This document shows, piece by piece, positions 1 through 64,000 of a stretch of DNA of 64,000 nucleotides; position 1 is the first letter of the stretch, and each line of letters opens with the position of its first letter. The stretch comes from Anaeromyxobacter dehalogenans 2CP-1 (GTDB taxonomy: Bacteria > Myxococcota > Myxococcia > Myxococcales > Anaeromyxobacteraceae). A model generated the notes under the pieces. It saw nothing but the letters and a program-made list of their open reading frames with translations, was not told the DNA's origin and ran no database searches. The translations under genes were made by a program, and so were the position numbers. The stretch is taken from assembly GCF_000022145.1 (NCBI RefSeq), contig NC_011891.1, positions 434,001 to 498,000 on the forward strand. The letters are read 5' to 3'.

Positions 1-1416
<1,416 letters not shown>

Positions 1417-1430
1417 GACGGCTCCTCGCG

Positions 1431-1465
1431 AAACGACTCTGGGTCAGGAGCAAACGACTCTGGGT
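1431..1465. promoter_or_regulatory. Tandem 14-bp direct repeats, likely activator sites
   Basis: AAACGACTCTGGGT occurs twice, at 1431-1444 and 1452-1465, exactly 21 bp apart (two helical turns). The repeats start 15 bp upstream of the sigma-54 activator start codon and lie about 190 bp upstream of the -24/-12 motif on the other side. This is a normal distance for enhancer-like sites of sigma-54 activators. Identity of the bound protein is inferred. Confidence 0.55.
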
Positions 1466-1486
1466 TCGGGGAGAGGCGGGCCTGGT

Positions 1487-1502
1487 GTACCGGTACTGTA
1501 CC
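1487..1502. repeat. Overlapping palindromes in the fad control region
   Basis: GTACCGGTAC (1487-1496) is a perfect palindrome and overlaps GGTACTGTACC (1492-1502), a second inverted repeat. Several GGAAC/CGGAAC units follow to 1544. This could be a second regulator's operator between the divergent promoters. No family can be named. Confidence 0.35.
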
Positions 1503-1635
1503 GAAACCGGAACGGAATGCGCCAGTGACGGAACAGAACGGAACACGTCTGGGAACCAGACCCTCGCGGGGAGGCTGCGTTGATTCGCATGTCAACCCGC
1601 CGCCTTGGCCGCTCGGCCGGGCAGGGGCGATGACG

Positions 1636-1652
1636 TGGTGCGGCACGTGCAA
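1636..1652 (+). promoter_or_regulatory. Sigma-54 (-24/-12) promoter candidate for fadNAE
   Basis: TGGTGCGGCACGTGCAA has the invariant GG and GC dinucleotides ten bases apart (GG at 1637-1638, GC at 1649-1650) and a GTGCA -12 block close to TTGCA. It lies 67 bp before the fadN start and downstream of the tandem repeats, next to a sigma-54 activator gene. The -24 block is imperfect (TGGTGC against TGGCAC). Confidence 0.5.
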
Positions 1653-1718
1653 CTTGTGCGCGTCGCGCGGCGGCCGTCAGGGCCGCGCAGCGGACGCGAA
1701 CGCACCACGGAGGCCACG

Positions 1719-4103
1719 ATGGACCGGATCGAGCGGGTGGCGGTGCTGGGGTCGGGCGTGATGGGCAGCACCATCGCCGCGCACCTCGCCAACGCGGGCT
1801 TCGGGGTGCTGCTCCTCGACATCGTCCCGAAGGAGCCGAACGCCGAGGAGCGGGCGGCCGGCCTCGGGCTCGACAGCCCGGCGGTACGCAACCGCCTCGC
1901 GGCCGCGGCGCGCGCGGGCCTCGAGAAGCTGAAGCCGGCGCCGCTCTACCTGCCCTCCTACGCGTCGCGCATCGACGTGGGCAACCTCGAGGACGACCTC
2001 CCGCGGCTCGCGAGCTGCGACTGGGTGGTCGAGGTGGTGCTCGAGCACCTCGAGGTGAAGCGCCAGCTCCTCGGGCGCATCGCCCCGCACCTCAAGCCGA
2101 CGGCGGTCCTCACCACGAACACGAGCGGCCTCTCGGTGAACGCCATCGCCGACACGTTGCCCGAGGCGCTCCGCCCGCGCTTCCTCGTCACCCACTTCTT
2201 CAACCCGCCGCGCTACATGCGGCTCGTCGAGATCGTCTCGAGCCGGCACACCGACCCGGCCGTCGCGGCGGGCATGGCCGAGCTCATCCGCGTGCGCCTC
2301 GGCAAGGGCATCGTCACCGGCAAGGACACGCCGAACTTCGTGGCGAACCGCATCGGCGTGTTCGCCATGTGCAACGCCATCCGGCACATGGTGGAGCTCG
2401 ACCTGACCGTCGAGGAGGTGGACGCCATCGCCGGCCCGCCCACCGCGCGGCCGAAGAGCGCGACCTTCCGCACCGCCGACCTGGTGGGCCTCGACACGCT
2501 CCTGCACGTCGCGAGGAACTCCTACGAGCTGCTGCCGGGCGACTCGCGCCGCGACGAGTTCAAGCTGCCCGCCTTCCTCGAGCAGATGGTCGCGAAGGGG
2601 ATCCTCGGCAACAAGTCGAGGGGCGGCTTCTTCCGGAAGGAGAAGGGCGAGGGCGGCGGCCTCTCGATCTACGACCACCGCAAGGGCGAGTACGTGCCGG
2701 CGGCGAAGCCGCGCAGCGCGGCGGTGGAGGCGACGAAGGGGATCGACGACCCGGCCCAGCGCCTCCGGGCCGCGCTGGCCGGGAAGGACAAGGTCGCCGA
2801 GCACGCCTGGCGCAACCTGCGCGACACGCTCCTCTACGCGTTCGAGCGCATCCCGGAGATCGCCGACGACGTGGTGAACGTGGACGCGGCCATGCGCTGG
2901 GGCTTCGGCTGGGACCTCGGCCCGTTCGAGATGCTCGACGCCATCGGGGTCCCGGCGTTCGTGACCCGGGCCGCGCAGGACGGCGTGGCCGTGCCGGAGC
3001 GGCTCCGCGGCATCGAGCGCTTCTATGCCGAGGAGAACGGGCGGCGCCGCTACCTCGACCTCGCCGGCGGCGGCTACCGCGACGTGCCGCGCCCGGCCGA
3101 CCAGATCGACCTCGCGGTGCTGGAGAAGTCCGGCGCGGTGGTGGAGCGGAACGCGGGCGCCTCGGTGCTGGACCTCGGCGACGGCGTCTTCTGCCTCGAG
3201 TTCCACACCAAGATGAACGCGATCGGCCCGGACGTGCTCGCCATGGTCCACAAGGCGGTGGCGCGCGCCGAGCGCGACGGCCAGGGGCTCGTGATCGCGA
3301 ACCGCGGCCAGCCGGCGTTCTCGGCCGGCGCGAACCTGATGCTCATCGCGGTGGCCATCGCCGAGGGCGCGTTCGACGAGATCGCGCTCACCATCCGCGC
3401 GTTCCAGAAGGCGATGATGGCGCTCAAGTACGCGCGGGTGCCGGTGGTGGCGGCGCCGCACGGGCTGGCGCTGGGCGGCGGCTGCGAGGTGTGCCTGCAC
3501 GCCACCGCCATGAACCCGCTCGCCGAGACGTACATGGGGCTCGTCGAGATCGGCGTGGGGCTGCTCCCTGCCGGCGGCGGCACCAAGGAGATGGCGCTCC
3601 GGGCGATCCGGCTCGCCGAGAAGTACGAGATCGACGCCTCGCCGTTCGTGTTCAAGCACTTCAACACCGTCGCGCTCGCGAAGGTGAGCGCCTCCGCCGA
3701 CGAGCTCGTCGCCATGGGGATGCTCCGCGAGGGCGACGCGGTGACGCTGTCGCCGGACCGGCTGGTGCACGACGCGAAGCAGAAGGCGCTGGCGCTGGCC
3801 GCGAACTTCCGGCCGGGCACGCCCGCGACCGGCCTGCGCGCGCCGGGCCGCGGCGCGGCGGCGAGCATCGCCTCCCAGCTCTGGAACATGCGCATGGGCG
3901 GCTTCATCACCGAGTACGAGGAGCGGCTCGGCCGCACCATCGCCGGCGTCATGACCGGCGGCGACGTGCCGGCCGGCACGCTCGTCACCGAGCAGGACCT
4001 GCTCGATCTCGAGCGCGAGGCGTTCCTGAAGCTGTGCGGCGAGCGGAAGACGCTCGAGCGCATCCAGCACATGCTGAAGAAGGGCAAGCCGCTCCGGAAC
4101 TAG
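1719..4103 (+). CDS. fadN: 3-hydroxyacyl-CoA dehydrogenase / enoyl-CoA hydratase (FadN type)
   Basis: A 794-residue bifunctional beta-oxidation enzyme. The NAD-binding hydroxyacyl-CoA dehydrogenase comes first (Rossmann GSGVMGSTIAAHLANAG near residue 11), then its C-terminal domains, then a crotonase domain from about residue 480. This order is that of Bacillus FadN (789 aa) and is opposite to E. coli FadB/FadJ. It hydrates trans-2-enoyl-CoA and oxidises the 3-hydroxyacyl-CoA to 3-ketoacyl-CoA. The ATG at 1719 is preceded by GGAGG (1709-1713); a longer reading to 1605 would run through the promoter. It is first in an operon with fadA and fadE, matching the Bacillus fadNAE layout and sizes. 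Confidence 0.92.
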   Translation: MDRIERVAVLGSGVMGSTIAAHLANAGFGVLLLDIVPKEPNAEERAAGLGLDSPAVRNRLAAAARAGLEKLKPAPLYLPSYASRIDVGNLEDDLPRLASCDWVVEVVLEHLEVKRQLLGRIAPHLKPTAVLTTNTSGLSVNAIADTLPEALRPRFLVTHFFNPPRYMRLVEIVSSRHTDPAVAAGMAELIRVRLGKGIVTGKDTPNFVANRIGVFAMCNAIRHMVELDLTVEEVDAIAGPPTARPKSATFRTADLVGLDTLLHVARNSYELLPGDSRRDEFKLPAFLEQMVAKGILGNKSRGGFFRKEKGEGGGLSIYDHRKGEYVPAAKPRSAAVEATKGIDDPAQRLRAALAGKDKVAEHAWRNLRDTLLYAFERIPEIADDVVNVDAAMRWGFGWDLGPFEMLDAIGVPAFVTRAAQDGVAVPERLRGIERFYAEENGRRRYLDLAGGGYRDVPRPADQIDLAVLEKSGAVVERNAGASVLDLGDGVFCLEFHTKMNAIGPDVLAMVHKAVARAERDGQGLVIANRGQPAFSAGANLMLIAVAIAEGAFDEIALTIRAFQKAMMALKYARVPVVAAPHGLALGGGCEVCLHATAMNPLAETYMGLVEIGVGLLPAGGGTKEMALRAIRLAEKYEIDASPFVFKHFNTVALAKVSASADELVAMGMLREGDAVTLSPDRLVHDAKQKALALAANFRPGTPATGLRAPGRGAAASIASQLWNMRMGGFITEYEERLGRTIAGVMTGGDVPAGTLVTEQDLLDLEREAFLKLCGERKTLERIQHMLKKGKPLRN

Positions 4104-4148
4104 CGGTCGAACCGGCGTCGAGCGCGCGAGCGCGAGAGGAGACCTGGA

Positions 4149-5321
4149 ATGAGCGCAGCCTACGTCCTCGCAGCGGTGCGGACCCCCGGGTGCAAGGCGA
4201 AGAAGGGGAAGCTGAAGGACGTCCGCCCGGACGACCTGGCCGCCGTCGCCATCCGCGCGCTGCTGGCGCGGACCGGCGTCGACCCGGGGCAGGTGGAGGA
4301 CGTGATCCTCGGGTGCGCGTTCCCCGAGGGCGAGCAGGGCATGAACCTCGGGCGCGTCGCGGCGCTCCGGGCCGGGCTGCCGGTGGGCGTGCCGGGCCAG
4401 ACGGTGAATCGCTTCTGCGCCTCGGGGCTGCAGACCATCGCCACCGCCGCCGAGCGGATCATGGCCGGCCAGGCCGACTGCATCGTGGCGGGCGGGGCCG
4501 AGAGCATGAGCCTCGTGCCCATGGGCGGCTCGCACTTCAGCGCGAACCCGGCGCTGGTCGCCTCCTGGCCGGAGTCGTTCGCGGCCATGGGCATCACCGC
4601 CGAGCTGGTGGCGGCGCGCGACCAGGTGAGCCGCGAGGACCAGGACGCGTTCGCGGTGCAGAGCCACGCGCGCGCCGCCCGGGCGCAGGCGGAGGGTCTG
4701 TTCGCCGACGAGCTCGTCCCCGTCGAGGTGGAGCAGGTCACGCTCGAGAAGGGAAAGCCGGCGCGCCGCACCGAGCAGGTCACGGCCGACGACGGCGTGC
4801 GCCCGGGCACGAGCCTGGAGGCGCTCGCAAAGCTGAAGCCGGCGTTCAAGATCGACGGCACCGTCACCGCCGGCAACGCGTCCCAGACCACCGACGGCGC
4901 CGCGGCCGCGCTGGTGGTCTCCGAGGCGTTCCTCACCCGCACCGGCCTCGCGCCGCTGGCGCGCTTCGTCTCCTACGCGGTGCGCGGCGTGCCGCCGGAG
5001 ATCATGGGCATCGGCCCGGTCGAGGCCATCCCGGCGGCGCTGAAGCGCGCCGGCCTGCGCGTCGAGGACGTCGGGCAGATCGAGCTGAACGAGGCGTTCG
5101 CGGCGCAGTCGCTCGCCTGCGTGCGCGCGCTCGGGCTCGATCCGGAGAAGGTGAACCCCACCGGCGGCGCCATCGCGCTCGGGCACCCGCTCGGCTGCAC
5201 CGGCGCGAAGCTCACCGCCACGCTGCTGCACGGCATGCGGCGGACCGGCGCGCGGCACGGCATCGTGTCGATGTGCGTGGGCGGCGGAATGGGCGCGGCG
5301 GCGGTGTTCGAGCGCGCCTGA
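4149..5321 (+). CDS. fadA: Acetyl-CoA C-acyltransferase (thiolase)
   Basis: A 390-residue thiolase that cleaves 3-ketoacyl-CoA to acetyl-CoA and a shortened acyl-CoA. The acyl-accepting cysteine is C90 in NRFCASGLQT. The conserved NEAF and GHPLGCTGAK (histidine) motifs and the C-terminal MCVGGGMGAA cysteine loop are present. It sits 45 bp after fadN with its own GAGGAGACC ribosome-binding site. Length and order match FadA of the Bacillus fadNAE operon. Confidence 0.94.
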   Translation: MSAAYVLAAVRTPGCKAKKGKLKDVRPDDLAAVAIRALLARTGVDPGQVEDVILGCAFPEGEQGMNLGRVAALRAGLPVGVPGQTVNRFCASGLQTIATAAERIMAGQADCIVAGGAESMSLVPMGGSHFSANPALVASWPESFAAMGITAELVAARDQVSREDQDAFAVQSHARAARAQAEGLFADELVPVEVEQVTLEKGKPARRTEQVTADDGVRPGTSLEALAKLKPAFKIDGTVTAGNASQTTDGAAAALVVSEAFLTRTGLAPLARFVSYAVRGVPPEIMGIGPVEAIPAALKRAGLRVEDVGQIELNEAFAAQSLACVRALGLDPEKVNPTGGAIALGHPLGCTGAKLTATLLHGMRRTGARHGIVSMCVGGGMGAAAVFERA

Positions 5322-5364
5322 GGGCGCGCGGGCGGCTCACGGAAGGCGACGAGGAGGAGCGACC

Positions 5365-7140
5365 ATGGCCAGGCTGTTGAAGGGGGCGGAGTACCTGATC
5401 TCCGAGGCGACGAAGGACGACGTCTTCACCCCGGAGGACTTCACCGAGGAGCAGCGCCAGATCGCCGAGACCGCGGAGCAGTTCGCCGAGTCGGAGGCGC
5501 TCCCGGCCGAGCACGCGCTCGAGCAGCACGAGCCGGGCGTGGCCGCGGCGCTCATGCGCAAGGCGGGCGACGCGGGCCTGCTCATGATCGACGCTCCGGA
5601 GGCCTACGGCGGCCTGGCGCTCGACAAGGCCACCAGCATGCTGGCCGCCGAGCGGATGGGCACGGGCGGCGCGTTCTCGGTCTCCTACGCGGCGCACACC
5701 GGCATCGGCACGCTCCCGCTCGTCTACTACGGGACCGACGCGCAGAAGGACCGCTACCTCACGAAGCTGGTGACCGGCGAGTGGGCCGCCGCGTACTGCC
5801 TCACCGAGCCGGAGGCGGGGAGCGACGCCATGGGCGGGAAGGCCACCGCCACGCTCTCGCCGGACGGGAAGCACTACCTCCTCGACGGCACCAAGCAGTT
5901 CATCACCAACGGCAGCTTCGCGAACCTGTTCACGGTGTTCGCGAAGGTGGACCGCAAGCACTTCACCGCCTTCCTGGTGGAGCGCACCTTCCCCGGCGTG
6001 ACCGTGGGGCCCGAGGAGAAGAAGCTCGGCATCAAGGGCTCCTCCACCACCTCGGTGATCTTCGAGAGCGCGAAGGTGCCGGTCGAGAACGTGCTCGGCG
6101 AGATCGGCAAGGGGCACAAGATCGCGTTCAACGTGCTGAACGTGGGCCGCTTCAAGCTGGGCGCGGCGGTCACCGGCGCGGCGAAGCTCGCGCTCGCCAC
6201 CGGCGCCGCCTACGCGAACGCCCGCAAGCAGTTCGGCACGCCCATCGCCCGCTTCGGCGCGATCCGCGAGAAGCTCGCCGACCAGGCCGCCGCCGTCTAC
6301 GCCTCGGAGTCGCTCATCTACCGCCTGGCCGGGCTCATCGACGACCGGCTCGCCACGATCCCCGCCGACCAGCCCGGCTACTACGAGGCCTACCAGCAGG
6401 GCATCGAGGAGTACGCGATCGAGTGCGCCATCGCGAAGGTGTTCTGCAGCGAGGTGCTCGCCGACGTGGTGGACGAGGTGGTGCAGATCCACGGCGGCTA
6501 CGGCTTCATCCAGGAGTACCCGGCCGAGAAGTACTACCGCGACGAGCGCATCAACCGGATCTTCGAGGGCACGAACGAGATCAACCGGCTGCTGGTGCCG
6601 GGCACCATCCTGCGCCGCGCGCTGAAGGGTGAGCTGCCGCTGCAGCGCGAGGTCATGAAGGCGATGGACGCCCTCATGAACCCGTCGCTCGACGAGGCCG
6701 ATCCGGCGGTGCCGTTCGCGGCCGAGAAGGCCACCGTGGCCAACCTGAAGCGCGCGTTCCTGGTGGTGGCCGGCGCGGCGGTGCAGAAGTACGGCGAGGC
6801 GCTGAAGGACGAGCAGGAGGTGCTGCTCGCGCTCGCCGACGTCGCCATCCAGGCGTTCGCGGCGGAGAGCGTGGTGCTCCGCGCCGAGAAGACCGCGTCC
6901 ACGCAGCCCGAGGCGCGCCGCGCGCTCGCCGCCGCCGCGGTGAAGGTCCACACCTTCGCCGCGGCCGAGAAGGCCGCCACCGCCGCCCGCCGCGCCGCGT
7001 TCTACGTGGGCGAGGGCGACACGCTCACCATCCTGCTCGGCGGCATCCGCCGCTTCTCCAAGTACGACGCCGCCGGCCTGCTCCAGGCGAAGCGGCGCCT
7101 GGCGGACGCGGTGCTGGAGAGCGAGCGATATCCGTTCTGA
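5365..7140 (+). CDS. fadE: Acyl-CoA dehydrogenase (FadE/VLCAD-like)
   Basis: A 591-residue FAD acyl-CoA dehydrogenase, which makes the first double bond of beta-oxidation. Signatures include YCLTEPEAGSDA near residue 145, KQFITNG, GFIQEYPAEKYYRD and IFEGTNEINRLLVPG near 390. A roughly 190-residue helical extension follows the canonical domain, as in long-chain FadE/VLCAD types. A strong GAGGAGGAG site precedes the ATG. It is third in the fadNAE operon, and electrons would pass to an ETF encoded elsewhere. Its stop codon is the first element of a structured repeat that recurs at 24956. Confidence 0.94.
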   Translation: MARLLKGAEYLISEATKDDVFTPEDFTEEQRQIAETAEQFAESEALPAEHALEQHEPGVAAALMRKAGDAGLLMIDAPEAYGGLALDKATSMLAAERMGTGGAFSVSYAAHTGIGTLPLVYYGTDAQKDRYLTKLVTGEWAAAYCLTEPEAGSDAMGGKATATLSPDGKHYLLDGTKQFITNGSFANLFTVFAKVDRKHFTAFLVERTFPGVTVGPEEKKLGIKGSSTTSVIFESAKVPVENVLGEIGKGHKIAFNVLNVGRFKLGAAVTGAAKLALATGAAYANARKQFGTPIARFGAIREKLADQAAAVYASESLIYRLAGLIDDRLATIPADQPGYYEAYQQGIEEYAIECAIAKVFCSEVLADVVDEVVQIHGGYGFIQEYPAEKYYRDERINRIFEGTNEINRLLVPGTILRRALKGELPLQREVMKAMDALMNPSLDEADPAVPFAAEKATVANLKRAFLVVAGAAVQKYGEALKDEQEVLLALADVAIQAFAAESVVLRAEKTASTQPEARRALAAAAVKVHTFAAAEKAATAARRAAFYVGEGDTLTILLGGIRRFSKYDAAGLLQAKRRLADAVLESERYPF

Positions 7141-7268
7141 TCTCACGAGGGCTGCGCCCTCGCCCCGCCGCCCTGCGCTTGCCGAAGGGCGGCGGGGCCC
7201 CGCTCCTGCTGCGCGGGCCGGTGACCTCGCGCGCCCGCCTCCGCGGGCGGGCGCGAGGTCCCCGCGGG
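7135..7268 (+). repeat. Dispersed multi-hairpin repeat, copy 1
   Basis: It starts with TTCTGATCT, which includes the fadE stop, followed by hairpins GAGGGC-TGC-GCCCTC (7147-7161), a CCGCCGCCCT...AAGGGCGGCGG stem, and a long GACCTCGCGC...GCGCGAGGTC stem. The same series of blocks recurs on the minus strand at 24956-24828 with only small changes. No coding potential is seen. It is probably a REP-like or terminator-like element. There is no U-tract, so intrinsic termination is uncertain. Confidence 0.75.
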
Positions 7269-7386
7269 CGCGCCTGGCGGCGCGCTGAGCCGTGACCTCG
7301 TCCGGCGGGTTCGGGGCTGCGCGGCGCGCCGGCGCGGGCTACGCTTCGGCGCGCCGGGCCCGCGACGGCCCGGGGAAGGGCACCCG

Positions 7387-8082
7387 GTGGACGACCAGCA
7401 GCGGCGGATCGCGGAGGGCGTGGCGCTCCTGCGCGCGCGCTTCGGCGAGAAGATGAAGGCCACGCCCTCCCTCGCGGACGCGAGCCCGCAGGGCGACGGG
7501 CCGGCGAACCGGCACGGCATGCCGAAGGAGCCGCCCGGCCAGAACGTGTTCGAGAAGCACGAGTGGCCGGTGATGGACCTCGGCACCGGCACGCCCGACC
7601 TCGCGCCCGAGCGCTGGCGGCTCGTGGTGGACGGCGCGGTCGAGACGCCGCTCGAGCTCTCCTACGCCGGCCTGCTGGCGCTCCCGCAGGTGGACGAGGA
7701 GGCCGACTTCCACTGCGTGACCGGCTGGTCGATCCTCGACGTGGCGTTCCGGGGGGTCCGCCTCGAGACCGTGCTGGCGCTGGCGCGGCCCACCGCGGCG
7801 GCCACCCACCTCATGGCGCACTCCGCCGACGGCTACTCCACCAACCTGCCGCTGGAGGAGGCGCTGAAGCCGGACGTGCTGCTCGTGCACGCGGTCGAGG
7901 GAAAGCCGGTCACCCGCGAGCACGGCGGGCCGGTGCGGATCGTGGTCCCACAGCTCTACGCCTGGAAGGGCGCGAAGTGGCTCACGCGCCTCGAGCTCAT
8001 GACGCAGGACCGGCGCGGCTACTGGGAGATCCGCGGCTACTCCAACACCGCGCACCCGTGGCGCGACGACCGGACCTGGTGA
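7387..8082 (+). CDS. Molybdopterin-dependent oxidoreductase, sulfite-oxidase/YedY family
   Basis: 231 residues from GTG at 7387, with GGGGAAGGG upstream and a possible -10 TACGCT at 7340-7345. It matches the sulfite-oxidase molybdopterin fold: the FHCVTGWS cysteine (about residue 116) is the expected molybdenum ligand, followed by AHSADGYSTNLPLE and GGPVRIVVPQLYAWKGAKW. No Tat signal or transmembrane segment is evident, unlike the periplasmic YedY/MsrP, so it may be cytoplasmic. Substrate is unknown. It stands alone between the fad operon and a convergent zinc-ribbon gene. Confidence 0.85.
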   Translation: MDDQQRRIAEGVALLRARFGEKMKATPSLADASPQGDGPANRHGMPKEPPGQNVFEKHEWPVMDLGTGTPDLAPERWRLVVDGAVETPLELSYAGLLALPQVDEEADFHCVTGWSILDVAFRGVRLETVLALARPTAAATHLMAHSADGYSTNLPLEEALKPDVLLVHAVEGKPVTREHGGPVRIVVPQLYAWKGAKWLTRLELMTQDRRGYWEIRGYSNTAHPWRDDRTW

Positions 8083-8088
8083 GCGGGG

Positions 8089-8102
8089 GCCCGCGCGCGG
8101 GC
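8089..8102. terminator. GC palindrome between convergent genes
   Basis: GCCCGCGCGCGGGC is a perfect 14-bp palindrome in the 25-bp gap between the convergent molybdoprotein and zinc-ribbon genes. It may act as a bidirectional terminator. There is no T-tract. Confidence 0.3.
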
Positions 8103-8107
8103 GCCGG

Positions 8108-8491
8108 CTACTTCTTCTTCGCGAACGCCTTGAAGAACGCCACGATCTGCGAGGTGGCGCCCTTCCAGTCGAGCTCGGCCGCCGGCTCGTCCTCGGTCCC
8201 GTCCACCCAGATCCCGCCGCAGGACTCGCAGGTGTCGTAGGCGAGGGCACGCTTCTCGCCCCCCTCGACGACCACCAGGTCCACGTTGCAGGCCGGGCAC
8301 ATCCCGGAGATCTCGTCCGCGTTCACGTACCCGCCGAGCGCTGACAGCGCCGGCAGGTTGGCGTGCAGCAGCACCTTGTTGAGATCGGCGGCGTCACCCA
8401 CCCAGATGCCTCCGCACTCGGCGCAGCGCTGGACGGCGCTGTCCTCGTGGGCGATCTCGTTCAGCTCGACGCTGCACCGCGGGCAATCCAT
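8108..8491 (-). CDS. TFIIB-type zinc-ribbon protein, two repeats
   Basis: 127 residues with four CxxC knuckles: CPRC and CAEC in the first repeat, CPAC and CESC in the second. The paired GGIWV segments after each second knuckle fit the small bacterial zf-TFIIB family (PF13453). It ends in a lysine-rich tail. It likely binds zinc, but its cellular role is not known. Start ATG at 8491 has GGAGGA upstream. It could be cotranscribed with the hisG cluster, since hisG ends 112 bp upstream on the same strand. Confidence 0.8.
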   Translation of the reverse strand: MDCPRCSVELNEIAHEDSAVQRCAECGGIWVGDAADLNKVLLHANLPALSALGGYVNADEISGMCPACNVDLVVVEGGEKRALAYDTCESCGGIWVDGTEDEPAAELDWKGATSQIVAFFKAFAKKK

Positions 8492-8603
8492 GACGTAGCG
8501 GGTCCTCCTCGGACCGGTGACACGACGGGTTGGGATCGGGATTTCAAGCGAGGACGGGCTCTTGCCGAGTCCTGGTCATACTAGGCAGAAGCCGTGCCAC
8601 GTT

Positions 8604-9268
8604 TCAACGGGCTTCGGCGCCGGCTTCGGCCACGGCGGCGCGCAATGCCTCGATCAGACGACGCAGCCGCTCCGGGTGGAGCTTCAGGGCCACCCGGTTC
8701 ACGACGAGGCGCGCCGAGACCTCGAGGACCTTCTCCTCGATGACCAGGCCGTTGGCGCGCAGCGTCTCCCCGGTCTCGGTGATGTCCACGATGGTGTCGG
8801 CGAGCCCGAGCGAGGGCGCCACCTCGATGGAGCCGTGCAGCGGGATGATCTCCGCCGGCACCCCCTTGGCGGCGAAGTGCCGGGCCGCGAGCGACAGGTA
8901 CTTCGTCGCCACCCGCGGCGCGACCCCGCGCGGCAGCGGCCGGGCGCCCTTCGGGCGGGCCACGATCACGGTGCAGCGGCCGATCCCCAGGTCGAGCGGC
9001 TCGTACAGATCGCGCGGTTCCTCGCGCAGCACGTCGAGCCCGACGATGCCGACCTCGGCGGCGCCGTGCTCCACGTAGCTCGCCACGTCGCCGGCGCGGA
9101 TCGAGATGAAGCGCAGGCCGGCCTCGGGGGCGTCGGCGGCCAGCTTGCGCGTGCCCTCCAGCAGCTTGCGCGGCGACACGCCGAGCGCCCGCTCGAACAG
9201 CGCCGAGGACTCCTGCAGGAGGCGCCCCTTCGGCACCGCCACCGTGATGAGCTCGCTCGTACCCGGCA

Positions 9269-9269
<1 letters not shown>
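8604..9269 (-). CDS. hisG: ATP phosphoribosyltransferase, short form
   Basis: 221 residues. It catalyses the first step of histidine synthesis, joining ATP and PRPP. Recognisable segments include VAVPKGRL at the N-terminus, EVGIVGLDVLRE and the PRPP-loop-like DTIVDITETGETLRANGL. The C-terminal ACT-like regulatory domain of long HisG (about 290-300 aa) is absent, so this is the short form that normally needs HisZ for activity and feedback. No hisZ is in the window. The ATG overlaps the murA stop (TGATG), implying translational coupling. Confidence 0.93.
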
Positions 9270-10537
<1,268 letters not shown>

Positions 10538-10617
10538 ACGATGGCTCCTTCGCGTCAGGGCAGGGGATCGCCCGGACGGTGCAGCGTGCAAGCGGGATGC
10601 GAGCGGCGGCGCGGATT

Positions 10618-11474
10618 CTACGCGGCGCCCGGCAGGCGCGCCACCGTGAGCCGGGGCAGGCCGGCCAGGTCCCGTCGGGCCTCCGCTTGCGCGAACCCCG
10701 CGTCGCGGCACAGGCGCGGCAGGAGCTCCAGGTGGCCCTCGTGCATCTCCAGCACCAGCGTGCCGCCGGGGGCGAGGCGGGCCGGGGCACCCTCCACGAT
10801 GCGCCGGAGCAGGGAGAGGCCGTCCGGGCCGCCGTCCAGCGCCAGCCGCGGCTCGCGCCGGACCTCGCGGGGCAGCGTGTCCAGCTCGCCACGCGGCACG
10901 TAGGGCGGATTGGACACGATCACGTCGAAGCGCTCGCCCGCCCGGAGCGGCGCCCACAGGTCGCCCTGGCGCAGGTCCACCGCCGCGCCGAGCGCGCGCG
11001 CGTTCTCGGCGGCGACCGCGAGCGCGTCGGCGGAGAGGTCGGTCGCGACCACCCGCGCGCCGGGCCGCTCCAGCGCGAGCGACACGCCCAGCGCGCCGGA
11101 CCCGGTGCACAGGTCGAGCGCGGCCCCGCCCTCCGGCAGCGCGTCGCGCGCCGCCTCCAGCACCAGCTCGGTCTCCGGCCGCGGGACGAGCACGCGCGCG
11201 TCCACGAGGAACGGCCGGCCGTAGAAGTCGCGCCGGCCGGTGAGGTAGGCGGTGGGCTCGCCCTCGGCCCGGCGCCGCACCAGGTCGCGGAACGCGGCCA
11301 GCTCCGGCTCGCCGAGCGGCTTGTCGAAGTCGAGGTAGAGCCGCATCCGCTCGCAGCGCAGCGCGTGCGCGAGCAGCAGCTCCGCGGTGAGCCGCGGCGC
11401 GTCCACGCCCTTGCGGCCGAAGAACTCCTGGGTCCAGGCGAGGAGGCGGAGCGTCGTCCAGGCCCCGCCGTCGC

Positions 11475-11478
<4 letters not shown>
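10618..11478 (-). CDS. prmC: Peptide chain release factor glutamine methyltransferase
   Basis: 286 residues. It methylates the glutamine of the GGQ motif in release factors using SAM. The SAM-binding [15 protein letters not shown] and the catalytic [13 protein letters not shown] (NPPY) are clear, with a helical N-terminal domain. It starts at GTG 11478, sharing GTGA with the stop of prfA, its substrate. That start-stop overlap fixes the start. Confidence 0.95.
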
Positions 11479-12587
<1,109 letters not shown>

Positions 12588-12862
12588 GGGGGGGACTTCT
12601 TACCGTTTCCACGCGGGGATGGGCAAGGCATCGGGCCGCCGGGTGGTCCGCGGCCGCCCGGCCGCGCCCGGGGCGGGCGAAGCGCCGCACGCGCACGGAC
12701 GGTGCGGCACGCCGTCGAGGGCACCTCCGCAGGGCCCGCGGAGACGCGTGGCGTGGGTACCCCTCGCGCACGGGAGGGCGGCCGCCGGGGGCCGATGGAC
12801 ATGCGCTCGCCCCCCGGATCCCCCTCCGCCGGAGCGGGCCGGGGCGCCGGGCGCCGCCGCGG
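12588..12862. other. Intergenic gap, nothing recognised
   Basis: The 275 bp upstream of prfA, after the regulator at 12863, are GC-rich without a supported gene. Open frames here are out-of-frame shadows. I see no clear promoter hexamers or RNA structure. Confidence 0.4.
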
Positions 12863-13444
12863 TCAGTCCCGCCGCGCCAGCGCCTCCGAGAGCGCCTTGA
12901 TGGGCCCCACGTCGGCGCGGCTCGAGTCCACCAGCAGCTTCAGCACGGTGAGCGCCGCGCGCGCGAGGTCCGAGAGCACCTCCAGCCGCCGCGCCTTGAA
13001 GCGCGCCTGCGCCTTCACCGCGGGGTCCACGTCGGCGAGCGCGGCCCGCACCTCGGCGAGCGCGCGCTCGAACGCGGCGAGCGCCTGCTCCACCGCGCGC
13101 TTCTCGCGCTCGCGCAGCACCCGGGCCACCAGCTTCCAGACGTTGGTCTCCGCCTCGAAGTGCTCCTTGCGGTCCCCGGGGACCTCCACCGTCCGCACCA
13201 CGCCCCAGCGGCGCAGCTCGGCGAGGCTCATCGAGAGCAGGCCGGTGGAGATCTGCAGCCGGTCGCACAGATCGGGCGCGGCGAGCGGCCGGTCCGACAG
13301 GAACAGCACCGCCCAGATGCGCCCGAGCTGGCGCCGGAAGCCCCACAGCTCCATGAGCGCGCCCACCGCGTCGGCGACGGCCAGGTCGGCCTTCTGCAGC
13401 GCGTGGGAGGTCGGCGCGGCGGCGCGTTGCGCGGCGGCGGTCAT
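12863..13444 (-). CDS. GbsR/MarR-type transcriptional regulator
   Basis: 193 residues. A winged helix-turn-helix (about 35-115) has the pattern ...WAVLFLSDRPLAAPDLCDRL followed by STGLLSMSLAELRRWGVV and a wing EVPGDRKEHFEAE, as in GbsR/MarR-family DNA-binding proteins. A long helical C-terminal part probably dimerises. It is the last gene of the menaquinone operon, 13 bp after ubiA, so it is likely cotranscribed. The shared palindrome before this operon and before the polyprenyl synthase is a reasonable candidate target. Its ligand is unknown. Confidence 0.8.
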   Translation of the reverse strand: MTAAAQRAAAPTSHALQKADLAVADAVGALMELWGFRRQLGRIWAVLFLSDRPLAAPDLCDRLQISTGLLSMSLAELRRWGVVRTVEVPGDRKEHFEAETNVWKLVARVLREREKRAVEQALAAFERALAEVRAALADVDPAVKAQARFKARRLEVLSDLARAALTVLKLLVDSSRADVGPIKALSEALARRD

Positions 13445-13457
13445 GCGGGTCCCCCGG

Positions 13458-14318
13458 TCACCGGAGCGCCAGATCGGCGAGCGCGCACAGCGCGAACGCG
13501 ATCGAGGCGAAGGCGTTGTAGTTGAAGAACGCGACGTTGATCCGCTCCGGCCGGAGCGCGCCGCCCGGCGCCACGTAGCGGTGCTCGGCCGCGAGCGTGG
13601 CCGCGAGGATCACCGAACCCGTGATCCAGCCGGCGCCGCGCCCGGCCAGCGCGCCGGCGGCGAAGATCGCGGCGGCGGCGGCGAGGTGGAGGCCCCGCGC
13701 CCAGCGGAGCGCGCCCGCGACGCCGAAGCGCGCCGGGATCGAGCGCAGCCCCGCGCCGCGGTCGTAGTCCATGTCCTGCATCGAGTAGAAGACGTCGAAC
13801 CCGGCGATCCACGCGCCCACGCCGAGCCCGAGCACCACCGAGGCGAGCGGGGCGGTCCCGGTGAGCGCGATCGCCACCCCCACCGGCGCGAGCGCCTGCG
13901 CCACCCCGAGCCACAGGTGGCAGGCCCAGGTGAAGCGCTTCGCGTAGGAGTAGCCGAGCAGGACGGCGAGCACCGGCAGCGCCAGCGCGCCGCAGACGGG
14001 CGAGATGAGCGCGGCGGCGGCCACGAACGCCGCGGAGGAGCCGCCGAGCAGCGCCCAGGCGGCGGCGGCCGAGACCTCGCCGGTGACGAGCTCGCGCCGC
14101 TGCGTGCGCGGGTTGCGGGCGTCGAACGCCCGGTCGGCGATGCGGTTCATGGCCATGGCGGCGGTACGCGCCGCCACCACCGCCAGCGCCACGAGCGCGA
14201 GGCGGGCCGGGTCCAGCCGCGCCTCGGCGGCCACCAGCGCCACCGCCGCGGCCGCGAACGGCAGCGCGAACAGCGAGTGGCTGAGCTTCACCATGCGCGC
14301 GAGCGCGGCGACGGTCAT
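13458..14318 (-). CDS. mqnP: UbiA-family prenyltransferase of the futalosine pathway (MqnP type)
   Basis: 286 residues with about eight hydrophobic helices. The first Asp-rich motif is NRIADRAFDARNPRT and the second is YSMQDMDYDRGAG, both needed for Mg-diphosphate binding. It attaches the polyprenyl chain to the 1,4-dihydroxy-6-naphthoate ring at the membrane. Its ATG overlaps the stop of the upstream deaminase (ATGA). A canonical ubiquinone UbiA role is unlikely because the operon is dedicated to futalosine-type menaquinone genes. Confidence 0.9.
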   Translation of the reverse strand: MTVAALARMVKLSHSLFALPFAAAAVALVAAEARLDPARLALVALAVVAARTAAMAMNRIADRAFDARNPRTQRRELVTGEVSAAAAWALLGGSSAAFVAAAALISPVCGALALPVLAVLLGYSYAKRFTWACHLWLGVAQALAPVGVAIALTGTAPLASVVLGLGVGAWIAGFDVFYSMQDMDYDRGAGLRSIPARFGVAGALRWARGLHLAAAAAIFAAGALAGRGAGWITGSVILAATLAAEHRYVAPGGALRPERINVAFFNYNAFASIAFALCALADLALR

Positions 14319-15553
14319 TCGGGACGCTCCGGGCCCGGCCGCTGCCGGGCGAGCCAGGTGAACGGGCGCTCTTCGGCGCCGAAGGTGGAGACCAGCCACT
14401 CGGCCGGATCCGGCGGCCGCGCGCCCTCGAGCGGCGCGGCGAGCACGCCCGGCGCGGCGCCCGGCGCGAGCCGGCCCACGTGCGGGGCGGCCAGCGCGGC
14501 CCCGTTCCAGGCGAGCGGGAGCAGCCGGGTCGCGGCCACGGCGGGCACCTCGCGCCGCAGCAGCGCCAGCTCCGCGAGCGGCGCGAGCGAGGGGGCGCTG
14601 GCGAGCGAGTCGGTGCCGACCGCGAGCGGGATCCCCGCCGCGAGGAGCGCCTCGAGGCGCGGCAGCGCGCCGAGGATGTAGCGGTTCGACCGCGGGCAGA
14701 GCACCACCGTGGCGCCGGTGGCGGCGAGCGCGCGCAGGTCCTCGTCGTCGAGGTCGACGCAGTGCACCGCCAGGTGGTGCGGGCGGAGCTCGGCCTTCAC
14801 CGCGTCCACCGGCGAGCGCCCGGTGATCCGCAGCGCGTGCAGCGCCGCGCCCAGCGTCGCGTACATGCGCCCGAAGGGGCCGGCCGACTCGGTCGCGCAG
14901 AAGGCGCGCTCGGCCGGATCCTCCGCGAGGTGCAGGGAGCCGGGGCCGCTGCGGAGCAGCGCGCGCAGGGCCGCGGCGTTCGTCGAGTAGATCGCGTGCG
15001 GGCTCTCCACCACCCGGAGCCCGGGCGGCGGGGCGGCGGCCTCGCGGACCTGGCGCGCGGCGGCGCGGGCCTCCTCGAAGCGCTCCGGCGTGAAGCCGAA
15101 CACCTCGTGGAAGATCGTGCCCCCGAGGCCGGCGGCCGCGAGCGGAGCGAGCGAGTCGAGCGTGTTGCTGATGTCGCCCACCGCGGCCACCCCGGCGCGG
15201 ACCAGGTCCTCGGCGGCCATGCCCATGGCCTCCTCGGGCTCGCCCTCGCGCGTGCGCCGGCGCGCCGCCACGAACAGCTGGATCCAGCCGGGCAGCCCCT
15301 CGCCGCCCGCCACCCAGCCCTTCATGTGCGAGAGCTCGAGGTGCAGGTGCGCGTTGACGAGCGCCGGCAGGAGCACCGCGTCGAGGCGCTCGCCCGGCCC
15401 GAAGCGCGCCTCCACCTCGGCGCGCGGCCCGACCGCGCGCACCCGCTCGCCCTCCAGCGCCACCGCGCCGTCGGCGATCGCCGGCGCGGACGCCGCCGGT
15501 GCGCCGGGCGCGAGGCCGGGGAGCACCCAGGGCGCGGCCACCACCCGGATCAC
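14315..15553 (-). CDS. mqnX: Amidohydrolase, probable aminofutalosine deaminase
   Basis: 412 residues of the metal-dependent amidohydrolase superfamily. The metal ligands H69 and H71 are in LVNAHLHLELSHM, with later SPHAIYST, HCVDLDD and VGTDSLAS motifs. It probably converts 6-amino-6-deoxyfutalosine to futalosine. GTG at 15553 overlaps the mqnAC stop (GTGA). Position between mqnC and ubiA supports the assignment over a cytosine/adenosine deaminase or chlorohydrolase. Confidence 0.85.
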   Translation of the reverse strand: MIRVVAAPWVLPGLAPGAPAASAPAIADGAVALEGERVRAVGPRAEVEARFGPGERLDAVLLPALVNAHLHLELSHMKGWVAGGEGLPGWIQLFVAARRRTREGEPEEAMGMAAEDLVRAGVAAVGDISNTLDSLAPLAAAGLGGTIFHEVFGFTPERFEEARAAARQVREAAAPPPGLRVVESPHAIYSTNAAALRALLRSGPGSLHLAEDPAERAFCATESAGPFGRMYATLGAALHALRITGRSPVDAVKAELRPHHLAVHCVDLDDEDLRALAATGATVVLCPRSNRYILGALPRLEALLAAGIPLAVGTDSLASAPSLAPLAELALLRREVPAVAATRLLPLAWNGAALAAPHVGRLAPGAAPGVLAAPLEGARPPDPAEWLVSTFGAEERPFTWLARQRPGPERPE

Positions 15554-17430
15554 GCGCGGGTCTCCTCCACCAGCTGGTACTTCATGTTGCGGCGGGCGGC
15601 GCGGAAGCCGGCGTCGCGGATGTGCCGCTCCACCTCCTCCGAGTCCATCTTGAAGGTGGTGCCGGCCGCGGAGACCACGTTCTCCTCGATCATCACCTGG
15701 CCGAAGTCGTTGCAGCCCATGTGCAGCGCGGCCTGGGCCACGCCCCCGCCCATCGTCACCCACGACGCCTGCAGGTTCGGGACGTTGTCGAGCACCAGGC
15801 GCGAGAGCGCGTTCGTGCGCAGGTAGGCGTGGGCGCTGCCGTCGCCCGGCTCGAGCCGGGTGTTCTGCGACTGGAACGGCCAGCAGATGAACGCGGTGAA
15901 GCCGTGCGTCTCGTCCTGCAGCTCGCGCAGCCGCATGAGGTGCGCCACCCGGTGCTCCGGCCCCTCGCCCACCCCGAACATCATGGTGGCGGTGCTCTTC
16001 AGCCCCTTCAGGTGGGCCGCCTTCATCACGGTGAGCCACTCGTCGGTGGAGCACTTGAGCGGCGCGATCCGGCGGCGGACCTCGTCGTCCAGGATCTCGG
16101 CGCCGCCGCCCGGGATCGAGTCCATCCCGGCCGCGACCAGCCGGTCGATGGTGGCCTCGAGCCCGAGCTCGCTCGTCCGGGCGATGTGCCAGATCTCCTC
16201 GGGGGAGAGCGCGTGGAGGTTGATCACCGGCCAGGTCTGCTTCACCCAGCGGAACAGGTCCTCGTACCACTCGACGCCGAGGTCGGGGTGGAGGCCGCCC
16301 TGCAGCAGGATCTCGATGCCGCCGAGCGCCACGGTCTCGTCGATCTTCTGCGTCAGCTCCTCGCGCGTGAGGACGTACGACTCCTGGTGGCCGCGGGGGC
16401 GGTAGAACGCGCAGAAGTGGCACGCGGTGGTGCACACGTTCGTGTAGTTCACGTTCCGCGACACGATGTAGGTGACGAGGTCGCCGGGGTGGAGCGCGCG
16501 GCGGCGCTGGTCGGCCGCCAGCCCGAGCTCGAGCAGCGGCGCCTTCTCGTCGAGCGTGGCCGCCTCGTCGGCGTCGAGCCGCTCGCCGTCCGCGCCCTTC
16601 TGCAGCGCGGTGTCCACCGAGACGGCGCGGCGCACGCGCCGGGTCCGCACCACGTCGTCCACGAAGCGGAGCGGCATGGGGGGCAGGAAGCCCTTCGCGG
16701 CGGCGCGCTCCAGGAACGCCTCCAGCCCCTGCAGCTCGTAGGGGCCGAGGCCGTAGCGGATCTTCTGGGTGAGGTAGCGGCGGTACTTCTCCGGGTCGCC
16801 GCCCTTCTGCGCGGCGAACTTCTGCGCCAGCTCGGTGCGGATCCCGAGGCCGTGCTGCGCAGCCCGGGTCAGCTCCTGCACGTCCTCGGGGGTGACCGCG
16901 CCCGGCCGCGCCGCCCACAGCGCGAAGATCATGGGGAGCCCGATGAGCCGGGTCCACTCGCGCCCGAGGTCGAGCACGTGGTTGGCGCGGACGCCGAACC
17001 CGCGGTCGCCGATCACGAGCGCGCCCTTGGTGCCCCTGGCGCGGGCCAGTCCCTCGTCCGCGTGCATGGGGGTGAACTTCGGGTGCACGCCCATGGCGTC
17101 GAGCACCAGCTTCGCGAGCACGTGCGAGGTGCGGGAGGCGGTGTCGAGGAACACCTCGTCCCAGATGGCCGGCGACTGCTCGCCGGCGAGCACCACCGTC
17201 TGCACCGGGCCGTCGGCGCCGATGGCGATGCCGGGCACGATGTCGTACTGGCCCTTGGTGAGCGCGGCGACCGACACGAGCGCCAGGTCCACCTCGCCCG
17301 CCTCCAGCATGGCCGCGCAGCGGGACGGCTCGGCCAGCACCAGCTCGATGCGCTCGGAGCCCTCCAGCCCGGCGGTGAGCGGCCAGGCGTTCAGGAACGA
17401 GACGGCGGCGGCGCGGATCTTCTTCGGCAT
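15550..17430 (-). CDS. mqnAC: Fused chorismate dehydratase (MqnA) and dehypoxanthine futalosine cyclase (MqnC)
   Basis: One uninterrupted 626-residue frame. Residues 1-255 match MqnA (AAVSFLNAWPLTAGL, VDLALVSVAAL, ALVIGDRGFGV, IFALWAAR), which dehydrates chorismate to 3-enolpyruvylbenzoate. Residues about 272-626 match MqnC, a radical-SAM enzyme: the cluster cysteines are C333, C337 and C340 in NVCTTACHFC. In most futalosine organisms these are separate proteins of about 280 and 370 residues. The junction at about 255-272 has a charged Arg-rich stretch. ATG at 17430 is 14 bp after mqnE. The two enzymes act at different steps (first and after base removal), so fusion gives no simple channelling. 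Confidence 0.9.
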   Translation of the reverse strand: MPKKIRAAAVSFLNAWPLTAGLEGSERIELVLAEPSRCAAMLEAGEVDLALVSVAALTKGQYDIVPGIAIGADGPVQTVVLAGEQSPAIWDEVFLDTASRTSHVLAKLVLDAMGVHPKFTPMHADEGLARARGTKGALVIGDRGFGVRANHVLDLGREWTRLIGLPMIFALWAARPGAVTPEDVQELTRAAQHGLGIRTELAQKFAAQKGGDPEKYRRYLTQKIRYGLGPYELQGLEAFLERAAAKGFLPPMPLRFVDDVVRTRRVRRAVSVDTALQKGADGERLDADEAATLDEKAPLLELGLAADQRRRALHPGDLVTYIVSRNVNYTNVCTTACHFCAFYRPRGHQESYVLTREELTQKIDETVALGGIEILLQGGLHPDLGVEWYEDLFRWVKQTWPVINLHALSPEEIWHIARTSELGLEATIDRLVAAGMDSIPGGGAEILDDEVRRRIAPLKCSTDEWLTVMKAAHLKGLKSTATMMFGVGEGPEHRVAHLMRLRELQDETHGFTAFICWPFQSQNTRLEPGDGSAHAYLRTNALSRLVLDNVPNLQASWVTMGGGVAQAALHMGCNDFGQVMIEENVVSAAGTTFKMDSEEVERHIRDAGFRAARRNMKYQLVEETRA

Positions 17431-17444
17431 GGGAGCTCTCGGGA

Positions 17445-18611
17445 TCAGGCGGTGACCTGGAGGCGCGCGGGCGGCTCCTCGGGGAGCGGCGCGTCGTGGA
17501 CCTTCAGCACGCGGTAGAGGCTGTCGCGCTCGGCCGGTACGCGGCCGGCGGCGCGGATGAGCTGGTGCAGCGTACGCTCGCTGAGCGCCTGCGGCACCGT
17601 CGAGCCGGCCATGTGGTAGATGCGCTCCTCCAGCACGGTGCCGTCGAGGTCGTCCACGCCGAACGACAGCGCGGTCTGCGCCAGCCGCTCGCCGAGCGAG
17701 ACCCAGTACGCCTTCACGTGGTCGAAGTTGTCGAGGTACAGCCGCGCCACCGCGAGCGTGCGCAGCGCGTCGTAGCCGGTGGGCTTCGGGAACGCCTTGC
17801 CGATCATGTTGTGCTCGGGGTGGAACGCGAGCGGGATGAAGACCTGGAAGCCGTGGGTCTCGTCCTGCAGCTCCCGCAGCCGGCGCATGTGGTCCACCCG
17901 CTCGTCCAGCCGCTCGATGTGGCCGTAGAGCATGGTGGAGTTCGTCTTCACGCCCAGGCGATGCGCGGTGCGGTGGATCTCGATCCACTGGTCTGCGGTG
18001 GCCTTGTCGTCGCAGATCTTCCGGCGCACGCGCGGCGCGAAGATCTCGGCGCCGCCGCCGGGCATGGTCTGCAGGCCGGCGTCCATCAGCCGGCGCAGCA
18101 CCTGCTCGTAGCTCATGCCGAACTTCTCGGCGAAGAAGTGGATCTCGATGGCGGTGAACGCCTTGATGGCCACCTCGGGCCAGCCGGCGCGGATGCGCGA
18201 GAGCAGCTCGGTGTAGTACTCGAACGGCAGGTCCGGGTGCAGCCCGGAGACGATGTGCACCTCGGTGACGCCGAGCGGCTTGCGCGACAGCACCTTCCCG
18301 ACCGCCTCGTCGATCGACATGGTGTAGCCGTCGGAGGCGCGCTGGTCGTCCTTGCGCGCGAACGAGCAGAACTTGCAGGACGCGACGCAGACGTTGGTCG
18401 GGTTGAGGTGGACGTTGCGGTTGTAGAACGCGAGCGCGCCGTGGCGGGCCTCGCGCACGTGGTTCGCGAGCGCGCCCAGCGCGGGCAGGTCGGCGGCCTC
18501 GAACAGCCTCAGGCCGTCGGCGTCGGTGAGCCGCTCGCCGGCCAGCACCTTGTCGCGGATGGGCCCGAGGCCGTCGCGCTCGAGCGCGCGGTTCGCCAGG
18601 ATCGAGAGCAT
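17445..18611 (-). CDS. mqnE: Aminofutalosine synthase (radical SAM)
   Basis: 388 residues. It joins 3-enolpyruvylbenzoate to the adenosyl group of SAM to form aminofutalosine. The [4Fe-4S]-SAM cysteines are C75, C79 and C82 in NVCVASCKFC. TEVHIVSGLHPDLP and GGGAEIF are typical of the MqnE/MqnC family. The ATG at 18611 follows the ubiX stop by one base. Confidence 0.93.
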   Translation of the reverse strand: MLSILANRALERDGLGPIRDKVLAGERLTDADGLRLFEAADLPALGALANHVREARHGALAFYNRNVHLNPTNVCVASCKFCSFARKDDQRASDGYTMSIDEAVGKVLSRKPLGVTEVHIVSGLHPDLPFEYYTELLSRIRAGWPEVAIKAFTAIEIHFFAEKFGMSYEQVLRRLMDAGLQTMPGGGAEIFAPRVRRKICDDKATADQWIEIHRTAHRLGVKTNSTMLYGHIERLDERVDHMRRLRELQDETHGFQVFIPLAFHPEHNMIGKAFPKPTGYDALRTLAVARLYLDNFDHVKAYWVSLGERLAQTALSFGVDDLDGTVLEERIYHMAGSTVPQALSERTLHQLIRAAGRVPAERDSLYRVLKVHDAPLPEEPPARLQVTA

Positions 18612-18612
18612 G

Positions 18613-19275
18613 TCAGGGTTCCTCCGGGTCATCCAGGTCGGCGAGCGCAGGGTCAGGCGGATGAGCCTGGCCCGGAGCGAGCGGGGGGTCCGGGGGGGCT
18701 TCATCCCCCCGGTCCGAATGCCTCAGGCCGTCCCAGCGCTTCATCAGCTCGTTCGGGATGCCCAGCCGGTCGAGCACCCGCGCCACCACCGTGTCCACCA
18801 CCTGGTCCACCGTCCTCGGCCCCGAGTAGAACGAGGGCGAGGCCGGCATCACGAACGCGCCCGCCTCGATCACCTGCGTCATGGCGCGGGCGTGGACCAG
18901 CGAGATGGGCGTCTCGCGCAGCACCAGCACCAGGCGCTTGCGCTCCTTCAGCATCACGTCGGCCGCCCGGCCGACGAGGTCCACCGAGATCCCGTAGGCG
19001 ATGCGCGCCAGCGCGCCCGCCGAGCAGGGGATCACCACCATCGCGTCGTACATCGACGAGCCCGACGCGAACGGCGCGGTGAAGTCCTGGTTCTTCCAGA
19101 TCTTGAACGGGTAGCGCGGCTCGGCGCCGATCTCCTGCTTCCAGACTTGCTTGCCGGTCTGGGTGAAGACGAGGTCGGCCGACACGCCCAGGTCCGCGTT
19201 CGCGGCCAGGAAGTCGAGGAGCCGCCTCGCGTAGGGGGCGCCCGACGCGCCGGAGACGGCGACCACCAGCTTCAC
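18613..19275 (-). CDS. ubiX: Flavin prenyltransferase (UbiX/MqnM) with extra C-terminal tail
   Basis: 220 residues. It prenylates FMN to make the cofactor used by UbiD decarboxylase. VAVSGASGAPYA at the N-terminus, the IPCSAGALARIAYG segment and VLVLRETPISLVHARAM are diagnostic. Start GTG 19275 overlaps the ubiE stop (GTGA). After about residue 185 comes an unusual Pro/Asp-rich tail (PPDPPLAPGQAHPPDP) not found in typical UbiX of about 190 residues. It reads through a GC hairpin at 18690-18712. Confidence 0.92.
   Translation of the reverse strand: MKLVVAVSGASGAPYARRLLDFLAANADLGVSADLVFTQTGKQVWKQEIGAEPRYPFKIWKNQDFTAPFASGSSMYDAMVVIPCSAGALARIAYGISVDLVGRAADVMLKERKRLVLVLRETPISLVHARAMTQVIEAGAFVMPASPSFYSGPRTVDQVVDTVVARVLDRLGIPNELMKRWDGLRHSDRGDEAPPDPPLAPGQAHPPDPALADLDDPEEP
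18690..18712 (-). repeat. G/C-run hairpin inside the ubiX tail
   Basis: CCGGGGGG and CCCCCCGG flank a short CTTCAT-containing loop within the extra ubiX tail, 79 bp or more before mqnE. It resembles an intergenic hairpin captured into the frame. A one-base slip in the G-run would bring a TGA into frame. Confidence 0.5.
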
Positions 19276-19979
19276 GCGCGCACCGCCGTGACGAGCCCGC
19301 ACACGCCCGGGAACAGCGTCTCGCCGCGCACCTCGCGGAAGCCGGCGCGGCGCGCCGCGTCCTCGAACTCGACCCGCGAGGCGAAGCGCTCCATCGAGGC
19401 CACCAGGTAGCGGTACGCCTCCGGGTCGGGCGAGAGGATGCGGCCCAGCACCGGCAGCGCCAGCCGGTTGTACGCACCGTGCACGAGGCGCGAGCCGCGC
19501 GACTCGGAGCGGAAGAACTCGAGCACGCCGAGGCGGCCGCCCGGACGCAGCACCCGCGCCAGCTCGGCCAGGCCTACCTCGTAGCGCTCCAGGTTGCGCA
19601 TGCCGAACGTCACCGTGGCGAGGTCGAAGCGCGCGTCCAGGAACGGCAGCGCCATCGCGTCCGCCTGCGACGCGGGCAGGGCGGTCTTCTCCACCCCGCG
19701 GCGGAGCATCTGCATGGAGAAGTCGGCGCCGGTGACGCGCAGGCCCGGGGCGCGGCGCCGGGCCAGGTCGGCGACGTCCATGGTCCCGGCGCACAGGTCC
19801 AGCATCCGCTCGCCGTCCTTCGGGGCGAGGTCGGAGAGCAGGCGGCGGCGCCAGGCCTGGTCCACCTTCAGCGTCATGACCCGGTTCAGCAGGTCGTAGC
19901 GCGGGGCGATTCGATCGAACATGGCCCGGACCGCGGAGCCGCGGTGCGCCTCGCCGGGCAGCGGCACGTTCACGCTCAC
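19272..19979 (-). CDS. ubiE: Demethylmenaquinone methyltransferase
   Basis: 235 residues of the UbiE/MenG family. It does the last step of menaquinone synthesis, C-methylating demethylmenaquinone with SAM. MFDRIAPRYDLLNRVMT, MLDLCAGTMDVA, FGMRNL and GGRLGVLEF are hallmark segments. GTG at 19979 overlaps the ubiD stop (GTGA). No ubiquinone genes are nearby, so the menaquinone function is favoured. Confidence 0.95.
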   Translation of the reverse strand: MSVNVPLPGEAHRGSAVRAMFDRIAPRYDLLNRVMTLKVDQAWRRRLLSDLAPKDGERMLDLCAGTMDVADLARRRAPGLRVTGADFSMQMLRRGVEKTALPASQADAMALPFLDARFDLATVTFGMRNLERYEVGLAELARVLRPGGRLGVLEFFRSESRGSRLVHGAYNRLALPVLGRILSPDPEAYRYLVASMERFASRVEFEDAARRAGFREVRGETLFPGVCGLVTAVRA

Positions 19980-21490
19980 TGGAGGATCCCTCCGCGGCGC
20001 GGCGTCCAGGACGCCGCCGGGGGCGGGGCGATGCGCGGGCGGCGGAGCGGCGCCGCGCCCGGCACCAGCCGGTCGTAGAGCGCGTCCATCCGCGCGATCA
20101 CCTCGGGGGGGTGGACGCACACCTCCGGCCACTCGCGCCCGCCCTCCTCGCGCCACTTGCGCGTGGCGTCCACGCCGATCTTCCCGCCGAAGGCGAACCC
20201 GCCGGCGGCGTGGTCGAGCACGTCCACCGGCCCGTCGGCGATCACGAGGTCGCGCTTCACGTCCACGTTCGCGAACGCGCGCCAGGCGGCCTGCGGGACG
20301 TCCTGCACGTCCACGTCGTCGTCGAACACCACCAGCGTCTTCGTCTGCGCCATCTGCCCGGAGCCCCACAGCCCGTGGATGACCTTCTTTGCCTGCCCCG
20401 GGTGCTCCTTCTTGATGGAGACGAGGCACAGGTTGTGGAAGACGCCCTCCACCGGCATGCAGATGTCCACGATCTCGGGCGCCACGACCTGCATGAGCGG
20501 CAGGAACATGCGCTCGGTGGCCTTGCCCAGCCACTGGTCCTCGACGGGCGGCGGGCCCACCACGGTGGCCGGGTAGACCGCGTCCTTGCGGCGGGTGATC
20601 GCGACCACGTCGAGCGCCGGGTAGTCGTCGGCGAGCGAGTAGAACCCGGTGTGGTCGCCGAACGGGCCCTCGCGGACGAGCGGCGCCGAGGTGTCCACGA
20701 AGCCCTCGATGACGAGGTCCGCGTCGGCCGGCACGTCGAGCCCGGTGGCGACGCCGGTGACGGTGTGGACCGAGGCGCCGCGCAGGAACCCGGCGAACAG
20801 GTACTCGTCCACGTTGGGCGGCAGGGGCGCCGAGGCGCAGTAGGTGAGGGCGGGATCGCCGCCGAGCGCGATGGCCACCGGCATCCGCTCGCCGCGCTGC
20901 TGGTAGGCGCGGTAGTGCGCGGTGGCGGTCTTGTGGAGCTGCCAGTGCAGCGCGAGCCGCCGCGGCCCGAGCACCTGGAGCCGGTACATGCCCACGTTGC
21001 GGATGCCGGTCTCGGGGTCGCGGGTGATGACCTGCGGGAGCGTGATGAACGGGCCGCCGTCGTGCGGCCAGGTGGTGAGCACCGGGAGCGTGCGGAGGTC
21101 GGGCTCGCGGTCCACGATCTCCTGGCAGGCGCCGGAGGAGACGTGCTTCGGGGCCATGGCCGCGAGCTTCCCCAGCTTCGGGAGCATCTTCAGCTTGTCC
21201 CAGAACGACTGGGGCGGCGCGGTGCGGAGCAGCGCGCGCAGCGCGTCCGCGTGCTGCTCGAAGTCGTCGCAGGAGAGCGCCCAGCTGGTGCGCCGGCGGG
21301 TGCCGAACAGGTTCATGGCGACGGGCAGGGCCCCGGGGCGCTCGAACAGGAGCGCCGGGCCGCCCTGCTTGGCGGCGCGGTCGGCGAGCGCGGCCATCTC
21401 GAGGACCGGATCGACGGGCTCGGAGATCCGGACCAGCTCGCCGGCCTCGTCGAGCCGGGCGAGGAACTCACGCAGCGAGCGGTAGGCCAT
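19976..21490 (-). CDS. ubiD: UbiD-family decarboxylase (MqnL type)
   Basis: 504 residues of the prenylated-FMN decarboxylase family, expected to decarboxylate the prenylated dihydroxynaphthoate. Conserved parts include EGPFGDHTGFYS, the ATERMFLP segment and KEHPGQAKKVI. ATG at 21490 (AYRSLREFL) is favoured because a TTGAAA-17-TACAGA promoter ends ten bases before it; the reading extended to 21529 would start inside the promoter. It is the first gene of the operon. Confidence 0.93.
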   Translation of the reverse strand: MAYRSLREFLARLDEAGELVRISEPVDPVLEMAALADRAAKQGGPALLFERPGALPVAMNLFGTRRRTSWALSCDDFEQHADALRALLRTAPPQSFWDKLKMLPKLGKLAAMAPKHVSSGACQEIVDREPDLRTLPVLTTWPHDGGPFITLPQVITRDPETGIRNVGMYRLQVLGPRRLALHWQLHKTATAHYRAYQQRGERMPVAIALGGDPALTYCASAPLPPNVDEYLFAGFLRGASVHTVTGVATGLDVPADADLVIEGFVDTSAPLVREGPFGDHTGFYSLADDYPALDVVAITRRKDAVYPATVVGPPPVEDQWLGKATERMFLPLMQVVAPEIVDICMPVEGVFHNLCLVSIKKEHPGQAKKVIHGLWGSGQMAQTKTLVVFDDDVDVQDVPQAAWRAFANVDVKRDLVIADGPVDVLDHAAGGFAFGGKIGVDATRKWREEGGREWPEVCVHPPEVIARMDALYDRLVPGAAPLRRPRIAPPPAASWTPRRGGILQ

Positions 21491-21500
21491 GGCGCGCGGA

Positions 21501-21529
21501 TCTGTACCCCAGGTTCCCGGGGGTTTCAA
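21501..21529 (-). promoter_or_regulatory. Sigma-70-like promoter of the menaquinone operon
   Basis: On the minus strand, TTGAAA (21529-21524), 17 bp, then TACAGA (21506-21501). Only ten bases separate the -10 from the ubiD ATG, so the leader would be at most a few bases. The -35 lies inside the putative operator at 21524-21541. Confidence 0.6.
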
Positions 21530-21541
21530 TGTTCGTTGAAC
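21524..21541 (-). promoter_or_regulatory. Palindromic operator candidate, menaquinone operon
   Basis: Minus-strand GTTCAACGAACATTGAAA is an interrupted palindrome (TTCAA...TTGAA) over the -35. It shares 14 of 18 positions with the palindrome at 26020-26037, which lies at the start of transcription of the polyprenyl synthase gene. Likely a shared regulator, perhaps the operon's own GbsR-like protein. Confidence 0.55.
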
Positions 21542-21600
21542 GGATCCCGAGGCCCCGCCGCGGCGGGGAGAGCCTCATGATTCCGGGACGCTGGCCCGGG

Positions 21601-21622
21601 CCGCTTGACTTCGGTCAAGCGG
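21601..21622. repeat. Nine-bp inverted repeat with TTCG loop
   Basis: CCGCTTGAC-TTCG-GTCAAGCGG is a perfect stem with a stable C(UUCG)G-type tetraloop. It lies between the divergent ubiD operon and the small gene at 21643. It could be an operator, a 5' RNA hairpin or a terminator. TTGACT (21605-21610) inside it could also be a -35 for the small gene. Confidence 0.45.
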
Positions 21623-21642
21623 ACGCGTGATGGTTCGCCTCG

Positions 21643-21918
21643 ATGGAACGCCGAAACCGCGCCCGCGACCTCATCGTGCTCGCCCTCGCAGAGCTCGACG
21701 GCGAGCTGTCCACCAACCAGCACCGCCTCTGCCCCGAGCAGCTCGGGACGTGCCGCTCGCGCCTGCAGGGCTACCTCTCGGCCCTGGACGGCGACGCGCT
21801 GCCCCCGAAGCGCGACCGGGCGGAGGACCTGGGCCGGTTGATCCTCGACTCCTGGCCGTACGACGTGCCGCTCGGGCAGGTGATCCTGCGCGCCGAGCGG
21901 GCCTGGCGAAACGCCTGA
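21643..21918 (+). CDS. Small hypothetical protein
   Basis: 91 residues, rich in Arg and Leu, no signal peptide or membrane segment, and no family I recognise. Two cysteines (CPEQLGTC) do not form a metal site by themselves. The codon bias (G/C third positions) and a start 21 bp after a hairpin support a real gene. It is divergent from the menaquinone operon and ends 27 bp before the convergent M16 peptidase gene. Confidence 0.6.
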   Translation: MERRNRARDLIVLALAELDGELSTNQHRLCPEQLGTCRSRLQGYLSALDGDALPPKRDRAEDLGRLILDSWPYDVPLGQVILRAERAWRNA

Positions 21919-21945
21919 CCCGCCGCGCGGCGCGCGCTCCCGCGC

Positions 21946-24675
21946 TCACGGCACCGCCGCGCGCGGTCCGGGCGCGGGCTCCGCGGCGCCGGGCGCCGGC
22001 CGCCGCGCGATCGCCGGCAGCACCCGGGCCGGGACCCCCGCGTCCTGCAGCGCCGGCGCGATCGCCGCGGCGTCGCCCACCACCACGATGGCCTCGCGAC
22101 CGAGCGCCCAGCGCCCGGCCTCGGCGACGAGCGCGCGCGCGTCGAGCGCCGCGGTGCGCGCCGCGAAGGTGTCCCACTCGTCCGGCGGCAGGCCGTGGAC
22201 GAACATCTCGGTGAGCCGCAGCGCGTTCCGCCAGGAGGTGCCGAGGCCGCCTCCGGCGCGGCGCACCGCGCGCCAGCGGGCCTGCGCCAGCGCCTCGGGC
22301 TCGAGCGGCCGCGCCGAGGCGGCGAGCTCGCCCAGCATCGCCGCCAGCGCCTCGCCGGCGCGCGCGCGGTCCACCGCGGTCGAGAGCACCAGCGCGCTGC
22401 CGAGCGACTGCTCCAGGATCGACAGGGACACGCGGTAGGTGAGGCCCGCGTCGTCGCGGAGCCGGGCGGTGAGCGCGTGCTGGAGCCGCCAGGAGAGCGT
22501 CCGGAACGCCGCCTCGTCCCGGGCGCCGCGCGGCGGGACGCGCACGCCCACCAGCACCTCGGCGACCCGCCAGCCGGGGCGGTCCACCACCACCAGCTCG
22601 CGGCGCCCGGGCAGCGGCGCCGGCGGGCGGGGCGGCAGCTTGCCGTCGCCGCCGCGCGGCCGCCAGCGCCCGAGCCGCTGCTCGATCCGCTCGAACAGCG
22701 CGTCGGTCGCGGCGACGTCGCCGGCGATGACGAGGGCGGCCCGCTCCGGCCGGACGTTCAGGCCGAGCCACTTGCCCGCGTCCACGGCGCGGAACGCGCG
22801 CACCCGCGCCTCGGTGACCTCGGCCGAGTAGGGGTGCCCGGGGTAGAGCAGCTCGAGCAGCTGCTGCCCGGCGGCCTCGTGCAGCGTGGGCGGGCGGCGA
22901 CGCAGCGCGTCCGCCATGGCGTCGCGCTCGCGCTCGAACGCGGCGGCGTCCACGCCGAGGTCGCCCGCGCGGCAGGCCACCTGCGCGAGCGCCAGGTCCA
23001 CCAGCTCGGTGGGCGCGCGCGCGCCGAACTCCAGCCGGTCGCCGCCCACGGTGGCGGGCCGGTCCGCGCAGCGCGTCGCGCGGAGCGCCAGCACCTCGAA
23101 GACCCGCTCCAGCGGCCCGGCGGGCTCCGTGCGCACCACCAGGTGCGCCGAGAGCACCCGGTAGCCGGGGCGCGGCGACACGATCACCCGCACGCCGTTC
23201 TTCAGCTTGCGCCGGCGCGCGCTGTCGAGGTGGGGCGGGCGCATGGCGCGGGCCGCGTCGCGCGCGGGCGCGGGCTCGCCGGCGGCCGCGGCGCCGTGCG
23301 GGTCGTCTTCGTCGAGCGCGCTCGCGCCCGGGAGGCGCGGCGGCGCGTCGTCCCGCGGCGCCTCGCCGGGCACCACCGCCAGCGCCACCAGGCGCTCCTC
23401 GCGCAGCCAGCGGCGGGCGAACGCGGCGCGGTCCGGCGTCACCGCGGCGCCGACCGCCGCGGGCATGCCGGTGAGGTAGTCGGTGCGGCCGGTGAGCCGG
23501 ATCCAGCGCGCGACCTCGGACGCGTCGAGCGCCTCGAGCCGCACGTGCGCGTCCAGCACCAGCCGGTCCCGCAGCTCCTCGCCCCCCGGATCCGGCCCGC
23601 CCTGCCAGCCGGCGAAGCGCATCCCGGCGCGGAGCCGCTCGACCAGCGGGCGTGCGTCGTCCGGGCCGCGCAGGCCGATGCGGATCACCGGCAGCGACGC
23701 GCCGTCCATCCCGTGGACGAGCAGCTCCACCGAGAGCGCGCGCTCGCGGTCCGGGCCGGAGAGCACCTGCTCCACCTGCGCCTCGAGCGCTCGCAGCGCG
23801 AGGTACGCCCGCGCGCCGCCGGCGGGCGCGTCGCCCGGGAGCGGCACCGTGAGCAGGAGCCAGGCGCGCTCCACCGGCGCGCGCACCACGTCGAGCGCTG
23901 CCGGCCGCGCGGCACCGAGCTCGGGCGGCGGCACGGGCGGATCGGCCGCCTGGCCCGGGCGCGTGGCCAGCTCCCCGAGCGCAGCGCGGGCGCGCGCGGC
24001 GACCGCCTTCGCCGACGCCGGCCCCGCCACGATGAGCAGCAGGTTCTCCGGGCGGTAGTGCGCCCGCGCGAACGCGCGCACGTCCTCGAGCGTGATGGCG
24101 CGCAGCGTCTCCGGCGTCGCGATCCGCCCGTAGGGGTGGCCCGCCAGCGCGCGGGCGGTCAGCCAGTCCACCTGCGGCCAGAGCGCGTCCGGGTCGCCCC
24201 GCAGCGCCAGCTCCTGCAGGACCACCTCGCGCTCCCGGCGCAGCTCGGCCTCGTCCAGCCCCGCCAGCGGATCGCGCAGCCGATCGGCCTCGATGCGGAG
24301 CAGCGCCTCGAGCTGGTCGGGGTCCCCCACCGCGTGGAAGTCGGTGGCGTCCGCGGAGGTGCGCCCGTCGAACTCGACCCCCTCCGCCTCGAGCCGCGCC
24401 GAGAGGGCGCGCCCGTCGCCGTGGCGCGCGCGGAACGAGAGGTGCTCGACGAGGTGCGCGAGCCCCTCCTTCCCCGCAGGGTCGCGCGCGCTGCCGACCC
24501 GGTACGAGGCGGCCACCAGCGTGTCGGGCCGGTGCGGCAGCGCGTACGCGACGAGCTGGATCCCGGAGGGCAGCGCCTCCGCGCCGGTGGCGCAGGCCGG
24601 CGTGGAGAGCCGGGGCCTGCCGAGGGCGCAGGACGCGAGCAGGAGGGCGGCGAGCGCGGCGACGCAGGCGCGCAT
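21946..24675 (-). CDS. M16-family zinc metallopeptidase, lipoprotein, two-lobed
   Basis: 909 residues. The signal peptide ends in LLLASC (C16), predicting lipid anchoring. The inverted zinc motif HxxEH is at H74, E77 and H78 (LAHLVEHLSF), with the downstream glutamate in RREREVVLQE. This fits the pitrilysin/insulinase family. A second M16-like half without HxxEH follows, giving an active N-lobe and inactive C-lobe as in large M16 enzymes. It probably degrades peptides in the periplasm or at the outer membrane. The gene follows the dispersed repeat, so it may have its own promoter. Confidence 0.88.
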   Translation of the reverse strand: MRACVAALAALLLASCALGRPRLSTPACATGAEALPSGIQLVAYALPHRPDTLVAASYRVGSARDPAGKEGLAHLVEHLSFRARHGDGRALSARLEAEGVEFDGRTSADATDFHAVGDPDQLEALLRIEADRLRDPLAGLDEAELRREREVVLQELALRGDPDALWPQVDWLTARALAGHPYGRIATPETLRAITLEDVRAFARAHYRPENLLLIVAGPASAKAVAARARAALGELATRPGQAADPPVPPPELGAARPAALDVVRAPVERAWLLLTVPLPGDAPAGGARAYLALRALEAQVEQVLSGPDRERALSVELLVHGMDGASLPVIRIGLRGPDDARPLVERLRAGMRFAGWQGGPDPGGEELRDRLVLDAHVRLEALDASEVARWIRLTGRTDYLTGMPAAVGAAVTPDRAAFARRWLREERLVALAVVPGEAPRDDAPPRLPGASALDEDDPHGAAAAGEPAPARDAARAMRPPHLDSARRRKLKNGVRVIVSPRPGYRVLSAHLVVRTEPAGPLERVFEVLALRATRCADRPATVGGDRLEFGARAPTELVDLALAQVACRAGDLGVDAAAFERERDAMADALRRRPPTLHEAAGQQLLELLYPGHPYSAEVTEARVRAFRAVDAGKWLGLNVRPERAALVIAGDVAATDALFERIEQRLGRWRPRGGDGKLPPRPPAPLPGRRELVVVDRPGWRVAEVLVGVRVPPRGARDEAAFRTLSWRLQHALTARLRDDAGLTYRVSLSILEQSLGSALVLSTAVDRARAGEALAAMLGELAASARPLEPEALAQARWRAVRRAGGGLGTSWRNALRLTEMFVHGLPPDEWDTFAARTAALDARALVAEAGRWALGREAIVVVGDAAAIAPALQDAGVPARVLPAIARRPAPGAAEPAPGPRAAVP

Positions 24676-24949
24676 CGAATGGCAGGTATGGACCGGGGCG
24701 GTCTGCGCGCAGTCCCCGGTTGGTGCAGGACGCAGCGTCGCTGCCGCGGCTGGAGACCGTCGCGGAAGCGGACCGAAGGCAAGCAGGGAGGGGTCCCCGC
24801 GCAGCGGGGGAGGGGCGCAGCCCCTCGCCGCGGGGACCGCTCGCGCGCCCGCGCACGCGGGCGCGAGCGGTCACGGGCCCCGCGCAGCGGGAGTGGGGCC
24901 CCGACGCCCTTCGGCAAGCTCAGGGCGGCGGGGCGCAGCCCCCGTTAGA
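24676..24949. other. Intergenic region filled by hairpins
   Basis: The 274 bp between polyprenyl synthase and M16 peptidase carry the second copy of the dispersed repeat plus another GGGGC-type hairpin (about 24811-24825). The remainder (24676-24780) has no feature I can name. Confidence 0.5.
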
Positions 24950-24956
24950 TCAGAAC
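24828..24956 (-). repeat. Dispersed multi-hairpin repeat, copy 2
   Basis: Read on the minus strand it begins TTCTGATCTAACG, includes the TGA stop of the polyprenyl synthase, then follows copy 1 block by block: GGGCTGCGCC hairpin, CCGCCGCCCT..GCTTGCCGAAGGGCG stem, GCTGCGCGGG, then a GACCGCTCGCGC stem closing with GGTCCCCGCGG. Orientation relative to the upstream gene is the same as at 7135. Confidence 0.75.
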
Positions 24957-25999
24957 GCCCGCTCGGTCAGCTGCAGCGCCGCGGCGTGCAGCGCCCGGCG
25001 GTGCACGCCGTCCGGCACCTGCTCCAGCGCCTCGAGCGCGGTGCGGGTGTGCTCCCGGGCGAGCGCGCGCGCGGCGTCCACCCCGCCGACGCGCTTCACG
25101 ACCGCGATCACCTCGCCGGCCACCGCCTCGACGTCGGCGGTGCCGTCCACCACGCCCCCGAGCCGCCCCCGCAGCGCCGGCTCCGCCTCGCAGGCGCGGA
25201 TGAGCGGCAGCGTGGCCTTCCCCTCGATGAGGTCGGTGCCGAGCCGCTTGCCGAGGAGCCGCGGATCGGCGGCGTAGTCGAGCGCGTCGTCCACGAGCTG
25301 GAACGCGACCCCGATGCCCTCGCCGAAGCGCACCAGCGCGGCGGGGATCTCGCCCACCTCGCCGGCGGCCCAGGCGCCGGCCGCGGCCGCCCAGCCGAAC
25401 AGCGACGCGGTCTTGCCCATCACCACGTCCATGTACGCCTGCTCGGTGGCGGAGAAGCCGCCGCGGAGCGAGAGCTGGAGCACCTCGCCCTCCACCAGCC
25501 GCCGCATGGTGGCGAGCAGCGGCGGCAGCGCCGCGGAGCGGGCCGGCTCGGCCGAGACGATCTCGAGCGCGCGGGTGAGCAGCCAGTCGCCGGAGAGCAC
25601 CGACACGGCGTTGCCCCAGATGACGCGCGAGGCCGGCTGGCCGCGGCGCACCGGGCCGTCGTCGATGACGTCGTCGTGCAGCAGCGTGGCCGAGTGGGTC
25701 AGCTCGGCGGCCACCGCGTACGGCACCGCGCCGCGCATCTCGCCGCCGCAGGCGCCGCAGGCGAGCAGCGTCACCATGGGCCGGATGCGCTTGCCGCCGG
25801 CGGAGACGAGGTGGCGCGCGGCCGCCTGGAGCTTCGCCTCGGCGTCCTCGGTGGCGCGGGTGAGCTGCGCCTCCAGCTCGAGCAGGCTCTCCGGGAGGCT
25901 CGGCACGCCGGCGAGCGCCGCCTGCGCGCGCTCCGGGCGGACGCCGCGCTGCGCGCTCGCGTCGAGCTGGGAGAGGATGGCCTGCTCTTGCGCCGCCAT
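24950..25999 (-). CDS. Polyprenyl (isoprenoid) diphosphate synthase
   Basis: 349 residues of the trans-prenyltransferase family. The first Asp-rich motif is LLHDDVIDD (109-114) and the second is FQLVDDALDY, with GGKRIRP and KTASLF between. It elongates allylic diphosphates with IPP. Small residues near the first motif suggest a long-chain product, probably the octa/hepta-prenyl tail for menaquinone. The ATG at 25999 has GGAGGCGCGGAA upstream. It shares an operator-like palindrome with the menaquinone operon. Confidence 0.93.
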   Translation of the reverse strand: MAAQEQAILSQLDASAQRGVRPERAQAALAGVPSLPESLLELEAQLTRATEDAEAKLQAAARHLVSAGGKRIRPMVTLLACGACGGEMRGAVPYAVAAELTHSATLLHDDVIDDGPVRRGQPASRVIWGNAVSVLSGDWLLTRALEIVSAEPARSAALPPLLATMRRLVEGEVLQLSLRGGFSATEQAYMDVVMGKTASLFGWAAAAGAWAAGEVGEIPAALVRFGEGIGVAFQLVDDALDYAADPRLLGKRLGTDLIEGKATLPLIRACEAEPALRGRLGGVVDGTADVEAVAGEVIAVVKRVGGVDAARALAREHTRTALEALEQVPDGVHRRALHAAALQLTERAF

Positions 26000-26019
26000 T
26001 TCCGCGCCTCCGGGGGAAC

Positions 26020-26037
26020 CTTCAACGAAAGTTGAAG
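26020..26037 (-). promoter_or_regulatory. Palindromic operator candidate, polyprenyl synthase
   Basis: CTTCAAC-GAAA-GTTGAAG is a perfect 7-bp inverted repeat. It lies directly after the -10 and so spans the expected transcription start, an ideal repression site. It matches 14 of 18 positions of the palindrome at 21524-21541. As RNA it could also form a leader hairpin. Confidence 0.55.
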
Positions 26038-26040
26038 CCG

Positions 26041-26070
26041 CATATAGCGCGGCTGGCGCCGCGGGGTCAA
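26041..26070 (-). promoter_or_regulatory. Sigma-70-like promoter of polyprenyl synthase
   Basis: Minus strand TTGACC (26070-26065), 18 bp, TATATG (26046-26041). This is the most AT-rich promoter in the neighbourhood and lies about 40 bp before the ATG. Confidence 0.65.
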
Positions 26071-26097
26071 CGAATGCGGCCCTCCGGGGCGCGCCGC

Positions 26098-27627
26098 TCA
26101 CTGGTAGGACCGGAGCGCGGGCCACAGCCCGGCGAGCGGGCGCCGCAGCCCCCTGCAGATCCAGATCCAGCGCGCGTCCTCGTACGGCATCACCCACGGG
26201 CTCGAGGGCAGCCGCGCCGCCAGGACCCGCTCGTGGAACGCGCCCCCGCAGTCCTCGTCCGCGTCGGAGATCACGAGGATCGGGTCGCCGCGGCCGGGCG
26301 GGACGCCCCACAGCCAGTACTGGTTGTGCCCGGAGATGGCCGGCGGCAGCCCCAGGGCCGGGCCGTATACCTCCACCGCCGCCGCCTCGCCGTAGTTCTG
26401 GCCGAACACCGCCGCGGTGGCGCGCTCCGCCGGCGCGAGCGTCGCGGCCGCCTCGCCGACGCCGCGCACGAGCTCGGGCCAGCCGTGCTGGTCGGCGAAG
26501 ATCTGCGGGAGGACGCCGTAGGCGGTCCGCTCCATCCGCTCCGGCTCCACGCCGAGCGCCGCCTGCCAGCGGACGAACGCCGGCTCCGGCAGGAGCGGGA
26601 GCGCGAGCGGCAGCGCCGGCGCGACGGACAGGACCGCCAGCGCGGGCGCGGCCAGCCGCAGGGCCGGGCGGCGGAGCAGCGGCGCCGCTGCGGCCCCGCC
26701 CGCCGCGAGCAGCAGCGGGAGGACCGGCGCGGCGTAGTAGGGCTTCCCGCCGGTGGCGGCGAGGAGCGCGAGGTAGAGCGCTGCCCCGACCCCGAGCGCC
26801 CGCGCGGCCGGCGCCGCGCCGCGCGCGAGCAGCCAGCCGAGGCCGCCCAGCCACAGCGGCGCGAGCAGCGGGTTCGCGTCGCGCAGGAGCCCGAGCGCGA
26901 ACGCGGACGGCGAGGTGGGCGCGTTCTTGTGGAGCTGCCCGTTCCGCACCAGCTCGAGGAACGGGAGCCCGTGCGCGACCTGCCAGGCGAGGTTGGGGAG
27001 CACCGCGAGCAGCCCCGCCGCGGCGCCCGCGAGCGCCCAGCGCGTCCGGAGCGCGCGCCGCGCCGGGGTCGCCGCGACGCCGGCGAGGAGCGCCAGCGCC
27101 ACCAGCGCGGAGGTGTACTTGAACAGCGCGCCCAGGCCGGCCACCGCGCCGGCCGCCACCCAGAGGCGCGGGTCGCCGCCCTCGGCGAGGCGCACCAGGA
27201 GCAGCGCCAGCGCGAGCACGAGCAGCGGCTCGAACGCGTTCATGGTGAGGTAGTGCCCGAGCGCGAGCAGCACGCCGCACGCGAGCGTGGCCGCCGACGC
27301 GAGCGCCGCCCCGGCCGCGCCGCCCCCGAGCCGCGCGGCGAGGCGGCCGGCGAGGAGCACCGTCGCCGCCGAGGCGAGCCACGCCGGGAGCCGCAGCCCG
27401 GGCACCCAGGTGCCGAACAGCTCGGAGGCGAGCCGCGCCACCACCGCGATGCCGGGCGGCTGGTCCACGTAGCCGGCGGCGAGGCGCCGCCCGCAGGCGA
27501 CGAAGTAGAGCTCGTCGCGGAAGATGCCGTAGCGCCCACCGCAGGCGGCGTGCAGCGCGAACGCGAGCGCGGCGAGCGCGCGCGGCGCGTCGACGAGCGG
27601 CCGGTGCCCGGGGCGGGACGGATCCAC
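26098..27627 (-). CDS. GT39/ArnT-like integral membrane glycosyltransferase
   Basis: 509 residues with roughly ten or more hydrophobic helices. The early periplasmic-loop motif FRDELYF matches the catalytic Asp-Glu of dolichyl-phosphate-mannose/ArnT-type (GT-C) transferases, followed by GYVDQPPGIAVVARL. These use polyprenyl-phosphate-linked sugars to modify proteins or lipids on the outer face of the inner membrane. The sugar and acceptor are unknown. A C-terminal soluble domain (about 370-509) is present. It starts at GTG 27627, six bases after TAGGCT. Confidence 0.85.
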   Translation of the reverse strand: MDPSRPGHRPLVDAPRALAALAFALHAACGGRYGIFRDELYFVACGRRLAAGYVDQPPGIAVVARLASELFGTWVPGLRLPAWLASAATVLLAGRLAARLGGGAAGAALASAATLACGVLLALGHYLTMNAFEPLLVLALALLLVRLAEGGDPRLWVAAGAVAGLGALFKYTSALVALALLAGVAATPARRALRTRWALAGAAAGLLAVLPNLAWQVAHGLPFLELVRNGQLHKNAPTSPSAFALGLLRDANPLLAPLWLGGLGWLLARGAAPAARALGVGAALYLALLAATGGKPYYAAPVLPLLLAAGGAAAAPLLRRPALRLAAPALAVLSVAPALPLALPLLPEPAFVRWQAALGVEPERMERTAYGVLPQIFADQHGWPELVRGVGEAAATLAPAERATAAVFGQNYGEAAAVEVYGPALGLPPAISGHNQYWLWGVPPGRGDPILVISDADEDCGGAFHERVLAARLPSSPWVMPYEDARWIWICRGLRRPLAGLWPALRSYQ

Positions 27628-27633
27628 GCGGCG

Positions 27634-27639
27634 AGCCTA
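27634..27639 (-). promoter_or_regulatory. -10 hexamer, leaderless geometry (GT39 gene)
   Basis: Minus strand TAGGCT followed by exactly six bases and the GTG start. No convincing -35. Confidence 0.4.
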
Positions 27640-27689
27640 GCCCGCCGCGGAGGCCGCGGCCTCGCTCCCTGGCGGGCCGGGGCGCCCGG

Positions 27690-28949
27690 TCACTCGCGCC
27701 AGGTCTCGAGCACGAGGTCGTCGTAGAGCACGCTGCCCTCGTAGTAGTTCACGTGCGGATCGCCGAGCATGAACCAGTCCGGCCACGCGCCGCCGGCCGG
27801 CCAGCGCGGGTAGGCCGATCCCACCGACGCGAACGCGCCCTCGTCCACGCAGCGCGCCGCGCCGGCCGCCTCGGCCGCGTCCACCGGGTAGTGGAAGACG
27901 CAGCGGGCGGCGGCGTCGACGGTGGCGCGGTAGGTCTGCTCGCCGCCGTACCGGAAGCGGCCGGAGACCTCGATCGTGTAGCGCGGCCCGTCGCGCTCGA
28001 TGGTCAGCCGGTACCAGGTGCCCGGCAGGTAGGCGTCCACCGCGCGGATCGCGCCGGACGGCTGCCAGGCGCCGTTCGAGAAGGAGAGGAAGGGCGGGCC
28101 GGCGCGCTCGGTGCCGGGTTGCGTGCCGTCGAGCGCGAACAGCATCACCGGGTGCTCGCCCGACCACACGAAGCGGTCGCCGTCCCAGATCTCCATCCAC
28201 GGCGGGTAGTGGTTGTCCGAGTCCACCACCACCTTGCGGTGGTGGTGGATCCAGGTGTTGACGTGCGGGCGCGGGAGCCGGTCCAGGATGGTGAGCCAGT
28301 AGAAGCCGTTCTGCCGGGTCGCGTCCTCGCCCGGCCACCACGGCCCGGCGTCGGCGGGCCCGTCGTAGCCGTTCAGCCCGCCCGCGACCCCGTCGCCGAA
28401 GGACGGGAAGCCCACCCGCACCGAGATGCGGTAGCGCGCCGGGAGCGGCGCGGAGGGGCGGAGCACGGTCGCGTCGGTGTGCGCGCGCGAGGTGATCCGC
28501 AGCGCGTGGTTGGAGGGATCGGCCGGGTCCTGGACCACCTCGGCGAGCTCCTGCGTCGAGGCGCCGGCGCGGCGCGTGTACGACTCGATCGTGAACCAGC
28601 CGCCCGCGCCCGCCGGCGTCGAGGCGCGGAACGCCGCCGGCGGGGTCACGCTGCGTGAAGCGAAGAACGCGCCGCCGTCCGAGAACGGGCCGTCGTCCGG
28701 CACGGGGTCCGGCGCGAACGCGCCGTCGGGCAGCGCCGCCTCGAAGCGCTCCGCGGCCGCGACCGCCCAGCCCGGCGCCCCCGGGGGCGGGGCGGGCGGC
28801 GGGTTCGGCCCGCCGTCCCCGGGCGGCGGCGCGCCGCCCCCGTCGCCCCCGGAGCCGCACCGCGCGAGCAGGGCGGCGGCCGCGAGCGCCACCGCGAGCA
28901 GGGCGACCGGGCGCAGCACCACGACGGCGGAGACGGGGGCGGTCCGCAT
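27690..28949 (-). CDS. Secreted lipoprotein, lectin/glucanase-like fold, unknown function
   Basis: 419 residues. The signal peptide ends in a lipobox LLARC, followed by a Gly/Pro-rich linker (about 35-65). The remainder is rich in aromatic and beta-type segments (GFYWLTILDRLPRPHVNTW, HHHRKVVVDSDNHYPPW, GTWYRLTIERDGPRYTI, YYEGSVLYDDLVLETW), which resemble the concanavalin A-like fold of laminarinase/polysaccharide-lyase families. I cannot identify a GH16 catalytic ExDxxE, so enzyme activity is uncertain. It is divergent from truA with only 55 bp between. Confidence 0.6.
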   Translation of the reverse strand: MRTAPVSAVVVLRPVALLAVALAAAALLARCGSGGDGGGAPPPGDGGPNPPPAPPPGAPGWAVAAAERFEAALPDGAFAPDPVPDDGPFSDGGAFFASRSVTPPAAFRASTPAGAGGWFTIESYTRRAGASTQELAEVVQDPADPSNHALRITSRAHTDATVLRPSAPLPARYRISVRVGFPSFGDGVAGGLNGYDGPADAGPWWPGEDATRQNGFYWLTILDRLPRPHVNTWIHHHRKVVVDSDNHYPPWMEIWDGDRFVWSGEHPVMLFALDGTQPGTERAGPPFLSFSNGAWQPSGAIRAVDAYLPGTWYRLTIERDGPRYTIEVSGRFRYGGEQTYRATVDAAARCVFHYPVDAAEAAGAARCVDEGAFASVGSAYPRWPAGGAWPDWFMLGDPHVNYYEGSVLYDDLVLETWRE

Positions 28950-28992
28950 GCCCGGACCCTGCGCATCGGGCCGCCCGGCCGCGAGGGCGTGG

Positions 28993-28998
28993 TACCTT
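28993..28998 (+). promoter_or_regulatory. -10 hexamer, leaderless geometry (truA)
   Basis: TACCTT, six bases, then GTG of truA at 29005. No Shine-Dalgarno is present and no clear -35 is seen. Confidence 0.4.
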
Positions 28999-29004
28999 CG
29001 CGGC

Positions 29005-29742
29005 GTGCCGGTGGTGAAGCTCGTGCTCGAGTACGACGGGACCGCGTACGTCGGCTGGCAGGTCCAGCCGAACGGGCCCTCCATCCAGGCGGAGGTCGAG
29101 CGGGCGCTCGCCACCCTGCACAAGGCGCCCCGCCGGGTCACCGCGGCGGGGCGCACCGACGCGGGCGTCCACGCGCGCGGCCAGGTGGTGTCGTTCCCCG
29201 AGGAGCGGCCGCTGCCGGTGAAGGCCTACGTCATGGGCATGAACGCGCTGCTGCCGCCCGACGTGGCGGTGCGCGCGGCCAGCCTGGCGCCGGACGGCTT
29301 CGATGCCCGGCGCAGCGCGCGCGGCAAGCGCTACCGCTACGTGATCGAGAACCTGCCCACCCGCGCCCCGCTCACCCGGCTGCAGGCCTGGCAGCACTTC
29401 CACCCGCTCGAGCTCGCGAACGTCCGGGAGGCGGCCGCCCACCTCGTCGGGCGCCACGACTTCGCCGCGTTCCAGGCCTCCGACTGCGCCTGCGAGCACG
29501 CCGTGCGCGAGGTGCGGCGCCTGGACGTCGTGGGCGAGGGGGGCGGGCGGATCGAGGTCGTGATCGAGGCGACCGCGTTCGTGAAGCACATGGTGCGCAA
29601 CATCGTGGGCACGCTGGTGGAGGTGGGGCGGGGCAGGCGGGCGCCCGGCTCGATGCTCGACCTGCTCGCGCGCGGCGATCGCACCGAGGCCGGGCCGACC
29701 GCGCCGCCGCAGGGGCTGTTCCTGGAGGAGGTCTTCTACTGA
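29005..29742 (+). CDS. truA: tRNA pseudouridine(38-40) synthase
   Basis: 245 residues. It isomerises uridines 38-40 of the tRNA anticodon arm. The catalytic aspartate is in AAGRTDAGVHARGQ. LEYDGTAYVGWQVQP at the N-terminus and FVKHMVRNIVGTLVEVG near the C-terminus are diagnostic. The GTG at 29005 is chosen over GTGs at 29011 and 29014 because it is six bases after TACCTT. Confidence 0.95.
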   Translation: MPVVKLVLEYDGTAYVGWQVQPNGPSIQAEVERALATLHKAPRRVTAAGRTDAGVHARGQVVSFPEERPLPVKAYVMGMNALLPPDVAVRAASLAPDGFDARRSARGKRYRYVIENLPTRAPLTRLQAWQHFHPLELANVREAAAHLVGRHDFAAFQASDCACEHAVREVRRLDVVGEGGGRIEVVIEATAFVKHMVRNIVGTLVEVGRGRRAPGSMLDLLARGDRTEAGPTAPPQGLFLEEVFY

Positions 29743-29847
29743 TCCGGGCGTGCTCCCCAGGACGCGGGAGCCATGGGCCCCCGCCCCCGGTGTGCTACCC
29801 TCTCCGCCTTTCCCCTCGCGTTCGCCCCTCCTCGGAGGAGAGGAGCC

Positions 29848-30936
29848 ATGAGCCAGAAGAAGCTGAAGGTCGGAGTCCTCGGCGCCACCGGCATGGTCGG
29901 TCAGCGCTTCGTCGCCCTGCTCGAGCACCACCCCTGGTACGAGGTCACGCTGGTCGCGGCCAGCGCCAACTCGGCCGGGCAGAAGTACGCCGACGCGGTG
30001 AAGGGGCGCTGGGCGCTCAGGTCGGCGCTCCCCACGGCGACCGCCGGGCTCACGGTGAAGAACGCCTCCGACGTGGCGGCCATCGCCGGCGAGGTGGACT
30101 TCGTCTTCTGCGCGGTGGACATGCCGAAGGACGAGACCGCCCGGCTCGAGGAGGACTACGCGAAGCACGAGACGCCGGTGGTCTCGAACAACTCCGCCCA
30201 CCGCGGCACGCCGGACGTGCCGATGATGGTGCCCGAGATCAACCCGGAGCACGCCGCCGTGATCGAGGCGCAGCGCAGGCGGCTCGGCACCTCGCGCGGC
30301 TTCGTGGCGGTGAAGCCGAACTGCTCGCTCCAGAGCTACGTGCCGGCCATCCACCCGCTCATGAAGTTCGGCCCGAAGCGCATCGCGGTCGCCACCTACC
30401 AGGCGATCTCCGGCGCCGGGAAGACGTTCGAGTCCTGGCCGGAGATGGTGGACAACCTCATCCCCTTCATCAAGGGCGAGGAGGAGAAGAGCGAGAAGGA
30501 GCCGATGAAGATCTGGGGCCGGGTGGAGGGCGGCAGGATCGTCGCCGCGCAGGACCCGGTCATCAGCGCCCAGTGCATCCGCGTGCCCGCCTCCGACGGC
30601 CACATGGCGGCGGTGTTCGTGTCCTTCGAGCGCAAGCCCTCGAAGGACGACGTGCTGGAGCTGTGGAAGAGCTTCTCCGGCAAGCCGCAGAAGCTGGGGC
30701 TGCCCTCGGCGCCGAAGCCGTTCCTCCAGTACTTCGAGGACGAGTCCCGCCCGCAGACCCGGCTCGACCGCGACGCCGGCAACGGCATGGCGGTCACCAT
30801 CGGCCGGCTGCGCCCGGACGCGATCTTCGACTACCGGTTCGTGTGCCTGTCGCACAACACGGTGCGCGGCGCCGCCGGCGGCGCGGTGCTCACCGCCGAG
30901 CTGCTCACCTCGGACGGCTACATCCAGGCGAAGTAG
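29848..30936 (+). CDS. asd: Aspartate-semialdehyde dehydrogenase (archaeal/fungal-type)
   Basis: 362 residues. It reduces aspartyl phosphate to the semialdehyde in lysine, threonine, methionine and diaminopimelate synthesis. VGVLGATGMVGQRF is the NADP site and C159 in KPNCSLQ is the catalytic cysteine. The sequence is closer to the longer archaeal/fungal branch than to E. coli Asd. A strong GGAGGAGAGGAG site precedes ATG 29848, and TACCCT at 29796 may be the -10. Confidence 0.93.
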   Translation: MSQKKLKVGVLGATGMVGQRFVALLEHHPWYEVTLVAASANSAGQKYADAVKGRWALRSALPTATAGLTVKNASDVAAIAGEVDFVFCAVDMPKDETARLEEDYAKHETPVVSNNSAHRGTPDVPMMVPEINPEHAAVIEAQRRRLGTSRGFVAVKPNCSLQSYVPAIHPLMKFGPKRIAVATYQAISGAGKTFESWPEMVDNLIPFIKGEEEKSEKEPMKIWGRVEGGRIVAAQDPVISAQCIRVPASDGHMAAVFVSFERKPSKDDVLELWKSFSGKPQKLGLPSAPKPFLQYFEDESRPQTRLDRDAGNGMAVTIGRLRPDAIFDYRFVCLSHNTVRGAAGGAVLTAELLTSDGYIQAK

Positions 30937-30964
30937 CCCCGCCCGCTCGCCCGCCTTCCCCGCG

Positions 30965-30992
30965 CCCCCTCGCCGGCCTGCCGGCGAGGGGG
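30965..30992 (+). terminator. Strong GC hairpin after asd
   Basis: CCCCCTCGCCGG-CCTG-CCGGCGAGGGGG is a perfect 12-bp stem with a four-base loop, 29 bp after the asd stop. It has no U-tract, so it may stall or protect the 3' end rather than terminate on its own. Confidence 0.6.
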
Positions 30993-31103
30993 TCGCCGTC
31001 TCGGCCGCCGCCGCCCCGGCCGAGGGCGAGGCGCCGCCGTTCGCGCCGGGTTACATCAGCGCTGCCGCGGCTCCCACCGGAGCCGCCGGAGGCCGCCCGC
31101 CCC

Positions 31104-31547
31104 ATGCGCTTCGTCGACGCCAGCCAGATCCCCGAGCTGCCGCTCCCGTTCATGAACGAGGACCACGCGGAGGAGATGCGGCTGCTGGAGGGGCTGGGCG
31201 AGGCGCTCGAGGCGCACCGCGCCCGGACGGGCGGGCTGGAGACGGTGCTGGAGCGGCTCTCGCTGCTCGCCGTCCACACGCGCGAGCACTTCCTCCGCGA
31301 GGAGCAGGTCATGCGCGAGACCGGCTTCCCCGCCTACCCGCAGCACAAGGGGGAGCACGACCGCGTGCTCGCCGAGATGGACGGGGAGGCGCGCGCCTTC
31401 CGCGAGGGTGGCGATCCGGTGCGGCTCCGGGGCTACCTGTTCGAGACGGTGCCGGCCTGGTTCGTCCAGCACATCCGGACCATGGACGCGATGACCGCGC
31501 GCTTCGTCGTCTCGCGGCCCGGCGCCTCGGGCGCCGCCGCGGTGTAG
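31104..31547 (+). CDS. Bacteriohemerythrin
   Basis: 147 residues. A four-helix diiron O2-binding protein: the ligand set is visible as MNEDHAEEM, HTREHFLREEQVM, HKGEHDRVLAEM and HIRTMD. It may carry, store or sense oxygen in a microaerophilic or anaerobic cell. TACATC at 31052 could be a -10. The gene ends seven bases from the convergent LEA-like gene. Confidence 0.88.
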   Translation: MRFVDASQIPELPLPFMNEDHAEEMRLLEGLGEALEAHRARTGGLETVLERLSLLAVHTREHFLREEQVMRETGFPAYPQHKGEHDRVLAEMDGEARAFREGGDPVRLRGYLFETVPAWFVQHIRTMDAMTARFVVSRPGASGAAAV

Positions 31548-31554
31548 TCCGCGC

Positions 31555-32397
31555 TCACCGCGCCGCGAGCGCGCCGCGCAGGTCCACGCCCACCTCCAGC
31601 GCGCCGTACCCGGCCCGTCCGGACATCGACAGGTCCGCCCGGCCGCGCACCGCGCCGGCCAGCGCGCCCGCGGCCGCGCCCACGGTCGAGAAGCGGACCG
31701 GCACCACCACCGTCGCCTGGCCCTGCGGCGGCACCGCGTCGAGCGGGGACTTCGCCGCCTGGATCACCGGCACGCCGGAGACGCTGAGGTCGTAGGACAG
31801 GCGGCCGGTGGGCAGCGGGAACGGGTTCGGGTTCCGCACGCTCACGCGCAGCTCGACGACGGTGTGGAACAGGGTGGACTCGCGCACCACCGCGTCGGCC
31901 AGCGTCACCGTCGGCAGGCGCGGCAGCACCACGCTGCCGTCGATCCGGTACGGCGCCGCCACCGTGCCGCCGCCGGCCCGCACCCGCGCGGCGCCGCTCA
32001 CCGTCACCGGCACCGCGGGGCGCGTCGCGAGCGCCTCGAGGAAGCCCGGCACGTCGGCCCAGCGCAGCCGGACCGGGACCGTCACCGGCACCGCGCCGCC
32101 CGCCGGGAGGACGAGGTCGCTCGCCACCTGCCCGCCCCCGGCCGGCGCGCCCATCACCTCGAACGCGTAGGTGAAGCCCGCCACCGGCAGGGCCACCGGG
32201 TTCGGGTTCTCGATCCGGCCGGAGAGCGCCAGCGCCACGCCGTACGCGTCGGCGCCGGTGGGGAGGAGCGCCTCGGGGCGGAACGCCGGCGGGTCCACCG
32301 CGAGCGGCGGGGTCCGCACCGCGCGGCCGCCGCAGGCGACGGTGAGGGCGAGCAGCGCGGCGAGGGCGGCGAGGGCGGCGTGGCCGAGCGGACGCAT
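31555..32397 (-). CDS. LEA type 2 / WHy-domain lipoprotein
   Basis: 280 residues with a signal peptide and lipobox (LTVAC). Two tandem beta-sandwich repeats contain NPNPVALPVAGF and NPNPFPLPTGRL, the NPN motifs of the WHy (water stress and hypersensitive response) domain. Such lipoproteins are linked to desiccation or envelope stress; the role here is unknown. ATG at 32397 has GGAGG upstream. Confidence 0.82.
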   Translation of the reverse strand: MRPLGHAALAALAALLALTVACGGRAVRTPPLAVDPPAFRPEALLPTGADAYGVALALSGRIENPNPVALPVAGFTYAFEVMGAPAGGGQVASDLVLPAGGAVPVTVPVRLRWADVPGFLEALATRPAVPVTVSGAARVRAGGGTVAAPYRIDGSVVLPRLPTVTLADAVVRESTLFHTVVELRVSVRNPNPFPLPTGRLSYDLSVSGVPVIQAAKSPLDAVPPQGQATVVVPVRFSTVGAAAGALAGAVRGRADLSMSGRAGYGALEVGVDLRGALAAR

Positions 32398-32525
32398 GCG
32401 GGGACCTCCGGGGCCCGCGGCAGGCGGGCCGTCCGGTTGTAGTCCGCCGCGATCCGGGGCCGACAGGCCCGGCGTCGGGCGAGGTGGGGCCGGGGCGCAC
32501 ACGCGCCGCCGGCCGCCCGTCACCC

Positions 32526-35138
32526 TCAGTGGACGGTGACCTCCGGCCGCTCGCCCTTGCGGAACGCGATGTTGCCGTCCTTGCCCTCGTCCACCACCAC
32601 GTGGTCGCCGGCCTTGAACTCGCCCTGGAGCAGGCGCGTCGCGAGCGGGTCCTGCACCATCCGCTGGATGGCGCGCTTCAGCGGGCGCGCGCCGTAGACC
32701 GGATCGTACCCGGCGTCGGCGATGGCCTCGCGCGCCGCCTCGGTGAGCTCGAGGCTGACGTGGCGCTCCTCGATGAGCTTGCGCAGCCGGCCGAGCTGGA
32801 TCTCCACGATCCGCCCCACGTCCTCGCGGCCGAGCGGCCGGAACACCACGATCTCGTCCACCCGGTTCAGGAACTCCGGGCGGAACTCGCCGCGCAGGTG
32901 CTCGAGCGCCGCCTCGCGGATCTGCTGCATGTCCGCCCCGGGGCGGCCGGCGAGGCGCTGGATGTCGGCCGAGCCGATGTTGGAGGTCATGATGATGACC
33001 GTGTTGCGGAAGTCCACCGTGCGGCCCTGGCCGTCGGTGAGCCGGCCGTCGTCGAGGATCTGGAGCAGCACGTTGAACACGTCGTGGTGCGCCTTCTCGA
33101 TCTCGTCGAAGAGCACCACCGCGTAAGGCCGGCGCCGCACCGCCTCGGTGAGCTGCCCGCCCTCCTCGTAGCCGACGTAGCCCGGCGGCGCGCCGATGAG
33201 CCGCGAGACGGTGTGCTTCTCCATGTACTCGGACATGTCGAGCCGGACCATGGCCCGCTCGTCGTCGAACAGGAACTGCGCGAGCGCGCGGGCGGTCTCG
33301 GTCTTCCCCACGCCGGTGGGGCCGAGGAAGATGAACGAGCCGATGGGACGGTTCGGGTCCTGCAGCCCGGAGCGGGCCCGGCGCACCGCCGCGGAGACGG
33401 CGCTCACCGCCTCCTCCTGCCCGACCACCCGCTCGTGCAGGCGCTGCTCCATCCCGAGCAGCTTCTCGACCTCGCCCTCCATCAGGCGCGACACCGGGAT
33501 GCCGGTCCACTTCGAGACCACCTCGCCGATCTCCTCCGGCGTGACCTCCTCCTTCAGCATGGCGCCGCGGGTCTGGGCCTCGGCGAGCTTCTCCTCGGCG
33601 GCCTTCACCCGCCGCGTCAGCTCCGGCAGCCGGCCGAACTTGATCTCGGCGGCCTTCTGGAAGTCGGCCTGCCGCTCGGCCGCGGCCTGCTCGACCTTGA
33701 GCGCCTCCAGCTCCTGGCGCGCCTGGCTCAGCTCCTGGATCACCGCCTTCTCGGCGTCCCAGCGCCCCTTCAGCGCGGTGAACTCCTCGTTGCGGGCGGC
33801 GAGCTCCTTCTCCACCGCGGCGAGCCGCGCGCGGGAGGCCTCGTCCTGCTCCTTGCGCAGGCCCTGCCGCTCGATCTCGAGCTGCCCGATGCGCCGGCGC
33901 ACCTCGTCCACCTCGGTCGGCATCGAGTCGATCTCGATGCGCAGCCGGCTGGCCGCCTCGTCCACGAGGTCGATGGCCTTGTCGGGCAGGAAGCGATCGG
34001 TGATGTAGCGGCTCGACAGGCGCGCCGCCTCCACCAGCGCCGCGTCCTGGATGCGGACCTTGTGGTGCAGCTCGTAGCGATCCTTCAGGCCGCGCAGGAT
34101 CGAGATGGTGTCGGTGAGCGACGGCTCGCCCACGAACACCGGCTGGAAGCGCCGCTCCAGGGCGGGGTCCTTCTCGATGTGCTTGCGGTACTCGTTCACG
34201 GTGGTGGCGCCCACCGCGTGCAGCTCGCCGCGGGCGAGCGCGGGCTTCAGCATGTTGCCCGCGTCCATGGCGCCCTCGGCGGCGCCGGCGCCCACGATGG
34301 TGTGCATCTCGTCGATGAAGAGGATGATCTGGCCCTCCGAGCCGGTCACCTCCTTCAGCACCGCCTTCAGCCGCTCCTCGAACTCGCCGCGGAACTTCGC
34401 GCCGGCGAGCAGGGCGCCGAGATCGAGCGCGAGCAGCCGCTTGTTCTTCAGCCCCTCCGGCACGTCGCCGTCCACGATGCGGCGCGCCAGCCCCTCCACG
34501 ATGGCGGTCTTGCCCACGCCGGGGTCGCCCACCAGCACCGGGTTGTTCTTGGTGCGGCGCGACAGGATCTGGACCACGCGCCGGATCTCGTCGTCGCGGC
34601 CGATGACCGGGTCGAGCTTGCCCTTCCTGGCGAGGTCGGTGAGGTCCTTCGCGTACTTCTCGAGCGCGCGGTACTGGCTCTCGGCCTCGGGCGAGGTGAC
34701 GCGCGCGCCGCCCCGCACCTCCTGCACCGCCTGGCGGACGCGCTCGGGCGTCGCGCCGGACGCGCGCAGCGCCTCGCCGGCGCCGCCCTTGTCCTCGGCG
34801 GCGGCGAGCAGCAGGTGCTCGGTCGAGACGTACTCGTCCTTCAGCTTGCGCGCCTCGTCCTCGGCCCGGTCGAACAGCTTCAGCAGCCGGTTCGCCGGGT
34901 AGGGCTCCGCGCCCGACACCTTCGGCAGCGAGCGCAGCTCGTCCTCCACCCGCGAGGCGACCAGGCGCGGGTCCGCGCCGATCTTCTCCAGCACCGGGCG
35001 CGCGATGCCCTCCTCCTGCGCGAGCAGCGCGAGCACGAGGTGCTCGACGTCCACGGCCTGGTGGTCGCGTCGGCGCGCCTCCCCCTGCGCGGCGGCGAGG
35101 ACCTCCTGCGCCTTCACGGTGAGCTTTTCCATTCGCAT
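32526..35138 (-). CDS. clpB: ClpB disaggregase
   Basis: 870 residues, Hsp100 class. Clp N domain (1-145), AAA-1 with Walker [16 protein letters not shown], coiled-coil M domain (about 405-525), AAA-2 with [16 protein letters not shown] and the [11 protein letters not shown] Walker B, then the D2-small domain. It works with DnaK to resolve protein aggregates after heat stress. The first ATG at 35138 ([12 protein letters not shown]) fits both the family and a promoter whose -10 is six bases before it; ATG 35132 is less likely. Confidence 0.96.
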
Positions 35139-35144
35139 GGCGCC

Positions 35145-35172
35145 AACGTAAGACCGGGCGGACCCCTGGCAA
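35145..35172 (-). promoter_or_regulatory. clpB: clpB promoter, leaderless geometry
   Basis: Minus strand TTGCCA (35172-35167), 16 bp, TACGTT (35150-35145), six bases, ATG. Five of six -35 bases match the housekeeping consensus. No CIRCE repeat or sigma-32-type box is visible. Confidence 0.6.
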
Positions 35173-35343
35173 GCGAGCCGTTCCGCCGCGCCGCCCGGGC
35201 CGGGAGGAGAGAGGGTTCCCTCGCCGGAGGGTCGTCCGGGCGCCGATCGCGCACGATCCGTCACGCATTCCTCGCTTGCCTGGGGGCGGCCGGCGTGGAG
35301 ACTTCCGCCCCAGGCCCGGCGGTCCGGGCGGGAGAGGACGGCC

Positions 35344-36795
35344 ATGGCGAGCGGCGGGCAGGGGTGGAAGGCGATGGCGCTGGCGGCGGCGCTCGGGGTG
35401 CTCGGCACGCCGGGGACGGCGGCCGCGGGCCCGAAGGCCGCGGGCGCGGCGCCGGCGCAGGTGCCCGCGAAGGCGAAGGCGCCGGCCGGCACCGGCCTCC
35501 TGCGCGCGCTCGACGCCGCGCTCGGCGAGGTGATCGAGAAGATCTCGCCCGCGGTGGTGCAGGTCACGGTGAGCGGGTACGCGCCCGCCGACGAGACCGC
35601 CTCCGGCGCGATCGTGCGCCAGCGCGTGCTCGGGTCCGGCGTCGTGGTGGACCCGAACGGCTACGTCGTCACGAACGCGCACGTGGTCGCGGGCGCGCAG
35701 CGGGTCCGGATCCTGCTGCCGGAGGGGCGCGGCCCGGCGGCGCACACCGCCCGCCGCATCTACGACGCGCGGGTCATCGGGGTCGAGCCGGAGATCGACC
35801 TCGCCCTCCTCAAGATCGACGCGCGGAACCTGCCGGTGCTGGCGCTCGGGCGGCGCGAGGTCCGCCCCGGCCAGCTCGTGTTCGCGGTCGGCAGCCCGGA
35901 GGGCCTCGCCAGCACCGTGACCATGGGCGTGGTCTCGTCGGTGGCGCGGCAGCCGGACCCGGCGCGGCCGGTCGTCTACATCCAGACCGACGCGCCCATC
36001 AACCCGGGGAACAGCGGCGGGCCGCTGGTGGACACCGATGGCAACGTGGTCGGCATCAACACGTTCATCCTCACGCAGGGCGGCGGGAGCGAGGGGCTGG
36101 GCTTCGCGATCCCCTCCGACGTGGTGAAGTACGTGTACGAGAGCCTGCGGCGCCACGGGCGCGTGGAGCACAGCATGATCGGGCTCGCCGCCCAGGGCAT
36201 CACCCCGGGGCTGGCGGCCGGGCTCCGGCTCTCGCAGGACTGGGGCGTGGTGGTGGGGGACGTGGCCCCGGGCAGCCCGGCGGAGAAGGCCGGGGTGCTG
36301 GCCGGCGACGTCATCGTGTCGGTGGACGGGCGGCCCATCGACGGGATGCCCTCGCTGGCGCCGGCGATCTACCTGCACCCGGCGGACGCGCCGCTCGCGC
36401 TGGTGCTCCGGCGCGGCGAGGACGTGCTCTCCGTGAAGGTGGCCGGCGTGGAGCCGCGCCGCCCGGCCGAGCGGCTCGCCGAGGTGGCGGACCTGGCGCG
36501 CAGCACCGTCCCGCGGCTCGGGGTGGTGGCGATGGACCTCGACGCGCAGGCGCGCGCCGCCATGCCCGAGCTGCGCTCGCCGGCGGGCGTGGTGGTGGTG
36601 GCGCGGGTGCCCGAGGCCGGGCAGGCGGGCGCCGCGCTCGAGCCCGGCGACGTGATTCACGCGGTGAACCGGACGCCCGTCGCCTCGCTCGCCGCGCTCA
36701 AGGCGGCGGTGGCCGCGCTCCCCCCCGGCGGTCCGGGCGTCCTGCGGGTGGAGCGCCGCGGCCAGCTGAGCTGGATCGAGCTCGACCTCGACTGA
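35344..36795 (+). CDS. HtrA/DegP-type serine protease with two PDZ domains
   Basis: 483 residues with an N-terminal signal peptide, then an S1C protease. The triad is H113 (TNAHVV), D152 (IDLALLK) and S224 ([10 protein letters not shown]). Two PDZ domains follow (about 270-365 and 390-480). Expected periplasmic protease/chaperone for misfolded envelope proteins. ATG 35344 is preceded by GGAGAGGACGG. The substrate is not known. Confidence 0.93.
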
Positions 36796-36873
36796 TCGGG
36801 GTGGGAGGGGGCGGCCGGCCGCCCCGACCGGCCGCGCGCCGGGGCGGACGCCCCGGGCGGACCCGGGCGGACC

Positions 36874-38010
36874 TTGCAACGCGCGCCGCGCCCCCGCATC
36901 CGATGGGTTTCGCCGCGGAGGTCGCCCGTTCCATCCACGAGCCCGAACCCCGAAGTCCTCTCCGTCGGCCGCGCGCTGCCCGCGACCGTCGCCGACCAGG
37001 AAACGCTCATCGCGGCGCTCTCGGCCCACTGGGGCGAGGCGCACTTCAACACCGGCCGGCTGGCCGAGCTCCACCGGGCCACCGGGGTGGCCCGGCGCCA
37101 CCTCGCGCTCCCGCTCGAGGCGTACCCGCGCCTGGGCGGCTTCGGCGAGGCGAACGCCGCCTACGCCCGCGCCGGCGCGGAGCTGGGCGAGGCGGCGGTG
37201 CGCGACGCGCTGGAGCGGGCCGGGCTCGCGCCCTCCGACGTCGGCCACCTGTTCTACGTGACCGTCACCGGCGTCGCGACCCCGTCGCTGGATGCACGGC
37301 TGGTGAACCGCATGGCGCTGCCGCGCTCGGTGAAGCGGACGCCCATCTTCGGCCTGGGCTGCCTGGCGGGCGCGGCGGGCCTGGCGCGCGCCTCGGACGC
37401 GCTGCGCGCGTTCCCGGACGAGGTCGCGGTGCTGCTGTCGGTGGAGCTCTGCTCGCTCACGCTGCAGCGGGACGACGCCTCGATGGCGAACGTGATCGCG
37501 ACCGGGCTGTTCGGCGACGGCGCGGCGGCGGTGGTGCTGGGCGGCGGGGCGCGCCCGGCGACGGCGCGGCCCCGCGGGCCGGAGGTGGTCGCCACCGCGT
37601 CGGTGCTCTACCCGGACACCGAGTGGGTGATGGGCTGGGAGGTGGTGGACGGCGGCTTCAAGGTGCTGCTGTCCTCGAAGGTGCCCGACGTCATCGCCGC
37701 GAACCTCGGCGCGGACGTGGACCGCTTCCTCGGCGCGCACGGACTCGACCGCGGGCGCATCCGGCACTGGGTCGCGCACACCGGCGGCCCGAAGGTGCTG
37801 GAGGCGGTGGGCGGGGCGCTCGGGCTGCCGCGCGCGGCGCTGGAGCGCTCCTGGCGCTCGCTCCACGACATCGGGAACCTCTCCTCGGCCTCGGTCCTGT
37901 TCGTGCTCGGCGACCTGCTCGACTCGGGCGAGGCGCGGCCGGGCGACCTCGGGCTGCTCGCCGCCATGGGCCCCGGCTTCGCGGCCGAGCTGGTGCTGCT
38001 GCGATGGTGA
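36874..38010 (+). CDS. Type III polyketide synthase (chalcone/stilbene synthase family)
   Basis: 378 residues. The Cys-His-Asn triad of type III PKS is C163 (FGLGCLAGAAG), H302 (WVAHTGGPKVL) and N335 (HDIGNLSSASVL). It probably condenses malonyl units onto a long acyl starter to give alkylpyrone or alkylresorcinol-type products. TTG at 36874 is the only upstream start in this frame; the ATG at 36903 is out of frame. The first of four tightly packed genes including an ACP and a fatty-acyl-AMP ligase, so acyl transfer from AMP to ACP to PKS is likely. Confidence 0.88.
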   Translation: MQRAPRPRIRWVSPRRSPVPSTSPNPEVLSVGRALPATVADQETLIAALSAHWGEAHFNTGRLAELHRATGVARRHLALPLEAYPRLGGFGEANAAYARAGAELGEAAVRDALERAGLAPSDVGHLFYVTVTGVATPSLDARLVNRMALPRSVKRTPIFGLGCLAGAAGLARASDALRAFPDEVAVLLSVELCSLTLQRDDASMANVIATGLFGDGAAAVVLGGGARPATARPRGPEVVATASVLYPDTEWVMGWEVVDGGFKVLLSSKVPDVIAANLGADVDRFLGAHGLDRGRIRHWVAHTGGPKVLEAVGGALGLPRAALERSWRSLHDIGNLSSASVLFVLGDLLDSGEARPGDLGLLAAMGPGFAAELVLLRW

Positions 38011-38306
38011 GCGCCCGGGAGGTCGGCCAGCCGGCGGGGGACGACGCGGAGGGGCGCGTGGCGGCGGAGATCGTGCGGATCGCCCGGGACGAGCTGCGAC
38101 TCGACGGCGCGCACGCCGCGCTGGCGGCCGGGCGCGACGCGCCGCTCGTGGACGCCCTCGACTCGCTCGCGCGGCTCTCGCTGGCGGTCGCGGTCGAGGA
38201 CCGCTTCCGGATCGCGCTCGACGACGAGGCCGGCCTGGCGGTCCGGACGCTCGGCGACCTCGCGCGGCTGGTGGTGGCGCGCGCCGCGCCGGAGCTGCTG
38301 CCGTGA
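38004..38306 (+). CDS. Acyl carrier protein
   Basis: 100 residues. The phosphopantetheine serine is S54 in VDALDSLARLSLAVAVEDRF. ATG 38004 overlaps the PKS stop by seven bases and its own stop overlaps the next start (GTGA), so it is cotranslated in the polyketide operon. It likely receives the fatty acyl group from the downstream ligase. Confidence 0.85.
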   Translation: MVSAREVGQPAGDDAEGRVAAEIVRIARDELRLDGAHAALAAGRDAPLVDALDSLARLSLAVAVEDRFRIALDDEAGLAVRTLGDLARLVVARAAPELLP

Positions 38307-40063
38307 GGCTGCGCGGGCCGCCCCAGCCGCCGCCGCGCCACACCACGCTGGTGCACGCGCTGGCGGCCGCGGCCGCGCACCCCTCCGGCGCGACCTTCCT
38401 CGACCTGCACGAGCGCGAGACGTCCCTGCCCTGGTCGGAGGTCCGCGCCCGGGCCGAGCGCGCCGCCGCCAACCTCGTCCACCTCGGCATCCGGCGCGGC
38501 GATCGGGTCGCCATCGTGCTCCGGACCGAGCCGGCCTTCCTGGACGCGTTCTTCGGCGCCTGGCTGGCCGGCGCGGTGCCGGTGCCGCTCTACCCGCCGG
38601 TGCGGCTGGGCCGGCTCGACGCGTACGCGGTGGACACCGGCCGGATGATCCAGGTGGCCGGGGCGCGCCTGGTCGTCTCCGCGGGCGGCACGCGGCGGCT
38701 GCTCGGCGGCGCCGTCGAGCGGGGCGGGCCGGAGCTCGGGTGCGTGGACGTGTCGGCGCTCTCGGCGCTGCCCGCCCGCATCGCGCGCGAGCCGGAGCCG
38801 GACGCGCTCGGCCTGGTGCAGTTCTCCTCCGGGACGACGGTGGACCCGAAGCCGGTCGCGCTCACCCACCGCGCGCTCGCGGCCATGACCGACGCGCTGG
38901 TCGCGGCGACCTCGGCGGGCCCGGACGACGTGCTCGTGTCGTGGCTGCCGCTCTACCACGACATGGGCCTCATCGGCTGCCTGCTCGCCGCGATGAGCTA
39001 CCCGGGTCCGCTCGTGCTCATCCCGCCCGAGCACTTCCTCACCCGCCCCGCGCTCTGGCTGCGCGCGCTGGCCCGGCGACGCGGCACCATCTCGGCCGCG
39101 CCCAGCTTCGCGTACGCGTACGCGGCCGACCGGGTGCAGGACGCCGACCTCGCCGGCCTCTCGCTCGCGCCGGTGCGGCTGCTGCTCGACGGCGCCGAGC
39201 CGGTCTCGGCGGTGGCGCTGCGCCGGTTCGCCGAGCGCTTCGCGCCGCACGGGCTCGACCCGCGGGCGCTCGTGCCCGTGTACGGCCTCAGCGAGGCGGC
39301 GCTGGCGGTGACGTTCGCGCGGCCCGGCGGACCGCTCGGCGGGCTCGGCGTCGACGCGGCCCGGCTCGCGTCGGAGGGCGTGGTCGCGCCCGGCGGGCGG
39401 GAGGTGATGCCGGTCGGGACCCCGGTCCCGGGCGTCGAGGTCGAGCTGCGCACCGAGGCCGGGGCGCCGGTGGGGGAGGGGCGGATCGGGCGCGTGTTCG
39501 TGCGCGGCCCGGCGCTCATGCGCGAGTACCTGGGCGACCCCGAGGCGACCGCGCGCGCGCTCCGGGGTGGATGGCTCGACACCGGCGACCTCGGCTTCGT
39601 GGTGGACGGCGCGCTCCACCTCCACGGCCGCGCCCGGGACCTCGTGATCGTGCGCGGCGCGAACCACGCGCCGGAGGAGTTCGAGGCGCCGCTCGCGGCG
39701 CTCCCCGGCCTGCGCCCGGGCTGCGCGGTGGCGCTCGGCTTCGAGCCGGAGGGCGGCGCCGGCGAGGCGCTGCTCGTGCTCGCGGAGCGCGCGCGAGACG
39801 AGGAGACCCCGGATGGCGAGCTGGAGGCGCGGGTCCGGCGCGCGGTGCTGGCGGCGACCGGCATCGCGCCGCACACCGTGCGGCTGCTCGCGCCCGGCAC
39901 GCTCCCGCGGACGTCCTCGGGCAAGCTGCGGCGCGCCGAGGCGCTGCGCCGGTTCCAGGCGGGGACGCTCACGCCGCCGCAGCCGGTGAGCGCGATCCGC
40001 CTCGCCCTCGCCGCCGCCCGCTCGCAGCTCGCCTTCGGGCGGTCGCGTCGCCGCGGGGGCTGA
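38303..40063 (+). CDS. Fatty-acyl-AMP ligase (FAAL-type)
   Basis: 586 residues of the ANL adenylating superfamily. LVQFSSGTTVDPKPVALTH, LPLYHDMGLIG, YGLSEAALAVTF, GWLDTGDLGF and LPRTSSGKLRR are typical. The HDMGLIG segment and lack of a clear CoA-ligase signature point to a fatty-acyl-AMP ligase that loads an ACP rather than CoA. GTG 38303 overlaps the ACP stop (GTGA). It probably supplies the PKS starter. Confidence 0.88.
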   Translation: MRLRGPPQPPPRHTTLVHALAAAAAHPSGATFLDLHERETSLPWSEVRARAERAAANLVHLGIRRGDRVAIVLRTEPAFLDAFFGAWLAGAVPVPLYPPVRLGRLDAYAVDTGRMIQVAGARLVVSAGGTRRLLGGAVERGGPELGCVDVSALSALPARIAREPEPDALGLVQFSSGTTVDPKPVALTHRALAAMTDALVAATSAGPDDVLVSWLPLYHDMGLIGCLLAAMSYPGPLVLIPPEHFLTRPALWLRALARRRGTISAAPSFAYAYAADRVQDADLAGLSLAPVRLLLDGAEPVSAVALRRFAERFAPHGLDPRALVPVYGLSEAALAVTFARPGGPLGGLGVDAARLASEGVVAPGGREVMPVGTPVPGVEVELRTEAGAPVGEGRIGRVFVRGPALMREYLGDPEATARALRGGWLDTGDLGFVVDGALHLHGRARDLVIVRGANHAPEEFEAPLAALPGLRPGCAVALGFEPEGGAGEALLVLAERARDEETPDGELEARVRRAVLAATGIAPHTVRLLAPGTLPRTSSGKLRRAEALRRFQAGTLTPPQPVSAIRLALAAARSQLAFGRSRRRGG

Positions 40064-40066
40064 GCG

Positions 40067-41161
40067 GTGGTGCGGCTCCGCGACGCCGTGGTGGTGGGCG
40101 GCGGACCGGCGGGGCTCGCCTTCGCCGCCGCCGCGGCCGCGCGCGGGCTCGACGTGCTCGTGCTGGAGCGCCGGCGGGGACCGGTCGACAAGGCGTGCGG
40201 CGAGGGCATCCTCCCGGCCGGCGTGGCCGCGCTCGAGCGCCTCGGGCTGCGCGCGCGCCTCGGGCCGGCGCAGGCGCGGCCCCTGCGCGAGCTGCGCTGG
40301 GTGGACGCGTCGGGGGCCGCGGCCAGGCTGGTGCTGCCCGGGCCGGGAGGGCTGGGGGTGCGGCGGCTGGCGCTCGAGGCCGCGCTCCGCGCGCGGGCGC
40401 GGGAGGCCGGCGCGGAGCTCCAGGAAGGCGCCGAGGTGACGGAGCACCGCGTGCTCGCCGACCGGGTGCGGATCGCGGTCGCGGGCGGCGCGGCGGCGGA
40501 AGGGCGGGTGCTCGTCGCCGCGGACGGGCTCGGCTCCCCCACGCGGCGGCGGGCCGGCCTGGAGCGGCCCGTGCGCGCGCCGGAGCGCTTCGGGGTCCGG
40601 CGCCACGTGGACGTCCCGGACGCCGGCGACGCCGTCGAGGTGCACTTCGGGGACGGGGTGGAGGCCTACGTGACGCCGGTGGGCCCGCGGCAGGTCGGGG
40701 TCGCGTTCCTGTTCGAGCGCGGGGCGGCGCGCTCGTTCGAGGCGCTGCTCGGGCGGTTCCCGGCGCTCGCGGCGCGGCTCGAGGGGGCGGCCTTCGCGAG
40801 CCCGGCCCGCGGCGCCGGCCCCCTGGCGCGCGCCGCCCGGGCGCGCGTGGCGGACCGGCTCGTGCTGCTCGGCGACGCCGCCGGCTACCTGGACGCCGTC
40901 ACCGGGGAAGGGCTCTCGCTCGCCTTCGGGTGCGCCCTCGACCTCGCCGCGCTGCTCCCGGGCGCGCTGGCCCGCGGCGCCACCGCCCGCGACCTCGGGG
41001 CCTACGAGGCCGCGTGGCGGCGCCGCTACGGACCGTACGCCCGCTGGACCCGGCTCGTGCTCGCGCTCGCGCGCCACCCGGCCGTGCGGCGGCGCGTCAT
41101 CGCCCTCGCGGCCGCGGCCCCGCGCCCGTTCGAGCGGGCGGTCGCGGCCGCGGTGGGGTGA
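40067..41161 (+). CDS. FAD-dependent oxidoreductase (geranylgeranyl-reductase/PHBH-like)
   Basis: 364 residues from GTG at 40067, three bases after the ligase stop. N-terminal dinucleotide fold VVVGGGPAGLAFA, then KACGEGILPAGVAALERLG and LGDAAGYLDAVTGEGLSLAF, as in flavin monooxygenases and geranylgeranyl reductases. In this cluster it may hydroxylate or reduce the polyketide. Quinone or lipid reduction is an alternative. Confidence 0.85.
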   Translation: MVRLRDAVVVGGGPAGLAFAAAAAARGLDVLVLERRRGPVDKACGEGILPAGVAALERLGLRARLGPAQARPLRELRWVDASGAAARLVLPGPGGLGVRRLALEAALRARAREAGAELQEGAEVTEHRVLADRVRIAVAGGAAAEGRVLVAADGLGSPTRRRAGLERPVRAPERFGVRRHVDVPDAGDAVEVHFGDGVEAYVTPVGPRQVGVAFLFERGAARSFEALLGRFPALAARLEGAAFASPARGAGPLARAARARVADRLVLLGDAAGYLDAVTGEGLSLAFGCALDLAALLPGALARGATARDLGAYEAAWRRRYGPYARWTRLVLALARHPAVRRRVIALAAAAPRPFERAVAAAVG

Positions 41162-41270
41162 GGGCGAGAGCGTCCGCCGCCATCGCACACCGCGCCCGTC
41201 CCTGCGCCCAGCGCCTCCACCGACGCGTCCCGTGGACGGGGGGCCGGTCGATTGGTTCACTGTGGGGAAC

Positions 41271-41282
41271 ACCACTCGTGGT
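41271..41282 (+). promoter_or_regulatory. ACCAC-TC-GTGGT palindrome before the lipoprotein operon
   Basis: A perfect 5-bp half-site palindrome. TAGCGT at 41282-41287 could be the -10, with TTGGTT upstream as a weak -35. The ATG is 46 bp downstream with GGAGGAGAG. Possible operator; the regulator is unknown. Confidence 0.35.
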
Positions 41283-41327
41283 AGCGTGCCGCGTCCCTTT
41301 CCCGCACCCGGTGCGGAGGAGAGTCCG

Positions 41328-42293
41328 ATGCGGATCCGGTTCGCCCTGCCGGTGGCGGCGCTGGCGCTCCAGGCGTGCGCCACCGTCTCGCAGCCTCCGG
41401 TGGAGGTGGAGTCCCCCGTCCCCAAGGCCGCCCAGGTCGCTGCCCAGCAGCAGGCGCAGGCGCCCGCGCCGTCGGCCAAGCGCTACAAGACCCGGATCGC
41501 CATCGCGCGGTTCACGAACGAGACGAGCTACGGCCGCTCGCTGCTGAACGACGCCGATCTCGATCGGATCGGCAAGCAGGCCTCCGACATGCTGGCGTCG
41601 CGCCTCGTCATGTCGGGCAACTTCGTGGTGCTCGAGCGCCCCGATCTGCAGAAGCTCGAGCGCGAGCAGGCGCTCCGGGGCGTCGCCGGCCTGGTGGGCG
41701 CCGACACGGTGATCTCCGGCTCGGTGACCGAGTTCGGCCGCTCGGTCGGGGGCAAGAAGGGCTTCCTCAGCAGCACCAAGGTCCAGACCGCCCGCGCCAA
41801 GGTGGACATCCGCCTGGTGGACGTGAAGACCGGCCACGCGTACTTCTCCGCGCTCGGCGCCGGCGAGGCGAGCACCGAGTCCGGCGAGATCGCCGGCTTC
41901 GGCAGCCGCGCCGAGTACGACGCGACCCTGAACGACCGCGCCATCGCGGCCGCGATCTCCGACGTGATCGACCGCCTGGTCTCCACGCTCGCCGCCCGCC
42001 CCTGGCGCTCCGACATCCTGGAGGTGCAGGGCAGGCAGGTGTTCATCTCCGGCGGCCGCCACCAGGGCGTCCGCGAGGGCGACGTGCTCGCGGTGATGGA
42101 GGCGGGCAACACGGTGAAGAGCCGCCAGACCGGGTTCGAGGTGGCGCTCCCGCCGAAGCGCGTCGGGACGATCAAGGTGCTGTCGCTGTTCGGCGACGGC
42201 GAGACGAGCGAGGGCGCCGTGTGCGAGGTGACGTCCGGCACCATCGAGAAGGCCGTCCTCCCCAAGCTCTTCGTGGCCGAGGCCACGCCGTGA
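41328..42293 (+). CDS. CsgG/HfaB-like outer-membrane lipoprotein
   Basis: 321 residues. Signal peptide with lipobox LQACAT, a Gln/Ala/Pro linker, then a CsgG-type domain (KTRIAIARFTNETSYGRSLL, LASRLVMSGNFVVLERPDLQKL, GADTVISGSVTEFGRSVG). CsgG makes the curli export pore. Here there are no curlin genes, and the neighbours are a DUF4810 and a DUF799 lipoprotein, as in the three-gene GNA1162 cluster of Neisseria. First gene of a four-gene operon; GGAGGAGAG precedes the ATG. Confidence 0.88.
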   Translation: MRIRFALPVAALALQACATVSQPPVEVESPVPKAAQVAAQQQAQAPAPSAKRYKTRIAIARFTNETSYGRSLLNDADLDRIGKQASDMLASRLVMSGNFVVLERPDLQKLEREQALRGVAGLVGADTVISGSVTEFGRSVGGKKGFLSSTKVQTARAKVDIRLVDVKTGHAYFSALGAGEASTESGEIAGFGSRAEYDATLNDRAIAAAISDVIDRLVSTLAARPWRSDILEVQGRQVFISGGRHQGVREGDVLAVMEAGNTVKSRQTGFEVALPPKRVGTIKVLSLFGDGETSEGAVCEVTSGTIEKAVLPKLFVAEATP

Positions 42294-42301
42294 GGTACGC
42301 C

Positions 42302-42604
42302 ATGCGGAACGTGGTCTTCGCGGCGGCGGCCGCCGCGCTGGTGGCGGGCTGCGCCATGCCGCAGACGGTCGTGAAGACGGTCGAGAGCCGCCCCAGCCTG
42401 GCGGTGGCGGGCGCGCCCGCCGGCGCCGTGCTGGTGGTCGACGGGCAGCCGGTGGGCGAGGCGAGCGCGTACGACGGCAACCCCACCGTGCTGCGCGTCG
42501 AGCCGGGCACGCACCAGGTGGAGATCCGCGACCCGTCCGGCGCCGCGGTGTACCGCCAGACGGTGTTCGTGGAGAGCGAGCTGAAGACGGTGAGGGTGCA
42601 CTGA
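42302..42604 (+). CDS. Small lipoprotein with PEGA-like domain
   Basis: 100 residues. Signal peptide with lipobox LVAGC (C16), then one PEGA-like repeat (PAGAVLVVDGQPVGEAS and RVEPGTHQVEIRD). ATG 42302 with GAGG upstream is chosen; GTG 42290 would add four residues and overlap the previous stop. PEGA domains are surface-associated beta units. This gene is an addition to the usual three-gene CsgG/DUF4810/DUF799 set. Confidence 0.75.
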   Translation: MRNVVFAAAAAALVAGCAMPQTVVKTVESRPSLAVAGAPAGAVLVVDGQPVGEASAYDGNPTVLRVEPGTHQVEIRDPSGAAVYRQTVFVESELKTVRVH

Positions 42605-43086
42605 TGCGCGCGTCCCTCCGCGCGGTCCTCGTCCTCGCCGCGACCGCGGCCCTGCTCCAGGGGTGCGCGGGGCGCACGCTCTACCGCTGGGGCGCGTACG
42701 ACGACGCGCTGTACGCCCACTACAAGAACCCGCAGGACCGCGAGGCGTTCGTCGAGCGCCTGCGCGTCGTCATCGACGAGGCGGACCAGGCCGGGGAGAA
42801 GGTCCCGCCGGGCTGCTACGCCGAGTACGGCTACGCGCTCTACGAGGAGGCCAGGTACGAGGACGCCTCGCGCTACTTCAAGCTGGAGCGCGAGAGGTGG
42901 CCCGAGTCCGGCGTGCTCATGCAGAAGATGATCGGCCTCGCCGACCGGCGCGGGGGCAAGGAGCCGGTGCCGCCCGCGCCGGCGAAGCCCGCCAGCGCCC
43001 CGCCGAAGGCCACCAAGGCGCCCGCGAAGGCGCCGGCCAAGGCCGCCGCCACGCACGGCCCGGCCGGCGCGCTGGAGCGGAGGTGA
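42604..43086 (+). CDS. DUF4810-family lipoprotein
   Basis: 160 residues. Lipobox LLQGC, then TLYRWGAYDDALYAHYKNP and the helical YAEYGYALYEEARYEDASRYFKLE segment typical of DUF4810 (TPR-like). It ends in a Pro/Ala/Lys-rich tail (APAKPASAPPKATKAPAKAP) that may span the cell-wall layer. ATG overlaps the preceding stop (TGATG). Partner of the CsgG-like and DUF799 proteins; molecular role unknown. Confidence 0.85.
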   Translation: MRASLRAVLVLAATAALLQGCAGRTLYRWGAYDDALYAHYKNPQDREAFVERLRVVIDEADQAGEKVPPGCYAEYGYALYEEARYEDASRYFKLERERWPESGVLMQKMIGLADRRGGKEPVPPAPAKPASAPPKATKAPAKAPAKAAATHGPAGALERR

Positions 43087-43088
43087 AC

Positions 43089-43763
43089 ATGGAACGGCTC
43101 GCATCGCTCGCGGGACGCATCGCATCGCTCGCGGCGCTCGTCGCGCTGCTCTCCGCCTGCGGCACCGCCCAGGTCAAGAAGGACTACGGCGCGTTCAACA
43201 CCGCCCGCCCGCGCGCCATCCTGGTGGTGCCGGTGGTGAACAAGAGCGTCGAGATCGACGCGCCGGAGTACTTCCTCTCCACGCTGCCGGTGCCGGTGGC
43301 GGAGCGCGGCTACTACGTGTTCCCGGTGAACCTGGTGAAGCGCGTGCTCGAGGACGACGGCCTCGCCGACGCCTCGCTGGTGCACGGCGCCGACCCGGTG
43401 CGCCTCTGCTCGCTGTTCGGGGCCGACGCGGTGCTCCTCGCCTCCATCGAGAAGTGGGAGGCGAAGTACATGGTCGTCACCACGCAGGTGAACGTCGAGT
43501 TCGAGTACGTGCTGAAGGACGGCAAGACCGGCCAGACGCTCTGGACCGAGCGCCGGTCCATGAGCTACCAGCCCAGCAACTCCGGGGGCGGCCTCATCGG
43601 CGCGCTGGTGAACGCCGCCGTGACGAAGGCCTCGCCGAACTACATGCCGCTGGCACGGCAGGCGAACGCGCAGGCGTTCGCGTGGCCCGGCCCCGGCTTC
43701 CCCGCCGGACCGTATCGCCCGGAGTACGGCCAGGACCTCCAGGTCATGGCCGCGCAGCCCTGA
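43089..43763 (+). CDS. DUF799 / GNA1162-family lipoprotein
   Basis: 224 residues. Lipobox LLSACGT, then RPRAILVVPVVNKSVEIDAPEYFLSTLPVPVAERGYYVFPV, the GNA1162 (TolB N-domain-like) signature, and GADAVLLASIEKWEAKYMV. Neisserial GNA1162 lies in the same gene set. Transport or envelope assembly is proposed for the family but not proven. ATG 43089 follows the upstream stop by two bases. Confidence 0.87.
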   Translation: MERLASLAGRIASLAALVALLSACGTAQVKKDYGAFNTARPRAILVVPVVNKSVEIDAPEYFLSTLPVPVAERGYYVFPVNLVKRVLEDDGLADASLVHGADPVRLCSLFGADAVLLASIEKWEAKYMVVTTQVNVEFEYVLKDGKTGQTLWTERRSMSYQPSNSGGGLIGALVNAAVTKASPNYMPLARQANAQAFAWPGPGFPAGPYRPEYGQDLQVMAAQP

Positions 43764-43821
43764 GCGCGGGACCGCCGGCGCTCGCATCCGGGGGCGCCGG
43801 CGGGTAGGCTCCCGCCGCCCC

Positions 43822-44550
43822 ATGTCCAAGCTCCTCCTGTTCTACCTGCTGGTCCAGCTGACCGGCAGCCCGCTCGGCGCCCTCGCGCTCCTGCTCGCCG
43901 TCTGGTGGGCGACCGATCGGATGACGGTCGGCGTCCTGCCCGATCCGCTCCGTGGCGTCGCCCGCTGGCGCCGCCGGCTCCAGCTCGCCCGCGCGCTGGA
44001 GGTGAACCCGCACGACCGCCGCGCGCGGCTCGAGCTCGCCGATCTCCTGCTGGCCGGGCGCCGCCCGGCCCGCGCCGCCCAGGTGCTCCGGCCCAACGTG
44101 GAGGCGGGGGACGAGGACGCGCACACCGCGTTCCTGATGGGCGCGGCGCTCGGCCGGAGCGGCCAGTCCGACCCGGCGGAGCGCGCGCTGGCCGTGGCCC
44201 GCGCCGCGGATCCCGACTTCCGGGCCGGGGAGATCGACCTCGAGCTCGGGCGGCAGCGCCTCGGCCGCGGCGATGCCGCCGGCGCCCGCGAGGCGCTGGA
44301 GCGGCTCCTGGTGGAGCGGCCCGGCTCGGTGGAGGGGCGGCTCTGGCTGGCGCGCGCGCTCGACAAGCTCGGGGACCGGGACGGCGCGCGCCGCCGGCGC
44401 GAGGAGGGCTGGCGCGAGTACGTCTCGCTGCCCCGCTTCCACCGCAAGCACGAGCGCCCGTTCGCGTGGCGGCTGCAGCCCTGGCGCCCTACGGCGGTCG
44501 CCCTGGGCGTGGTGCTGGTCCTCGCCGCGGTCGCCGCCGCGGCCGGTTGA
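43822..44550 (+). CDS. TPR-containing membrane protein
   Basis: 242 residues. A hydrophobic N-terminal helix (LLLFYLLVQLTGSPLGALALLLAVWWA), TPR-type helix pairs (about 55-190: NPHDRRARLELADLLLAGRRPARAAQVL and repeats), and a C-terminal membrane helix. It is similar in layout to small TPR scaffold proteins of the inner membrane. Function unknown. TAGGCT at 43805-43810 may be its -10. It follows the lipoprotein operon by 58 bp. Confidence 0.72.
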   Translation: MSKLLLFYLLVQLTGSPLGALALLLAVWWATDRMTVGVLPDPLRGVARWRRRLQLARALEVNPHDRRARLELADLLLAGRRPARAAQVLRPNVEAGDEDAHTAFLMGAALGRSGQSDPAERALAVARAADPDFRAGEIDLELGRQRLGRGDAAGAREALERLLVERPGSVEGRLWLARALDKLGDRDGARRRREEGWREYVSLPRFHRKHERPFAWRLQPWRPTAVALGVVLVLAAVAAAAG

Positions 44551-44667
44551 CGCACCGCGCATCGCCGGGGACGCCCCGGCGTTCCGCCCCATCACGGCCC
44601 GCCCCGCAGAATCAAGACCGTTTCGCGGACCGCTCCTGGCTAGGATGGCCACAAAGGAGAACCCATC

Positions 44668-45666
44668 ATGCGCGCCACCGTCCTGGGCGCCGGTTCCTGG
44701 GGAACCGCGCTCGCCTCGCTCCTCGCCGGCAAGGGCTACACCGTCACCTCGTGGGACAAGGACGCCGCCGTCCTCGACGACATCGCGCGCAACCACCGCA
44801 ACGAGCGCTACCTGCCCGGCCTGCAGCTCCCGCCGACGCTGCACGCCAGCGGCGAGGTCGCGAAGGCGCTGGAGGGCGCAGAGCTGGTGGTCCTCGCCGT
44901 GCCCTCGCACGCCGTCCGCCCGGTGGTGATCGAGGCGAAGCGCCACGTGCACGCCGGGACGCCCATCGTCTGCGTCGCGAAGGGCATCGAGCTCGACACG
45001 CTCATGACCATGACCGAGGTCATCGAGGACGTGCTGCCGGTCCCGCTCCATCCCTACCTGGCGGTCCTCTCCGGCCCGTCCTTCGCGAAGGAGGTCGCGA
45101 AGGGCCTGCCCACCGCGGTCACGGTGGCCGCGCGCTGGGAGCGGATCGCGAAGCAGGTGCAGGACGCCTTCCACACCAAGACCTTCCGCCCGTACACCTC
45201 CGGTGACGTGGTGGGCTGCGAGATCGGCGGCTGCGTGAAGAACGTGGTCGCCATCGCGGCCGGCATCTCCGACGGCATGGGCTTCGGCGCGAACGCCATG
45301 GCGGCGCTCGTCACCCGCGGGCTCGCCGAGATCACGCGGCTCGCGGTGCGCAAGGGCGCGAACCCGCTCACGCTGTCCGGCCTGGCCGGCCTGGGCGACC
45401 TGGTGCTGACCTGCTCGTCGGACCTGTCGCGCAACCGCACCGTCGGGCGCGGGCTCGCGGCGGGCAAGACCGCCGACGCGATCCAGCGCGAGCTCGGGCA
45501 GGTGGCGGAGGGCGTGCGCAACGCGCGCAGCGCGCGGGAGCTGGCGAAGCGGCTGGGCGTGGAGATGCCCATCACCGAGGCGATCTACCGGGTGCTGTAC
45601 GAGGGGCTCGCGCCGCGCGAGGCGGTGACGGCGCTCATGATGCGCGAGACCAAGCCCGAGCTGTGA
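44668..45666 (+). CDS. gpsA: NAD(P)-dependent glycerol-3-phosphate dehydrogenase
   Basis: 332 residues. It reduces dihydroxyacetone phosphate to sn-glycerol-3-phosphate for phospholipid synthesis. [20 protein letters not shown] is the NAD site; [39 protein letters not shown] and [11 protein letters not shown] follow. AAAGGAG precedes the ATG and TAGGAT (44641-44646) is a plausible -10. Confidence 0.96.
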
Positions 45667-45777
45667 CCGGCGCCGGGCGCGCACGGGGACCGCGCCGCCG
45701 TGGCCCCGCGCGCACCGCGGGTGCGGTCCCGCACCGGCCCCGTGCGGATCGGCCCGGGGCGAAGTACACATGAGGCC

Positions 45778-47724
45778 ATGTCCGAGCCCCTGCGCCCCGA
45801 GGCCTCCCGCGAGCTGACCGGCACGCCGCCCGCCTTCACGGAGGGTTGCCGCCGCGACATGGACCGCGCCCGCGCCGAGGCCGCCCGGGCCCGCGCGCTC
45901 GGGCCGGCGGGCGGCCTGGCCACGCTGGAGGCGTTCGACGCGGCGTTCGCGGCGCTCTCCGAGGCCGCCTCGCGCGCGAGCCTGGCGCGCAACGTCCACC
46001 CGGATCCGGCGCTGCGCGACGCGGCCGAGGCCGCGGAGCGCGAGGTGGACGCGCTCTCCACCGAGCTGTCGCTCGACCGCGGCCTGTACGACGCGCTCGC
46101 GGGGCTCGACCCCTCGGGCCTCGACGCCCCCACCCGCCACCTCGTGGAGAAGAGCCTGCGCGACTTCCGCCGGGCCGGCGTGGACCGCGACGACGCCACC
46201 CGCGCGCGCGTGAAGGCGCTCCGCGAGGAGCTGGTGCGGGTGGGGCAGGAGTTCGGGCGCAACATCAAGGACGACGTGCGCCGGCTGGAGGTCGAGCCGG
46301 CCGCGCTGGACGGGCTCCCCGAGGACTGGCGCCGCGCGCACGCGCCCGGGCCGGACGGCCGGGTGACGCTCACCACCGACAACACCGACTACGTGCCGTT
46401 CCTGACGTACGCGCGGAGCGCGGCGGCGCGCGAGGCGCTCTGGCGGCTCTACCGGCTGCGCGGCCACCCGCGCAACCTCGAGGTCCTCTCGCGCATGCTG
46501 GCGCGGCGCGCCGACCTGGCGCGGCTGCTCGGGTACCCGAGCTGGGCCGCCTACGTCACCGAGGACAAGATGATCGGGAGCGACGGCGCCGCGGCCGACT
46601 TCATCGAGCGGATCGCGCGCGCCGCCGAGGCGCGCATGCGGCGGGACCACGCCCAGCTCCTCGAGCGCAAGCGCGAGGAGCGCCCCGACGCCGACCGCGT
46701 CGAGCCCTGGGACTCGGCCTGGCTCCAGGAGCGGGTGAAGGCGGAGCGCTACGGCTTCGACTCGCAGTCGGTGCGGCCGTACTTCGAGTACCAGCGCGTG
46801 AAGCAGGGGGTGCTGGACGTCACCGGGCGGATCTTCGGCATCGCCTACCGCCGCGCGCCGGACGCGCCGGTGTGGCACCCGGAGGTCGAGGCCTGGGACG
46901 TGATCGAGGACGGCGCGCTGCTCGGCCGCGTGTACCTCGACATGCACCCGCGCGACGGCAAGTACAAGCACTACGCCCAGTTCACGCTCGCGTCGGGCCA
47001 GGCCGGCCGGCGGCTGCCGGAGGGCGTGCTGGTGTGCAACTTCCCGCGCCCGGCCCCGGGCGCGCCGGCGCTCATGGAGCACGGCGACGTCCGCACGTTC
47101 TTCCACGAGTTCGGCCACCTGCTGCACCACGTGCTCGGCGGGCACACGCGCTGGGCGGGCCAGTCCGGCGTCGCGACCGAGTGGGACTTCGTGGAGGCGC
47201 CCTCGCAGATGCTGGAGGAGTGGGTGTGGGACCCGGAGGTCCTCGCCACCTTCGCGCGCCACGTCGACACCGGCGAGCCCATCCCCGCCGAGCTCGTGGC
47301 GCGGATGAAGGCGGCCGACGAGTACGGCAAGGGCCTGATGGTGCGGCAGCAGATGTTCTACGCCGCGACCAGCCTCGAGCTGCACCGGCGCGATCCCGGC
47401 GCGCTCGACACCACCGCGCTCGTCGCCGAGCTGCAGGAGCGCTACACGCCGTTCCGCCACGTGCCGGGGACCTACTTCCAGGAGTCCTTCGGGCACCTCG
47501 ACGGGTACAGCGCCATTTACTATACGTACATGTGGTCGCTCGTGATCGCGAAGGACCTGTTCGGCCCGTTCCGCGAGGCCGGGCTGCTCGATCCCGCCCC
47601 CGCCCGCCGCTACCGCCGGGCCGTGCTGGAGCCGGGCGGCTCCAAGCCCGCGGCGGAGCTGGTGAAGGACTTCCTCGGTCGGCCGCACGCCTTCGACGCG
47701 TTCGCCGCCTGGCTCGAGGCCTGA
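45778..47724 (+). CDS. M3-family zinc oligopeptidase
   Basis: 648 residues. The zinc motif HEFGH is at 443-447 (FFHEFGHLLHH), with the third ligand glutamate downstream. Family M3 (thimet oligopeptidase/oligopeptidase A) cleaves short peptides. No signal peptide, so cytoplasmic. ATG 45778 is chosen over 45700 because TACACA (45765-45770) lies seven bases before it and a GAGG is adjacent. Confidence 0.92.
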   Translation: MSEPLRPEASRELTGTPPAFTEGCRRDMDRARAEAARARALGPAGGLATLEAFDAAFAALSEAASRASLARNVHPDPALRDAAEAAEREVDALSTELSLDRGLYDALAGLDPSGLDAPTRHLVEKSLRDFRRAGVDRDDATRARVKALREELVRVGQEFGRNIKDDVRRLEVEPAALDGLPEDWRRAHAPGPDGRVTLTTDNTDYVPFLTYARSAAAREALWRLYRLRGHPRNLEVLSRMLARRADLARLLGYPSWAAYVTEDKMIGSDGAAADFIERIARAAEARMRRDHAQLLERKREERPDADRVEPWDSAWLQERVKAERYGFDSQSVRPYFEYQRVKQGVLDVTGRIFGIAYRRAPDAPVWHPEVEAWDVIEDGALLGRVYLDMHPRDGKYKHYAQFTLASGQAGRRLPEGVLVCNFPRPAPGAPALMEHGDVRTFFHEFGHLLHHVLGGHTRWAGQSGVATEWDFVEAPSQMLEEWVWDPEVLATFARHVDTGEPIPAELVARMKAADEYGKGLMVRQQMFYAATSLELHRRDPGALDTTALVAELQERYTPFRHVPGTYFQESFGHLDGYSAIYYTYMWSLVIAKDLFGPFREAGLLDPAPARRYRRAVLEPGGSKPAAELVKDFLGRPHAFDAFAAWLEA

Positions 47725-47967
47725 GAGCACGTGAACCCATCCCCTCCCGTCGCCGCGGCGGCCGATCCGCGTCGCATCGCGTCGTTGCTCCTCCCTCACA
47801 TGCCGACGGGCATGCTCGGTCGTCGCGCCTCGCGCTGCTCGCGGCTCGACCGCCTGGCTCGGTCCGGGGATGGATTCACGCGCTCTGAGCCCGGCTCGCC
47901 TCCCTCCGTCGCCGGCAGACTCGATCGCGGCATGGCGGGCCGCCGCAGCCCCGCCTATGTCCTTTCG
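47725..47967. other. Intergenic region without a gene
   Basis: 243 bp between the M3 peptidase and the flavin reductase. It has a long frame continuous with the reductase (47731 on), but its Arg/Ser/Pro composition is shadow-like and the family N-terminus begins later. No RNA motif found. Confidence 0.4.
47956..47961 (+). promoter_or_regulatory. -10 hexamer, leaderless geometry (flavin reductase)
   Basis: TATGTC, exactly six bases, then ATG 47968. No Shine-Dalgarno sequence. Confidence 0.4.
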
Positions 47968-48909
47968 ATGAGCGAGCCTGCCCTCGAGACCCGCGCCATC
48001 CGCACCGCCGTCCCGCCGGAGGGCGAGCCGGTCCGCGCCGAGGTCCCGCGGCGGCGCATCAAGGACCTCGAGGTGATGGTCGCCGACGTCATCCAGGAGA
48101 CGCCGGACACCACCACGCTCGTGCTCTTCACCGGCAACGATCGGCTCGACTACCTGGCCGGCCACTTCCTGACCATCGACCCGCGCCAGTTCCCGGCGCT
48201 CGAGCGATGGGTGGCCTACCTCGAGGACCTCAAGGGGAAGCGCGAGGCGCCGCGCGCCTACTCGCTGGCGTCCGCGCCGCACGAGCGCTACCTCGCCATC
48301 ACGGTGAAGGAGGAGACGTACCAGAGCGGGCGCACGCGGTACCCGCCGCTCCTCTCGCCGATGCTGGTGCGGCGCACGCCGCGCGGCAGCCGCTTCGTCA
48401 TCACCGGCTTCACCGGGCCCTACGTGCTGCCTCCGCGCGTGGAGGAGAAGACCGACCACCTCGTGCACGTGGTGGCCGGCTCCGGCTCGGTGCCGAACTG
48501 GTCGATCCTGAAGCACGCGCTCCGCGAGCACCCGCGCCTGCGCCACACGTTCGTCTACTCGAACCGGACCTGGGACGACGTCATCTACCGCGACGGCCTG
48601 CGCCAGCTCGAGGCCGAGCACCCCGACCGGCTGCGGGTGGTGCACACGCTCACCCGCGAGCCGGAGCCGGAGCGCCACGGGCCCGGCGTGCGGCGCGGCC
48701 GCATCTCGGCGGAGCTCCTCCGCGAGCTCGTCCCGGATCCGCGCGCCGCGCTCTGGTACGCCTGCGGCCCCGCGGTCGGGCCCATCGAGCGCGCCGCCGC
48801 GAAGGAGCGCGGCGAGACCCCCGCCCCCCGGTTCCTGGAGGCCGCGCTCGCCGCGCTGGACGAGCTCGGCGTGCCGCGCGACCGGGTGAAGCGCGAGTCG
48901 TACGGGTAG
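47968..48909 (+). CDS. FAD/NAD(P)-binding ferredoxin-reductase-like oxidoreductase
   Basis: 313 residues. The FAD-binding domain carries APRAYSLASAP (the RxYS motif) and the NAD(P) domain carries VHVVAGSGSVPNWSILKHAL and LWYACGPAVG. It resembles the reductase part of oxygenases and sulfur/iron reductases, but has no [2Fe-2S] ferredoxin domain. Natural partner unknown. Start at ATG 47968, directly after TATGTC-N6. Confidence 0.82.
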   Translation: MSEPALETRAIRTAVPPEGEPVRAEVPRRRIKDLEVMVADVIQETPDTTTLVLFTGNDRLDYLAGHFLTIDPRQFPALERWVAYLEDLKGKREAPRAYSLASAPHERYLAITVKEETYQSGRTRYPPLLSPMLVRRTPRGSRFVITGFTGPYVLPPRVEEKTDHLVHVVAGSGSVPNWSILKHALREHPRLRHTFVYSNRTWDDVIYRDGLRQLEAEHPDRLRVVHTLTREPEPERHGPGVRRGRISAELLRELVPDPRAALWYACGPAVGPIERAAAKERGETPAPRFLEAALAALDELGVPRDRVKRESYG

Positions 48910-48966
48910 CGCCCCGCGCCATTCCGTGGCGCCCGCGCGCGCGACGATCTACCTTTCCGCCCGCCC

Positions 48967-49764
48967 GTGCCCCGGACCCTGCGCGCCATCCCCACGCTCC
49001 TCAAGGTCGGCTTCGCCGAGGCGGTCGCGTACCGCGCCGAGATGGTGGTGTGGCTGCTCTCCACCAACATGCCGCTCGTCATGCTGGCGCTGTGGACGGC
49101 GGTGGCCCGCGACGCGCCGGTGGGGCGCTTCGGCCAGCGCGACTTCGTCGCCTACTACCTCGCCACGCTGGTGGTCCGCCTGCTCACCGGCGCCTGGGTG
49201 ATCTGGGAGCTGAACTACGAGATCCGCCAGGGCACGCTCGCGTTCCGGCTGCTCCGGCCGGTCCACCCGCTGCTCGCCTACGCCGCGGAGAACCTCTCCG
49301 CCATCCCGGTGCGCCTGCTGGTGTCGCTGCCCATCGCGCTCGGCGCGCTCCTGGTGGTCGGCCGCGACCGGCTGACCGGCGACCCGCTGCTCCTGGCGCT
49401 GTTCCCGGTGACGGTGCTGGGCGCCTGGCTCATCACGTTCCTCGCCATGGCGATCATCGGCGCGCTGGCGTTCTGGATCGACCAGGCCGGCTCGCTGTTC
49501 GAGATCTGGCTGGGCCTGTTCGGCGTGTTCTCCGGGTACCTCGTGCCGCTCGAGCTGTTCCCGCACTGGGTGGCGACCGCGGCGCGCTTCCTGCCGTTCC
49601 GGTACATGCTGGCGTTCCCGGTGGAGATGATCATCGGGATGACCCCTCGCTCGGCCGCGCTCGCCGAGCTCGCCATCCAGTGGACGTTCGTGGGCGCGCT
49701 GGCGCTGGGCGCGCGGGGCGCCTGGGCGCTCGGGCTGCGCCGCTTCGCGGCGTTCGGAGGGTAG
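48967..49764 (+). CDS. ABC-2 type transporter permease
   Basis: 265 residues with about six membrane helices (VVWLLSTNMPLVMLALWTA, GAWLITFLAMAIIGALAFWI). Starts at GTG 48967. It and the next gene form the typical pair of related ABC-2 permeases that share one ATPase. Natural cargo unknown; such systems often export lipids or antibiotics. The likely ATPase is encoded 5 kb away on the opposite strand. Confidence 0.83.
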   Translation: MPRTLRAIPTLLKVGFAEAVAYRAEMVVWLLSTNMPLVMLALWTAVARDAPVGRFGQRDFVAYYLATLVVRLLTGAWVIWELNYEIRQGTLAFRLLRPVHPLLAYAAENLSAIPVRLLVSLPIALGALLVVGRDRLTGDPLLLALFPVTVLGAWLITFLAMAIIGALAFWIDQAGSLFEIWLGLFGVFSGYLVPLELFPHWVATAARFLPFRYMLAFPVEMIIGMTPRSAALAELAIQWTFVGALALGARGAWALGLRRFAAFGG

Positions 49765-50553
49765 GTGAGACGCTACCTCCGCCTGCTCGCCGTGCAGTTC
49801 CGCGCCTCGGCCGCGGTGGCCATGCAGTACCGCGTCGAGTTCCTGGTGGAGGGCGCGCTGGCGCTGTTCTGGACCGGGTGGTCGCTCGTGCCGCTGCTGG
49901 TGGTCTACGGCAGCCGCGACGCGGTGGCCGGGTGGAGCTTCGACGAGGCGCTGGTGGTGATGGGCTGGTTCACGCTCATGAAGGGCGTGCTGGAGGGCGC
50001 GGTGAACCCGTCGCTCACCACCGTGGTCGAGCACATCCGCAAGGGCACGCTCGACTTCGTGCTGCTGAAGCCCGCCGACGCGCAGTTCCTCGTGTCCACC
50101 GCCAAGTTCGAGCCGTGGCGGATCATCGACGTGCTGGGCGGGCTCGTCATCTTCGCGGTGGCGTTCCACCGCATGGGCCGGGCCCCGGCGCCGGGGGGCG
50201 TCCTGGCGGCGTGCCTGCTGTTCGCCGCCGCCACGGTGATCCTGTACTCGCTCTGGATCATCGTGGTCGCCGCCGCGTTCTTCGTGGTGAAGGTGGACAA
50301 CCTCTCGTTCCTGTTCGTGTCCATCTACGACGCCGCGCGCTGGCCGGCGTCGGTGTTCCGCGGCGCGCTCCGGGTGATCTTCACGTTCGTCGTGCCGCTC
50401 GCGGTCATGACCACCTTCCCCGCCGAGGCGCTGCTGGGCCGGCTGGCCGCGCCCCGCGCGCTGCTCATCGCCGCCGGCGCGGTGGCGTTCGCGGGGCTCG
50501 CCCGCGCGGTCTGGCTCCGGTCCATCTCCCGGTACACCTCGGCGTCCTCCTAG
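49765..50553 (+). CDS. ABC-2 type transporter permease, second subunit
   Basis: 262 residues with about six membrane helices. It starts directly after the first permease stop (GTG 49765, no gap). The segment HIRKGTLDFVLLKPADAQFLVS matches the ABC-2 family of the paired permeases. It probably forms a heterodimer with the first subunit. It ends at the TAG that abuts a GAGGGCTGCGCC element. Confidence 0.83.
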   Translation: MRRYLRLLAVQFRASAAVAMQYRVEFLVEGALALFWTGWSLVPLLVVYGSRDAVAGWSFDEALVVMGWFTLMKGVLEGAVNPSLTTVVEHIRKGTLDFVLLKPADAQFLVSTAKFEPWRIIDVLGGLVIFAVAFHRMGRAPAPGGVLAACLLFAAATVILYSLWIIVVAAAFFVVKVDNLSFLFVSIYDAARWPASVFRGALRVIFTFVVPLAVMTTFPAEALLGRLAAPRALLIAAGAVAFAGLARAVWLRSISRYTSASS

Positions 50554-50568
50554 CGAGGGCTGCGCCCC
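50554..50568 (+). repeat. Short GAGGGCTGCGCC element after a stop codon
   Basis: CGAGGGCTGCGCCCC directly follows the TAG of the ABC permease gene. It equals the first block of the dispersed repeat at 7135/24956. The rest of the repeat is not present. Confidence 0.45.
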
Positions 50569-50618
50569 ATCGATCCGGCGTGCCGCCGGGCCCGCGCTTC
50601 GACTACATTCCGGCCGGC

Positions 50619-51536
50619 ATGCTCCGCCTGACCTTCCTCGGCACCTCCGCCGCCCAGCCCACCATCCGGCGCAACCTCACCGGTCACGCGGTGCGGCGCG
50701 AGCGCGAGCTGTTCCTGGTGGACTGCGGCGAGGGCACCCAGCGCCAGCTCATCCAGTTCGGCGCCGGGTTCGACGTGGCGGCCATCTTCTTCACGCACTT
50801 CCACGCCGATCACTACCTCGGCGCGATCGGCTTCCTGCGGACGCTGTCCATGCAGAACCGCGCCGAGCCGCTCGACCTCTACGGCCCGCGCCCGGCGAAG
50901 CGCCTGCTCGAGACCATGCTGTTCACCGGCGCGGAGCGCTTCAGCTACGAGGTGCGCATCCACGAGGTGCGCGCGGGCGAGGCGGTGCGGCGCGACGGCT
51001 GCGCCATGGTCCCGTTCCCCACCGAGCACCGGACGCCGTCGCTCGGCTGGGCGCTCCGCGAGGACGCGCGGCCGGGCCGCTTCCACCCGGACAAGGCCGA
51101 GGCGCTCGGGATCCCGAAGGGCCCGCTGTTCGGCGCGCTCCAGCGCGGCGAGCCGGTGACGCTGCCCGACGGCCGCACCGTGCGTCCGGAGGAGGTGGTC
51201 GAGCCGGCGCGGCGCGGCCGGGCGCTGGTCATCACCGGCGACACGCGCCCGTGCGCGGCGACGGTGGAGGCGGCGCGCGGCGCGGACGTGCTGGTGCACG
51301 ACTGCACCTTCGGCGACGGCGAGGCGGAGCGCGCCGAGGAGACGCTCCACTCGACCGCCCGCGGCGCGGCGCAGGTGGCGCACGACGCCGGCGTGGTCCG
51401 GCTCGTGCTCACGCACCTGTCCACCCGCTACGACCGCGCCTGGGAGCCGCTGGTGGAGCAGGCGCGCGAGGTCTGGCAGGGCCCGCTCGACGTGGCGCAC
51501 GACGGCATGGTCCTCGAGGTCCCGCTGCCGGCGTGA
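50619..51536 (+). CDS. rnz: Ribonuclease Z
   Basis: 305 residues of the metallo-beta-lactamase fold. It trims the 3' end of tRNA precursors. The zinc motif is H60, H62, D64 and H65 in FTHFHADHYLG, with the N-terminal RLTFLGTSAAQPTIRRN typical of RNase Z. TACATT at 50604-50609 lies nine bases before the ATG, and there is no Shine-Dalgarno. Confidence 0.93.
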   Translation: MLRLTFLGTSAAQPTIRRNLTGHAVRRERELFLVDCGEGTQRQLIQFGAGFDVAAIFFTHFHADHYLGAIGFLRTLSMQNRAEPLDLYGPRPAKRLLETMLFTGAERFSYEVRIHEVRAGEAVRRDGCAMVPFPTEHRTPSLGWALREDARPGRFHPDKAEALGIPKGPLFGALQRGEPVTLPDGRTVRPEEVVEPARRGRALVITGDTRPCAATVEAARGADVLVHDCTFGDGEAERAEETLHSTARGAAQVAHDAGVVRLVLTHLSTRYDRAWEPLVEQAREVWQGPLDVAHDGMVLEVPLPA

Positions 51537-51597
51537 CGGGGCGGACTCGCCGTGCCTCGCCCATAGGCGGGGCCATCGGCATGGCCTGCGCTGGACC

Positions 51598-51612
51598 GGG
51601 CGGATCCCGCCC
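51598..51612 (+). repeat. Hairpin before the pirin gene
   Basis: GGGCGG-ATC-CCGCCC lies immediately upstream of the TAGGTT hexamer. It could be an operator or the end of the rnz transcript. It overlaps the expected -35 to -10 spacer. Confidence 0.35.
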
Positions 51613-51613
51613 T

Positions 51614-51619
51614 TAGGTT
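51614..51619 (+). promoter_or_regulatory. -10 hexamer, leaderless geometry (pirin)
   Basis: TAGGTT, six bases, then ATG 51626. TGGACC 16 bp upstream is a weak -35. No ribosome-binding site. Confidence 0.45.
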
Positions 51620-51625
51620 CCTCGC

Positions 51626-52330
51626 ATGATCACCGTCCGCAAGTCCGAGGCCCGGGGCCACGTCGATCACGGCTGGCTCGACACCCGCCACACCTTCTCG
51701 TTCGCCGACTACCACGACGAGGCGCACATGGGCTTCCGCGCCCTGCGCGTCGTCAACGAGGACCGCGTGAAGCCGGGCGAGGGCTTCGGCACGCACGGCC
51801 ACCGCGACATGGAGATCCTCACGTACGTCCTCGGCGGCACGCTCGCGCACCGCGACTCGACCGGCGGCGGCGGGCGCCTGCGGCCGGGCGAGGTGCAGCG
51901 CATGAGCGCGGGCACCGGCGTCATGCACTCGGAGTTCAACGGGTCGGACCGGGAGGAGGTCCACTTCCTCCAGATCTGGATCCTCCCCGACCGGCAGGGC
52001 GTGAAGCCCTCCTACGAGCAGCGGGAGGTCCCGGAGGCCGAGCGGCGCGGCAGGCTGCGCCTGATCGCCGCGCCCGACGGCGCCGAGGGCGCGACCACCC
52101 TCCACGCGGACGCGCGCGTGTACGCGACGCTGCTCGCGGTCGGCGAGCGCGCCGCGCTCCCGCTCGCGGCGGGCCGGCACGCCTGGGTGCAGGTGGCGCG
52201 CGGCGAGGCCACGGTGAACGGCGAGCGGCTCCGCGCCGGCGACGGCGCGGCGCTCTCCGGCGAGGCCGAGGTCGCGCTCGCCGGGGCGGGGGAGGGCACG
52301 GCCGAGCTGCTGGTGTTCGACCTCTCGTGA
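51626..52330 (+). CDS. Pirin-family cupin protein
   Basis: 234 residues, bicupin. The metal-binding GFGTHGHRDMEILTYVLGG and GVMHSEFN motifs are conserved with E. coli YhhW (quercetinase activity). Pirins elsewhere are redox enzymes or transcription cofactors. The role here is unknown. Its stop is followed directly by a GAGGGC-type hairpin. Confidence 0.88.
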   Translation: MITVRKSEARGHVDHGWLDTRHTFSFADYHDEAHMGFRALRVVNEDRVKPGEGFGTHGHRDMEILTYVLGGTLAHRDSTGGGGRLRPGEVQRMSAGTGVMHSEFNGSDREEVHFLQIWILPDRQGVKPSYEQREVPEAERRGRLRLIAAPDGAEGATTLHADARVYATLLAVGERAALPLAAGRHAWVQVARGEATVNGERLRAGDGAALSGEAEVALAGAGEGTAELLVFDLS

Positions 52331-52348
52331 CGAGGGCTGCGCGCCCTC
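52331..52348 (+). repeat. GAGGGCTGCGC hairpin after pirin
   Basis: GAGGGC-TGCGC-GCCCTC (52332-52348) begins right after the pirin TGA and resembles the first hairpin of the 7135/24956 repeat. Further hairpins follow to 52437, including GCGCCGCCGC...GCGGCGGCGC (52401-52437), which is similar in layout but not in sequence. Confidence 0.5.
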
Positions 52349-52534
52349 TCCCGGCCGAGCGAAGCTCGTCGGGGCCGCCCTCGTGCTCGCCGGGTCCCAT
52401 GCGCCGCCGCGAGCGGCTTCGCCGCATGCGGCGGCGCCCCGGCGGGCTCGCGCTGCTCGCCGATGGCCAGCCCACGCCCGGCGGCCGCGCGCTCGCTGTT
52501 CCGCCGGCGCGCGGGTTGGACTAGAACCACGGGC

Positions 52535-53719
52535 GTGCCGAACACGCCCGCCGACGACCTGGCGCGCTGGGTCCCCCGCCTGCTCGCCACCTGGCGCGCC
52601 GCGCGCAAGGGTCCCCCGCGCCGCGGCCCCCGCCCCCCGCCCGACGCGCTCCTCCCCGAGGAGCTGCGCGAGGTCGGGGCGGCGGTGGCCCGGCTCTCGC
52701 GCGGCCTCACCCGCGACCGCGAGCTGGCCGGCGCGCGCTACATGGACGAGGAGCGGCTCCTCGGCGCCTACCTGCTCTTCTACTGGCCGGTCTCGTACCT
52801 CCAGGCGCGCGGCGTCCTCTCCGAGCTGCCGCGCCGCCCGCGCGCCGTGCTCGACCTGGGCAGCGGGCCCGGCCCCATGGCGTTCGCCGCGCTCGACGCC
52901 GGCGCCGCCGAGGTGACCGCCGCGGACCGCTCCGCCCGCGCGCTCGCCGCCGCGCGCGAGCTGGCCCGCCACGCCGGCGAGCCGCTCGCCACCCGCGAGT
53001 GGAACCCGGCCCGGGCCGGCCTGGCCGCGCTCGCCGGCGGCCGGCGCTTCGACCTCGTCTCGATGGGCCACGTGCTGAACGAGCTGTGGAAGGGCCAGGA
53101 CGAGGACCGGCGCCGCGCCGGGCTGCTCGAGGAGGCGCTCGCCCTGGTGGCGCCGGGCGGCTCGCTCCTGGTGATCGAGCCGGCGCTCCGCGACACCTCG
53201 AGGGCGCTGCTGCGCGTGCGCGACCTCCTGGTCGAGCGCGGCGCCGCCGTGCGCGCCCCGTGCCTGTTCCGCGGCCCGTGCCCGGCGCTGCTGCGCGAGA
53301 CCGACTGGTGCCACGCCGAGCGACCGGTGGATCCGCCGCCGCTGGTGGCGCAGATCGCGAAGGCGGCCGGGCTGCGGCGGGAGGCGGTGAAGATGAGCTA
53401 CCTCGTGGTCGCGCCGCCGGGCGAGGCCTGGCAGGCGCCGCCGGCCGGCAAGGTGTTCCGCATCGTCTCCGAGCCGCTGCCGTCGAAGGGCCGCCTGCGC
53501 TACATGGGCTGCGGCCCCGAGGGCCGGATGGGCCTCAGCCTCCAGGAGAAGCACGTACGCCCGGAGAACCGCGCCTTCGAGCGGCTCCTGCGCGGCGACG
53601 TGGTGGAGGTGACCGGGGCCGAGCCGCGCGGGGACGGGCTGGCCCTGGGCGAGGCCTCCACGGTGAAGGTGCTCGCGCCGGCGGGGCGGCCGGTGCCGCC
53701 GCCGCGCGGCGAGCGCTGA
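52535..53719 (+). CDS. Rsm22/mS35-like methyltransferase
   Basis: 394 residues from GTG 52535. SAM-binding VLDLGSGPGPMAFAAL, then a cysteine cluster (CLFRGPCPALLRETDWCH, and another CGPEGRMG) characteristic of the Rsm22 family of mitochondrial/bacterial ribosome-associated proteins with an iron-sulfur site. It may methylate rRNA or bind the small subunit. TAGAAC at 52522-52527 may be the -10, seven bases before the start. It ends eight bases from the convergent ATPase. Confidence 0.78.
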   Translation: MPNTPADDLARWVPRLLATWRAARKGPPRRGPRPPPDALLPEELREVGAAVARLSRGLTRDRELAGARYMDEERLLGAYLLFYWPVSYLQARGVLSELPRRPRAVLDLGSGPGPMAFAALDAGAAEVTAADRSARALAAARELARHAGEPLATREWNPARAGLAALAGGRRFDLVSMGHVLNELWKGQDEDRRRAGLLEEALALVAPGGSLLVIEPALRDTSRALLRVRDLLVERGAAVRAPCLFRGPCPALLRETDWCHAERPVDPPPLVAQIAKAAGLRREAVKMSYLVVAPPGEAWQAPPAGKVFRIVSEPLPSKGRLRYMGCGPEGRMGLSLQEKHVRPENRAFERLLRGDVVEVTGAEPRGDGLALGEASTVKVLAPAGRPVPPPRGER

Positions 53720-53727
53720 CGCGCCCG

Positions 53728-54732
53728 CTACTTCGCCGGCTCCGCCGCGCGGCGCGAGGCGCGGAACAGCTCGGAGAAGACCTCCTCGAGCGGCGGGTCC
53801 TCCACCGTGAGATCGGTCACCGGCATGGCCGCGAGCAGGCGCGCCACCACCGCCGAGACCTCCTCGGCCGCCACCTGCAGCGTGGCGCTCCCGGGCTCGG
53901 CCGACACCACCTGGCCGAAGCGGGCCAGGTCCCCGCCCGACGGCCCCGCGCCGTTGCCGGTCGCGAGCCGCAGTACGATCCGCTTGTCCGGGCGCATCCG
54001 GTGCGCGAGCGCGCGCAGGTCGCCGTCGTAGATGATCCGACCGTGGTCGATGACCACCACCCGCGGGCAGAGCTGCAGCACGTCCTCCATGTAGTGGCTG
54101 GTCAGGATCACCGAGGCGCCGTAGCGCTCGTTGTACGCCTTCACGAACTGGCGCACGGTGGCCTGCATGGAGACGTCGAGCCCGATGGTCGGCTCGTCCA
54201 GGAACAGCACGCGCGGCCGGTGCAGGAGCGCCGCGGCCAGCTCGCACTTCATCCGCTCGCCCAGCGAGAGCTGGCGGGTGGGCTTCTGCACCAGCGGCCC
54301 GAGCTCGAGCAGCTCGGTCAGCTCCGCCACCGTCTCCTGGAACCGGTCGCGCGGGATGTCGTAGACGGCGCGGTTCAGCTCGAACGTCTCGGCGGGCGGC
54401 AGGTCCCAGATCAGCTGCTGCTTCTGGCCCATCACCAGCGTGATGGCCTTCAGGAACGCCGGCTCGCGGCGGCGCGGCACGTGCCCGGCCACCGTGACGT
54501 CGCCCGCGGTGGGGTGCAGCAGCCCGGAGAGCATCTTCAGGGTGGTGGTCTTGCCCGCCCCGTTCGGCCCCAGGAAGCCGACGCGCTCGCCTTCACCGAC
54601 GGAGAAGTCGATGCCGTCCACCGCGCGCACCGTCTCGTAGGTGCGGTGGAACAGCGCGCGCACCGCGGCGGCGAGGCCGGGGGGGCGCCGGGCGACGCGG
54701 TAGTGCTTGGCGAGGGCGCGGACCTGGATCAC
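53728..54732 (-). CDS. ABC transporter ATP-binding protein
   Basis: 334 residues. Walker A is GPNGAGKTTT, the signature LSLGERMKCELA and the Walker B RVLFLDEPTIGLD. The C-terminal extension (about 235-334) is typical of the ATPases that pair with two ABC-2 permeases. It probably drives the permeases at 48967-50553, from which it is separated and oppositely oriented. Starts at GTG 54732. Confidence 0.9.
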   Translation of the reverse strand: MIQVRALAKHYRVARRPPGLAAAVRALFHRTYETVRAVDGIDFSVGEGERVGFLGPNGAGKTTTLKMLSGLLHPTAGDVTVAGHVPRRREPAFLKAITLVMGQKQQLIWDLPPAETFELNRAVYDIPRDRFQETVAELTELLELGPLVQKPTRQLSLGERMKCELAAALLHRPRVLFLDEPTIGLDVSMQATVRQFVKAYNERYGASVILTSHYMEDVLQLCPRVVVIDHGRIIYDGDLRALAHRMRPDKRIVLRLATGNGAGPSGGDLARFGQVVSAEPGSATLQVAAEEVSAVVARLLAAMPVTDLTVEDPPLEEVFSELFRASRRAAEPAK

Positions 54733-54738
54733 GGGGGC

Positions 54739-54744
54739 GAGATA
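54739..54744 (-). promoter_or_regulatory. -10 hexamer, leaderless geometry (ABC ATPase)
   Basis: Minus strand TATCTC, six bases, then GTG 54732. The divergent gene at 54804 has the same arrangement, with 72 bp between the two starts. Confidence 0.35.
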
Positions 54745-54791
54745 TTGCGGCCCGGACCTCCCGGGAGCAACCCCCGTGTCGCGCGGCCGGT

Positions 54792-54797
54792 TACCAT
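54792..54797 (+). promoter_or_regulatory. -10 hexamer, leaderless geometry (ParB-domain gene)
   Basis: TACCAT, six bases (GGGTTC), then ATG 54804. No Shine-Dalgarno sequence. Confidence 0.4.
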
Positions 54798-54803
54798 GGG
54801 TTC

Positions 54804-55781
54804 ATGGCCGCCACGAAGAAGAAGCGCCCGGTCACCAAGACCGGCCGTCCCCGCGCCCGCAAGGGGGTGACGCTGAAGCCGACCGAGCTCGGCGCCCAGC
54901 AGGTGGCGCTCGCGGAGCGGCCGCCGGAGCTCGAGGCGCTGGCCCAGGCGGTCGAGGCGGACGGCGGGGCGGTGCTGGCGGCCTACCGCGAGCCGCTGGG
55001 CGGCCACCCGCTCCTGTTCGTGGCGCTGCCGGTCGAGAAGGTGGAGCGCACCGCGTTCCAGCGCGACGTCTCCGACGCGCACGTGCGCAAGCTCACGCTC
55101 GCCATGGACAAGACCCGCCGGTACCTCGACCCCATCGTCGCGGTGCGCGAGGGCGAGCGGTACCTCACGCCGAACGGCGGCCACCGGCTCACCGCGCTGA
55201 AGGAGCTCGGGGCGCGGACGGTGCTGGCGCTGCTCGTGCCGGAGCGCGAGGTCGCGTACCAGATCCTCGCGCTCAACATCGAGAAGGCGCACAACCTCCG
55301 CGAGAAGGCGCTCGAGGTGGTGCGCATGTACCGCGACCTCGCCGGCGCGCTCGATCCCAGGGAGAGCGAGATGGCGCTCGAGTTCGAGGAGCCAGCGCTC
55401 GTCACGCTCGGCTTCGCGTACGAGCAGCGGCCGCGCCTCTCCGGCGGCGCCTACGCGCCCATCCTGCGGAAGGTCGACGCGCTCTCGGACGAGAAGCTCT
55501 CCCGGGCGCTGGCCGAGCGCGAGCGGCGCGCCGCGGTGCTGCTCGCGTTCGACGACGCGGTGGGCGAGGCGGTGGCGCGGCTGAAGGCGCGCGGGTTCGA
55601 CTCGCCCTACCTCAAGAACTTCGTGGTGGCCCGGGTGAACCCGCTCCGGTTCATGAAGGGCGCGGCGCCGCCGTTCGACGAGCTGTTCGCGCAGATGACG
55701 AAGCGGACCCAGGGGATGGATCCCGGCAAGATCAAGAGCGAGGACGTGGCGCGCAGCGGCGGCGCGGCCGAGGCGGAGTAG
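54804..55781 (+). CDS. Orphan ParB N-terminal-domain protein
   Basis: 325 residues. A basic N-terminus (KKKRPVTKTGRPRARKG), then a ParB/Srx-like fold (about 60-180: FQRDVSDAHVRKLTLAMDKT, YLDPIVAVREGERYLTPNGGHRLTALKELG). The GGHR box is the CTP/nuclease-like ParB motif. No ParA gene is adjacent, and no parS-like site is seen, so chromosome partition is unlikely. DNA binding is suggested by the basic tail; function unknown. Confidence 0.75.
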   Translation: MAATKKKRPVTKTGRPRARKGVTLKPTELGAQQVALAERPPELEALAQAVEADGGAVLAAYREPLGGHPLLFVALPVEKVERTAFQRDVSDAHVRKLTLAMDKTRRYLDPIVAVREGERYLTPNGGHRLTALKELGARTVLALLVPEREVAYQILALNIEKAHNLREKALEVVRMYRDLAGALDPRESEMALEFEEPALVTLGFAYEQRPRLSGGAYAPILRKVDALSDEKLSRALAERERRAAVLLAFDDAVGEAVARLKARGFDSPYLKNFVVARVNPLRFMKGAAPPFDELFAQMTKRTQGMDPGKIKSEDVARSGGAAEAE

Positions 55782-55798
55782 CGGCCGCGCCGGGGGTC

Positions 55799-56281
55799 TC
55801 AGCGGCGCTGGGCGCCGCGGGCCTCGGTGCGCGCCAGGACCAGCCGGAGCTCCAGCTCGCCCCCGATGGTGGCGAGCGTCGCCTCGTCCACGTGGTCCTC
55901 CGCGTAGGGGAAGACCTCGCGCTCCTCCCAGCGCACGTGCCGCTCCAGCAGCTCGGCGAACGCGGTGAGCGCGGCGCGCAGCTCCTGGGGGCGCGCCGTG
56001 CGCGCGCTCTCGAGCAGGCGCGTCAGCTCGGCGTGCTCCGAGCCCAGCCGGTGGAGGTCGGCGCCGGTGAGGTGCCGCCCGAGCACGTCCTCCTCGGTAC
56101 GGCTGTGGGTCCGGAAGACCTGCTCGTCGAAGCGCCGCGCCAGGGCGAGCAGCCCCGGCAGGTCCTTCGGGGCGCCCGCGCTCTCCGGGTGGCCGGCCAG
56201 CCCCATCTTGAGCTGGAACGCGACCAGCATCGCCTGGTGGTGCTCGCTCGAAAGTGGCTTCAGCTGGCGGGAACGCCTCAT
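55799..56281 (-). CDS. Hemerythrin-like (HHE) domain protein
   Basis: 160 residues. His/Glu ligands typical of HHE domains are seen in SSEHHQAML, RTHSRTEEDVLGRHL, GSEHAELTRLL and HVRWEEREVFPYAE. It may bind a diiron centre and sense oxygen or repair iron damage. The second hemerythrin in the window but from a different branch than that at 31104. It converges on the ParB-domain gene with 17 bp between. Confidence 0.83.
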   Translation of the reverse strand: MRRSRQLKPLSSEHHQAMLVAFQLKMGLAGHPESAGAPKDLPGLLALARRFDEQVFRTHSRTEEDVLGRHLTGADLHRLGSEHAELTRLLESARTARPQELRAALTAFAELLERHVRWEEREVFPYAEDHVDEATLATIGGELELRLVLARTEARGAQRR

Positions 56282-56450
56282 GGATCAATCGTGCCCGGCC
56301 CCCCTGACGTGCGCAAGGGCGCCTGCCGGCTCCATCCCCGCACCCCGAATCCCCGGGGGGGAGCAGCGGTCCTTGGTTGACGCTTCGCGCCATGCTCACT
56401 AAATCTGGCCAGGCAACCGACCGATTCCCGAGTCAACCGGAGCTGCGCTC

Positions 56451-57758
56451 ATGGGCATGAACGGTTCTCCTCCGCCCGGCCGGCGGGCCGCGGTCGTGGC
56501 CGGCCTTCGCACGCCGTTCGTGAAGGCGGGCACCGACTTCAAGGACCTCTCCGCCACCGACCTCGGCGCGCTGGTGGTGAACGAGCTGGTGGTGCGGAGC
56601 GGGCTGCCGCCGGAGGCGTTCGACTCCGTCATCTTCGGCCAGGTCATCCCCTCGCCCACGGTCACGCTCATCGGCCGGGAGATGGTCCTGCGCACCCAAC
56701 TGCCGCGGAGCGTGCAGGCGCACACCGTGGCGCGCGCCTGCGCGACCTCGATCCAGGCGGCCACCGACGCCGCCGACCAGATCCGGCTCGGCCACTCCGA
56801 CTGCGCCATCGCCGGCGGCGCCGAGTCGGTCTCGGACGCGCCCATCTTCGCCTCGCGCCCGCTGGCGCAGGCGCTGGTGGAGCTGAGCCGCGCGCGCACG
56901 CTCGCCGAGCGCGCCCGCATCCTCGCCGGCCTGCGCCCGAAGGACTTCACGCCCACGCCGCCCGCGCTGAAGGAGCCCACCACCGGGCTCACCATGGGCG
57001 AGAGCGCCGAGAGGATGGCGCAGGTGAACGGCATCTCGCGCGCGGCGCAGGACCGGCTCGCGTACGAGAGCCACCGCCGCGCCGCCGAGGCCTGGGACGC
57101 GGGCCGCTTCGACGAGGAGGTCATGCACGTTCCGGTGCCGCCGCGGTACGATCACGTGGCGGCCCGCGACAACATCGTCCGCAAGGACACCACCGTCGAG
57201 GCGCTCGCGAAGCTCCGCCCGGTGTTCGACCGGAAGTACGGGACCATCACCGCCGGCAACGCCTCGCCGCTCACCGACGGCGCGGCGGCGCTCGTGATCA
57301 TGAGCGAGGAGCGGGCGAAGGCGCTCGGGATGAAGCCGCTCGGCTTCCTGAAGGCCTACGCCTACGCCGCGCTCGACCCGCGCGACCAGCTGCTGCAGGG
57401 GCCGGCCTACGCCGCGCCGGTGGCGCTGGAGCGGGCCGGGCTCCGGCTCGCCGACATGGACCTCGTCGACATGCACGAGGCCTTCGCCGCGCAGGTGCTC
57501 TCGAACCTGCAGGCGTTCGCCTCGAAGGACTTCGCCGAGCGCGAGCTGGGCCGGTCGGAGCCGCTCGGCGAGGTGGACCCCGCGAAGCTGAACGTGAACG
57601 GCGGCTCGATCGCGCTCGGCCACCCGTTCGCCGCCACCGGGGCGCGCATGATCCTGCAGACGCTCCGCGAGCTGGGGCGCCGCGGCGGGCAGCACGCGCT
57701 CATCACGGTGTGCGCGGCGGGCGGCCTGGGCGCGGCGGTGGTGCTCGAGCGGGAGTGA
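56451..57758 (+). CDS. fadI: Acetyl-CoA acyltransferase FadI
   Basis: 435 residues, close to E. coli FadI (436). Thiolase active cysteine in VARACATSIQAAT, MHEAFAAQVLSN, the histidine in ALGHPFAATGARM, and the second cysteine in TVCAAGGLGAAV. It pairs with fadJ 52 bp downstream. ATG 56451 has GGAGCTGCGCTC upstream. Confidence 0.94.
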   Translation: MGMNGSPPPGRRAAVVAGLRTPFVKAGTDFKDLSATDLGALVVNELVVRSGLPPEAFDSVIFGQVIPSPTVTLIGREMVLRTQLPRSVQAHTVARACATSIQAATDAADQIRLGHSDCAIAGGAESVSDAPIFASRPLAQALVELSRARTLAERARILAGLRPKDFTPTPPALKEPTTGLTMGESAERMAQVNGISRAAQDRLAYESHRRAAEAWDAGRFDEEVMHVPVPPRYDHVAARDNIVRKDTTVEALAKLRPVFDRKYGTITAGNASPLTDGAAALVIMSEERAKALGMKPLGFLKAYAYAALDPRDQLLQGPAYAAPVALERAGLRLADMDLVDMHEAFAAQVLSNLQAFASKDFAERELGRSEPLGEVDPAKLNVNGGSIALGHPFAATGARMILQTLRELGRRGGQHALITVCAAGGLGAAVVLERE

Positions 57759-57810
57759 CTCGCCCCCGGCGCCCGCCCCGCGGCGGCGCGCCGGCGTGCA
57801 CGGAGGACGC

Positions 57811-59988
57811 ATGATGTCGGCTGAGGCGATGACGGCGGGCCAGGGCGCGTCGAGGTACTTCCGCGTGGAGGTCGCCGGCGGCGTGGCGACGCTGGTGCTC
57901 GACGAGCCGGGCGAGCGCGTGAACACCGTGCACCCCGAGGCGATGCGGGAGTTCGCGGCCCACCTCGACCGGCTGGAGAAGGACGAGGCGGTGAAGGCCG
58001 TCGTGGTCGCGAGCGGCAAGCCCGACGTGTGGGTGGCCGGCGCGAAGGTCGAGCTGATGCAGGACGCGAAGGACGCCGCCGAGGCGGAGCGGCTGTCGCG
58101 CGACGGCCAGTCGCTGTTCGACCGGGTGGAGCGCTGCCGGAAGCCGGTGGTGGCCGCCATCCACGGCGCCTGCCTGGGCGGCGGGCTGGAGTGGGCGCTC
58201 GCCTGCCACTACCGGATCGCCACCGACCACCCGAAGACCTCGCTCGGCCTGGTCGAGGTGCAGCTCGGCCTCATCCCGGGCGGCGGCGGGACGCAGCGGC
58301 TCCCGCGGCTCATCGGCATCCAGCCGGCGCTCGACCTCATCCTCGCGGGCAAGACCGTGAAGGCGAGGAAGGCGCTGAAGCTCGGCCTGGTGGACGAGGC
58401 GGTCCCGCCGCCGCTGCTGCGGCAGGTGGCGCAGGAGCGCGCCGCCGCGCTCGCCTCGGGCAAGCTGCGCCGCGCGCCGCGGCGGGCCGCCGGGGCGGTG
58501 GCCCGGGTCACCCGCGCCGCCCTGGAGGAGAACTTCCTCGGCCGCGAGGTCCTGTTCCGGCAGGCGCGGAAGCTCACGCTCGCGAAGACGAAGGGGCACT
58601 ACCCGGCGCCGCTGCGCGCCCTCGAGGCCATCGAGCACGGGTACGCGAAGGGGTTCGAGAAGGGGCTGGAGAAGGAGGCGGAGCTGTTCGGGAAGCTCGC
58701 CATGACGCCGGAGGCGCACCGGCTCATGGAGATCTTCTTCGCCACCACCGCGCTCAAGAAGGACAACGGGGTGGACGATCCCGCCGTGAAGGCGCGCCCG
58801 GTCTCCGCGGTGGGCGTGCTCGGCGGCGGCCTGATGGGCGGCGGGATCGCCTACGTGACCGTGAACGCCGGCCTGCCGGTGCGCCTGCGCGAGCGGGACG
58901 ACGCGGCGGCGGCGCGCGGGGTGGCGGCGGTGCGCGGCGTCCTCGACGAGCGGGTGAAGCGCCGGTCCATCGACCGGCTGGAGCGCGCCGAGAAGCTGCG
59001 CCTGCTCACCACCACCACCGCCTGGTCCGGCCTGGAGCGGGTGGACGTGCTCGTGGAGGCGGTGTTCGAGGACCTGTCCCTGAAGCAGGAGATGGTGCGC
59101 GCGTTCGAGGCGGTGAACCCGACCGGCATCTTCGCGTCCAACACCTCGTCCATCCCCATCGGCCGGATCGCCGAGGCGTCGCGCCACCCCGAGACCGTGC
59201 TCGGGATGCACTACTTCTCGCCGGTCCACAAGATGCCGCTGCTCGAGGTGATCGTCACGCCGCGCACGGCGCCGGAGGCGACCGCCACCGCGGTGGCGCT
59301 CGGCAAGAAGCAGGGCAAGACGGTGATCGTGGTGCGCGACGGGCCCGGCTTCTACACGAGCCGCATCCTCGCGCCGTACATGAACGAGGCCGCGCACCTG
59401 CTGGTGGACGGCGCGGCGGTCGAGGACCTGGACCACGCGCTGGTGGCGTTCGGGTTCCCGGTGGGCCCCATCACGCTGCTCGACGAGGTCGGCATCGACG
59501 TCGGCGACAAGGTCGGGAAGATCCTGCAGGAGGCGTTCGGGGCGCGCATGGCGCCGCCCGCGGCGCTGCACGACGTGGTGAAGGCCGGGCGCCTGGGCCG
59601 CAAGAACGGGAAGGGCTTCTACACCTACGGCGGCAAGGAGAAGCGCGTGGACGAGACCGTCTACGACCTGCTGCCCGGCGGCCGCCGCCGCAGGCGCGTC
59701 GCCGCCGACGAGATCCAGGAGCGGCTGGTGCTCCAGCTCGTCAACGAGGCGATCCGCTGCCTGGGCGAGGGCATCCTGCGCTCGGCGCGCGACGGCGACG
59801 TCGGCGCGGTGTTCGGCCTCGGCTTCCCGCCGTTCCGCGGCGGGCCGTTCCGCTGGGCCGACGCGGTGGGCACGAAGGCGCTGCTCGACCGGCTGGAGCG
59901 GCTCCGCGCGCGGCACGGCGAGCGCTTCGAGCCGGCGCCGCTGCTCGCCGAGCTGGGCCGGGCGGGCCGGCCGTTCCACGGCGGCTAG
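57811..59988 (+). CDS. fadJ: Fatty-acid oxidation complex subunit FadJ
   Basis: 725 residues. Crotonase first (GACLGGGLEWALACHYRIA; oxyanion-hole segment) then hydroxyacyl-CoA dehydrogenase (GVLGGGLMGGGIAYVT near residue 335, NTSSIPIGRI, GMHYFSPVHKMPLLEV). This is the E. coli FadJ order, unlike FadN at 1719. It does hydratase and dehydrogenase steps of anaerobic-type beta-oxidation with FadI. ATG 57811 has CGGAGGACG upstream. Confidence 0.95.
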   Translation: MMSAEAMTAGQGASRYFRVEVAGGVATLVLDEPGERVNTVHPEAMREFAAHLDRLEKDEAVKAVVVASGKPDVWVAGAKVELMQDAKDAAEAERLSRDGQSLFDRVERCRKPVVAAIHGACLGGGLEWALACHYRIATDHPKTSLGLVEVQLGLIPGGGGTQRLPRLIGIQPALDLILAGKTVKARKALKLGLVDEAVPPPLLRQVAQERAAALASGKLRRAPRRAAGAVARVTRAALEENFLGREVLFRQARKLTLAKTKGHYPAPLRALEAIEHGYAKGFEKGLEKEAELFGKLAMTPEAHRLMEIFFATTALKKDNGVDDPAVKARPVSAVGVLGGGLMGGGIAYVTVNAGLPVRLRERDDAAAARGVAAVRGVLDERVKRRSIDRLERAEKLRLLTTTTAWSGLERVDVLVEAVFEDLSLKQEMVRAFEAVNPTGIFASNTSSIPIGRIAEASRHPETVLGMHYFSPVHKMPLLEVIVTPRTAPEATATAVALGKKQGKTVIVVRDGPGFYTSRILAPYMNEAAHLLVDGAAVEDLDHALVAFGFPVGPITLLDEVGIDVGDKVGKILQEAFGARMAPPAALHDVVKAGRLGRKNGKGFYTYGGKEKRVDETVYDLLPGGRRRRRVAADEIQERLVLQLVNEAIRCLGEGILRSARDGDVGAVFGLGFPPFRGGPFRWADAVGTKALLDRLERLRARHGERFEPAPLLAELGRAGRPFHGG

Positions 59989-60018
59989 CGCCCGGCGCCG
60001 CAGGCGGCCCCGGAACGA

Positions 60019-60051
60019 GCGAGGCGAGCCGGGGGTGCCGGCTCGCCTCGC
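60019..60051. terminator. Bidirectional hairpin after fadJ
   Basis: GCGAGGCGAGCCGG and CCGGCTCGCCTCGC form a perfect 14-bp stem with a five-base loop in the 118-bp gap between the convergent fadJ and decaheme genes. Confidence 0.65.
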
Positions 60052-60072
60052 GTGCTACGGGGTGTCGCGTGA

Positions 60073-60098
60073 GCGGGGCGGGCCGGAGCCCGCCCCGC
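60073..60098. terminator. Second bidirectional hairpin before the decaheme stop
   Basis: GCGGGGCGGGC-CGGA-GCCCGCCCCGC is a perfect 11-bp stem with a four-base loop. With the hairpin at 60019 it forms a double barrier between the convergent genes. Confidence 0.65.
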
Positions 60099-60106
60099 CT
60101 TCGCCG

Positions 60107-62482
60107 CTAGTTGAAGATCGAGAAGATCTTCGCGATGGCGGCCTCGTAGTCGGCACCGGCGGTGGCCGACGAGGTCTCCAGCAGGAAGCCGAACGTGGCC
60201 GCGTGCTGGTTGAACGACGCGAGGTCACCCGCGGCGTCCGCGTTGATGTCCTGCGACCGGTGGCACGAGCCGCAGGCACGGCTGGCCGGGCCGGAGACGT
60301 ACATCGGCACGGCGCCGATGGTGCGATCCCAGCTCGTGTTGGCCGCGGCCTTCGAGAACACGCCGGGCAGCGACTTCGTCTGATCCGGGACCTCGAACGT
60401 GCCGTCCTCGTGGCAGGACTTGCAGTTCAGGATCGTGAAGTTCGGGTAGGCGGAGCCGATGTGGTGCTCGTACTCCATCTTCTCGACCGGATTCGCGAAG
60501 TCGATCCCGGCCACGTCGAACACCTGGAACGAGTGGATGGCGTGGACGTAGGAGTCGATCGACCGCGACTGCATCTCGAGGTGCGAGCCGCCGTCGCGCG
60601 GCGTGTGGCAGATGCGGCAGGCGACGACGCCGGCGCTGCCGTACGACGGGCTGTGGAACGTGGTGCCGAGCGACTCGTGGCACGCGTTGCACTTCGACGT
60701 GCTCACGATGGCCTTGCCGTACGCGTCGGCGTCAGGGACGATCGCGTTGGCGGCGAGGTCGAACGTCACGCTCTTGCCGGCGACCGCGATGGCCGCGTTG
60801 GTGGCGCTGACGGCCGCGCCCTGGTCCAGGCCGAGGACCGGCAGGAAGGCGATCTCCACCTTCTGCACCGTGCCGTCGGCGATCAGGTTCGCCCACAGCG
60901 TCAGGTCGGCGACGGCCGTCCACTCGGCCTGGCCCGCGGCCGCGGTGGCCGGGGTGACCGTGAGGCGGTTGCTGTTGGCCGACTTGGTCGGGTCGCCGCG
61001 CTGGACCGCGCCCTCGGACCACTCGAGGTTGCGGGTGCCGTCGGCCTGGCCGTTGTGGCCGCTGACGTACATGTCCTTCGTGCCGTAGCCGTACAGGCCG
61101 GCGACCACGGTGGGCTTCACGAGCGCGTCGGCGTCGGCGCCGGTCACCGTGAACTTCACCGTCAGCTTGTTCGTGGCGCTGTCGAACGTCGCCGAGGACA
61201 CCGCCGAGGTGATGGCGGTCGCGTACTTCGTGGCCGCGTCCTTGTAGATCGCCTTGTTGTAGCCGGTGTGGATCCGGCTGAACACCGGGCCCATGCCGCC
61301 GGCCTTGTGGCAGTCGTTGCAGGCGACCTGCGTCGCGTAGAAGTCCGTCGGGTGGTACGGCATCACGCTGACGACGTCCTTCAGCGCCGGGGCGTTCGCG
61401 CCCGTGCCGGTGACCGGGTGGCAGCTCTTGCAGGTCTTCACCGTGAAGTTCGCGTCGGTGAGGATCAGCTCGAGCTTGCCCTCGTGGCAGGTCACGCAGT
61501 TCGCCATCGACTGCGGGTACGGGAACTCCATCGCGTGCGACATGTGCGTGTCGTTCACGATGGTCGCGGTGTAGGCGTACTTCGTCATCTGGTCGGCGCT
61601 GTAGATCGTCTCACCCGAGGCGTCCGTCGTCAGCGCGGCGGCCGCGGCCGGGTCGTCGCCGAGGATCTGGAACACGAAGTCCGTGCCCTCGCGCTGGTCG
61701 GTGTGGCAGGCCTTGCAGGCCACCATGTCCTGGAGGCCGTTGACGGTCGCCTGGCGGTAGCCGTGCTTCGCGTACGGCGCCGGATGGCACTTCTCGCAGC
61801 CGGCGACGTTCGCGACCGACGTGTACGACCAGGTGCCGTAGGTCACGCCGGCGCTGGCCACGTTGTCCATCAGGTTGTAGTGCCCTTCGGCCGGCAGGAT
61901 CAGCTTGTCGCCGAGGTACAGGTACACGAACGCGTTCGACGTCTCGGGCGCGAAGGCGGCGCCCGTCTTGGTGGCCGTGTACTGGCCGTTCGCGACGTGC
62001 GTCGGCGTGCCCCAGCTGAAGGCCGTGTCGGTCGTGAAGGTGTTCGTCGCCACGTCGAACTGCGTCGCCGTGAAGCGCTTCTGCTTCAGCGCGGCGATCC
62101 CGGCGGTGTACGGCTGGCCGTCGACCGTCACGTTGAAGGTCAGCGTGGAGTCGAACGTGCCGGCCGCGGTGCCCGCGACGCTCACGACCGTGATGTTGGA
62201 GATCTGCAGCTTGGAGGTGGCCGGGTCGAGGCCGTCGGAGAAGTTGTTGTAGATGGCCTGGTGCTGCCCACCGGCGGAGCCGTGGCACACCGAGCACGAC
62301 TCGGGCTTGGCGGTGGCAGTGAGGTCCTGGCCCGGCTGGCCGGGCTGACCGGGCTGGCCGGGCTGGCCATCCTGGCCGGCAGGACCCTGGGGACCGACGT
62401 CGCCGTCAGAACCCTTGCACCCAGCAAGCGCGAGCACGCCGGCGAAGAACAGCGCGCCGCTGTACCGCATGACATTTTGCAT
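60107..62482 (-). CDS. OmcA/MtrC-family decaheme c-type cytochrome, lipoprotein
   Basis: 791 residues. Lipobox LALAGC in the N-terminus, followed by a short collagen-like (GQP)-type repeat (GPQGPAGQDGQPGQPGQPG) and then ten CxxCH heme sites (CSVCH, CEKCH, CKACH, CVTCH, CKSCH, CNDCH, CNACH, CRICH, CKSCH, CGSCH). Between hemes 6 and 7 lies a beta-type domain, as in OmcA/MtrC. It would sit on the cell surface and pass electrons to metals or other acceptors. No MtrA/MtrB partner is in the window. ATG 62482 has GGGAG nine bases upstream. Confidence 0.93.
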   Translation of the reverse strand: MQNVMRYSGALFFAGVLALAGCKGSDGDVGPQGPAGQDGQPGQPGQPGQPGQDLTATAKPESCSVCHGSAGGQHQAIYNNFSDGLDPATSKLQISNITVVSVAGTAAGTFDSTLTFNVTVDGQPYTAGIAALKQKRFTATQFDVATNTFTTDTAFSWGTPTHVANGQYTATKTGAAFAPETSNAFVYLYLGDKLILPAEGHYNLMDNVASAGVTYGTWSYTSVANVAGCEKCHPAPYAKHGYRQATVNGLQDMVACKACHTDQREGTDFVFQILGDDPAAAAALTTDASGETIYSADQMTKYAYTATIVNDTHMSHAMEFPYPQSMANCVTCHEGKLELILTDANFTVKTCKSCHPVTGTGANAPALKDVVSVMPYHPTDFYATQVACNDCHKAGGMGPVFSRIHTGYNKAIYKDAATKYATAITSAVSSATFDSATNKLTVKFTVTGADADALVKPTVVAGLYGYGTKDMYVSGHNGQADGTRNLEWSEGAVQRGDPTKSANSNRLTVTPATAAAGQAEWTAVADLTLWANLIADGTVQKVEIAFLPVLGLDQGAAVSATNAAIAVAGKSVTFDLAANAIVPDADAYGKAIVSTSKCNACHESLGTTFHSPSYGSAGVVACRICHTPRDGGSHLEMQSRSIDSYVHAIHSFQVFDVAGIDFANPVEKMEYEHHIGSAYPNFTILNCKSCHEDGTFEVPDQTKSLPGVFSKAAANTSWDRTIGAVPMYVSGPASRACGSCHRSQDINADAAGDLASFNQHAATFGFLLETSSATAGADYEAAIAKIFSIFN

Positions 62483-62507
62483 GGCGTGAAGCTCCCAAGC
62501 GTGGATA

Positions 62508-62521
62508 GGGCAATATCGCCC
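62508..62521 (-). promoter_or_regulatory. Near-palindrome upstream of the decaheme gene
   Basis: GGGCAATATCGCCC pairs with itself except for one symmetric mismatch, 26 bp before the ATG and just before the ribosome-binding site. Candidate operator, or overlaps a -10-like GATATT. Confidence 0.35.
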
Positions 62522-62628
62522 CCGAATCCGATCGCGGCGCGAGTCTACCAAGGCGAAACGGATTGGCCAGACGATTGTCCATCTTTCAGTCGGCGATCCG
62601 CGTCGCCTCCACAATCCATCGGGATTCC

Positions 62629-62718
62629 GTGCGCTTCGGACCTGCGGCATCGTGCCCGGGTCGGCGAGATGGGGGTGGGCGCTTTTGTCCTGGCAGCAAT
62701 CTGGATGTGCGCTTCGGA
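62629..62718. repeat. 12-bp direct repeats upstream of the decaheme gene
   Basis: GTGCGCTTCGGA at 62629-62640 and 62707-62718, 78 bp apart, roughly 150-235 bp upstream of the decaheme start. Such spacing fits upstream activator sites. Confidence 0.35.
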
Positions 62719-63231
62719 TGACCGCAATCAACCGTGATCGGCCGCAACGGGATGGCCGGCGGCCGGATCGCGGACCGCGTACGAGCCCTGATCTCGCGGC
62801 GTTTTGGCGCGATCGTCACGGCGGGCGCCCCGCGGCGATCCGCCGCGGGCATTGCGCCGCATGCGCGCAATCGCGCGGCGCTGCGCGGGCGCGTTCCCTC
62901 CCGAGCCAGGCAATCGAGGCGAAACCCGGAGTGGCCACGGCGCGGTGCGCGCCCGGCCGTGCACGCACCGGAGCGCCCGGCGTGGCGGCCGGGCGGCGGG
63001 TGGTCATGGCCCCGGCGCCGACAGGATTGCGCAGATCTCTCGCAGCCATTTCGCGCGCGCCAATCGCGACCTGACGCGGGCGGCCAATGCGTGCCGCCGC
63101 TCCGGACCGCGGCCGGCCGCCGGGGCCCCCGGGCGACGCCCTCCGCCCGCCCGCTCCCCCGCCAGCCGGGGAGGCCGGAGACGGAGGCGTCGGGCAGGCG
63201 GTCGGCTTAAGATGCCGCGCCAGAGGGCCCC

Positions 63232-64000
63232 TTGAAGCTCCGCCACGTCCTTCCGCTCATCATCGGCTTCGTCTTCGTGCCCGCCGCGCTCATGCTGACG
63301 GTGGGGATCCTGATCCTCGTCTACGGCTCGGTGGCCCGGGACTACCTGTTCGGCATCCTGATCGTGTCGCTGGTCGGCACCACCATCATCGGCAGCGCGG
63401 CCACGCTGGCGGTGCTGTTCCGCGAGGCCCGGGTCGCGAAGCTGCAGACCGACTTCGTGAACAAGGTGAGCCACGAGCTCCGCACCCCGCTCACCTCGAT
63501 CCGCATGTTCGTGGAGACGCTCCAGCTCGGCCGCCTGCAGGACCCGCAGCGGCAGCGCGAGGCGCTCGAGATCGTCGCCGAGGAGACCGCGCGGCTCTCC
63601 GGCCTCATCAACCGCCTGCTCGACTGGGCGCGGATGGAGTCCGGCCGGCGCGTCTACGAGCTCTCCCGGCAGCCCCTCGGCCCGGTGCTCGACGCCGCGC
63701 TGGCGGCGTTCGAGCCGCAGCTGCTGCACCACCCGGTGCAGCTGGAGCGGGACCTCCCGCCGCGGCTGCCCTCGGTGATGGCGGACCGCTCGGCGCTGGT
63801 CGAGGCGGTGCTGAACCTGCTCAACAACGCGTTCAAGTACACCGGGCCGGACAAGCGGATCCGGCTCTCGGCCGTGGCGAGCGGGCCCACCGTGACCATC
63901 GCGGTGACCGACAACGGGCCCGGGATCCCGCTGCGCGACCAGAAGCACGTGTTCGACAAGTTCTACCGGGCCTCCGACCCGCTCCGGCGCACGGTGGAGG
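63232..64000 (+). CDS. Sensor histidine kinase (partial, C-terminus cut)
   Basis: 256 residues are visible from TTG 63232, the only start after the in-frame stop at 63208. Two membrane helices (LPLIIGFVFVPAALMLTVGI, then LFGILIVSLVGTTIIGSAAT) precede a HisKA domain with the phospho-acceptor H81 in VSHELRTPLTS. The ATPase N box EAVLNLLNNAFKYT and G1 box TDNGPGIP follow. No periplasmic sensor domain of size lies between the helices. The stimulus and response regulator are unknown. It is divergent from the decaheme gene, so a regulatory link is possible. Confidence 0.88.
   Translation, partial: MKLRHVLPLIIGFVFVPAALMLTVGILILVYGSVARDYLFGILIVSLVGTTIIGSAATLAVLFREARVAKLQTDFVNKVSHELRTPLTSIRMFVETLQLGRLQDPQRQREALEIVAEETARLSGLINRLLDWARMESGRRVYELSRQPLGPVLDAALAAFEPQLLHHPVQLERDLPPRLPSVMADRSALVEAVLNLLNNAFKYTGPDKRIRLSAVASGPTVTIAVTDNGPGIPLRDQKHVFDKFYRASDPLRRTVE

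Follow-up and report, generated by a model that had tools for sequence, protein, structure and literature searches.

A dispersed multi-hairpin repeat of Anaeromyxobacter that often lies directly behind stop codons

Bacterial genomes commonly contain small palindromic repeats. REP/BIME sequences and their RAYTs (PMC2817692, PMC3733652) represent one such system, in which small dispersed extragenic palindromes with imperfect stems form clusters and often lie behind stop codons. The repeat described here is alike in these respects, but it is limited to one genus and close relatives, and each of its units contains four or five distinct hairpins. For E. coli, earlier work cited in the RepRanger paper (PMC12306157) puts 260 of 496 REPs (or 446 of 4,072) within 15 nt of a stop codon; there, as here, a hairpin directly follows a same-strand stop with a possible effect on translation or on the mRNA, whereas our repeat does so at 58% of its sites, often supplies the stop itself and is an array of ~130 bp. 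Yersinia YPAL/RU-2 and Caulobacter CIR are, in the available text of their descriptions (PMC2229807), ~100-170 bp long, not AT-rich, capable of forming RNA hairpins and free of TA-ended terminal repeats, as is the present repeat, and the mobility of YPAL was inferred from empty sites; to judge by the papers, they are unrelated to our repeat in sequence, and that text describes no stop-codon targeting. Classical MITEs (Correia/NEMIS, RUP) are likewise non-autonomous, non-coding, shorter than 200 bp and intergenic, and filled and empty sites, by which the mobility of MITEs is judged, occur for our repeat as well; in contrast to MITEs, it showed no fixed-length target duplication at occupied/empty pairs. 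Copies 1 and 2 (below) fold into separate hairpins with no long end-to-end pairing. Integron attC sites also have a hairpin starting close to a stop codon, but their core boxes are missing in nearly all copies of the repeat.

The repeat resembles REP/MITE-class small mobile repeats, yet it is filed in neither named family. A first-pass annotation of this DNA knew no named family matching it, and we found none either: Rfam returned 0 matches for the analysed stretch at gathering score and 0 for copy 1 at E up to 1, and no description was found in the open-licence literature searched (subscription papers could hold one). What the repeat provides is filled/empty pairs at the same genes in two close strains, with the host stop visibly rewritten. 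Such pairs allow a test of whether target choice, tolerance of an element that comes with a stop codon, or a function in the 3' UTR lies behind the clustering at stop codons, and they are natural with/without pairs for measuring the effects of hairpins on mRNA ends, decay and translation.

Two copies in the window and the anatomy of the unit

The window, a stretch of 64,000 nucleotides of the Anaeromyxobacter dehalogenans 2CP-1 genome (NC_011891.1, positions 434,001 to 498,000), carries two copies of the repeat. Both were found where the annotation had placed them: fadE ends in TTC TGA at 7135-7140 (+) and the polyprenyl synthetase gene ends in TTC TGA at 24955-24950 (-), each with a copy directly 3' (Table 1). 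The reported match of ~130 bp with blocks in the same order also stood, alignment giving 83-84% identity over this length, but the unit proved longer and runs from the stop-codon junction through hairpin H5, copy 1 covering 7135-7285 (+) and copy 2 24955-24810 (-). Copy 1 folds at -108 kcal/mol (z -3.8) and copy 2 at -95.8 kcal/mol (z -2.55). The left-end motif of copy 1, TGATCTCACG, is common to other copies, and H4 of copy 1 is preceded by GTG and followed by CCCCGCGG. In copy 2, H1 and H2 are merged because 6 bp are missing at their junction. No intrinsic terminator (GC hairpin plus T-tract) was found around copy 1, in 7100-7450. Immediately 3' of copy 1, at 7286-7325 of the window, CCGTGACCTCG and CGGGGCTGCGC resemble a decayed second unit.

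Table 1. Features of the two copies in the window
Feature	Position	Strand	Remarks
Stop codon TGA, acyl-CoA dehydrogenase gene (fadE)	7138..7140	+	left edge of copy 1; ORF 5365-7140, product acyl-CoA dehydrogenase (Pfam Acyl-CoA_dh)
H1 of copy 1	7146..7162	+	CGAGGGC-TGC-GCCCTCG, 7-bp stem, UGC loop; covariation in 32 distinct copies
H2 of copy 1, long form CCCCGCCGCCCTGCGCTTGCCGAAGGGCGGCGGGG	7163..7197	+	fold
H3 of copy 1, small hairpin around CTCCTGCTGCGCGGG	7199..7217	+	fold; conserved block in alignment
H4 of copy 1, ACCTCGCGCGCCCGC..GCGGGCGGGCGCGAGGT	7224..7259	+	fold; strongest compensatory change
H5 of copy 1, variable 3' hairpin GCGCGCCTGGCGGCGCGC	7268..7285	+	fold
Stop codon TGA, polyprenyl synthetase gene	24950..24952	-	left edge of copy 2; gene 24950-25999
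H1 + H2 of copy 2, merged	24902..24944	-	alignment; fold
H4 of copy 2, ACCGCTCGCGCCCGC..GCGGGCGCGCGAGCGGT	24836..24871	-	fold
H5 of copy 2, GAGGGGCTGCGCCCCTC type	24810..24826	-	fold

Across copies the unit measures ~110-135 bp and consists of H1-H4 in fixed order and a variable H5, reading in gene orientation left end, H1, H2, H3, CCGTGA, H4, CCCCGCGG, H5. The left end is often GATCTNA. H1 takes the forms CGGGGCTGCGCCCCG, CGAGGGCTGCGCCCTCG, CGGGGACTGCGTCCCCG and CGGGGCGTGCCGCCCCG; H2 has three forms, most copies carrying one that is shorter than that of copy 1 and has a conserved C.T mismatch; H3 is of the CCCCTGCTGCGCGGGG type, and H5 is of three types. The hairpins are maintained by compensatory change: both sides of the stem differ together among the H1 forms CGGGGCTGCGCCCCG, CGAGGGCTGCGCCCTCG and CGGGGACTGCGTCCCCG and among the H4 forms ACCTCGCG../..CGCGAGGT, ACCGCTCG../..CGAGCGGT, AACGGTCGCG../..CGCGACCGTT and AACCTGCGCG../..CGCGCAGGTT. 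For scoring, a script concatenated the arms of the H1 and H4 helices ahead of the alignment; 9 of 16 pairs were changed on both sides (69 cells), 96.9% of cells were paired, and the covariation score was 0.372 versus 0.102 +/- 0.013 upon shuffling (0/500) and at most 0.076 in slid controls. Some whole hairpins are also swapped between strains while their neighbours stay nearly unchanged (H4 at 4839012, H2 at 13072 and 1532049), an exchange of entire blocks that resembles the outcome of gene conversion or of template switching from one copy to another. The swap is seen in the orthologous locus pairs L140:7184-7295 and L021, L190 and L016, and L171 and L010, and the replacement hairpin is well paired.

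Family size and placement relative to stop codons

The annotation had proposed a structured dispersed repeat that follows the ends of unrelated genes in gene orientation, and searches of this and related genomes confirmed it, with many more than two copies. A covariance model built from 24 copies found 64 in the 5,029,329-bp single-contig genome and 34 in that of G002, the nearest complete relative; BLAST with copy 1 as query returned ~48 matching places in the whole genome, the best other copies at E = 1e-35 to 1e-38. The 64 copies occupy 55 independent sites, four of which hold head-to-tail arrays (2, 2, 4 and 5 units) in which the whole 105-130 bp unit is repeated. The copies of the five-unit array (3535170-3535825, L051) are near-identical with a 129-bp period, and so are those of the four-unit array (1955556-1956036, L042), with periods of 130/105 bp. 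Anaeromyxobacter are soil bacteria, and the repeat was matched in 8 of 8 congeners searched, in 4 of 15 other genomes of the same family and in 0 of 36 other genomes of the same order. An exact 24-nt core, GGGGCCCCACYCCTGCTSSSCGGG, occurred in 74 stretches, all of them in Anaeromyxobacter, in a scan of 84,980 species genomes. Plasmid and phage collections held no match, and carriage by a plasmid or phage was rejected on that basis.

With genes called by a simple home-made codon-usage finder, only 2 of the 55 sites fall within predicted genes, and at 32 (58%) H1 starts 0-14 nt, most often 0-6 nt, behind a same-strand stop codon. Random oriented intergenic insertion would place 4.2% of sites at a stop per 12 nt, or 5.2% scaled to 15 nt (32/55 versus 5.2%, p about 5e-27). 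The count is conservative, as at 13072 a stop adjoins the copy but escaped the H1 pattern, and at 2982311 the copy follows TTCTAA, behind a reading frame that was not predicted. The idea that copies always follow stops of the same orientation, which the annotation had put forward for checking, holds for these 32 sites but not for every copy; the non-stop copies include ones behind terminator T-tracts (943346, 3956728, 1532049), behind TTCTTCT strings (4337779, 1376557) and at a tRNA 3' end (3144216) and, in other species, ones close upstream of the start of a gene in the opposite orientation. Elsewhere in Anaeromyxobacter the placement is alike: 34 of 63 copies lie just behind a same-strand stop, and seven more are located 65-67 nt behind one because a ~60-nt hairpin lies in between. 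Copies fetched from G003-G006 and G010 show the same at-stop placement, and those from G007 mostly the leader-hairpin arrangement. The leader hairpin (ACGACAG..CTGTCGTTTAGCCATG) stands between stop and element at L291, L302, L303, L309, L314, L333, L350 and, in G007, L268-L272; it seemingly also occurs without the element, e.g. behind fadE in G005 (L157).

After deduplication, 125 left flanks gave the consensus WTCTNA for the six bases that precede H1 (A/T 85%, T 68%, C 48%, T 50%, last A 80%). Genes with a copy end in Phe in 12 of 33 cases here (36%) and in 5 of 23 elsewhere, versus 23 of 943 other genes (2.4%). The annotation had suggested that the repeat supplies both the terminal Phe and the stop codon. 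For the stop this was right in part, since the stop was switched in 6 of 11 filled/empty pairs, compiled by hand with counter-examples and a partly deleted copy included, versus 3 of 117 control genes (Fisher 6e-6). For Phe it was not: element-free orthologues also end in TTC TGA (fadE in G007, the synthetase in G004 and G006), so the proposal that the Phe codon comes from the element was rejected. Given that empty orthologous sites carry the same TTC, terminal Phe is a property of the site. The AT3 over the last three codons was 13% vs 9% here (p 0.14, not significant) and 39% in other species, a strong effect, and a fadE codon is TAT in orthologues with the element and TAC in those without it. 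Selection for AT-rich synonymous codons after insertion was set aside, as the paired empty sites are already T-rich, which we read as target preference.

Filled and empty sites and the host stop codon

Sites were compared with G002, in which the upstream flanks are ~95% identical. Of the sites that could be compared, about half carry a copy in both genomes, and at the rest G002 is empty, remodelled or occupied by another repeat; three further sites filled in G002 are empty here (L181, L183, L188). The two strains differ at about 15 sites. Read across these aligned loci, the presence/absence differences indicate mobility on the strain time scale, and the empty sites in the nearest relative support insertion into 3' ends, one of the two origins that the annotation had offered. 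In five clean pairs (219534, 1955896, 4551746, 589078, 4702924) an empty TAG stands opposite a filled TGA or TAA, e.g. at 219534 the empty GTGTTC TAG GGCC versus the filled GTGTTC TGA TCTGACGGGG. Reading the difference as a change made by insertion takes G002 to show the ancestral empty state, although precise loss may have occurred at individual sites. At the polyprenyl synthetase site (458807), the G002 ortholog ends in TTC TAG, and the copy that follows has lost part of its sequence. Judged from the junctions, insertion often appears to rewrite or supply the host stop, the host giving the T and the element the rest. At 4992581 and at G002 116529, the reading frame closes a few codons earlier, at a stop on the element's edge. 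Copies at 860698, 4804178 and L183 lie behind an unchanged TAG, indicating that some insertions fell outside the stop. The left junctions are ragged (TGA/CGGGG, TAG/ACGGGG, TGA/TCTGACGGGG), and in 20 pairs there was no consistent target duplication and the right end was ill defined, features that set the repeat apart from classical transposons. The native hairpin is still present 3' of the element at 219534 and 189975; it is gone at 589078, where the element sits, and therefore is not always kept.

Orthologues of the two window genes differ in whether they carry a copy. For fadE, full copies are present in this genome (G000) and G001, a related unit in G003, and none in G005, G006 and G007; G002 has a remnant resembling a deletion between two GGGCTGCGC repeats. 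For the polyprenyl synthetase gene, the copy is full in G000, related units occur in G003 and G005 (in G005 behind the leader hairpin), remnants in G001, G002 and G007, and none in G004 and G006.

A separate palindrome, CGCTCGCCCTGAGCTTGTCGAAGGGCG, occurs three times in a row in G002 (L136, ~11350-11450) behind a TAG where this genome has the element; the long H2 of copies 1 and 2 (7163-7197 and 24902-24930) holds nearly the same hairpin. At that site, behind the palindromes, lies an ORF of 334 aa (L136:11828-12832) whose C-terminus, read by eye, is HNH-like.

Possible origin and role

We read the repeat as a non-autonomous mobile element made up of successive GC-rich hairpins, whose target is T-rich and whose left end carries a stop, and which would form a structured 3' UTR when transcribed; we give this reading a probability of about 0.6. 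A putative trans-acting enzyme, possibly of a kind that works on single-stranded hairpin DNA, would insert the element at short T-rich sites such as TTCT/AG, and in genomes of ~75% GC such sites would mainly be stop codons, the T-tracts of terminators and sequences complementary to ribosome-binding sites. After a host T, a stop codon would be completed by the left end (GATCTNACGGGG, GACGGGG or AACG), so that the gene would stay closed and the insertion would be tolerated; tolerance together with the T-rich target would concentrate surviving copies at stop codons. In the transcript, the 3' UTR would begin with these hairpins, in most cases ahead of the hairpin native to the gene; by analogy with REPs, they would probably delay 3'-to-5' decay there or influence termination and ribosome release. 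An effect of this kind is likely in principle, as the hairpins would lie in the mRNA. Genes enclosed by two nearby copies were rejected as autonomous versions, as ordinary genes lie between the copies in the three close pairs examined. An unlikely variant is a stop-codon-homing element, whose machinery would prefer stop codons as such, by cutting after the T of TAG or TGA or by working at points of translation termination or at single-stranded 3' ends, each insertion rebuilding the stop and adding a structured 3' UTR.

Unlikely, in our estimate, is a functional 3'-end RNA element that selection has kept for protection of transcript ends, termination or control of ribosome release, so that placement would reflect selection and not target choice. 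The at-stop copies are predicted always to be transcribed with their gene, stem pairing is maintained, and several species share a copy at the same genes, e.g. the polyprenyl synthetase gene in G000 and G003 as well as remnants. Ribosome stalling is also reported for E. coli REPs located within 15 nt of a stop (PMC12306157). However, copies are gained and lost between strains ~5% apart, copy 1 has no U-tract, non-stop copies also lie at T-rich sites, and the empty sites are already T-rich (e.g. TTC TAG), pointing to target preference.

That the repeat is a classical REP/BIME spread by a RAYT (TnpA-REP) of Anaeromyxobacter appears very unlikely, even though its extragenic palindromes have conserved mismatches (the C.T of H2), dozens of copies exist, some in tandem clusters, and proximity to stop codons is as in E. 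coli. The genome has five matches to Y1_Tnp, two of them near-identical genes of 222 aa (G000:C1:559196 and 1225143; L031, L032) and three weak, but none of the Y1_Tnp genes fetched from nine genomes, at loci above the search threshold, is flanked by the element, which was absent within ~1.5 kb apart from two weak matches of 25-26 nt. Moreover, no GTAG or CGTC tag was recognised next to the palindrome when alignments were read without formal scoring, and the unit has four or five different hairpins where a BIME has one or two REPs in alternation. The place behind stop codons, the hairpins and the similar length would also suit attC sites or remnants of integron cassettes, an explanation that is most improbable, as a GTTRRRY/RYYYAAC-like box is present in only 2 of 64 copies and the copies are dispersed instead of forming a single cassette array. 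That GC-rich hairpins resemble one another by chance, a doubt that the annotation itself had raised, could be suspected in a genome of ~75% GC, and the frequency of simple 13-mers such as GGGGCTGCGCCCC in the window does not exceed chance expectation; this explanation is ruled out by whole-unit matches reaching 1e-38, the 64 model matches, the genus-limited core and the covariation.

Conservation bears on how much any one copy matters to its host gene. Shared copies have a median identity of 91% versus 95% for the flanking coding DNA; the element is conserved no better than its flanks, and slightly less than the coding sequence beside it, which argues against strong function at single loci.

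Follow-up and report, generated by a model that had tools for sequence, protein, structure and literature searches.

A run of four genes in Anaeromyxobacter dehalogenans 2CP-1, encoding a type III polyketide synthase (PKS), an acyl carrier protein (ACP), a fatty-acyl-AMP ligase (FAAL) and a flavoprotein, raises the question of how its polyketide is started, what it becomes and whether the cluster is a new one. We analyzed these genes within a window of 64,000 nucleotides (434001-498000 of the contig), the whole stretch of DNA under study. The cluster is genuine, shows good conservation and is nothing unusual for its lineage, an already-known operon type from which one tailoring gene is missing. 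With good probability, it is the Anaeromyxobacter orthologue of the ftp-type phenolic-lipid operon of Myxococcus minus its methyltransferase (MT), working by the pathway that we propose below.

The PKS gene, of the FtpA/PKS11 type, was called at 36874..38010 on the + strand, its true start being uncertain. The ACP gene (38004..38306, +) overlaps it by 7 bases and carries the phosphopantetheine serine, Ser54, at codon 38163. The FAAL gene (38303..40063, +) overlaps the ACP gene by 4 bases, and the gene for an FAD-dependent monooxygenase/oxidoreductase (40067..41161, +; group A / flavin-halogenase / geranylgeranyl [GG]-reductase fold) begins 3 bases past the FAAL stop. Pfam and NCBIfam placed the PKS in the chalcone/stilbene synthase type, the ACP among phosphopantetheine proteins and the flavoprotein in the FAD-binding monooxygenase/geranylgeranyl-reductase type, and PDB sequence matches agreed with the family assignments of the cluster proteins. 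Measured against two close relatives, dN/dS of the four genes was 0.13 to 0.37, which indicates purifying selection and thus maintained proteins rather than chance open reading frames (ORFs) of a GC-rich genome; the same gene run recurs in dozens of genomes. The layout given in the preliminary description, four ORFs with 7- and 4-base overlaps and a flavoprotein downstream, was borne out by the ORF list, the Pfam/NCBIfam and PDB matches and dN/dS.

The upstream neighbor is an HtrA-like protease gene, and downstream lie genes for a CsgG-type lipoprotein, a DUF4810 protein, a TPR protein and GpsA. Flanking genes were rejected as cluster members, since recurrence as a group is limited to the four genes. 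The CsgG-type and DUF4810 lipoprotein genes directly downstream (41328-43086) resemble a separate outer-membrane lipoprotein operon.

Conservation was assessed in the 42 loci, the window included, that had 5 kb or more of sequence downstream and a PKS identity of no less than 45%. The order PKS-(MT)-ACP-FAAL-FAD, where FAD stands for the flavoprotein gene, was found in 34/42 loci, 28 with the MT and 6 without; PKS-MT-ACP-FAAL and PKS-ACP-FAAL occurred once each. Loci without ACP-FAAL showed PKS-MT-FAD (2), PKS-FAD (1), PKS-MT (1) or the PKS alone (2). Across Myxococcia, identity was 58 to 75% for the PKS, 50 to 78% for the FAAL and 45 to 70% for the flavoprotein, and 115 of the 147 genomes of the class that were searched had a PF02797 match. 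All nine Anaeromyxobacter genomes searched (G000 and G013 to G020) have the PKS, most with the ACP-FAAL part in reach. The PKS tree and a tree of joined PKS, FAAL and flavoprotein sequences both track bacterial groups, which indicates that the operon is old and largely passed down with the lineage in Myxococcia.

The full PKS-MT-ACP-FAAL-FAD operon was also seen in an Acidobacteria MAG (L015) and in an unclassified bacterial MAG (L023). Another Acidobacteria locus (L016) held PKS-MT-FAD only, the ACP-FAAL pair having apparently been gained or lost outside Myxococcota. In an Anaeromyxobacter MAG (L005, on the same contig as L076), a PKS with 71% identity had no ACP, FAAL, MT or FAD gene detectable beside it. 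Some Myxococcaceae carry a divergent second type III PKS, 31 to 33% identical to that of the window (L105, 6236-9135; L108, 7454-10336; L112, 1123-4036), with its own FAAL-like gene (35 to 36%) about 170 to 215 bp downstream; these pairs possibly represent another type of type III PKS with a FAAL partner.

Ring formation and the flavoprotein

Alignment placed the catalytic Cys of the PKS at codon 37360, a Trp at 37636, the His at 37777 and the Asn at 37876 (all +). The Trp aligns with ArsB Trp281 and PKS11 Trp230, and the Cys-His-Asn triad together with this Trp was invariant in 49/49 aligned FAAL-linked PKSs. In ArsB, this Trp is described as essential to resorcinol formation (PMC5916927, PMC9927152). 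From the conserved Trp and from FtpA, a resorcinol-type product class is indicated for the PKS, which would extend the acyl chain received from the ACP with malonyl- and/or methylmalonyl-CoA to an alkylresorcylic acid or alkylresorcinol. The statement in the preliminary description that the product is not predictable was thus too cautious; of the pyrone or resorcinol-type lipid suggested there, the resorcinol type is the one indicated, a pyrone being less likely although possible.

The same operon might instead make a long-chain alpha-pyrone as its main product, with the flavoprotein oxidizing or reducing the chain or the pyrone ring. The PKS of solved structure closest to that of the window in a PDB sequence search was PKS11 of Mycobacterium tuberculosis, described for methyl-branched alkylpyrones (the next match was CylI), and myxobacterial type III PKSs are described as having yielded alkylpyrones when expressed (PMC9231227). 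Most Myxococcus-group genomes, moreover, have a single PF02797 gene each, so that their alkylpyrone and ftp clusters are probably the same. Against this stand the retained Trp, the reported formation of alkylresorcylic acid by FtpA and a flavoprotein of ring-hydroxylase type, which suits a phenol better than a pyrone. We therefore regard an alpha-pyrone as unlikely to be the main product.

The structure model of the flavoprotein (mean pLDDT, 92.7) shows an aromatic-hydroxylase/halogenase fold. Its best fold matches in the PDB were PltA, Mpy16, PltM, PnpA, 3HB6H and PHBH, that is, flavin halogenases and hydroxylases of p-nitrophenol, 3-hydroxybenzoate and p-hydroxybenzoate; GG reductase was also matched. 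Although the top fold matches are halogenases, the halogenase motif WxWxIP is absent from the flavoprotein translation, which favors aromatic hydroxylation over halogenation; assignment as a flavin-dependent halogenase was rejected on this ground. Membership in the geranylgeranyl reductase family was likewise rejected, because the nearest single NCBIfam model (TIGR02032) scored 122.2 bits, under its curated cut-off of 158.8. For the oxidized or reduced product envisaged earlier, hydroxylation is favored by the fold and the missing motif, with reduction as a lesser possibility in view of the nearest model. Comparison across loci showed no flavoprotein residues of note changing along with MT loss.

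Returning to the resorcinol reading, the fold, the operon order and the srs/ftp precedent suggest that the flavoprotein would hydroxylate the ring, in a step that perhaps also removes the carboxylate, to give a long-chain hydroquinone or quinone. No O-methylation of the ring by this pathway is expected, as the ICMT-type methyltransferase is missing. As a reasoned prediction, the product is likely an unmethylated long-chain resorcylic acid or resorcinol, hydroxylated towards a hydroquinone or quinone.

Loading of the acyl chain

Pfam and NCBIfam placed the ligase among AMP-binding enzymes, and FAAL models clearly outscored those of CoA ligases: a FAAL family reached 413 bits, whereas the best general acyl-CoA ligase model reached 171. 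Residues W214, P216, M221, F269 and P99 correspond to W224, P226, M231, F279 and P107 of EcFAAL and are kept, as is the catalytic Lys541, and the FAAL-specific helix region could be aligned. In EcFAAL, W224, M231 and F279 are the residues that keep CoA out, and P107 and P226 are the accompanying prolines (PMC8460268). The CoA-excluding W, M and F and both prolines were invariant in 46/46 FAALs of the family, that of the window included, and the phosphopantetheine Ser of the ACP was invariant in 40/40. An M. xanthus FAAL loads its own ACP in vitro (PMC8460268); from the adjacent accessions, we infer that the pair assayed was the ftp pair. Family, residues and the tested M. xanthus pair together predict that the window FAAL would convert a free fatty acid to acyl-AMP and transfer it onto the dedicated ACP.

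It is quite unlikely, in our estimate, that the PKS is mainly fed by acyl-CoA, with the FAAL-ACP pair serving another step or merely as an alternative loader. Related operons without FAAL and ACP do exist, as in Streptomyces (L024) and the Acidobacteria locus L016, both PKS-MT-FAD, and FtpA is described as taking long-chain acyl-CoA starters in vitro (PMC5916927). FAAL and ACP nevertheless adjoin the PKS in 36/42 loci, every CoA-excluding residue is retained in the window FAAL, and a similarity search of the genome (5,029,329 bp, with one type III PKS) found no second FAAL at a similar level. Because FtpA is described with acyl-CoA starters too, acyl-CoA use by the PKS does not discriminate between the loading routes. 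At the three basic positions that bind the CoA phosphate in plant chalcone synthase, FAAL-linked PKSs tended to differ from those lacking such a partner; this trend is confounded with ancestry and was set aside.

Loading from fatty acid through acyl-AMP and acyl-ACP to the type III PKS, as first suggested for these genes in the preliminary description, is thus probably correct, being well supported by family, residues, the conserved operon and the description of FtpA acting with FAAL. It is not new, however, as the counterpart operon is cited as having been studied already in 2011 (Hayashi et al.).

The missing methyltransferase and the PKS start

In most related operons, an ICMT-family methyltransferase (PF04140) is encoded between PKS and ACP; at the window locus, this ICMT-type gene (METHYLTRANSFERASE) is missing from that position. 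The cluster picture drawn earlier holds for the four genes but missed this MT, present in most relatives yet absent here. A whole-genome search with the A. oryzae MT as query, which gave strong matches in two positive-control genomes, found no orthologue elsewhere in the 2CP-1 genome (best E = 0.11), and relocation of the gene was rejected as far as sequence search shows; a PF04140 search returned one distant ICMT protein. In Myxococcus-group loci, the PKS 3' end reads CGATGGTGA and the enclosed ATG is the MT start, whereas ATGGTGA at that site of the window is the ACP start. This is suggestive of a footprint of MT deletion, but it falls short of proof of a precise deletion, since the local sequence is constrained by the PKS C-terminus (Arg-Trp-stop).

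Among the loci read, A. oryzae (L006, 9083-9643) is the only member of the genus with the MT. It nests beside a sister species without the MT, which implies several losses, or one loss and a later regain. In the MT tree, its MT falls within the family clade but beside that of another genus (L067/L068), fitting either retention or regain. Two more losses were seen outside the genus (L078 and L105). Absence from most Anaeromyxobacter species and, independently, from at least two other lineages shows, at the level of gene content, that the MT is dispensable.

TTG at 36874 is the sole standard start codon in frame with the PKS. It sits inside a GGACCTTGC-type motif (36869..36877, +), part of a short conserved motif upstream of the PKS. 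Other Anaeromyxobacter species keep the motif ahead of their PKS gene even though it does not share the PKS frame there, and the TTG start adopted earlier is therefore doubtful; the rest of the PKS frame is unaffected. No match to a sigma-70 promoter was found in the upstream region, and the GGACCTTGC-type motif is a possible promoter element. The PKS genes of PSR-1 (L001) and of a 5,013,479-bp genome (L057) each have an ATG in frame, equivalent to 36903 in the window. Compared with both, the stretch 36903-36931 of the window carries a single additional base, located within about 36923-36927, and the ATG at 36903 is thereby shifted out of frame. This base may reflect a sequencing error or a mutation of the strain, or the PKS may start elsewhere; the one-base difference may affect the cluster in 2CP-1. 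That the cluster is decaying and makes no product in this strain, with the MT lost and the PKS start frameshifted so that a doubtful TTG is the only start left in frame, is very improbable given the purifying selection on all four genes, their intact bodies and the fact that intact operons of several further Anaeromyxobacter species lack the MT too.

Anaeromyxobacter is a metal- and organohalide-respiring genus. One may speculate, at long odds, that an unmethylated long-chain polyketide hydroquinone or quinone, formed by the MT-free operon on a chain from the dedicated FAAL-ACP pair, carries additional electrons when the cells respire at low oxygen, much as polyketide quinones are electron carriers in mycobacteria.

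Comparison with known systems

Pentapeptide-repeat resistance genes have served in other studies as a guide to alkylpyrone clusters of myxobacteria; a simple motif count with a strict threshold found none near the operon in the window or related loci. Alkylpyrones from a myxobacterial type III PKS operon are attributed to Hug 2019 in later papers (PMC9231227, PMC12766979). According to a 2025 survey (PMC12766979), a type III PKS cluster for alkylpyrones is conserved among Myxococcus and its relatives, and Anaeromyxobacter is listed as lacking it. By the single PF02797 gene of most Myxococcus-group genomes, the surveyed cluster is probably the ftp-type operon, and the orthologous operon in Anaeromyxobacter suggests that the absence entry in the survey needs rechecking.

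The Cys, His, Asn and Trp230 of M. tuberculosis PKS11, described for methyl-branched alkylpyrones, align with the window PKS. To our knowledge, PKS11 has no FAAL-ACP operon of the window kind. In the cylindrocyclophane pathway, CylI uses an ACP-bound, FAAL-activated chain. This type III PKS makes an alkylresorcinol and belongs to a larger cyanobacterial cluster with type I PKS modules, the halogenase CylC and CylK; alkylresorcinol units are part of the pathway (PMC8406957).

Comparison with known myxobacterial type III PKS clusters, proposed in the preliminary description, gives a match to the M. xanthus ftp operon, and this tie to a characterized operon removes any claim of a novel cluster. 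We took the ftp gene order and enzymology from papers citing Hayashi et al. 2011 and from the Myxococcus-group loci compared here. By the title of that paper and in the citing papers, FtpA makes alkylresorcylic acid with FAAL (PMC10896814, PMC5916927, PMC5006271), its products are oxidized further to alkylquinones in M. xanthus (PMC10896814), and the cluster is listed as stilbene synthase, methyltransferase, AMP-dependent synthetase and monooxygenase (PMC5006271). The ftp operon and the window, from bacteria of the same class, share a type III PKS, ACP, FAAL and monooxygenase in one operon, and the Myxococcus-group loci L097, L098 and L101 have the same order, with 52 to 62% identity per large gene; the ICMT-type MT between PKS and ACP is absent from the window. 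The MT-free version offers a natural four-gene system in which to ask if a type III PKS is supplied by an ACP that a FAAL has charged, and which of a resorcinol, a quinone or a pyrone results.

The three-gene srs/pkq operons (PKS, methyltransferase and oxidoreductase) make quinones, which are electron carriers in mycobacteria and occur in Streptomyces spores (PMC9927152, PMC5916927). The PKS and flavoprotein of srsABC (Streptomyces griseus) and pkqABC (Mycobacterium smegmatis) are homologous to those of the window, and their MT to that of the window's relatives; at the Streptomyces locus L024 (PKS-MT-FAD), PKS and flavoprotein are 59% and 45% identical to the window proteins. The srs and pkq operons have no FAAL and no ACP, whereas the window has both and lacks the methyltransferase, and it was rejected as an operon of this three-gene type. 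The Myxococcia operon looks like the srs/pkq trio with ACP and FAAL added, and the window cluster resembles this five-gene form with the MT taken out.
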